A DNA stretch of 13,704 bases, taken from Planctomycetota bacterium. GTDB lineage: Bacteria; Planctomycetota; Brocadiia; JAJRTI01. Position 1 is the first letter of the stretch, and every line of letters starts with the position of its first letter. This document shows, in pieces, positions 1-13,704 of the stretch. A program made the position numbers and the translations under genes. The DNA lies in the NCBI GenBank assembly GCA_024278415.1, contig JAJRTI010000973.1:1-13704 (forward strand). Direction: 5' to 3'. The notes beneath the pieces are model-generated. The model was not told the DNA's origin. It did not search any database and saw only the letters and a program-made list of their open reading frames with translations.

Positions 1-1024
1 AGAGGATCGTGTACCCGTACGGCAGCTCGCCGAAGGCCCAGAGCGCGGCGAACGCGGAGCCCGCGACGCCGACCTGCACAATGGCGATGGTCAGCGGTGT
101 GTTGCGCGTCGCGGAGTCGGGCAGGTGCGCGCCCACGAAGCTGCCGAGCGAGAGGCCGAGGAGGAAGGTCGTGAGCATCGTCGTGAACGCGTACACCGAC
201 GAGCCGTTGATGAGCGACAGGGTGCGGCTCCAAGCGACCTGGTAGCCCATGGCGGCAAAGCCGCTGAACGCGAACGCCGCAAGCACGACGATGCTTGTCC
301 ACTTGCGCTCCGCTGCCGGCGCGTCGGGCCCCGGCGCGTCTTCCTCCGTTCCGCCTGTGGCCGCGGCGGTCCGGCCCATGGAGACCGCGATGAGGCCGAT
401 GATGATGTTCGTGACCGCGGCGATGAGGATGGTGGACTTGACGCCCGCGGCGGGGATGAGGAGGAAGCCTGTGGCGAACGTGCCCAGGACCGCGCCGGCC
501 GTGTTGGTGGCGTAGAGCGTGCCCACGTCCGCGCCAATCAGGTGCCGCGTGCGCGCACAGAACCGGCCGAGCACGGGCAGGGTCGCGCCCATGAGGAACG
601 TGGGCACGATGAGCACCGCGGCGACCGCGACGAAACGGACGATGCTGAAGAGGTAGAACTGCGGATGGAACTCGCGCCAGATCGTTTGGTAGAGGGGCGT
701 GAGCGCGGAGAAGAGCGACGGCACGAGGAGCGCGTACGCGCCGATGAGCAGCTCGAGCACTCCATAGACCATGACTGGCCGGCGCAGGCGGTCGGCCCAT
801 CGGCCCGCGGCCCATCCGCCGAGCGCGAGGCCGGCCATGAACGCGGTGAGCACCGTGCTGATGGCGAACGTGGTCGCGCCGAACACGAGCACGAGCATGC
901 GCGTCCACACGACCTCGTAGAGCAGCCCTGTAGCCCCAGAGAAGAAGAAGCACACGAACGCGGCGCTGCGCAAGGCCGCGTAGTCGAGCGCGTGCTGCCT
1001 GTCTGTGGCGTGGGCGTGGCTCAT
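1..1024 (-). CDS. Fused MFS/spermidine-synthase-type membrane protein, N-terminal part (partial)
   Basis: The frame is open from an ATG at 1024 to the window edge, giving 341 codons with no stop, so the C-terminus lies outside. An in-frame TGA about ten codons upstream of the ATG rules out a longer start; no good Shine-Dalgarno is visible. The protein is strongly hydrophobic, with many membrane helices. It shows an internal duplication: a motif near residue 28 (SGATGLLYEVVWTRML) followed by AFMAGLALGG recurs around residue 250 (SGFAAMGYQVAWSRTL) followed by FLLGLSLGS. This pattern is typical of the family annotated as fused MFS/spermidine synthase, in which a transporter-like membrane half precedes a Rossmann aminopropyltransferase-like half. 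The enzymatic half would be in the missing part, so polyamine synthesis cannot be claimed here. Substrate is unknown. It is separated from the groE operon by a terminator and probably has its own promoter. Confidence 0.85.
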   Translation of the reverse strand, partial: MSHAHATDRQHALDYAALRSAAFVCFFFSGATGLLYEVVWTRMLVLVFGATTFAISTVLTAFMAGLALGGWAAGRWADRLRRPVMVYGVLELLIGAYALLVPSLFSALTPLYQTIWREFHPQFYLFSIVRFVAVAAVLIVPTFLMGATLPVLGRFCARTRHLIGADVGTLYATNTAGAVLGTFATGFLLIPAAGVKSTILIAAVTNIIIGLIAVSMGRTAAATGGTEEDAPGPDAPAAERKWTSIVVLAAFAFSGFAAMGYQVAWSRTLSLINGSSVYAFTTMLTTFLLGLSLGSFVGAHLPDSATRNTPLTIAIVQVGVAGSAFAALWAFGELPYGYTIL

Positions 1025-1071
1025 GGGCGGGCGAGGGGGAGGATCGGTTCGATCTCAAAGGCGAACGCAGC

Positions 1072-1100
1072 AGGATAGCTGGGCGTCGCGGGTTTGTCCA
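1072..1100 (-). promoter_or_regulatory. Candidate sigma70-type promoter for the MFS-like gene
   Basis: On the minus strand, TGGACA (1095-1100) and TATCCT (1072-1077) are separated by 17 bases, about 47 bases upstream of the ATG at 1024. Five of six and four of six positions match the consensus. It lies downstream of the groEL terminator in the direction of transcription, as expected for an independent unit. This is pattern matching only. Confidence 0.4.
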
Positions 1101-1111
1101 ATGGCCGCCGG

Positions 1112-1138
1112 GGGCGGATCGGGCGGATCGGGCGGATT
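1112..1138. repeat. Three tandem copies of a 9-bp unit
   Basis: The unit GGGCGGATC occurs twice exactly and a third time as GGGCGGATT, back to back. It sits between the groEL terminator and the candidate MFS promoter, in the non-coding gap. No function is apparent; it could be simple slippage. Confidence 0.8.
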
Positions 1139-1178
1139 GCATGGCTTGGGCGGCTCTCGCCACGCGTTGTCTCCGGAG

Positions 1179-1218
1179 AAACGGCTGCCCAGGAGCGCGT
1201 GCTCCCGGGCAGCCGTTT
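1179..1218 (-). terminator. Strong terminator hairpin after the groE operon
   Basis: The arms AAACGGCTGCCC (1179-1190) and GGGCAGCCGTTT (1207-1218) are perfectly complementary over 12 bp. The stem continues after one mismatch with GGAGC/GCTCC around a GCGT loop. It begins about 30 bases beyond the TAA of the last groE gene. Read on the minus strand, the 3' side ends in only a short T run, so it resembles an intrinsic terminator with a weak tail. The plus-strand side is similar, so it could act in both directions. Confidence 0.75.
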
Positions 1219-1248
1219 GTGTTCAGCAGGGCGTCGAGGCGGTGTGCG

Positions 1249-2868
1249 TTACACGACCGCGGCTTCGACCTTCTCTGCGTCTTCGTCGTCGTCGTATTCG
1301 GTCACCATCACGTCGGTTGTCAGCAGCAGGCTGGCGATGCTGGCCGCGTTCTGGAGCGCGCAGCGGGTGACCTTGGTGGGGTCGACGATGCCGGCCTTGA
1401 GCATGTCCACATACTCGCCGGTAGCGGCGTCGAAGCCCACGTTTCCAGCCTTCTCTTCAACCGCCGCGGCAACGACCGAGCCGTTGTGGCCGGCGTTCAT
1501 GGCGATTTGCTTCAGGGGGGCGACGAGGGTGCGGAACGCGATGTCCGCGCCGAGCTTCTCGTCTCCCCTGAGCTTCTTGCGCAACTCAGGGATGACGCTT
1601 CGTGCGCGCAGGAGGGCCACTCCGCCGCCGGGGATGACGCCTTCCTCGGTGGCCGCTCGGGTCGCGTGCAGTGCGTCCTCGACGCGGGCCTTGCGCTCGT
1701 TCATCTCGGCCTCGGTCGCGGCGCCGACGTTGATGACGGCCACGCCGCCGGCGAGCTTGGCCAGGCGCTCTTGGAGCTTCTCACGGTCGTAGTCCGACGT
1801 GGTCTCCTCGATCTGGCGCTTGATCAGCTCGATACGGGCCTTGATGTCGGCGGTCTTGCCGGCGCCTTCGATGATGGTCGTGTTGTCCTTGTCGATGACG
1901 ACCTTCTTCGCGGTGCCGAGCATGTTGATCTCGATGTCCTCGATCTTGATGCCGAGGTCTTCTGAGATGTACTGGCCGCCGGTGAGCACGGCGATGTCTT
2001 GGAGCATGGCCTTGCGCCGGTCGCCAAAGCCCGGGGCCTTGATCGCGGCGCAGTTCAGCACGCCGCGGAGCCGGTTCACGACGAGCGCGGCCAGGGCCTC
2101 GCCTTCGACCTCTTCGCTGATGACGAGGAAGGGCTTGCCGGACGTGGCGACCTTCTCGAGCAGCGGCACGAAGTCTTTCAGGTTGCTGATCTTCTTCTCG
2201 TGGATGAGGATGAGGGGATCCTCGAACTCCACTTCCATGGTCTGGGCGTTCGTGATGAAGTAGGGCGACTGGTAGCCCTTGTCGAACTGCATGCCTTCGA
2301 CCACTTCAAGCGTCGTCTCGAGGCTCTTGCCTTCCTCGACCGTGATGACGCCGTCCTTGCCGACCTTCTCCATCGCATCCGCGAGCAACTCGCCGATGGT
2401 GCTGTCGCTGTTCGCGGCGATGGTGCCGACCTGCGCGATGTCCTCGCGCGTCTTGACGGGTTTGCTCATCTCGCCGAGCTTCTCGCACACGGCCGCGACG
2501 CACTTCTCGATGCCGCGCTTGAGCGACATGGCGTTGGCGCCGGCCGTGACGCTTTTGAGGCCGTCGTCGAAGATGGCCTGCGCGAGCACGGTCGCGGTCG
2601 TGGTGCCGTCGCCGGCGGTGTCGCTCGTCTTGGACGCGACTTGGTTGACGAGCTTCGCGCCCATGTTCTCGAACGGGTCGGGCAACTCGATCTCCTTGGA
2701 CACGGTCACGCCGTCTTTGGTGACTTTAGGCGCGCCGTAGCTTTTTTCAAGGATCACGTTCTTGCCCGTGGGGCCCATGGTCACCTTGACGGCGTCCGCG
2801 AGCCGTGCGACGCCCTTTTGCATTTTCTTTCGGGCGTCGATGTCAAACAGTAGTTGTTTAGCCGCCAT
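1249..2868 (-). CDS. groEL: Chaperonin GroEL, paralogue without the GGM tail (third gene of operon)
   Basis: This 539-residue protein is colinear with E. coli GroEL. It is the 60-kDa chaperonin subunit that folds proteins in a double-ring ATP-driven cage in the cytoplasm. Conserved ATP-site residues are present: D52 in KDGVTV, D87 in AGDGTTTAT and D398 in [11 protein letters not shown]. In the apical domain the client/GroES-binding positions are Y199, Y203, F204, V234, L237, L259, V263 and V264, close to the canonical set. The C-terminus ends in an acidic stretch ([15 protein letters not shown]), not the usual Gly-Gly-Met repeats. The frame stays open 29 codons upstream to 2955, but the start at 2868 gives the family N-terminus MAAKQ and has a GGGAG ribosome site nine bases before it. 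It follows groES by 93 bases in the same operon and ends before a strong terminator. Confidence 0.97.
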
Positions 2869-2961
2869 GGCTATGATCTCCCGATGATGAGGAAATGACT
2901 GATCCAGGTAGGCCAGCAGGAATGGGCGCGGGGTGCGAGCCCTGCGCCGAGGCATGGGAGC

Positions 2962-3249
2962 CTATTCCATTTTGGCCAGGACGTCGTTTTCCTTCATGAT
3001 GAGGTATTCTTTGCCGTCGTGTTCGACCTCGGTACCGCCATACTTGGCGTAGAGCACGACGTCGCCCTTCTTCACGCAGACTTCGGCGCGCTCGCCGTTG
3101 TCCAGCCGTTTGCCGGGGCCTACGGCCACGACCTTGCCTTGCTGGGGCTTTTCCTTGGCCGAGTCCGGGAGCACGATGCCGCCGGCGGTCTTTTCTTCAG
3201 CCTCGAGGGGCTCAACCAGAATCCTGTCGTCCATGGGTTTGATGGCCAC
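2962..3249 (-). CDS. groES: Co-chaperonin GroES
   Basis: The 95-residue product is the 10-kDa heptameric lid of the GroEL cage. It has the mobile loop around residues 16-33 with the GGIVL contact motif (23-27), the VVAVGPG segment (40-46) and the conserved ending KENDVLAK. Length is normal for the family. The start is GTG at 3249, chosen because a perfect AGGAGG lies seven bases upstream and because [15 protein letters not shown] matches the expected N-terminus; an ATG at codon 6 would clip the first strand. It is the only groES in the window and sits between two groEL genes, so it probably serves both. It is 86 bases downstream of the first groEL and 93 bases upstream of the second. Confidence 0.97.
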
Positions 3250-3256
3250 GGTATGA

Positions 3257-3262
3257 CCTCCT
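3257..3262 (-). promoter_or_regulatory. Shine-Dalgarno site fixing the GTG start of groES
   Basis: The plus-strand CCTCCT is AGGAGG on the coding strand, seven bases before the GTG at 3249. It is the evidence for preferring this non-ATG start. Confidence 0.8.
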
Positions 3263-3318
3263 GATCGGATGGGATAAGGGGATTGAGATAATCAGTGAGA
3301 ATTGACGTTGGGGTTGTG

Positions 3319-3330
3319 GGCTCGCGAGCC
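3319..3330. repeat. Short perfect palindrome after the first groEL
   Basis: GGCTCGCGAGCC is a 12-bp perfect palindrome starting six bases beyond the groEL stop codon, in the 86-base spacer before groES. As RNA it would give only a four-pair hairpin with a CGCG loop and no T run, so it is at most a weak attenuation or processing site. Confidence 0.4.
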
Positions 3331-3335
3331 GGGCT

Positions 3336-5012
3336 CTACATCATGCCGGGCATGCCACCCATACCGCCCATGCCGCCGCCCATGCCGCCCATACCGTCCA
3401 TGCCGCCGGGGCCGCCTGGAGGCATGGGGGGCTCTTCCTTGGGGATCTCGGTCACGAGGCAGTCGGTGGTGAGCAGGACGCCGGCGATGCTCGCGGCGTT
3501 CTCGATGGCCGAGCGCACGACCTTGGTGGGATCCACGATGCCCGCGGCCACCATGTCGCCATACTCGCCCTTGTCCGCGTCGAAGCCGAACGCTCCGTCG
3601 CCAGCCGTGACTTTGTTGACGACCACGGGGCCTTCGAAGCCGGCGTTTTGGGCAATGGTGTGCAGGGGCACGAGCACGGCCTGCTTCATGATCTCCACGC
3701 CGATGGCTTCGTCGCCGGTGGCCTTGACCTTGTCCAGCGCCTTCGCGGCGCGAATCATGGCCACGCCGCCGCCGGGCACGATGCCCTCTTCGACGGCCGC
3801 GCGGGTCGCGTGTAGCGCGTCCTCGACGCGGGCCTTCTTTTCCTTCATCTCGGCCTCAGTGGCCGCGCCCACGTTGATCTGGGCGACGCCGCCGGCCAGC
3901 TTCGCGAGGCGCTCTTGGAGCTTCTCGCGGTCGTAATCGGAGGTGGTGGTCTCAATCTCGTTGCGGATCTGGTTCACGCGGCCTTGGAGGGCTTCCAGTG
4001 AGCCAGCCCCCTCAATGAGGGTCGTGTTGTCGCTGTCGATGCGCACGAGCTTGGCCGTGCCCAGGTCGTCGAGCGAGAGCGCGTCGAGATCGATGCCCAG
4101 ATCCTTAAAGACGGCCTGGCCGTCGGTGAGGATCGCGATGTCTTCCATCATGGCCTTGCGCCGGTCGCCATATCCGGGGGCCTTGACCGCGGCGCACTGG
4201 AGCACTCCCTTGAGCTTGTTCACCACGAGCGCGGCCAGGGCCTCGCCCTCGATGTCTTCCGCGATGATGAGCAGGGGCTTGCTCGCCTTCGCGCACTTCT
4301 CCATGATCGGCACGATGTCCTTGACGCTGGAAATCTTCTCCTCATGGATGAGGATGTAAGGATTCTCCAACTCGCAGACCATCGCCTCGGGGTCGGTGAC
4401 AAAGTGGGGCGAGAGGTAGCCCCGGTCGAACTGCATGCCTTCGACCACGTCCACGTTCGTGTCGAGGCTCTTGCCTTCCTCGACCGTGATGACGCCGTCC
4501 TTGCCGACCTTGTCCATGGCCTCGGCGATCATCTTGCCGATCTCGACGTCGTTGTTCGCCGCGATGGAGCCGATGCTGGCCACGTCGGCCGAGTCCTTGA
4601 TGGGCTTGCTGATGTTCGCAAGCTCCGCCACGAGTGCGTCCACGGCCTTCTTGATGCCCCGGTTGATGCCCATGGCATCGGTCCCGGCGGTCACGTTGCG
4701 CAGGGCGCCGAGGAAGATGGCCTCGGCCAGGACGGTCGCGGTCGTGGTGCCGTCGCCGGCCACGTCGCTCGTCTTGGACGCCACTTCCTTCAAGAGCTGC
4801 GCGGCCATGTTCTCTTCGGGGTCGTGCAGCTCGATCTCTTCGGCTACGGTCACGCCGTCCTTGGTCACGGTGGGGGCGCCGTAGCCCTTGTCCAGGACAG
4901 CATTACGACCGCGCGGTCCGAGGGTCGACTTGACGGCACGCGCCATCTTGGTCACGCCTGCTCGGACGGCTTGCCTGGCTTCCGCTTCGAAAGCCAAATT
5001 CTTTGCGGCCAT
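3336..5012 (-). CDS. groEL: Chaperonin GroEL, paralogue with Met/Gly/Pro-rich tail (first gene of operon)
   Basis: This 558-residue chaperonin is the promoter-proximal gene of the cluster. The start at 5012 has AGGAGG nine bases upstream and gives MAAKN. D52, D87 and D398 of the ATPase site are all present, as is the [12 protein letters not shown] segment. The apical binding surface differs from the other copy: residue 203 is His instead of Tyr and residue 237 is Met instead of Leu, while Y199, F204, V234, L259, V263 and V264 are kept. The C-terminus has a long tail from about residue 528 rich in Pro, Gly and Met, including GGM repeats and ending GMPGMM. Such tails project into the folding chamber in characterised GroELs. 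The two GroELs are clearly diverged along their length, so this is an old duplication and not a recent one. Different client ranges are an inference. Confidence 0.97.
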
Positions 5013-5163
5013 TCTTCACGTCCTCCTTTCACGAGGTGCTGAGGGCGTAGAAAAGTGAGGAAACATTACATAACACATAACTTGAAGCCATCGCGCCCAG
5101 GCCCGAAAACAATTGAGGCCGGACCGGACTTGTGGCGGATAATGCTTTGCAAAGGTTGTGCCG

Positions 5164-5179
5164 AGAGTGCGCGCGCTCT
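5164..5179. promoter_or_regulatory. 16-bp palindrome near the predicted groE transcription start
   Basis: AGAGTGCGCGCGCTCT is a palindrome with a single mismatched pair (T5168/G5175). Its edge falls about where transcription from the candidate groE promoter would begin (near 5179), a usual place for a repressor site. It is not a CIRCE element, which would be TTAGCACTC-N9-GAGTGCTAA. It may also be a chance alternating GC run. Confidence 0.3.
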
Positions 5180-5185
5180 TTGTGG

Positions 5186-5215
5186 TTTATAAGACGCAGT
5201 GTCGTAACAAGTTAA
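5186..5215 (-). promoter_or_regulatory. Candidate promoter of the groEL-groES-groEL operon
   Basis: On the minus strand TATAAA (5186-5191) is a good -10 box. TTAACT (5210-5215) is a possible -35 at 18-base spacing; the overlapping TTGTTA is a better hexamer but only 13 bases away. Transcription would start near 5179, leaving a leader of about 165 bases before the ATG at 5012. The region is distinctly AT-richer than the genes. No match to a sigma32 promoter or a CIRCE element was found. Confidence 0.35.
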
Positions 5216-5247
5216 GCCATCTGGCTGGATTGTGGGCCGGCTTCCTT

Positions 5248-5262
5248 CTGCCAATGTGACAG
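5248..5262. promoter_or_regulatory. Operator-like palindrome, site 1
   Basis: CTGCCA-ATG-TGACAG is a 15-bp dyad with three central bases and one mismatched pair. It has the same half-site spacing as the site centred 44 bp away (5292-5306). Both lie upstream of the candidate -35 of the groE promoter, in the divergent region shared with the CNNM genes. The protein that would bind is unknown. Confidence 0.5.
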
Positions 5263-5291
5263 CGATCCCAATTGGCGCGATGTCAAGACCC

Positions 5292-5306
5292 CTGCCACAT
5301 TGGCAG
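5292..5306. promoter_or_regulatory. Operator-like palindrome, site 2
   Basis: CTGCCA-CAT-TGGCAG is a perfect dyad with three central bases, extended by one further pair to eight-base arms (CCCTGCCA/TGGCAGGG, 5290-5307 in outline). Between the two sites is a nested dyad: TGACA (5257-5261) and TGTCA (5281-5285) flank a central CCAATTGG (5268-5275). The arrangement looks like a cooperative binding region, though a hairpin-forming RNA is possible too. Confidence 0.5.
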
Positions 5307-5345
5307 GGCAAGGCCAGCTCATGCGCCCCGTTCGGCCCTAACAAA

Positions 5346-5360
5346 GCGGGCTGCGCCCGC
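5346..5360. repeat. Small GC hairpin in the divergent region
   Basis: GCGGGC (5346-5351) and GCCCGC (5355-5360) form a six-pair stem with a three-base loop. It is preceded by AACAAA, in a stretch without a supported gene. It has the look of a short dispersed intergenic hairpin and no T run follows, so it is not a convincing terminator. Confidence 0.45.
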
Positions 5361-5428
5361 AACCCAAGGCCACTGACCGCCATGGATCAGAGGCAAGGCG
5401 TCGCGTGTGGAGCGCAGGGGCGCTGTTC

Positions 5429-5478
5429 CGGATCGCGTATTCGGATCGCGATCCGAGATACGCAATACGCAATACGCC
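5429..5478. repeat. Palindrome plus tandem ATACGCA array
   Basis: TCGGATCGCGATCCGA (5441-5456) is a perfect 16-bp palindrome. Outer arms GCGTAT (5435-5440) and ATACGC (5458-5463) extend it to a 14-base-arm inverted repeat with one bulged base at 5457. The right arm is the first unit of a 7-bp tandem array: ATACGCA (5458-5464), ATACGCA (5465-5471), ATACGCC (5472-5478). On the left, CGGATCGCG occurs twice (5429-5437 and 5442-5450). The cluster is non-coding and looks like a repeat element. Confidence 0.75.
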
Positions 5479-5552
5479 CTCGCGTGCAGGTTCGATCTTG
5501 GGAACGCGGCTGCTTCAGGGCGGACACGTCGGACGCTGGCGCTCCATGCCCC

Positions 5553-5581
5553 TTGTCCTTGCGCGGCCGATATGATATCCA
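5553..5581 (+). promoter_or_regulatory. Weak candidate promoter for the CNNM gene pair
   Basis: TTGTCC (5553-5558) and TATCCA (5576-5581) are 17 bases apart. An overlapping TATGAT (5571-5576) is a better -10 but lacks a -35. The surrounding GATATGATATC (5569-5579) is the only AT-rich spot near the gene. Match quality is poor. Confidence 0.2.
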
Positions 5582-5650
5582 TTACGCGTCTTGTGCGTCC
5601 GGGCGTCGTCGCCTGCATCGTGGTCGTATCGGAGGGCTTCCCCGTCCTCA

Positions 5651-6970
5651 ATGGAAGGCATGCTCGCATATCTCATCGGTTTGGGTGCGCTGTTGCTGCT
5701 CTCGGCCTTTTTCTCCGGCTCTGAGACGGCGCTTTTTTCGCTGAGCCGCGCGCGGGTGCGGCAACTGCGCGATTCGGGCTCTCGCTCCGGGGCTATTATC
5801 GGGGAACTGCTGGAACAGCCGCGCAAGCTGCTCATCACCATCCTCGTGGGCAACATGTGCGTCAACGTCGCGACCGCCGCGATTTTGGCGGGGTTAGCGA
5901 AGCGGTTGCTGGGCGACCAGGGCATTGGCGCGGCGATTTTCGTTACGACCTTCCTTCTCCTCATCGCCGGCGAGGTCACGCCCAAGACCCTGGCCGTACG
6001 GCACGCGGAGGGATTCGCCGCGTTTAGTGCGCGTCCCCTGCGGCTCTTCGCCAACGTCATCTGGCCGCTGCGCGTCCTCCTGCGGGGCATCACCTCGGCC
6101 ATCCTCTTCCTCCTCCGGCAGGGCCGCGTGCAAAGCGACAGCATCGTCACGCGCGACGATCTTCAGGCGATCGTGAAGGCCGGCGCGGCCGAGGGCGTTG
6201 TGGAGGAGCACGAGACGGAGATCGTGGAGAACATCTTCGAGTTTCGGGACATCAACGCGCACGAGATCATGACGCCCCGGACCCAACTCGTCAGCATCGA
6301 TGAGACGCGGACACTCCGCGACGCGCTGACGCTGGCCTGCCAGTCGGAGCACTCACGCATCCCCGTGCACAAGGACACCGAAGACCAGTTGTGGGGCGTG
6401 TTCCACGTCAAGGATTTGCCGGCGTGGGCGGGGCACGACGTGCTGGACATGACGGTGAGAGAGTTTGTGGCGTACCGTGACGGATTGGCGGATACCCCGC
6501 GCTTCCCGCTCTTGCACGAGGCGTATCTGGCCCCGGAGACGACCCACATCGACTTGCTCTTCGAGACCATGCGCAGCCGGCGCACGCACATGGCCGTGCT
6601 GCTCGACGAGTACGGCGGCACGGCCGGGATCGTGACACTGAGCGACCTGCTGGAGCAGCTTGTGGGAGAAATGGCCGACGACGAGCAGGAGGACCGAGAC
6701 TACGTGCGCAAGGGCGACGTGGTCATGGCCGCGGGGCAGGCCAAGATTCGCGACCTCAATGACGACATGGAGCTTGGCATACCTCTAGGCGTGGCCGACA
6801 CGGTCGCCGGGTACGTGCTCGAGCTGGTGGGCGACTTCCCGAAGGTCGGCCAAGTGGTGTGCGACGGCGTGTTCGAGTTCAGAGTCGTCGAGGCGTCGCC
6901 CACGCGGATCGACCGCGTCGAGATTCGGCCGTGGCCCGCGCCTGAGGCCCGCGAGGGGGGCGAGCCATGA
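5651..6970 (+). CDS. CNNM/CorC-family membrane protein with CBS pair (first of two)
   Basis: The 439-residue protein has the full architecture of the HlyC/CorC (CNNM) family. A transmembrane DUF21/CNNM domain (about 1-155) carries FFSGSETAL (20-28) and AGEVTPK (106-112). A CBS pair (about 204-338) has EIMTPRTQLVSID and DEYGGTAGIVTLSDLLEQLVGE. A C-terminal CorC_HlyC domain covers about 350-428. The best-studied relatives are inner-membrane Mg2+/Co2+ export or homeostasis proteins controlled by nucleotide binding to the CBS pair. The frame opens 20 codons earlier at 5591, but the ATG at 5651 begins the membrane domain as in the family; GGAGGG lies 14 bases upstream, a long spacing. Its last codons overlap the next gene by 4 bases. 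The older label 'hemolysin' should not be taken literally. Confidence 0.93.
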   Translation: MEGMLAYLIGLGALLLLSAFFSGSETALFSLSRARVRQLRDSGSRSGAIIGELLEQPRKLLITILVGNMCVNVATAAILAGLAKRLLGDQGIGAAIFVTTFLLLIAGEVTPKTLAVRHAEGFAAFSARPLRLFANVIWPLRVLLRGITSAILFLLRQGRVQSDSIVTRDDLQAIVKAGAAEGVVEEHETEIVENIFEFRDINAHEIMTPRTQLVSIDETRTLRDALTLACQSEHSRIPVHKDTEDQLWGVFHVKDLPAWAGHDVLDMTVREFVAYRDGLADTPRFPLLHEAYLAPETTHIDLLFETMRSRRTHMAVLLDEYGGTAGIVTLSDLLEQLVGEMADDEQEDRDYVRKGDVVMAAGQAKIRDLNDDMELGIPLGVADTVAGYVLELVGDFPKVGQVVCDGVFEFRVVEASPTRIDRVEIRPWPAPEAREGGEP

Positions 6971-8241
6971 CGGGCATCGAGGTCATGCTACTCATCGGGG
7001 TGGTCGTCTTCCTGTTCACCGAGAGTTTCTTCTCCGGATCCGAGACCGCTATTGTGTCGGCCGACCGCGCGCAACTGCGCGCGGCCGCGCTCGAAGGCGA
7101 CCCACGCGCAACCGTGGCGGAACGGCTGCTGTCGCGCGTCGAGACGGTCCTCGGCACGACGCTCGTCGGCACGAACTTCGCCGTCTCGACCTCCACGTCC
7201 CTGGCTTCACTGCTCGTCGCGCACTACGTTCCCCAGCAATGGGAGACGCTCGCCACGACGGCCGTCATGACGCCGTTGATTCTCATCTTCGGCGAGATCG
7301 TCCCCAAGTCGATCTGCCGCGCCAATGCGTACCGGCTGACCCTCTTCATCGCCCGGCCGTTGCGCTACGCACAGCTTGGCCTCTATCCGTTCGTGTGGTT
7401 CGTGAGCAAGGTTGCGGACCGGCTGCTGCGCGTGGTCGGGGCCGGCAAGATCGATACGGAGCACAGCCTCAGCCGCGAGGAACTGGTCGTGCTGGCTGAG
7501 ATTAGCCAAGAGCACGGCGCGCTCGCGCCCCAAGAGCGCCGCATGATCGAACGCCTCTTCGCGCTGAACGAACGCCCAGTGAGCACGGCCATGGTGCCGC
7601 TTGTCGACGTGGCCGCGGTCGACGCCACGGCCCCCTGCAACGCGGTCAAGGAGTTGGCCGCGCGGACGGGTTTCGCGCGCTTCCCGGTGTATGAAGGCCG
7701 CGTCGACAACATTGTGGGCATCGTCGCGCTGGTGGACGTGCTGTTCGCGGAAGCTCGCGGGGAGGACACGGCCGAGTCGGGGCTCGCGCCGTTCATCCGG
7801 CGCGATGTGATGTTCGTGCCGGAGACCAAGCCCATCGGCCCGCTGCTGCGCGAGTTGCAGACCAGCCGCACGCCCATGGTCGTGGTGGTCGACGAACACG
7901 GGGGCGTCGTCGGCATGGTGTCGCGGGAGGACATCGTCGAGGAAGTGGTAGGCGACATCCGCGACGAGCGCGACCGCGCGCCGACGCTCGTCTCGACGCA
8001 GGGCGGCCGCGCATTCGAGTGCGAGGGCCGGATGGAGATCGACGACCTGGCGGCCGCGCTCGAAATCACAATCGACAAGGAGGGGTTCGAGACGGTTTCG
8101 GGACTCGTGATGAAGCTCGCGGGCCGCATCCCCCAAGCCGGCGATACGTTCGAGTTCGAGGGCACGCGCATCGAGGTGCTCGACGCGGACCGACGCCGCG
8201 TCAAGCGCGTACGGTTCGTGAGGGAGACGGAAGGGGAGTGA
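6967..8241 (+). CDS. CNNM/CorC-family membrane protein with CBS pair (second of two)
   Basis: The ATG lies inside the end of the preceding gene (ATGA overlap), so the two are translationally coupled. The 424-residue product has the same domain order: CNNM membrane domain (about 1-155) with FFSGSETAIV (21-30) and FGEIVPKS (108-115), CBS pair (about 205-330) with DEHGGVVGMVSREDIVEEVVGD, and CorC_HlyC domain (about 340-420). The first CBS entry reads TAMVPLVDVAAVD, so the usual MTPR sequence of the first copy is lost, suggesting altered nucleotide or regulatory behaviour. Sequence identity between the two appears modest apart from the motifs, so they are old paralogues. Paired CNNM genes of this sort may form a hetero-dimeric transporter; that is inference. 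It ends 27 bases from the end of a convergent gene. Confidence 0.93.
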   Translation: MTGIEVMLLIGVVVFLFTESFFSGSETAIVSADRAQLRAAALEGDPRATVAERLLSRVETVLGTTLVGTNFAVSTSTSLASLLVAHYVPQQWETLATTAVMTPLILIFGEIVPKSICRANAYRLTLFIARPLRYAQLGLYPFVWFVSKVADRLLRVVGAGKIDTEHSLSREELVVLAEISQEHGALAPQERRMIERLFALNERPVSTAMVPLVDVAAVDATAPCNAVKELAARTGFARFPVYEGRVDNIVGIVALVDVLFAEARGEDTAESGLAPFIRRDVMFVPETKPIGPLLRELQTSRTPMVVVVDEHGGVVGMVSREDIVEEVVGDIRDERDRAPTLVSTQGGRAFECEGRMEIDDLAAALEITIDKEGFETVSGLVMKLAGRIPQAGDTFEFEGTRIEVLDADRRRVKRVRFVRETEGE

Positions 8242-8268
8242 CGGCCAACAGGGCCGCGCCGGGCGATC

Positions 8269-11109
8269 TCACCCCGCCGCGATGACCGGCTGCCCCTCGA
8301 TGGAGCCCTCCACGACCATCTCGAGGAACACCTGCTCCCCAGTCGCGAGCTTGCCCTCCCGCTCGTTCACGCGCAGAAGAATGCCCGCCGTGTCCGTGCC
8401 GTAGAGCGGCGCCTTGCGCTGGAGGATCGTGGCGATGGCGCGCTCCGCGTACGTGCGCGCGTCGGCGATGGTCTCGAACTCACGCTTCTCCTGCGACGTG
8501 TGCACGAGGTAGTCGCCCACGTCGCTCGGGCGAATGGTCGCCCGCTCGGACACGACGACCTTGCTCGTGATCGCACCGATCGCGTTCGCCACGTCCGCGT
8601 GCTCCGGGATGAGCACCTGGGCCGAGAGGAGTTCGGCCACGGCCGGCATGAAGGACTGCGCCGGCGCGCCGATGCCCACGATGGGCTTGCCCACCTCGAA
8701 ACGGCACGCAAACTCGTCGCCGCGCTTGCCCTCGAATAAGTTGTCGAGGAACAACCGGCACACGTCGCAGGATTCGAGCGCTTTGGGATCGGCGGACAGG
8801 CTCACGTAGCGCCGAATGATCTCCATGCTCAGCCGGCGCACGATCTCTCGGCGAATGCGCTCCGCAACCTCCTGGGCCGGCTGATGGAGGATCGTGGCGA
8901 GGATCTCCATCGCCTTGGCGGCCGCGCCTCGGTCCCAAGCCACGTACTCGCCGTCGTAGTGGAGCACGTACGTCGGCGTGGCTGCGGCGCGGCGCACGTA
9001 GCCCAACTCCTCGAGGCGCTTCGTGCGCAGCAGCGACGGCGCCATGTAACCAAGCTGGCGCGTGAGGTCCAGGCGCGAGCGCGGGCCATGGGCCAGTGCG
9101 TCCGCGATCTCGCGCTCGCGTTCGTCCAAGTGCGCGCGGCCGTTCGCCTGCACGAGCACGAAGAAGTCGAGGTGGTCGAGCGTGGGCGGGCTGTGCTCGG
9201 CCGCGGCGAGCACGCGGTCCAACTCCTCTTCCACGTGTTCGGATTGGCTGGCCAGATACGCCAGCGGCACCACGCGTTGGGGGCCAAGCGTCATGTTGCC
9301 ATCGCGGTCGAGGCTCACGAGGCTGTCGCCGCCCAGGCCGGTCGTGAGCATGTCCACCGCGTCGACGCTCGTGCGCCATGGGCCGACTTGCGCGCCTTCG
9401 GGGCTCACCGCGACGCGGCCGTCCTTGATCAGCGCGGTGTCGGTGGTCGTGCCGCCCATGTCGATGGCCACGGCCTCTTTCTCGCCGGTGAGGAACACCG
9501 CGCCGGTCGCGCTCGCGGCGGGGCCGGACAGAATCGTCTCGATGGGCCGCTGCCGCGCGACGCTCTCGCTCACGAGCGTGCCGTCACCCTTGACGACCAT
9601 GACGGCCGCGTCGATGCCGAGGTGGCGCAGCGCGGCCTTGACCGAATCGATGAGCGACTGGATGACCGGCAGCAGCTTCGCATTCAACGCCGCGGTGTGG
9701 GCGCGCTTGATGAAGTCGAGCCGCGACGACAGTTCGTGGCCGCAGACGACGGGCACGGGCTCCGCTCCGGCCGCCTGCGCCACGTCCGCCACGAGCGCCT
9801 TGAGCCGCAGTTCGTGCTTGGGGTTCATCGTGCCGCCAAAGCCGGAGATTGCGATCGCGTCGACGTGGTCCTCGCCGATGAGCCGGGCGATGGCCTGGCG
9901 CGCGGCCGTTTCATCAAGCGGCGCGGTCTCGCGGCCGGTGATGTCGATGCGGCCGGGCACGATGCAGAGCGGGTTGACGTTGATCTGCTTCGCCGCACTC
10001 TCCAAGTGCGGCATGAGCAACAGGCCCACGCGGCCGCCGCGGCCCTCGACGATCGCGTTCGTCGCGAGCGTCGTGGACAAGCAGACCATCTCGATCTTGG
10101 CGAACTGATCCGCGTCGAGTTGCTGCACGGACGCCACGATCCCCACGGCGTAGTCGTGCGGCGTCGTGAGCGCCTTGGCCGTGCAGAGCGTCTGCCCGTG
10201 CTCGAAGTCGTACAGCGCGCTGTCGGTGTAAGTCCCTCCCGCGTCGATGCCAAGCCCCAGGCTCGGCCGGCGGGTGGCGGCTGTCTCGGCAGGAGCGCTT
10301 GCGGCCACTTCGATGATCTCATGGACCGGTCCCGACTGGCTCGTCACGTCGCTCCGCCGCTCCATGGGCACGGATTCGAACAGGTCGTTTTTGCCGGAGC
10401 CGATGACCTTGTGTCCCGGTGGCACGACGAGGAAATCGTCCCGCGGCCAGTCGCCGGCGAGGAGCATCTCGATCAGACGCAAGCTCCCCTGGAGGCGCTC
10501 GAACTCCCAGCCGACCTCGTCCGCGATCTCGCGCGTATACTCCGCGTACGTCTCGATCTCGCCCAAGCCATGGTCGATAAACGCGGCGCGGGAGTAGTTC
10601 TTCTTCCACTGGTCGAAGAAGCGCACGATGTACGCGGCGTTGTCGTCGCCAAAGCGCTTCGCGTAGCCGGCAAACTTCGGGTTTTGGCGCACCGCGGCCT
10701 CGTCGTCGAGCTTGCGCATCTTCATCTGCGGGCCGGACTTTTTCTCGAACCAGCCGGAGGTGATGTAGTACGTGCCGGGGTGTTCCGCGAACTGTCGGCG
10801 GTATTCGTGCCGCGAGCCGAGGAAGATCGCGATGCAGTCGTGTGCGCGGGGAATGACGATCGGCTTGGATTTGGCGCGCAGGCCCACGATGCCGCGGCCG
10901 CACATGCCGTAGCACAGCAGCACCGCGTCGAGCGGCTCCACGTCCGCCCGGTCGATGGCCTCCTGCGCGCGGCGGCGTAGTTCGTTGGGCGCGGCGTGCA
11001 AGCCGGCGTCGAGCAGTTCGATCTCGATTTCGTTTTCACAGCGCTCTGCCGCGGCTCGCAGTTCGCGGTCGAACACACCGCAGGCCAGCGCTTTCAGTCG
11101 TTGAGGCAT
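8269..11109 (-). CDS. DUF1638 fused to a hydantoinase/oxoprolinase-type ASKHA ATPase
   Basis: The 946-residue protein joins two families. Residues 1-235 match DUF1638: GVFDREL (11-17), the GLH motif (36-38), CYGMCGRGIVGL (66-77), IPRAHDCIAIFLGSR (86-100) and GTYYITSGW (112-120). After a linker, residues 283-946 match hydantoinase/N-methylhydantoinase A. LGIDAGGTYTDSAL (286-299) and VAIDMGGTTTDTAL (547-560) are the two phosphate-binding motifs, LSTTLATNAIVEGRGGRVG (344-362) is a family signature, and GIGAPAQSF (812-820) is near the adenosine motif. A segment at about 660-715 resembles a winged helix. The ATPase fold looks complete. The reaction is unknown: no HyuB-like partner lies next to it, so a classical hydantoinase or oxoprolinase is not supported. 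DUF1638 genes occur, from memory, near corrinoid methyltransferase genes, so an ATP-driven activator role is possible. The ATG at 11109 has no strong Shine-Dalgarno. Confidence 0.88.
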   Translation of the reverse strand: MPQRLKALACGVFDRELRAAAERCENEIEIELLDAGLHAAPNELRRRAQEAIDRADVEPLDAVLLCYGMCGRGIVGLRAKSKPIVIPRAHDCIAIFLGSRHEYRRQFAEHPGTYYITSGWFEKKSGPQMKMRKLDDEAAVRQNPKFAGYAKRFGDDNAAYIVRFFDQWKKNYSRAAFIDHGLGEIETYAEYTREIADEVGWEFERLQGSLRLIEMLLAGDWPRDDFLVVPPGHKVIGSGKNDLFESVPMERRSDVTSQSGPVHEIIEVAASAPAETAATRRPSLGLGIDAGGTYTDSALYDFEHGQTLCTAKALTTPHDYAVGIVASVQQLDADQFAKIEMVCLSTTLATNAIVEGRGGRVGLLLMPHLESAAKQINVNPLCIVPGRIDITGRETAPLDETAARQAIARLIGEDHVDAIAISGFGGTMNPKHELRLKALVADVAQAAGAEPVPVVCGHELSSRLDFIKRAHTAALNAKLLPVIQSLIDSVKAALRHLGIDAAVMVVKGDGTLVSESVARQRPIETILSGPAASATGAVFLTGEKEAVAIDMGGTTTDTALIKDGRVAVSPEGAQVGPWRTSVDAVDMLTTGLGGDSLVSLDRDGNMTLGPQRVVPLAYLASQSEHVEEELDRVLAAAEHSPPTLDHLDFFVLVQANGRAHLDEREREIADALAHGPRSRLDLTRQLGYMAPSLLRTKRLEELGYVRRAAATPTYVLHYDGEYVAWDRGAAAKAMEILATILHQPAQEVAERIRREIVRRLSMEIIRRYVSLSADPKALESCDVCRLFLDNLFEGKRGDEFACRFEVGKPIVGIGAPAQSFMPAVAELLSAQVLIPEHADVANAIGAITSKVVVSERATIRPSDVGDYLVHTSQEKREFETIADARTYAERAIATILQRKAPLYGTDTAGILLRVNEREGKLATGEQVFLEMVVEGSIEGQPVIAAG

Positions 11110-11120
11110 GGGACATCCAA

Positions 11121-11127
11121 GGGGGGG
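11121..11127. repeat. Run of seven G between DUF502 and the DUF1638 fusion
   Basis: A G7 tract (C7 on the coding strand) directly follows the DUF502 stop codon, in the 18-base spacer. Being outside both frames it cannot cause frame switching, but its length could alter the spacing before the next start. Sequencing error in such runs is also common. Confidence 0.6.
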
Positions 11128-11964
11128 TTATTCTTCGCGAGGCGAATCGGTCGGCTCCGGCGGGCTGGGCTCGCTGGAGTCATCGAGGCCTGGGAGGGGC
11201 GGGAGTGCTGGCGGAGGCTCGGCGTAGCGCGGCACTTGGCTGGCAGGCGGGATGACGCCCCCGGTGATCGTGTAGCGAAATGCCTGGTCGATGGTCATGT
11301 CCAACTCCACGACTTCGCGCTCAGGCACCATGATGACGTAGCCGGTGACGGGCGTGGGCGAGCTGGGGATGAAAATGCTCACCATGCGTTCGCCGGCCGC
11401 GCGGGCCACGTCTCGCATGCCGTCGCCCGTGATGAAACCAATGGAGTAGATGCCCGGCCGCGGGTACTGCACCGCCACGACGCGGTTGAATTTGACCGTC
11501 TCATCGCGGAAGAAGAAGGCCGTGAGTTGCTTCGCATGCGGGTAGATCGTCTTGACCACTGGGAATTGCGTCAGCATGCGGTCGCCGAGCGCGAAGAGCT
11601 TCCTGCCGACGAACGAACGCAGCGTGTGCCCCACGAAGTAGATCGCGACGCACGCGATCACGACGCCGAACAGCGTGCCGATGTAGCCGGGATACTTCTC
11701 ATCGAGGCGCTTGTTGAACTCCTCTTGGTTTTTCACCCATTCCGGTTTCCAATGGAACACGCGCACAAGCATCCGCTTGCCGGCGTCGCTGCGGAACTGC
11801 CGCTTGATGAAGCGGTTCGTGGGCACGCCAATGGAGTTGTCGACAAATTTGTAGATCTGGATGAGGATGAAGATCGTGAGGATGGCCGGAAAGAGGGCGC
11901 CGAGGCCGGCCAAGAACGACCGCCTAAAGTCGGAGCGAAACGTTTCCCTTTTGCTCGCTGCCAT
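11128..11964 (-). CDS. DUF502 (COV-like) membrane protein
   Basis: The 278-residue product belongs to DUF502, a family of bacterial membrane proteins that also includes plant COV proteins; its biochemical role is unknown. Two membrane segments are visible, about residues 17-39 and 92-112. The family signature is IPSSPTPVTGYVIMVP followed by EVVELDMTIDQAFRYTITGGV (199-237). The C-terminal 40 residues are Pro/Ser/Glu-rich and probably disordered. A segment between the helices (50-90) is longer and more basic than I expect for the family. An alternative GTG start at 11988 would add eight residues; the ATG at 11964 is preferred because it begins the usual basic N-terminus, though neither has a strong ribosome site. 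It is the first gene of a two-gene unit, ending 18 bases before the DUF1638 fusion. Confidence 0.88.
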   Translation of the reverse strand: MAASKRETFRSDFRRSFLAGLGALFPAILTIFILIQIYKFVDNSIGVPTNRFIKRQFRSDAGKRMLVRVFHWKPEWVKNQEEFNKRLDEKYPGYIGTLFGVVIACVAIYFVGHTLRSFVGRKLFALGDRMLTQFPVVKTIYPHAKQLTAFFFRDETVKFNRVVAVQYPRPGIYSIGFITGDGMRDVARAAGERMVSIFIPSSPTPVTGYVIMVPEREVVELDMTIDQAFRYTITGGVIPPASQVPRYAEPPPALPPLPGLDDSSEPSPPEPTDSPREE

Positions 11965-12030
11965 GGTGCAAAGCCTGGTCAATGCCACGGAAAGAGTTTG
12001 GGGCCCTCAGGCCGCGCGATTCCACAGCGT

Positions 12031-12059
12031 ATTGTACTTGCGCTTGCGCGTTGGATCAA
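12031..12059 (-). promoter_or_regulatory. Candidate sigma70 promoter of the DUF502-DUF1638 operon
   Basis: On the minus strand TTGATC (12054-12059) and TACAAT (12031-12036) are exactly 17 bases apart, matching the consensus at four and five positions. Transcription would begin near 12024, leaving a leader of about 60 bases before the ATG at 11964. This is one of the two best promoter matches in the window. Confidence 0.5.
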
Positions 12060-12063
12060 GACG

Positions 12064-12085
12064 CACCGGCTGTCTCGCGCCGGTG
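12064..12085. repeat. Inverted repeat upstream of the DUF502 promoter
   Basis: CACCGGC (12064-12070) and GCCGGTG (12079-12085) are perfect seven-base arms separated by eight bases. It begins five bases upstream of the -35 box of the DUF502 promoter, a position that would suit a transcription factor site. No T run follows on either strand. Confidence 0.35.
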
Positions 12086-12302
12086 AAGGCGCGCGAGTGC
12101 GCGGCGATGCTGCTGACGGCGAAGCAGAACTTGCGCGCGCGGGCGAAGCGCTTGTGCCCCGGCGCAGCGCCGCGTTTCGGACACGTTTGATTCGGCTTCC
12201 TGGTTTGGGAATGGACCGTCGCGCCGCGGTTGGGCTTCAGTCCATCACGAGAGTATTCCAGCCTTGCCTGGCCACCTCTTTTCCGCCAATCGCCCTACGC
12301 GG

Positions 12303-12320
12303 AACTGTTCCCGCACAGTT
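12303..12320. promoter_or_regulatory. Inverted repeat upstream of the SPOR gene promoter
   Basis: AACTGT (12303-12308) and ACAGTT (12315-12320) are separated by six bases and lie 35 bases before the -35 box of the rightward promoter. GGAACTGTTCC (12301-12311) is a second, overlapping dyad. These are short and may be chance, but the position suits an activator or repressor. Confidence 0.3.
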
Positions 12321-12355
12321 TGAAACGTGTGTCAGAGCTGTGCGGCATTGTTTGT

Positions 12356-12384
12356 TTGACAATGATACTGCCCTATGGTATACC
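12356..12384 (+). promoter_or_regulatory. Sigma70-type promoter for the SPOR-domain gene
   Basis: A perfect TTGACA (12356-12361) is followed after 17 bases by TATACC (12379-12384). Transcription would start near 12391. This is the best promoter match in the window and the surrounding 100 bases are clearly AT-richer than the genes. Confidence 0.6.
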
Positions 12385-12390
12385 AGGACA

Positions 12391-12601
12391 CGTTGCTAGC
12401 ACAAGTTGTTGTGGTATTGGCGTCTTTTCGGCGCACATATCGCATGTTGTGGGCCTAAGGCTCTGGGCTACAAGCACTTGTGCGAGACGGCTCGAATTCG
12501 CCGCGGAGGCCTATTCCAGCGGCCGTGGAGCCGTGCGAGGATTGAAGAGTACGAGCCACGGGTTCTGTCCACGATCATTCGGCATTCGCCGGAGAGAGAT
12601 A
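12391..12601 (+). other. Long 5' leader of the SPOR-domain gene
   Basis: About 210 bases separate the predicted transcription start from the ATG. Complementary segments GCACAAGT (12399-12406) and ACTTGTGC (12476-12483) could pair, and CGGC-TCGAATTC-GCCG near 12488-12505 is a further dyad. No known riboswitch or tRNA was recognised. The SPOR reading frame is open through this leader, but it lacks the codon character of the neighbouring genes, so I treat it as untranslated. Confidence 0.35.
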
Positions 12602-13441
12602 ATGGCAAATAAGGTTAACCCGCCCACCGGCCAGAAGACGACAACGCCAAAGGACCGGAAGGCTGCTTACAAGCCTCGGCGCCACGTGGGCTCCTCGGCG
12701 GACTTCGTGCAAACAGCGCCGGTCATCGGCAGCACTTCGCTGCCGCCCAAGCCGACGATCACGCCCACCCTCGAGGGAAAGTCCGCATCTGCCCGGTCAG
12801 AGGCTGAGCCCAAGCCTGAAGCCCAGGCGCCGCAGCCGCTGCCAGCAGCGCATGAGCCGGTCCGATCCGACTCTGGCATGTTCACGTTCCGCATGAAGCA
12901 AGAGACGCTGGTGCTACTCGCGTTGGTGGTGTGCAGCCTCCTGCTCGGAGCCTTCATCCTCGGACATCGGGTGGGCAAGTTCCGAGCGGAATCGAAGATG
13001 GCCCGCGAAGACTCCGCGCGTGCGGCGAAGAAGGCGGTCTCGAACAAGGGCACGCTCTCGTCTGGATCTCGCAAGACGGCGAACCGCGTGATCCAGATCG
13101 GATCGCGCAACCCTGCGCTGCCCCCGACTCCCACACCGAAAAAGCGCACTCCGGCCGCCGCGCCGGCAGGCACCTCAGGGGTCTGGACCCTCTGCGTCAT
13201 CACCTACACGGCCTCACAGGAGGATCGTGCGGAGCAACTCAGGCGCGTGCTATCCGAGGCCGTCCCGGCGCAGTACAAAGTATTCATCAAGCGCAGTGGC
13301 AACCGGCGCCTCGTCTGTGTGGGGCACTTCAACTCGTCGCGGGATCCCGTCCTCATGGAATTGAAATCAACGGTGAGCAAGCTGAAGTTCGAAGGCAAAC
13401 AGCAGTTCCGGGACTGCTACCCGGTGCGGCTCAAACAGTAG
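12602..13441 (+). CDS. Single-pass membrane protein with C-terminal SPOR-like domain
   Basis: The 279-residue protein starts at the ATG at 12602, seven bases after GGAG; the frame is open upstream but without a convincing earlier start. Residues 1-100 are hydrophilic and rich in Pro, Lys and Ala, presumably cytoplasmic and disordered. One membrane helix spans about 102-121 (LVLLALVVCSLLLGAFILG) followed by basic residues. A Ser/Lys/Pro-rich linker leads to a domain at about 194-278 (VWTLCVITYTASQEDRAEQL to the end, CYPVRLKQ), whose strand-helix-strand pattern resembles SPOR. SPOR domains bind peptidoglycan glycan strands lacking stem peptides and usually mark division or cell-wall proteins. 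The basic cluster after the helix (HRVGKFR) is at odds with the positive-inside rule if the C-terminus is periplasmic, so topology is not certain. No neighbour gives further context. Confidence 0.72.
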   Translation: MANKVNPPTGQKTTTPKDRKAAYKPRRHVGSSADFVQTAPVIGSTSLPPKPTITPTLEGKSASARSEAEPKPEAQAPQPLPAAHEPVRSDSGMFTFRMKQETLVLLALVVCSLLLGAFILGHRVGKFRAESKMAREDSARAAKKAVSNKGTLSSGSRKTANRVIQIGSRNPALPPTPTPKKRTPAAAPAGTSGVWTLCVITYTASQEDRAEQLRRVLSEAVPAQYKVFIKRSGNRRLVCVGHFNSSRDPVLMELKSTVSKLKFEGKQQFRDCYPVRLKQ

Positions 13442-13574
13442 GCGGGCGCTCGGGCATCTGGAGACGGCAGGGCGGGGATTTCACTCGCGCACGTATGCAG
13501 GCCTTGGCATGGGGGGGCGACGGCCTGCTCTTTACCCACATTTCAAGGATGGCTGCGGCGGGTGCCGGGGACCA

Positions 13575-13635
13575 GGAATCCCAACGGGATTCCGTCCTCC
13601 AGCCCAGGGTTGCGAGCGAAGCTCGCTACCCTGGG
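13575..13635. repeat. Twin-hairpin intergenic repeat
   Basis: Two hairpins lie side by side. GGAATCCC (13575-13582) and GGGATTCC (13586-13593) pair perfectly around an AAC loop. CCCAGGGT (13603-13610) and ACCCTGGG (13628-13635) enclose, after a T/T mismatch, GCGAGC/GCTCGC around a GAA loop. Similar 'AATCCCAACGGGATT ... CCCAGGGTTGCGAG' sequences are, from memory, scattered in PVC-type genomes; I cannot confirm copy number from one window. Confidence 0.7.
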
Positions 13636-13670
13636 TCGGTTGAGCGCGGTGCCCCACCCCCTTCCCTCTG

Positions 13671-13704
13671 CCTTTCCGATCCCGCACTTGCGGGATCGGA
13701 AAGG
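13671..13704. repeat. Perfect 16-bp-arm hairpin at the window end
   Basis: The arms 13671-13686 and 13689-13704 (CCTTTCCGATCCCGCA and its complement) match over all 16 bases with only CT between. The window ends exactly with the right arm, so the structure may be longer and a following T run cannot be checked. It could be the terminator of the SPOR gene or of a convergent gene beyond the edge, or a third part of the neighbouring repeat. Confidence 0.7.

Follow-up and report, generated by a model that had tools for sequence, protein, structure and literature searches.

The closest described relatives of one part of the protein studied here are the stand-alone DUF1638 proteins Phaeobacter PGA1_c13340 and Ruegeria SPO2162, which belong to the same family (PF07796) and were linked to RamA/RACo and to corrinoid methyl transfer (PMC5764234, PMC12478193). 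DUF1638 mutants of Phaeobacter were rescued by methionine, and the gene was co-fit with genes for a RamA-like protein and for methionine synthase, was tied to B12 reactivation, and showed a near-identical distribution across 158 alpha-proteobacteria; in the passages of that paper that concern DUF1638, the authors proposed no specific function for it (PMC5764234). DUF1638 and RamA were also more abundant on N-osmolytes (PMC12478193), and DUF1638 is named in one table line of a further paper (PMC12542648). As regards the ATPase part, a hydantoinase encoded in the glycine betaine methyltransferase cluster of strain DCMF was more abundant, together with the cluster, on glycine betaine (PMC9768040). 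The nearest described counterpart of the ASKHA half of our protein is the unfused HyuA-like 'HydA' of the amine methyltransferase cluster of Ca. Formimonas warabiya (PMC9768040). An unfused form found here in the same strain (locus L025, matched to 'HydA' by strain only) and other unfused forms are homologous to this half, TPTD-LH insert included. The passages on DUF1638 in PMC5764234 and PMC12478193 do not mention an ATPase alongside it, the relevant sections of PMC10327494 contain nothing on reactivation, and our literature search found no report that links DUF1638 to a hydantoinase-like ATPase or describes a fusion of the two.

Stand-alone DUF1638 proteins have a single domain and are about 217-289 aa long in the genomes analysed here. 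In the window, i.e., the whole stretch of 13,704 nucleotides of Planctomycetota DNA that was analysed, DUF1638 is instead fused to an ATPase (Table 1), in an ORF that starts with an ATG at 11109 and ends with a stop codon at 8269-8271. A sequence-only reading of the window had proposed this 946-residue ORF at 8269..11109 and had held it to be a true fusion. Both claims stood, with the addition of the minus strand, which had been left unstated. DUF1638 had been placed within residues 1-235, and Pfam locates it at residues 33-217 (E 9.4e-42, 143.1 bits, as compared with a curated cut-off of 27). It is followed by Hydant_A_N (PF05378, residues 286-440, E 7.7e-31, 107.6 bits) and Hydantoinase_A (PF01968, residues 469-611, E 5.1e-30, 105.2 bits), both above cut-off, the latter over profile positions 1-145 of 291 only. 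A frameshift or assembly join near residues 240-280, which the same reading had named as a possible source of error, left no sign: the third-position GC is steady at 0.77-0.97 along the whole gene, junction included, and the homologues are full-length. At least 1211 proteins were found at E ≤0.001 among the 7999 candidates scored, and among the 120 matches listed, window protein included, each of the other 119 is a single chain with both a DUF1638 domain and hydantoinase domains (40-79% identity, 93-100% query coverage). Clearly, the DUF1638-ATPase fusion is real and not a chance read-through.

Table 1. Features of the fusion gene and of its upstream neighbour in the window.
Feature	Position	Strand	Basis
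Fusion gene, DUF1638 + HyuA-like ASKHA ATPase, 946 aa	8269..11109	minus	ORF, Pfam, homologues
DUF1638 half, residues 1-240, predicted two-lobed Rossmann-like domain	10390..11109	minus	Pfam, 39-domain alignment, model
Variable linker, residues 241-282, partly disordered	10264..10389	minus	alignment, pLDDT
ASKHA ATPase half, residues 283-946	8272..10263	minus	Pfam, alignment, fold matches
Insert within the ATPase, residues 660-720, ending in a conserved TPTD-LH motif (TPTY-LH in the window)	8950..9132	minus	predicted helices
DUF502 gene, 18 bp upstream of the fusion start, same strand	11128..11988	minus	Pfam

An alignment of 39 DUF1638 domains, fused and stand-alone, revealed the invariant residues C10, H38, C70 and C92; these three cysteines and one histidine suggest a candidate metal site. 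The model of the DUF1638 half has a pLDDT of 91.8, and a fold search with this half gave no clear match to any solved protein. The predicted model drops below a pLDDT of 50 at residues 127-129 and in the linker at 250-262. Across 33 aligned fusions, both halves keep their motifs, and only the linker lacks conservation. Among the conserved motifs of the ATPase half are GIDAGGTYTD, DMGGTTTD, GLGGDS and GIGAP, which presumably serve in ATP binding. NCBIfam matches to the fusion protein were all below cut-off (caprolactamase, acetophenone carboxylase, GlmL and MfnF among others). The chain contains no match to RACo_C_ter (PF14574, Pfam) or to a ferredoxin-type Fe-S domain (Fer2/Fer4), in both cases at E ≤0.01, and a cluster of a non-ferredoxin type may be present within DUF1638. 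RACo/RamA (PF14574) have the ASKHA superfamily and the biological setting in common with the fusion, but are a different family, and they coexist with it. MutL/GlmL reactivases, like diol dehydratase reactivases, act on adenosylcobalamin mutases or dehydratases; the window protein scores 22 bits with the MutL/GlmL profile (PF13941), below the cut-off of 27, and 7 of 10 relatives score above it (27.4-36.2 bits).

The listed homologues, where named, come from Planctomycetota, Brocadiia, Armatimonadota, Zipacnadales and Fimbriimonadaceae. A profile scan that took a single genome from each GTDB species gave at least 584 relatives, of which the best-scoring 80 were analysed and therefore form a non-random sample. 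DUF1638 lies in the same ORF as the ATPase in 28 of these 80 loci (one, L021, cut by a contig end, and two, L023 and L028, matching the DUF1638 profile only partly), and the remaining 52, including L035, which begins at a contig end, have no DUF1638 match in the ORF. The fused loci are spread over Armatimonadota, Thermodesulfobacteriota, Planctomycetota, Lentisphaerota, Spirochaetota, Omnitrophota, Latescibacterota, Abditibacteriota, Acidobacteriota (the partial L023) and a Myxococcota-labelled MAG. Named species that have the fusion gene or the unfused DUF1638/ATPase pair include Desulfosarcina widdelii (L033), Desulforhopalus singaporensis (L016) and Desulfofustis glycolicus (L069). In a tree of the 80 loci, the window protein and one outgroup, built by a quick method with SH-aLRT support only, the nearest rows to the window protein are Armatimonadota fusions, and the unfused forms of Bacillota, Chloroflexota and Proteobacteria are mostly separate. 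The distribution of the fused state on this tree requires five changes, at least four of which are forced by the starred branches. The DUF1638 search of 199 Planctomycetota genomes found the domain in 23, four times in frames as long as a fusion (943-952 aa); among these four, the one of G014 alone was confirmed as a fusion. Two further arrangements were also seen. A Methanomassiliicoccus (archaeal) MAG carries two tandem ATPase homologues (L036:9923-14042), with corrinoid genes 4-6 kb upstream, and in an Armatimonadota genome DUF1638 and the ATPase lie end to end with the ATPase over two frames (G055:C97:22222-24719), which may reflect either a broken fusion or an error in the sequence.

The neighbours of the fusion in the window are two GroEL genes, GroES, two CNNM transporter genes and DUF502, and no corrinoid genes were detected near it by Pfam on the window ORFs. 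The chaperonin genes are arranged as GroEL - GroES - GroEL (1249-5012, minus strand), one GroEL having a Gly/Met-rich tail, and the two consecutive CNNM/CorC-type genes (5591-8241, plus strand) face the fusion gene. Among the best matches listed for one of the GroEL proteins (at least 120), the few that carry a name are mostly from Planctomycetota, some with anammox-type names, which makes this the probable phylum of the window. DUF502 is possibly co-transcribed with the fusion; no copy of it was found in the 80 related loci.

Pfam searches with representatives served to name the clusters of neighbouring genes in the related loci, and every ORF was then searched with profiles derived from these clusters. 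The gene kinds sought were MTTB, RACo with a 2Fe-2S domain, URO-D, pterin-binding methyltransferase and corrinoid protein (PF02310+PF02607). At least one corrinoid methyltransferase-type gene was found within 8 kb in 27 of the 52 unfused ATPase loci, mostly on the same strand. Unlike the fusion, the unfused HyuA-like ATPases, which have no DUF1638 in the chain, often lie beside MTTB and corrinoid protein genes; only 6 of the 28 fusion loci have such a gene within 8 kb. Many of the contigs, of fused and unfused loci together, are short. One of these (L013) has on one strand the order BCCT transporter - fusion - 508-aa ORF - MTTB - corrinoid protein - pterin methyltransferase - RACo. A stand-alone DUF1638 gene occurs in the same locus as an unfused ATPase in 12 of 52 cases (within 8 kb in 11), e.g., in the orders MTTB - corrinoid protein - DUF1638 - MTTB - ATPase - RACo (L050) and MTTB - ATPase - DUF1638 - pterin methyltransferase (L032). 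None of the sought genes was found by the profiles within 8 kb in the other 25 unfused loci, although the profiles missed a B12-binding protein adjoining the ATPase of L073. When 10 neighbours from 9 of these loci were scanned, this protein and a QueG-type gene at L080 were recognized, and the others showed nothing obviously related. The B12-binding-domain protein (591 aa, L073:4407-6182, plus strand) is encoded 3 bp downstream of the unfused ATPase and has relatives in three loci. The QueG-type gene (L080:4723-5757, plus strand), which we take to encode epoxyqueuosine reductase, a B12 enzyme, lies directly upstream of the unfused ATPase in a Sulfitobacter MAG.

The most useful new result is a nested pattern of occurrence: among 151 Armatimonadota genomes, RACo was found in 104, DUF1638 in 92 and the ATPase in 32, each set lying inside the previous one. 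DUF1638 was accompanied by RACo in 92 genomes and was never found without it, RACo alone was found in 12 and neither in 47 (Fisher p 3e-28, kinship ignored); without the 17 intact fusions the corresponding numbers are 75, 0, 12 and 47. All 32 ATPase genomes have DUF1638, and so do 15/15 of those left when the intact fusions are removed (p 1.5e-4 without G055, kinship ignored). The ATPase was searched for at E ≤1e-60 with up to eight candidates scored per genome, so that some may have been missed; on this basis 60 of the 92 genomes with DUF1638 had no ATPase match, suggesting that DUF1638 can act without the ATPase. Strong matches to the MetH reactivation domain PF02965 (82 bits or more; weaker hits cover a short part of the profile and were not counted) occur in 84 genomes of this phylum, i.e., in 36/92 with DUF1638, in 48/59 without it, and in 3/17 fusion genomes. 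As 36 genomes with DUF1638 keep this domain, DUF1638 is no simple substitute for it. In 9 of the 92 genomes (G144, G067, G088, G148, G122, G169, G061, G184 and G115), DUF1638 and RACo share a contig and are about 8 kb or less apart, as judged by eye from their coordinates.

In the 37 genomes from which the loci were taken (27 fusion, 10 unfused), RACo_C_ter and PF02607 were each found in 36, and PF02965 matches in 11, strong only in G019, G021 and G024. A separate RACo is present in 26 of the 27 fusion genomes, the exception being G021, which has a full PF02965 and no RACo match, and in 17/17 Armatimonadota fusion genomes. Thus, the fusion most likely adds to the reductive activase and is not itself that activase. 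In four genomes (G020, G025, G009 and G023) RACo_C_ter was seen in unusually long frames (1009-1128 aa), in which RACo may be joined to a further domain.

Candidate clients were sought in 24 fusion genomes, namely those of the 17 intact Armatimonadota fusions and seven picked for a single corrinoid match, for which reason the single-corrinoid counts are to be read on the 17 alone. All 17 contain PF02607, 11 of them with exactly one match. The homocysteine methyltransferase domain PF02574 is present in 17/17 (23/24 overall), and a strong PF02965 is lacking in 14/17 (21/24 overall). In 11/17 the corrinoid and RACo domains are encoded on one strand no more than 165 bp apart, and the same pairing is found in three of the seven added genomes (G001, G003 and G004). 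Where a genome has one small corrinoid protein and lacks the MetH reactivation domain, the most likely client would thus be a split methionine synthase. Over the 27 genomes of fusion loci, PF02607 was single in 10, missing in one and repeated in 16; the Desulfobacterota genomes mostly have several corrinoid proteins, and other clients are therefore likely there.

A role in corrinoid upkeep is likely, and the fusion is most likely neither an ordinary hydantoinase nor a substitute for RACo. With a probability of about 0.6, we propose that it is an ATP-using accessory of RACo-type corrinoid reactivation in methyl-transfer systems, the client, metal site and mechanism being inferred. The fusion would work beside the iron-sulfur reductive activase RACo/RamA, not instead of it. 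The target recognised by its DUF1638 half would be the corrinoid protein (or RACo), and the Cys-His-Cys-Cys set may bind a metal, a cluster or a thiol ligand. ATP-driven opening and closing of the ASKHA half would put an inactive Co(II) corrinoid protein into a state that RACo can reduce; alternatively, this half could release a stalled complex. The sequence-only reading had argued from the fusion that the separate proteins act together, and had linked DUF1638 genes to corrinoid methyltransferases, and ASKHA ATPases such as RamA/RACo to the reactivation of corrinoid proteins. The neighbouring genes in 12 of the 52 unfused loci agree with the former, and the 27 unfused loci and the Armatimonadota co-occurrence show that both parts go with corrinoid methyltransferases and RACo. 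It had also suggested an energising or repair role by analogy with RamA/RACo, of which the corrinoid direction held and the analogy did not. An assignment of the ATPase half to the RamA/RACo class was rejected, since this half is HyuA-like, lacks a RACo_C_ter or ferredoxin match, and occurs in genomes that keep RACo separately and have not replaced it.

Three other explanations were weighed. The fusion could be a metabolic enzyme whose ATPase half phosphorylates a small-molecule carbonyl, e.g., a breakdown product of methylated amines, that feeds the methyltransferases, as N-methylhydantoinase, oxoprolinase or acetone carboxylase would. With the ATPase subunits of N-methylhydantoinase and acetone/acetophenone carboxylase it shares PF05378, the first half of PF01968 and the overall ASKHA fold, but its second half departs from the Pfam profile, and the PF01968 match halts at profile position 133-147 of 291, both in the window protein and in 10 relatives. 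Moreover, to our knowledge all N-methylhydantoinases, oxoprolinases and acetone carboxylases need a HyuB-type partner, whereas of 25 fusion genomes (the 24 above and G025) 23 gave no match to HyuB (PF02538), G001 gave a 33-bit fragment, and only G025 has an intact one, which occupies a frame of 1268 aa at a great distance from the fusion. By the presence of HyuB in the genome, the fusion relatives therefore do not group with the hydantoinase/oxoprolinase enzymes; HyuB is intact in all three genomes with unfused forms that were examined (G028, G029 and G032). As such an enzyme would also leave the nesting inside DUF1638 and RACo unexplained, we consider this explanation unlikely.

It is likewise improbable that the fusion is the reductive activase itself, in which ATP hydrolysis by the ASKHA half would drive electrons to cob(II)alamin via a cluster bound by the cysteines of DUF1638, in the manner of the activators of 2-hydroxyacyl-CoA dehydratases. 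The invariant cysteines and histidine would suit such a function, as would the presence of HgdC/MbdQ/DCCP-R activators and RACo among the structural matches, but the chain has no ferredoxin or RACo domain match, and a separate RACo is present in 36/37 genomes of the loci, fused and unfused, and in 92/92 Armatimonadota genomes with DUF1638. A sensor or regulator, in which an ATP- and ligand-binding ASKHA domain reports corrinoid or methyl status to gene expression, seems very unlikely, even though a winged-helix-like insert (66-90 residues, recognized by eye and from predicted helices) is kept in fused and unfused relatives and the ROK repressor 5f7r is among the fold matches. Among 10 relatives, none showed a match of the insert to a Pfam HTH family at E ≤1, and the sole HTH name, RsmI_C (E 0.31), fell elsewhere in the chain. 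The insert lies inside the ATPase and not at the chain end, and it may be a protein-protein interface.

Within the preferred reading, that of an accessory to RACo-type reactivation, a bolder version can be put forward, which we regard as rather doubtful. DUF1638 and the ATPase would form an unrecognised third tier of reactivation. The two-lobed DUF1638 would bear a metal or a cluster, and its Cys-His-Cys-Cys pocket would be operated by the ASKHA ATPase, which would have departed from hydantoin chemistry; together with RACo, the pair would hold both split methionine synthases and amine methyltransferases at Co(I).

Phaeobacter needs DUF1638 in order to synthesize methionine (PMC5764234), and the fusion points to a physical partner for it, an ATPase. 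It also offers a single purifiable protein in which the function of DUF1638 can be studied. The name 'N-methylhydantoinase A', carried by many such proteins, is probably misleading. If the proposed role is true, many bacteria use a further component, in addition to RACo/RamA, to reactivate their corrinoid proteins.
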